6,962 bases of DNA from Candidatus Nanoarchaeia archaeon. Its GTDB lineage: Archaea; Nanoarchaeota; Nanoarchaeia; SCGC-AAA011-G17; JAFCDX01. Of this stretch, positions 1 to 6,962 are shown in pieces. The stretch lies in the NCBI GenBank assembly GCA_028717785.1, contig JAQUND010000082.1, forward strand, positions 1-6,962, given 5' to 3'. Numbering within the stretch: the first letter of the stretch is position 1; the number at the start of each line of letters is the position of its first letter. A model generated the notes under the pieces. The model was not told where the DNA came from. It ran no database searches and saw only the letters and a program-made list of their open reading frames with translations. The position numbers and the translations under genes were made by a program.

Positions 1-900
1 ATGAATGTTATAGTAGGTGGGGGAATTGCAGGCTTAATATGGGCTAAGTATCATACTGACCACTTTATTTTGACAGATCAAGTAGGTGGTCAGATGATTT
101 CTTATTTCGACTTGGGTCCGAGATATCTTCACAATAAATCAAAATATGTCGAGAAGTTCTTAGAAGATTTAGAAGTTCCATTAAAACTTTCAACAATAAG
201 AATTGGTTATCTAGATGATACAGGTTGGATAGATAATCCAGGACCAGAGTTCAGACAAAAATATTTCATGAAGTCAAGAGGGCAGAATGATTTGAAAGGT
301 TTTGATCCAACTGTCCTTAACACAAATATTAAAGAGTTTCAAGTATGCGATGTTGACTTTAAATTATTGATTTCCAAATTGTTTGATCAGTTAGAAGAGC
401 GTATTTATATGGGAAGTATAACTCATATAAATCTTGAAAAACAAATGATTTCAACAGATAGTAATATGGTACTCAAGTTCAGTAAGCTAGTATCTACAAT
501 ACCACTAAACATTTTTGCCCGTGTTGCTGGCTTGAGTATCGCATTACAATCTTTTGATATGGCCTATTGTTTATTGTCAAAAGATTTTTTCGACTTGAAA
601 GAGTTTGATTATGTGTATGATGCAAGAACAGACACCCCATTTCATAGAATGACTAAATGCAAGATGGGCGTTGTGTGCGATGTTGTTGGAACAAGAATTA
701 TTGATTTTAAGAAATATATAGATCCTAAATATTTTACGATTCCTATTGATCAAGCTGTTAGGCTTGTAAAGAACAATCAGATTATTTCTTTAGAAAATGA
801 TTTTGAATTGAAAGATAAGCCAGTAAAATTTGTGGGACGGTATGGTACTTGGAATCGTCGTTGGAAAACTGAGACAGTAATAGAAGAAGCACAAGCATAG
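1..900 (+). CDS. FAD-dependent oxidoreductase, amine-oxidase / UDP-galactopyranose-mutase-like
   Basis: The 299-residue product opens with a Rossmann dinucleotide-binding loop, GGGIAGL (residues 6-12), right after a hydrophobic strand. An acidic residue, Asp26 (FILTD), sits where FAD enzymes hold the ribose. A GPRYLH stretch (39-44) resembles the flavin-proximal region of this superfamily. A VSTIPL strand (164-169) and a C-terminal FVGRYGTW (277-284) with a final helix match the second FAD-binding segment of amine oxidases and UDP-galactopyranose mutases. Those mutases are usually about 370-390 residues, so this is a compact version with a reduced substrate domain. The protein is probably a soluble flavoenzyme; its substrate cannot be read from sequence. 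The ATG is the first base of the window, so upstream signals and an earlier start cannot be judged. The gene runs directly into the ribosome site of the next. The FAD fold is secure and the specific reaction is not. Confidence 0.8.
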   Translation: MNVIVGGGIAGLIWAKYHTDHFILTDQVGGQMISYFDLGPRYLHNKSKYVEKFLEDLEVPLKLSTIRIGYLDDTGWIDNPGPEFRQKYFMKSRGQNDLKGFDPTVLNTNIKEFQVCDVDFKLLISKLFDQLEERIYMGSITHINLEKQMISTDSNMVLKFSKLVSTIPLNIFARVAGLSIALQSFDMAYCLLSKDFFDLKEFDYVYDARTDTPFHRMTKCKMGVVCDVVGTRIIDFKKYIDPKYFTIPIDQAVRLVKNNQIISLENDFELKDKPVKFVGRYGTWNRRWKTETVIEEAQA

Positions 901-903
901 GAG
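899..903 (+). promoter_or_regulatory. Shine-Dalgarno AGGAG for the gene at 910
   Basis: AGGAG overlaps the TAG stop of the FAD enzyme gene and lies 6 bases before the ATG at 910. It supports that start and shows that the two genes are read from one message. Confidence 0.8.
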
Positions 904-909
904 ATTATA

Positions 910-1095
910 ATGGTTGCACAACTTATTGAAGCCTATGATGAATATATAAAGTTATTGACTGAAGAATTAAATTCAATTGTTTCTTTTGCTGCAGTTCATG
1001 GATGGAAAACTTCAAATTATGAAGCAGGAGTGAAATGTCGAGAAAAAATTGCAAGACTAAAAAATCTTACTCAGACTACTGAGCCTCAAATATGA
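910..1095 (+). CDS. small helical phage protein of unknown function
   Basis: This 61-residue protein begins nine bases after the FAD enzyme gene with a strong AGGAG ribosome site. It is predicted almost wholly alpha-helical: one amphipathic helix at about residues 3-25 (AYDEYIKLLTEELN), a short turn at HGWKTSNYE (30-38), and a second charged helix at about 39-52 (GVKCREKIARLK). This looks like a helical hairpin, possibly one that dimerises. It has no catalytic motif, signal peptide or membrane segment. Small helical proteins of this kind are common in phage early regions, but no function can be assigned. Its stop overlaps the ATG at 1092 as ATGA, which suggests translational coupling to the next small gene. 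Confidence 0.75.
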   Translation: MVAQLIEAYDEYIKLLTEELNSIVSFAAVHGWKTSNYEAGVKCREKIARLKNLTQTTEPQI

Positions 1096-1223
1096 AAATT
1101 TCTTTATTTTTTGCATGGTATGATTTTTGGGTTGGATTTTTTTGGGACAGGAAATCAAGAACGCTTTATGTTTGTCTTATCCCTTGTGTTGTATTGAAAA
1201 TTGCATTTAAAGCAAAGAAATAA
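1092..1223 (+). CDS. 43-residue aromatic-rich small protein
   Basis: This short frame starts with the ATG of an ATGA overlap with the preceding stop and ends with TAA at 1221-1223, one base before the ATG of the next gene. It therefore exactly fills what would otherwise be a 129-base gap. The product has two parts: an aromatic half (residues 1-18, with LFFAWYDFWVGFFW) and, after a DRKSRT turn, a strand-like LYVCLIPCVVLKIAF with two cysteines (28 and 32) and a basic tail. The layout suggests a small beta-hairpin or a weakly membrane-associated peptide. From memory, similar short proteins with an FFAWYD..VG..DR..R.LY.C..PC pattern occur in other phages; no search was run. No function is known. 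Exact tiling between neighbours is the strongest evidence that it is real. Confidence 0.75.
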   Translation: MKISLFFAWYDFWVGFFWDRKSRTLYVCLIPCVVLKIAFKAKK

Positions 1224-1224
1224 T

Positions 1225-1878
1225 ATGTCTGTTAGCGAATTAATGTTTATGTATAATTTGTGCGTGGATCAAGGCTATTCGCTCAATATTAATTGTGGTA
1301 CTTTGAGAAGAATTGGAAAGACAACTTGTATAAAAGAACTGATACGTGGAAATAGTCAAAGAAATAATGTTGTTCTAGTCCCAAATAGAAATCTTTTACA
1401 AGACTATGCAGGTGTTGAAGTACGACCTTTTGTATTTCCAACTGATAATATGAGAAATAGAAGCAGATATGAACTTGAACTATCTCAAATAGTGAGAGGT
1501 AGATCTGAAGATTTTTATGTTTATGCCGATGAAGTTCCTGATGCTGAAAATATAATGGAAATGTTTAGAGATTCTCCTACAGTCCATTTTGTAGCCGGGT
1601 TCTATTCTATAGATAGTAGATCTGCTTATCATAGACCTGCTGTTTATACACCTCTTGAACATGAGCTTCCTACAATTGCTAGAATCTTACATGACGATCC
1701 AAGCTCTCAAATAATAGTTTCAAGACATATGCAGTCTCCAAGAAGACTTGCATCAACACTTTCGCAAGCAACAAATTTTTTTGAAGCATCTTGGGTATCT
1801 AATGCTAGCGATGAAGCGAAAACTGAAATTGTGTTAGATAAAGCAGCTAAAATGAAGTTTATAATAAATGAAAATTAA
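1225..1878 (+). CDS. P-loop NTPase of unknown role
   Basis: The 217-residue product has a phosphate-binding loop RRIGKTT (residues 28-34), preceded by a strand and Gly25. This is nearer to the R-x-x-GKT loop of helicases and terminases than to the strict GxxxxGKT form. A strand, NNVVLVPNR (47-55), follows. A Walker B strand, FYVYADEV (97-104), carries the Asp-Glu pair expected for metal binding and catalysis, and another strand, HFVAGFYS (121-128), may be the sensor strand. Nuclease, helicase motif VI and portal-docking features of terminases are not visible, and the protein is far too short for a terminase large subunit. The ATG at 1225 was chosen because the in-frame TTG at 1201 lies inside the preceding 43-residue gene and has no ribosome site. 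The likely activity is ATP hydrolysis or NTP-dependent switching on an unknown partner. Confidence 0.75.
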   Translation: MSVSELMFMYNLCVDQGYSLNINCGTLRRIGKTTCIKELIRGNSQRNNVVLVPNRNLLQDYAGVEVRPFVFPTDNMRNRSRYELELSQIVRGRSEDFYVYADEVPDAENIMEMFRDSPTVHFVAGFYSIDSRSAYHRPAVYTPLEHELPTIARILHDDPSSQIIVSRHMQSPRRLASTLSQATNFFEASWVSNASDEAKTEIVLDKAAKMKFIINEN

Positions 1879-2131
1879 AAACACGTTTAAACCCTTGGGC
1901 ATTTTGTATTACCATGATCAAGTAGTAAATCATCGAAGTATTCGTAAAGTTTTTTTAAATCCTATTTTGATGATGTTTGGCATAATGATTGCTTCTTATT
2001 TTGATAATAACAAGTTTTTAAATTATACAATCATAAAGTGCAAATCAAGATTAAATGTTTTTAAGAATTTTTACTTGCATTTTTTTACCTGCAATGATTT
2101 CGACAGAGTAGAGAAAAAGAAATTATTATGA
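1868..2131 (+). CDS. hypothetical basic, phenylalanine-rich protein, weakly supported
   Basis: An 87-residue frame overlaps the end of the P-loop NTPase gene by 11 bases and ends in an ATGA overlap with the following gene. It covers a 249-base stretch that has no other convincing gene. The product is rich in Lys, Asn, Phe and Ile. It has a short hydrophobic stretch (about residues 30-45, containing PILMMFGIMIASYF) that could be a weak membrane segment, and a basic C-terminus. No known domain or motif is recognised. The ribosome site before 1868 is poor, and the thymine runs are unlike the neighbouring genes. Overlaps at both ends favour a real gene. A non-coding or decayed stretch is the alternative. 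Confidence 0.45.
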   Translation: MKIKNTFKPLGILYYHDQVVNHRSIRKVFLNPILMMFGIMIASYFDNNKFLNYTIIKCKSRLNVFKNFYLHFFTCNDFDRVEKKKLL

Positions 2132-3090
2132 ATAAAAAAATCTGGGACAATCAATTTGAATTCAATGAAGAGTTTTTTAAAGATCAGAAACTTGATATTC
2201 ATAATCTGTCTTTACAAGAAAAAATTCGTTGGGCAAAAGAATTTTGTTTTCATGTTAATAAAGAATTAGCCGATCTTATAAACTGTCTCCCTCACTGGAA
2301 AATGCATTATAAAGTGAGCGAGAAAGAAGATACTATTGTCACAAGCAATTTAGTTGAAGAATATATAGATGTTTTGAAATATTTTATGGGCCTTGGGCAA
2401 TTGCTTGGGATTTCTTACGAAGATGTAATTAAAGGTTACAACGACAAAACTGAAGTAGTAAAACAAAAATATGAGCAAAACAAGAAGTTTCAATCTCTTC
2501 TTCATAAAAAAGTAGTCATTTTTGATGTTGACGGCGTGATTAACAATTTCCCTGATTGTTTTTTAGATTGGGTAAATAAAAAAGGAAATAAGTTTGAATC
2601 TGTCGAACAAATGAAAGATTTGTTAGATCTTAAAACATATCAAGAGTTGAAAGTCGAATATAGACTTTCAGGAGAAAAAAGGCATCAGCCTGTCAATAAA
2701 GAAACTTTGAAATTGATGAATCTACTTAAATCACAGGGCGAAACGATAATTCTCTTCACAAACAGACCAGTGTCGAAGTTCAAAGTGATCTATACAGACA
2801 CGCTTTATTGGTTACACAAAAATAATATACCTTTTGATGCTATTTACTGGTCCGATTTTCAAAGAAAAGAAGACATCTATAAACTCAGGTTTAAGATCAA
2901 ATACATTGTTGAAGACAATTTAGATAATGCAAAAAATTTCAATCATGAAGGGCACTTGGTATTTTTACTTGAGAAACTTTACAATCAAGATGGTATTTAT
3001 GCGAATGACAAACTTATAAGAATCAAAACTCCAATGGAGCTTTTAACATATGTTCAGTCCAAAAGTAGAAAACGGCTTAAAAAAGATTAA
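2128..3090 (+). CDS. fused all-alpha NTP pyrophosphatase (MazG/dimeric dUTPase-like) and HAD phosphatase
   Basis: The protein has 320 residues in two domains. The N-terminal domain (about 25-118) is helical, with KELAD (Glu46, Asp49), then NCLPHWKMH, then VEEYID (Glu77, Glu78, Asp81), then LGISYEDVIKGYNDK. This is the metal-binding layout of all-alpha NTP pyrophosphatases, including dimeric dUTPases and T4 dCTPase/dUTPase gp56, which cleave dNTPs to dNMPs. The C-terminal domain (about 128-300) is HAD: motif I FDVDGV (nucleophile Asp133, acid Asp135), motif II LFTNRP (Thr211), a Lys near 247 and acidic motif IV VEDNLDNA (261-268). The YRLSGEKR and TLYWLHKN segments resemble 5'(3')-deoxyribonucleotidases. 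The two domains could act in series on one nucleotide, but the base specificity is unknown. The ATG overlaps the preceding stop as ATGA, and the ribosome site is weak, which favours translational coupling. Fold calls are firm; the substrate is inferred. Confidence 0.85.
   Translation: MNKKIWDNQFEFNEEFFKDQKLDIHNLSLQEKIRWAKEFCFHVNKELADLINCLPHWKMHYKVSEKEDTIVTSNLVEEYIDVLKYFMGLGQLLGISYEDVIKGYNDKTEVVKQKYEQNKKFQSLLHKKVVIFDVDGVINNFPDCFLDWVNKKGNKFESVEQMKDLLDLKTYQELKVEYRLSGEKRHQPVNKETLKLMNLLKSQGETIILFTNRPVSKFKVIYTDTLYWLHKNNIPFDAIYWSDFQRKEDIYKLRFKIKYIVEDNLDNAKNFNHEGHLVFLLEKLYNQDGIYANDKLIRIKTPMELLTYVQSKSRKRLKKD
3036..3039 (+). promoter_or_regulatory. Shine-Dalgarno GGAG for the glycosylase-like gene
   Basis: GGAG lies within the end of the upstream coding sequence, 10 bases before the ATG at 3050. 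It supports that start despite a 41-base overlap between the two genes; the next in-frame ATG would remove the first two cluster cysteines. Confidence 0.6.
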
Positions 3091-3634
3091 TGAAAAAATT
3101 CAAGTCTGTACTAAGTGTGAGTTATGTAATCTAGAAGAAAACAAAAAAGATATTTCTAAAGGTTTTGGAAAACTTTATGGTTGGAGAGGCGGCACTAAAA
3201 AGTGCCGCTTTATGTTTATCGGGATGAATCCTTCATACAACCGATTTGCTGGACATGAATACGCATTTGGAGGAGTAAATGGTAGCCCTGGGCCTGGTGA
3301 AAAATTTAACAACCTCTTAAAAGAAACAGGTATGTTTGACGAGATATTTTGCGACAATGTAATTCACTGCTCTACATCTACTAATGCGATAAATAATTCT
3401 TGTGCTCGAGCTTGCTTCTCTTTTTTATTAGAAGAAATTAATGTCTTGAAACCTCATATCATTATTGCTATGGGCAGACAAGTTTTTGAAATACTATTAG
3501 ATCTATGTCTAGAGAACAATATAAAAATACCTATTAGATCTATATGGCATCCAAGCTATGTGTTTTCTTATCAGAGAAGCACACCAGAGGAATATAAAGC
3601 TTTTATAATACAAGCCTGCAAGGAGCAAAAATGA
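3050..3634 (+). CDS. uracil-DNA glycosylase superfamily protein with probable 4Fe-4S cluster
   Basis: The 194-residue product matches the compact Fe-S uracil-DNA glycosylases (family 4/5 type), which excise uracil or other damaged bases from DNA. Four cysteines fit the cluster ligands: Cys20 and Cys23 in VCTKCELC, then Cys107 in DNVIHCST and Cys122 in CARAC, 15 residues apart, close to the spacing known for family 4. The active-site motif 1 is FIGMNPS (56-62), which differs from the family 4 GEAPG form. It is closer to the GINPG/GMNPG of MUG and SMUG1, with Asn60 at the catalytic position. Motif 2 is WHPSYV (166-171), as in this superfamily. A helix LLEEINVLKPHIIIAMG (126-142) is also typical. 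The gene overlaps its upstream neighbour by 41 bases and the next gene by an ATGA. A GC-rich hairpin sits inside it. Membership is firm; the excised base is uncertain. Confidence 0.85.
   Translation: MFSPKVENGLKKINEKIQVCTKCELCNLEENKKDISKGFGKLYGWRGGTKKCRFMFIGMNPSYNRFAGHEYAFGGVNGSPGPGEKFNNLLKETGMFDEIFCDNVIHCSTSTNAINNSCARACFSFLLEEINVLKPHIIIAMGRQVFEILLDLCLENNIKIPIRSIWHPSYVFSYQRSTPEEYKAFIIQACKEQK
3189..3208 (+). other. perfect 8-bp GC-rich hairpin inside the glycosylase gene
   Basis: GCGGCACT and its exact complement AGTGCCGC are separated by an AAAA tetraloop and followed by TTTATGTTTAT. G:U and A:U pairs extend the RNA stem to about 11 pairs (3186-3211). Six of the eight core pairs are G:C, unusual in so AT-rich a region. 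It resembles an intrinsic terminator or a processing or attenuation hairpin, although the U tract is short. It lies at residues 47-54 (around GGTKKC), between the first cysteine pair and motif 1. The stem is seen directly; any function is inferred. Confidence 0.75.
3621..3625 (+). promoter_or_regulatory. Shine-Dalgarno AGGAG for the epimerase gene
   Basis: AGGAG is embedded in the last codons of the glycosylase-like gene, 5 bases before the ATG at 3631. With the ATGA overlap it indicates re-initiation or coupled translation. Confidence 0.8.
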
Positions 3635-4680
3635 AAAAGATTTTAATAACTGGAGAATCGGGCACAATTCCAATGCAAATGCAAAGGATAGCAAAGAATT
3701 TTGGTTTTGAAGTTGTCAATACACAACTAGAACACACACTATTAGACTCATTCAAAACGCACCAAAGTTTTAAAGTAAGGAAACCTGAACTTGATTTCCT
3801 TGATACGTCTCACCTGATAAGAGCGCCCTGGGACAATTTAGATCTAGTAATTCATTCAGGCGCATTTGTTGGAACTGATTATTGTTCTTCGGACCCTAGT
3901 CTTGCTATAAGGACGAACGTCGTCGGTACGCAGAATATAGTTGATCTTTGTAATAAATATGAAATACCGCTTATTTATTTGTCGACTACAGCTATACTTG
4001 ATCCTTCTGATTATGGGCCCAGGAAACCAATGACAGAAGAAACAAAAATCAATCCCCAAACTCTTTATGGTATTACCAAATATGCTGGAGAATTGATAGT
4101 AAAAAATACATGTCACACAAAACATCTGGTACTACGTCCTGTCTTTGGATTTGGAAATTATCCTGATGATTTGCATAGTGCTCTAACAAAATTTATCTAT
4201 ATCATGTACAAGAATATCACTCAACCAGCAAACCATAAACTTAAAATTTTGTTAAATAAAGGAACTGCAAAATCTTATACGAGAGTCGAAAATATAGCAA
4301 CATGTATTTTGAGTTTTGCACAAAGATTGCTTGACAACACAATTCCTTGCGTTGGTGGTGCTTCACATCGCCCTGTTTTTAATATAGGCGAAAATCATAC
4401 AAATTCAAAAACTTGGTTCGAGCTTTTTGAATTTGTTGCTTACAGATTTGCAGTACGAGGAATTTGCGTCCCAGATGTTTTTTATAGACATATAGATGAT
4501 TGGATTGATTTTGATGGGACAAGAGATTACTTGCATTATCATAACATGTCTGACGATAAACTTCGTTATTGTAAGATAGATTTTGCAAGTAATCAAGGGT
4601 ATATCCCTTTAGAAACTGGTATAAGAATGACAATAGAAAGCATAATCAATAATATAGGAATGGAGCCTTACTGGTTATGA
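3631..4680 (+). CDS. NAD-dependent epimerase/dehydratase (extended SDR family)
   Basis: The 349-residue protein has an N-terminal strand and nucleotide-binding loop, ILITGESGTIP (4-14); the third glycine of GxxGxxG is replaced by Pro14. The SDR landmarks follow: LDLVIHSGAFVG (70-81), TNVVGTQNI (95-103), the serine/threonine strand IYLSTTA (115-121), and catalytic YGITK (Tyr146, Lys150) with Ser118-Thr120 as the partner. LRPVFGFG (168-175) is the post-catalytic strand. Family members oxidise, epimerise, dehydrate or reduce sugars linked to a nucleotide, so the likely substrate is an NDP-sugar. The C-terminal half (about 200-349), which sets the sugar specificity, is not distinctive enough to name one. 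The gene overlaps both neighbours by ATGA. Plausible uses are a surface sugar or a sugar placed on a modified base; the first is the common use of such phage genes. Confidence 0.85.
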   Translation: MKKILITGESGTIPMQMQRIAKNFGFEVVNTQLEHTLLDSFKTHQSFKVRKPELDFLDTSHLIRAPWDNLDLVIHSGAFVGTDYCSSDPSLAIRTNVVGTQNIVDLCNKYEIPLIYLSTTAILDPSDYGPRKPMTEETKINPQTLYGITKYAGELIVKNTCHTKHLVLRPVFGFGNYPDDLHSALTKFIYIMYKNITQPANHKLKILLNKGTAKSYTRVENIATCILSFAQRLLDNTIPCVGGASHRPVFNIGENHTNSKTWFELFEFVAYRFAVRGICVPDVFYRHIDDWIDFDGTRDYLHYHNMSDDKLRYCKIDFASNQGYIPLETGIRMTIESIINNIGMEPYWL

Positions 4681-5165
4681 TAGTTTTATTTTTAGGTCCA
4701 GACTGTTCTGGCAAAGACTCTCTGATGCATGAACTTGCAAAACTATATGATTATAAATATTATATGAGTCCAAGATCGCCAATCTGCAATATAGTCTATG
4801 ATACAATCTATAATAGAACAGAAACATCAAGAAAAGAAACAAATTTTAAACTAATAGAAAAGTTCTTGGATCTTGGCGCATGTTTTGTTTATATTAAAGT
4901 CGACTCTAAAGTTTTGCTTGGAAGAGCTTTGGCTAGAAACGAAAAACATGTATCAAGTTTGCAGACATTCAAACAACACATAAAAATTTACGAACAAATC
5001 ATCCAAGAATGCAAGAAAAAATTTAAAGATTATTCAGATAGATTTATTCAAATCGATAATTCAGCTTCTATTGAAACTGTTGCTCAAAAACTTAAAGAAA
5101 AAGTAGACCCTGTTTTAGATATGATAACATTAGAAGATGCAAGCGAACATTTTTCGAACAGGTGA
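4677..5165 (+). CDS. small P-loop nucleotide kinase-like protein (dNMP/thymidylate kinase fold)
   Basis: The 162-residue product starts with a strand and a Walker A loop, GPDCSGKDS (7-15), in the form common to phage nucleotide kinases. The segment SPRSPICNIVYDTIYNR (31-47) resembles the DRxxxSxxVY stretch of thymidylate-kinase-like proteins, with Pro32 where Asp is usual. A strand ACFVYIKVD (68-76) and a lid-like region with Arg83 and Arg87 (GRALARNEK) complete the core, and the rest is helical. Thymidylate kinases are about 200-215 residues and T4 gp1 is 241, so this is a short form with the region between Walker A and the substrate motif reduced. It may phosphorylate a (modified) dNMP or have another small substrate. 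It begins as an ATGA overlap with the epimerase stop; GGAG at 4662-4665 may serve as ribosome site. Confidence 0.75.
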   Translation: MIVLFLGPDCSGKDSLMHELAKLYDYKYYMSPRSPICNIVYDTIYNRTETSRKETNFKLIEKFLDLGACFVYIKVDSKVLLGRALARNEKHVSSLQTFKQHIKIYEQIIQECKKKFKDYSDRFIQIDNSASIETVAQKLKEKVDPVLDMITLEDASEHFSNR

Positions 5166-5168
5166 CAT

Positions 5169-6098
5169 ATGATAAATAGAGAACGTAATCTGATAAATAC
5201 AAATAGATTTGTGTCTGTTCAACAGAACTCGCCTTTTTTACAACCTTCAAGAATTAAGATGTGTAATTTTGAAAAATACAAATTGTTTCTTAATTCGATA
5301 GAACTTGAAAATTTTGAAACTATAATGATAAAAAAAGGAAATTGTTCTACAAATGAAGCAGCCGAAAAAATAGCTTATGGGAATGTTTACAATTCACATT
5401 CACTTCCATTTTATCTCTACAATTTCTCAGCCTTAAAAATGATTGATAGATTGATCCCAGTAAAGTCTGATAAAGTCGTTCTTGAATTAGGTTGTAACAA
5501 TGGACATGTTTCTCGTTTATTTCAACGTAATGGATTCAAATTCAAAGAATATTGGGGAGTCGATTTTGATTTTTCTTTTATTGTTGATGGTTTAGATGCT
5601 TTCAAAGAAGAAGACAATCTTTTTGTAAGCAATTTTTGTTCAGGTAATTTCAATAAACTACTTAATTTCAAAGATTCTTCTTTTGATCTTGTTTATTTCC
5701 AAGAAGCATTTGATCATTGTAAAGACAAGTTTTTCTATGCAGAACAATGTGTTTCTGAGATTCAAAGAGTTTTGAAGCCGGGTGGTTATCTCTATATCAC
5801 GTTAGTTTTTGAGCATGAATTTAGAGATTTGTATCATTGGGACCATAATTATGTCTGGGATAAATTTCAATTTGAAAATATGATACAAGATTATTTTCAA
5901 ATAGCAAATTTTTCTCCATTACTTACATTTGAAAAAGCAATTACAAATACAGAAAGACTTGGGTACCCAATAGTAATTGAAGAAGCTCTGCAAGACGCTT
6001 ATAAAAATTGGCCACCAAAATTTGCTAAAATGATTTGCGCTCCCTTTGTACACAGCGACTATACCGCTGTAGGGGCTTTTATGCTTAAAAAGGTGTAA
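5169..6098 (+). CDS. class I SAM-dependent methyltransferase
   Basis: The 309-residue protein has the Rossmann methyltransferase core in its middle: motif I VVLELGCNNGHVS (103-115), an acidic ribose-binding residue in GVDFD (130-134), motif IV FDLVYFQEAFDH (172-183) and the LKPGGYLYIT turn and strand (202-211). The order matches Methyltransf_11-type small-molecule methyltransferases. No target-recognition domain or DPPY-type motif of DNA adenine or cytosine-N4 methylases is seen, and no PC loop of C5 methylases. The first 100 residues are an added helical region, and the C-terminus (about 215-309) is a family-specific cap rich in aromatics. A sugar, polysaccharide or nucleotide substrate is more likely than unmodified DNA. 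Four bases separate it from the kinase gene, and AGGTGA overlaps that gene's stop, only 3 bases before the ATG. Confidence 0.8.
   Translation: MINRERNLINTNRFVSVQQNSPFLQPSRIKMCNFEKYKLFLNSIELENFETIMIKKGNCSTNEAAEKIAYGNVYNSHSLPFYLYNFSALKMIDRLIPVKSDKVVLELGCNNGHVSRLFQRNGFKFKEYWGVDFDFSFIVDGLDAFKEEDNLFVSNFCSGNFNKLLNFKDSSFDLVYFQEAFDHCKDKFFYAEQCVSEIQRVLKPGGYLYITLVFEHEFRDLYHWDHNYVWDKFQFENMIQDYFQIANFSPLLTFEKAITNTERLGYPIVIEEALQDAYKNWPPKFAKMICAPFVHSDYTAVGAFMLKKV
6052..6070 (+). other. 6-bp hairpin near the end of the methyltransferase gene
   Basis: ACAGCG and CGCTGT are exact complements with a 7-base loop, followed by AGGGGCTTTT. It could weaken transcription at the end of the coupled block, but the stem is short and it lies in coding sequence, so chance is possible. 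Confidence 0.35.
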
Positions 6099-6164
6099 CC
6101 ATTAGGTTATATACACAAATAGGCTAGACTGGGTCGTAGAAACATAGAAAAAGGAATAAACATC
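6099..6164 (+). other. 66-base gap before the thymidylate-synthase-like gene
   Basis: This is the longest gap between well-supported genes apart from the 1879-2127 stretch. It begins inside a TAACC-ATTA-GGTTA inverted repeat (6096-6109) that includes the methyltransferase stop codon, and it ends in an AAGGAA ribosome site. No convincing -35/-10 pair or T4-type TATAAATA late promoter was seen. It is the most likely place in the window for a transcript boundary. Confidence 0.4.
6151..6156 (+). promoter_or_regulatory. Shine-Dalgarno AAGGAA for the gene at 6165
   Basis: AAGGAA sits 8 bases before the ATG at 6165. The spacing favours this start over the in-frame ATG at 6174. Confidence 0.7.
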
Positions 6165-6674
6165 ATGTTGAAAATGAATATTGAGAATTGGAAAAGTAGA
6201 ATTGACAGACAATTCGAAGCTGGGCTTTATGAATCAATTCGAATAGGGGGAAATAGAGACACTCGTGAAATAACTAATTTTGAATTTTGTTTGCAACCTG
6301 AAGATTGTCTTGAATTAGCACCTGTACCAGTACCCGAAGAAGAAATTGAGCGACAATTTGTAATACGTAGATCAATCGATATGTTTGGGTATTTAAATAT
6401 TGATTTTAATTCGAGGCAAGGGGCATTTGTCAATAATTATGATGATGCTGACAACCATTGTATTGCTTATTTCCATCATTATGTAAGAGATGGAAAATAT
6501 TGCATGAATGTTTATGTCAGAAGTATGGATTATGACAGGAACTTTGTTTTTGATTGTCAGACGTTCAATTTGTGTTATAAAGAAGTGTTCAAGAGACTAA
6601 AAGAAAAATATGAAGATTTTATTGAAGAAGGTTATATGAGAGTTTTTGTGTTCTCACTTCACAAATATATTTGA
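6165..6674 (+). CDS. compact thymidylate-synthase-family protein, probable dCMP hydroxymethylase-like
   Basis: In this 169-residue protein, residues 99-122 align without gaps to the catalytic region of E. coli thymidylate synthase. Cys99 matches nucleophile Cys146, YVRDGK (106-111) matches YVADGK, and Arg119-Ser120-Asp122 match Arg166-Ser167-Asp169. Asp130 falls on Asn177, the residue that reads the pyrimidine base. Asp there is the hallmark of dCMP hydroxymethylases (T4 gp42 Cys148/Asp179, the same 31-residue spacing), favouring dCMP over dUMP. C-terminal His166 and Tyr168 (SLHKY) match the sugar-binding H-x-Y. Known relatives are about 240-270 residues. Here the N-terminal half is much reduced: NRDT (30-33) may be the remnant of the phosphate-binding arginine loop, and the usual Glu/Trp segment is not recognisable. 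The reaction would add hydroxymethyl (or methyl) from methylene-tetrahydrofolate to dCMP. Family membership is secure; activity is less so because of the truncation. Confidence 0.8.
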   Translation: MLKMNIENWKSRIDRQFEAGLYESIRIGGNRDTREITNFEFCLQPEDCLELAPVPVPEEEIERQFVIRRSIDMFGYLNIDFNSRQGAFVNNYDDADNHCIAYFHHYVRDGKYCMNVYVRSMDYDRNFVFDCQTFNLCYKEVFKRLKEKYEDFIEEGYMRVFVFSLHKYI

Positions 6675-6680
6675 GGAGGT
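6673..6680 (+). promoter_or_regulatory. strong Shine-Dalgarno GAGGAGGT for the gene at 6686
   Basis: This near-perfect anti-16S complement overlaps the previous stop codon and lies 5 bases before the ATG at 6686. It is the strongest ribosome site in the window and suggests high translation of the small membrane protein. Confidence 0.85.
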
Positions 6681-6685
6681 TTTAG

Positions 6686-6940
6686 ATGTCTAGTTTGAGA
6701 GCGACTTTAGCAGCTATGGGTTTAGGTTGTGGAGGAACAATAAGTATAGGACTTGGTATTAGCGCTTTTATTGGTGCGTTTTGCTGGCCCTATGCAATCA
6801 ATACTTGGCTTGTGTTTGCAGACAAAGATCCAGTTGTTTTATGGTGGCATGGCGCATTGATTGGACTTGTACCGGCATTTGGACAGTTAAGTTTGCCCGT
6901 TACTATTATTACTTGGATTGCAATGTTATTTTTGAAATGA
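6686..6940 (+). CDS. small hydrophobic membrane protein of unknown function
   Basis: The 84-residue product is strongly hydrophobic and Gly-rich, with two likely membrane segments: about residues 9-34, glycine-dense (GLGCGGTISIGLG), and about 53-82. They are separated by an aromatic, charged turn, WLVFADKDP (41-49). A Pro-Ala-Phe-Gly break at 63-66 could split the second segment. The N-terminus carries Arg5 and the C-terminus ends in a single Lys. Size and topology would fit a holin, a superinfection or host-membrane modifying protein, or another small phage membrane protein, but there are no lysis genes alongside and no specific family is recognised. Translation is expected to be high given its ribosome site. 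Confidence 0.75.
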   Translation: MSSLRATLAAMGLGCGGTISIGLGISAFIGAFCWPYAINTWLVFADKDPVVLWWHGALIGLVPAFGQLSLPVTIITWIAMLFLK

Positions 6941-6946
6941 GAGAAA

Positions 6947-6962
6947 ATGCATATAACAGATT
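6947..6962 (+). CDS. possible start of the next gene, cut by window end
   Basis: An ATG lies six bases after the preceding stop, preceded by a purine-rich GAGAAA, and opens a frame reading M-H-I-T-D before the window ends. The tight spacing is like that of the other genes here, but only five codons are visible, so nothing can be said about the product. Confidence 0.4.

What the first reader, a model, noticed from the sequence alone, without database searches (positions are those of the whole stretch)
6165..6674. Thymidylate-synthase homologue carries the Asn-to-Asp switch of dCMP hydroxymethylases
The Cys99-to-Asp130 spacing is 31, the same as Cys146-Asn177 in E. coli thymidylate synthase and Cys148-Asp179 in T4 gp42. 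Asp at this site changes pyrimidine choice from dUMP to dCMP. The window therefore may encode an enzyme making hydroxymethyl- or methyl-dCMP, implying modified cytosine in the phage DNA.
Basis: partly seen in the sequence, partly recalled or inferred. Interest (0 to 1): 0.75.

Follow-up and report, generated by a model that had tools for sequence, protein, structure and literature searches.

The report
Stripped-down cytosine-type thymidylate synthase
A virus gene encodes a miniature relative of the enzyme that makes the DNA letter T; it carries the one-letter change that makes such enzymes act on C, but it has lost the part that holds the usual vitamin cofactor, and it sits among genes that look like a kit for making chemically altered C in viral DNA.

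Summary
Window 6165-6674 (+) encodes a 169-aa thymidylate-synthase (TS) fold protein (AlphaFold pLDDT 95.7). Its Cys99-Asp130 spacing of 31 matches Cys146-Asn177 of E. coli TS and Cys148-Asp179 of T4 gp42. Asp130 is conserved in 47 of 47 close relatives. A profile of the wider family finds T4 dCMP hydroxymethylase first in the PDB (E 1.9e-5), Asp on Asp. So the Asn-to-Asp switch, hence dCMP preference, is well supported.

About 45-50 residues of T4 gp42's folate lobe (including Glu60, Ser94, Tyr96) and its C-terminal tail are missing. The protein belongs to an apparently undescribed set of mini-TS proteins. In 28 IMG/VR contigs that carry a related flavoprotein, a TS-like protein lies nearby in 18, a ThyX homologue in 24, an NTP-pyrophosphatase/HAD in 24, a dNMP-type kinase in 23, a UDG in 14, an epimerase in 11. 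Kinase-TS and DNA-glycosylase-TS fusions occur.

Best reading: a dCMP C5-modifying enzyme in an uncultured-phage cytosine-modification cassette, probably using flavin rather than the classical folate site. Product unknown. tblastn finds no relative in 50,697 phage records.

The parts
6165..6674 (+). mini thymidylate-synthase-fold protein, 169 aa; Cys99 (6459-6461), Asp130 (6552-6554), Arg84, Arg119, Ser120, His166
   Evidence: ORF; AF2 pLDDT 95.7; Foldseek/VIA; invariant residues
5169..6098 (+). SAM methyltransferase-like protein
   Evidence: Pfam Methyltransf_11 E 8.8e-17; homologue in 4 of 28 contigs, so an accessory
4677..5165 (+). nucleoside-monophosphate-kinase-like protein
   Evidence: PHROG 761 thymidylate kinase E 1.2e-10; Pfam Thymidylate_kin only 0.018, under cut-off; in 23 of 28 contigs; fused to a TS-like domain in P0050, L034 and, less surely, L021
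3631..4680 (+). NAD-dependent sugar-nucleotide epimerase-like protein
   Evidence: Pfam RmlD_sub_bind E 3e-25, Epimerase E 1.5e-21; in 11 of 28 contigs
3050..3634 (+). uracil-DNA-glycosylase superfamily protein
   Evidence: Pfam UDG E 2.1e-14; PDB 4zbx uracil-DNA glycosylase E 6.3e-7; in 14 of 28 contigs
2128..3090 (+). N-terminal all-alpha NTP-pyrophosphatase-like (dUTPase_2) domain plus HAD domain
   Evidence: Pfam Acid_phosphat_B 4.8e-5, dUTPase_2 0.019, both below the curated cut-off; PHROG 415 (polynucleotide kinase) E 7.6e-15, PHROG 173 NTP pyrophosphohydrolase 2.5e-4; in 24 of 28 contigs; homologous domains in fusions L022, L026, L031, L036 pass the dUTPase_2 cut-off
1..900 (+). small FAD protein, UDP-galactopyranose-mutase-like fold, 299 aa as read; the window starts at its ATG

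Best explanation
The gene encodes a minimal TS-superfamily enzyme that binds dCMP and activates its C5. Shown from sequence and model: TS fold, nucleophilic-Cys position, phosphate-binding Arg/Ser positions, His, and Asp at the base-reading site; loss of most of the folate lobe and of the C-terminal tail; linkage to kinase, NTP pyrophosphatase, flavoprotein, ThyX homologue and glycosylase. Inferred: Asp130 protonates N3 of cytosine, Cys99 adds to C6, and C5 of the adduct takes a group (hydroxyl or carbon unit) delivered through a flavin, either bound by the protein itself or supplied by a partner (the ThyX homologue or the UGM-like flavoprotein). The pyrophosphatase would turn dCTP into dCMP, the kinase would raise modified dCMP towards the triphosphate, and the UDG or HhH glycosylase would remove the modified uracil left when a modified C deaminates. 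The phage DNA would thus carry a 5-modified cytosine of unknown structure.
Against: No activity, ligand or nucleoside data. AfhB and the Mosigvirus enzyme have about 65-70 more residues than this protein, so the flavin analogy is loose. TS-like was found in only 18 of 28 flavoprotein loci, partly because flanks are cut. The window protein keeps Asp122 at the place of TS Asp169, as a folate enzyme would (32 of 47 close relatives have Asn). Single-sequence hhalign did not single out T4: A2 scored LR756500 TS 93%, E. coli TS 89%, APCEc01_257 87%, T4 70%, Pikmin 35% probability, A1 lower throughout. In 8 of 25 family rows Asp130 needs a one-residue gap. The window's own genome was not held, so ThyX there is inferred from relatives. 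In two of the three closest records the only ThyX homologue is the cassette copy, which could then be the dTMP maker. Flavin use is inferred from neighbours and fold matches only.
Confidence: 0.5

Rival explanations
1. It is a folate-dependent dCMP hydroxymethylase like T4 gp42, with the lost lobe replaced functionally by the short conserved E-E-x-x-E-R helix (residues 58-63).
For: Best profile match in the PDB is T4 dCMP hydroxymethylase; Asp96 lines up with T4 Asp145, said to activate the water in T4, 45 of 47 Asp; Glu62 and Arg63 are 47/47 in A1 and A2; the window itself has Asp at the TS Asp169 place.
Against: T4 Glu60, Ser94, Tyr96 and THF-contact residues have no counterpart; Y96F and the Asp145 carboxamide change abolish T4 activity (passages); Glu62-Arg63 is not kept in the wider cassette set; 32 of 47 close relatives have Asn at the TS Asp169 place.
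Confidence: 0.17
2. It is a non-catalytic dCMP-binding subunit or sensor, for instance an activator of the kinase it is sometimes fused to.
For: Small size; fusion to kinases; the cofactor lobe is gone.
Against: The nucleophile Cys is kept in all rows of three overlapping alignments (47, 47 and 25 family rows), as is the His region.
Confidence: 0.13
3. It acts on another pyrimidine (dUMP, a modified dUMP, or a nucleoside in DNA) and Asp130 does not mean cytosine here.
For: The pocket is heavily rebuilt, so the rule taken from full-length enzymes may not transfer; UDG and ThyX relatives handle uracil in known enzymes.
Against: Asp in 29 of 30 rows, Asn only in E. coli TS; signature of positions 177 and 147; 0 of 3 closest records match PF00303 while all three have a ThyX homologue (in two of them only the divergent cassette copy).
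Confidence: 0.12
4. Narrow form of the best explanation (nested in its 0.5, not added to it): a self-contained flavin-dependent dCMP 5-hydroxylase, the same reaction as AfhB.
For: AfhB 9iqu/9iqc rank 2 and 3 in the structural comparison; Asn at the TS Asp169 place is shared by APCEc01_257 (RSQN) and most of the close family, though not by the window protein.
Against: The family lacks the 40-odd residue lobe that APCEc01_257 retains; flavin contacts of AfhB could not be inspected (only PDB titles seen).
Confidence: 0.2

Closest known systems
T4 gp42 dCMP hydroxymethylase
   Same: TS fold, Cys-to-Asp spacing of 31, S-L-H motif, Arg/Ser phosphate residues, Asp three before the Cys (D145/D96)
   Different: 169 vs 246 aa; lacks T4 46-82 and 90-98 (or 46-96) and 220-246 with Glu60, Ser94, Tyr96; no folate site recognisable
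AfhB of phage HY126 (9iqu, 9iqc) and Mosigvirus 5-hodCMP synthase, TS-superfamily dCMP hydroxylases
   Same: TS fold, dCMP, phage; Asp at the base-reading site in the Mosigvirus protein (AfhB residues not inspected)
   Different: about 15% identity to AfhB; about 65-70 residues longer; whether a ThyX homologue or UGM-like flavoprotein accompanies it was not tested
MilA CMP hydroxymethylase
   Same: best structural Z (14.3), TS fold, cytosine substrate
   Different: 318-aa chain, CMP substrate, antibiotic pathway (start of abstract of PMC5175136 seen in the listing); folate use recalled
Thymidylate synthase ThyA (PF00303)
   Same: fold, Cys, Arg126/166, Ser167, His207 places
   Different: Asn177 replaced by Asp; His147 replaced by Ile; no Glu58, Trp80, Tyr94, no C-terminal tail

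Membership tests
TS superfamily (fold level) | TS fold | tested here: met
TS superfamily (fold level) | catalytic Cys, phosphate Arg/Ser, His | tested here: met
   C99, R84, R119, S120, H166 map to EcTS C146, R126, R166, S167, H207; all 47/47 in A1
Pfam PF00303 | profile score over curated cut-off | tested here: not met
   0 families for the window protein; 4 of 47 relatives match at E <= 1, best 3e-4; of 8 cassette TS-like proteins scanned, L022, L033_8242 and L038 pass the cut-off
Canonical thymidylate synthase | Asn177 | tested here: not met
   Asp130 at that column; one rival register discussed
Canonical thymidylate synthase | folate lobe with Glu58, Trp80, Tyr94 and C-terminal tail | tested here: not met
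   EcTS 39-80 and 88-98 (or 39-106) and 211-264 have no counterpart
T4-type dCMP hydroxymethylase | Asp179 and Cys148 | tested here: met
   D130, C99
T4-type dCMP hydroxymethylase | Glu60, Ser94, Tyr96 and THF-binding lobe | tested here: not met
   all gaps in two alignments
T4-type dCMP hydroxymethylase | makes 5hm-dCMP from CH2-THF | not testable with these tools
   needs assay
AfhB / 5-hodCMP synthase (dCMP hydroxylase) | similar fold, Asp at the base site | tested here: met
AfhB / 5-hodCMP synthase (dCMP hydroxylase) | binds flavin, hydroxylates C5 | not testable with these tools
   no coordinates or assay; papers not held or not seen
UDP-galactopyranose mutase (for window 1-900) | UGM fold | tested here: met
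UDP-galactopyranose mutase (for window 1-900) | UDP-galactose binding residues and activity | not tested
   not compared residue by residue

The most novel reading that the evidence does not exclude
The mini-TS is the dCMP-activating half of a split flavin enzyme. TS-like Cys99/Asp130 make C5 of dCMP nucleophilic, and a dedicated divergent ThyX and/or the UGM-like flavoprotein hands over the carbon unit or sugar from flavin N5. That would make a pre-replicative 5-substituted deoxycytidine, possibly C-linked, by a chemistry that I do not know of in the TS family.
Probability: 0.2. Interest if true: 0.9.

Novelty: new variant of a known kind. Interest (0 to 1): 0.66.

Why it matters
If right, the TS fold can be cut down to its nucleotide-binding core and still modify cytosine without the classical folate site, and a set of uncultured phages carries a cytosine-modification kit that tblastn does not find in deposited phage records. 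It offers a small testable enzyme and a likely new DNA base, relevant to restriction and CRISPR evasion, and a marker for modified viral DNA in metagenomes.

Tried and rejected
Gapped register to E. coli TS that would put N135 at the base site: rejected, N135 36/47 and 18/47 against D130 47/47. Truncated pseudogene: rejected, relatives of about 155-196 aa (fragment P0047 and fusion P0050 apart) are equally short. Hosts: two genome-contig scans with A1 and A3 gave no relative. Cultured phages: tblastn with the TS-like protein, the window flavoprotein, an L033 divergent ThyX and an L039 flavoprotein-pyrophosphatase fusion gave no match in 50,697 phage records; the window epimerase matched 10 records, none over 80% of its length. 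Terminase PF03237: 0 of the three closest records; 6 of 28 cassette records at E <= 0.001, 4 over the cut-off; PF17289 0 of three; the portal search PF07230 rang nowhere and says nothing. Phage status therefore rests on IMG/VR classification plus those terminases. Glycosyltransferase PF00534: 2 of 3 records, tens of kb or more from the cassette, so a sugar step is not excluded. Tree: mini proteins are one side of a branch with support only 43/29, so a single loss of the lobe is not shown; the starred set of 11 that holds the window has 97/91. Kinase-TS fusion L021: 1.9e-17 in the iterated profile that includes it, but 2.3e-4 with L021 left out, and lost with the default bias filter. Literature: 10 searches showed no paper on this short family or cassette; only open-licence PMC papers are held and hits were judged mostly from listings. 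An hmmalign-based key-column printout used wrong numbering because ends were trimmed; only the MAFFT one is used. No model coordinates were available, so no active-site superposition was done.

Full report
WHAT IS THERE. The main genes of the window lie on one strand, closely packed. 6165-6674 encodes 169 aa. Alone it matches no Pfam or PHROG family and only weakly E. coli TS in the PDB (E 0.15). A search of 5.8 billion proteins found 48 proteins (one is the window's own), from metagenome sources or, for P0004, a MAG. 47 rows (fragment P0047 left out; the window's own copy used once) form alignment A1. A profile of A1 reached 87 proteins at E <= 1, four with PF00303 precomputed (P0074, P0077, P0078, P0080). 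A chosen 47 of these, down to about 25% identity, form A2.

THE ASP SWITCH. C99 and D130 are 47/47 in both alignments. The A1 profile is too narrow to reach TS significantly (E 0.13; T4 0.94), but the A2 profile hits T4 dCMP hydroxymethylase at E 1.9e-5, and the printed alignment puts family D on T4 D179 without a gap. Single-sequence hhalign was not decisive between references. In a MAFFT alignment of the window, 19 cassette ORFs, 5 database relatives and 5 references, position 130 is D in 29 of 30 rows and N only in E. coli TS; R84, C99, R119 and S120 are in all 30, H166 in 29 with one gap. Eight of the 25 family rows need a one-residue gap between R119 and D130, so in them the register is less sure. 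The residue after the Cys is His only in E. coli TS. MetaGPA found positions 177 and 147 to be the top two that separate modified from unmodified contigs (PMC8670742 section 11). T4 D179N loses up to about 3600-fold in kcat (PMC6400193 passage).

WHAT IS MISSING. In two alignments T4 residues 46-82 and 90-98 (or 46-96) and 220-246 have no counterpart. The first stretches hold Asn53, Tyr56, Arg59, Glu60, Ile81, Trp82, Ser94 and Tyr96, which contact folate or matter for the reaction in T4 (PMC6400193 passages). In E. coli TS, Glu58, Trp80, Tyr94 and Val262 are likewise gaps. T4 Asp145 does line up with Asp96, and TS Asp169 with Asp122, which is Asn in 32 of 47 close relatives; PDB 1bjg is titled 'D221(169)N mutant does not promote opening of the cofactor imidazolidine ring'. 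So the protein keeps the nucleotide half of the active site and not the folate half. It should not be filed as a T4-type hydroxymethylase, though it may work on the same nucleotide.

NEIGHBOURS. Window order: UGM-like flavoprotein, small ORFs and a possible P-loop protein, pyrophosphatase-HAD, UDG, epimerase, kinase, methyltransferase, TS-like. Three IMG/VR contigs carry close relatives with largely the same block. A scan with the flavoprotein alignment A3 (46 of 57 homologues) gave 30 loci. After dropping three near-copies (L015, L023, L024) and adding L003, 28 contigs remain. Within the fetched flanks (about 10 kb, often cut): pyrophosphatase-HAD 24, ThyX homologue 24, kinase 23, TS-like 18, UDG 14, epimerase 11, dCMP deaminase 9, methyltransferase 4 of 28. 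These come from iterated profiles built on the same loci, so their E-values flatter distant members; L021 falls to 2.3e-4 when left out. The contigs were collected by the flavoprotein (one by the TS-like), so the counts show linkage to it, not independent sampling. Fusions: flavoprotein-pyrophosphatase (L022-24, L026, L031, L039; dUTPase_2 over cut-off in L022, L026, L031, not in L039), UDG-pyrophosphatase (L036, both Pfam domains over cut-off), kinase-TS (P0050, L034, less surely L021), HhH-GPD glycosylase-TS (L022-24; in L022 Pfam HhH-GPD E 2.4e-10 and PF00303 just over cut-off).

THYX. PF02511 is over cut-off in 24 of 28 whole records, two copies in 7; this set differs slightly from the flank count (it gains G010 and lacks G018). 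In records with two, one copy has the ThyX R-H-R motif (motif recalled) and the other, in the cassette, reads R-x-R (R-H-K in L025; split over two ORFs in L003) with other changes. Where only the cassette copy exists it may still make dTMP; not settled. PF00303 proper occurs in 6 of 28; by position five (G013, G017, G022, G025, G027) are the cassette TS-like genes, and in the sixth (G020 = L031) the two matches lie some 50 kb from the flavoprotein.

MODEL. By analogy with T4 (gp56 dCTPase, gp42, gp1 kinase; recalled) the pyrophosphatase, TS-like and kinase would form dCTP -> dCMP -> X-dCMP -> X-dCDP. A dedicated glycosylase fits repair of deaminated modified C. The cofactor is the open question: a TS-superfamily dCMP enzyme with flavin is on record by PDB title (9iqc), a TS-superfamily 5-hodCMP synthase in Mosigvirus (PMC13390438 passages), and two flavin-type families sit in the cassette.

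VERDICT. The base-specificity claim stands; the folate chemistry is unlikely; the setting is a probable cytosine-modification cassette of uncultured phages, with no tblastn match for the TS-like protein, the flavoprotein or a cassette ThyX in 50,697 deposited phage records.

Noticed in passing
L001:5707-7413: The UDG orthologue is 568 aa against 194 in the window, with an insert that looks like an intein (motif recognised from memory). The cassette ThyX homologues L017 (485 aa) and L027 (716 aa) are also overlong.
   Followed up: no
G003, G009, G011, G012, G013, G014, G022: Seven of 28 contigs carry two ThyX-family genes, one ordinary and one divergent inside the cassette.
   Followed up: partly
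L022:12108-12965: HhH-GPD DNA glycosylase fused to a TS-like domain in one ORF; reminded me of MBD4-type glycosylases (recalled).
   Followed up: partly
L002:35-1048 and an unlabelled cluster in 6 of 28 contigs: A radical SAM/SPASM protein lies upstream in L002; a similar-looking cluster (representative L031 12874, read by eye) occurs in 6 of 28 contigs and could add a later step.
   Followed up: no
L036:8646-9500: UDG and dUTPase_2 domains in one ORF, both over the Pfam cut-off.
   Followed up: yes
window 3050-3090: UDG gene overlaps the 3' end of the pyrophosphatase-HAD gene by 41 bases, suggesting translational coupling.
   Followed up: no
P0004, P0058: Relatives labelled Nanoarchaeia and Cloacimonetes MAG proteins; possibly binned virus contigs (inference).
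   Followed up: no
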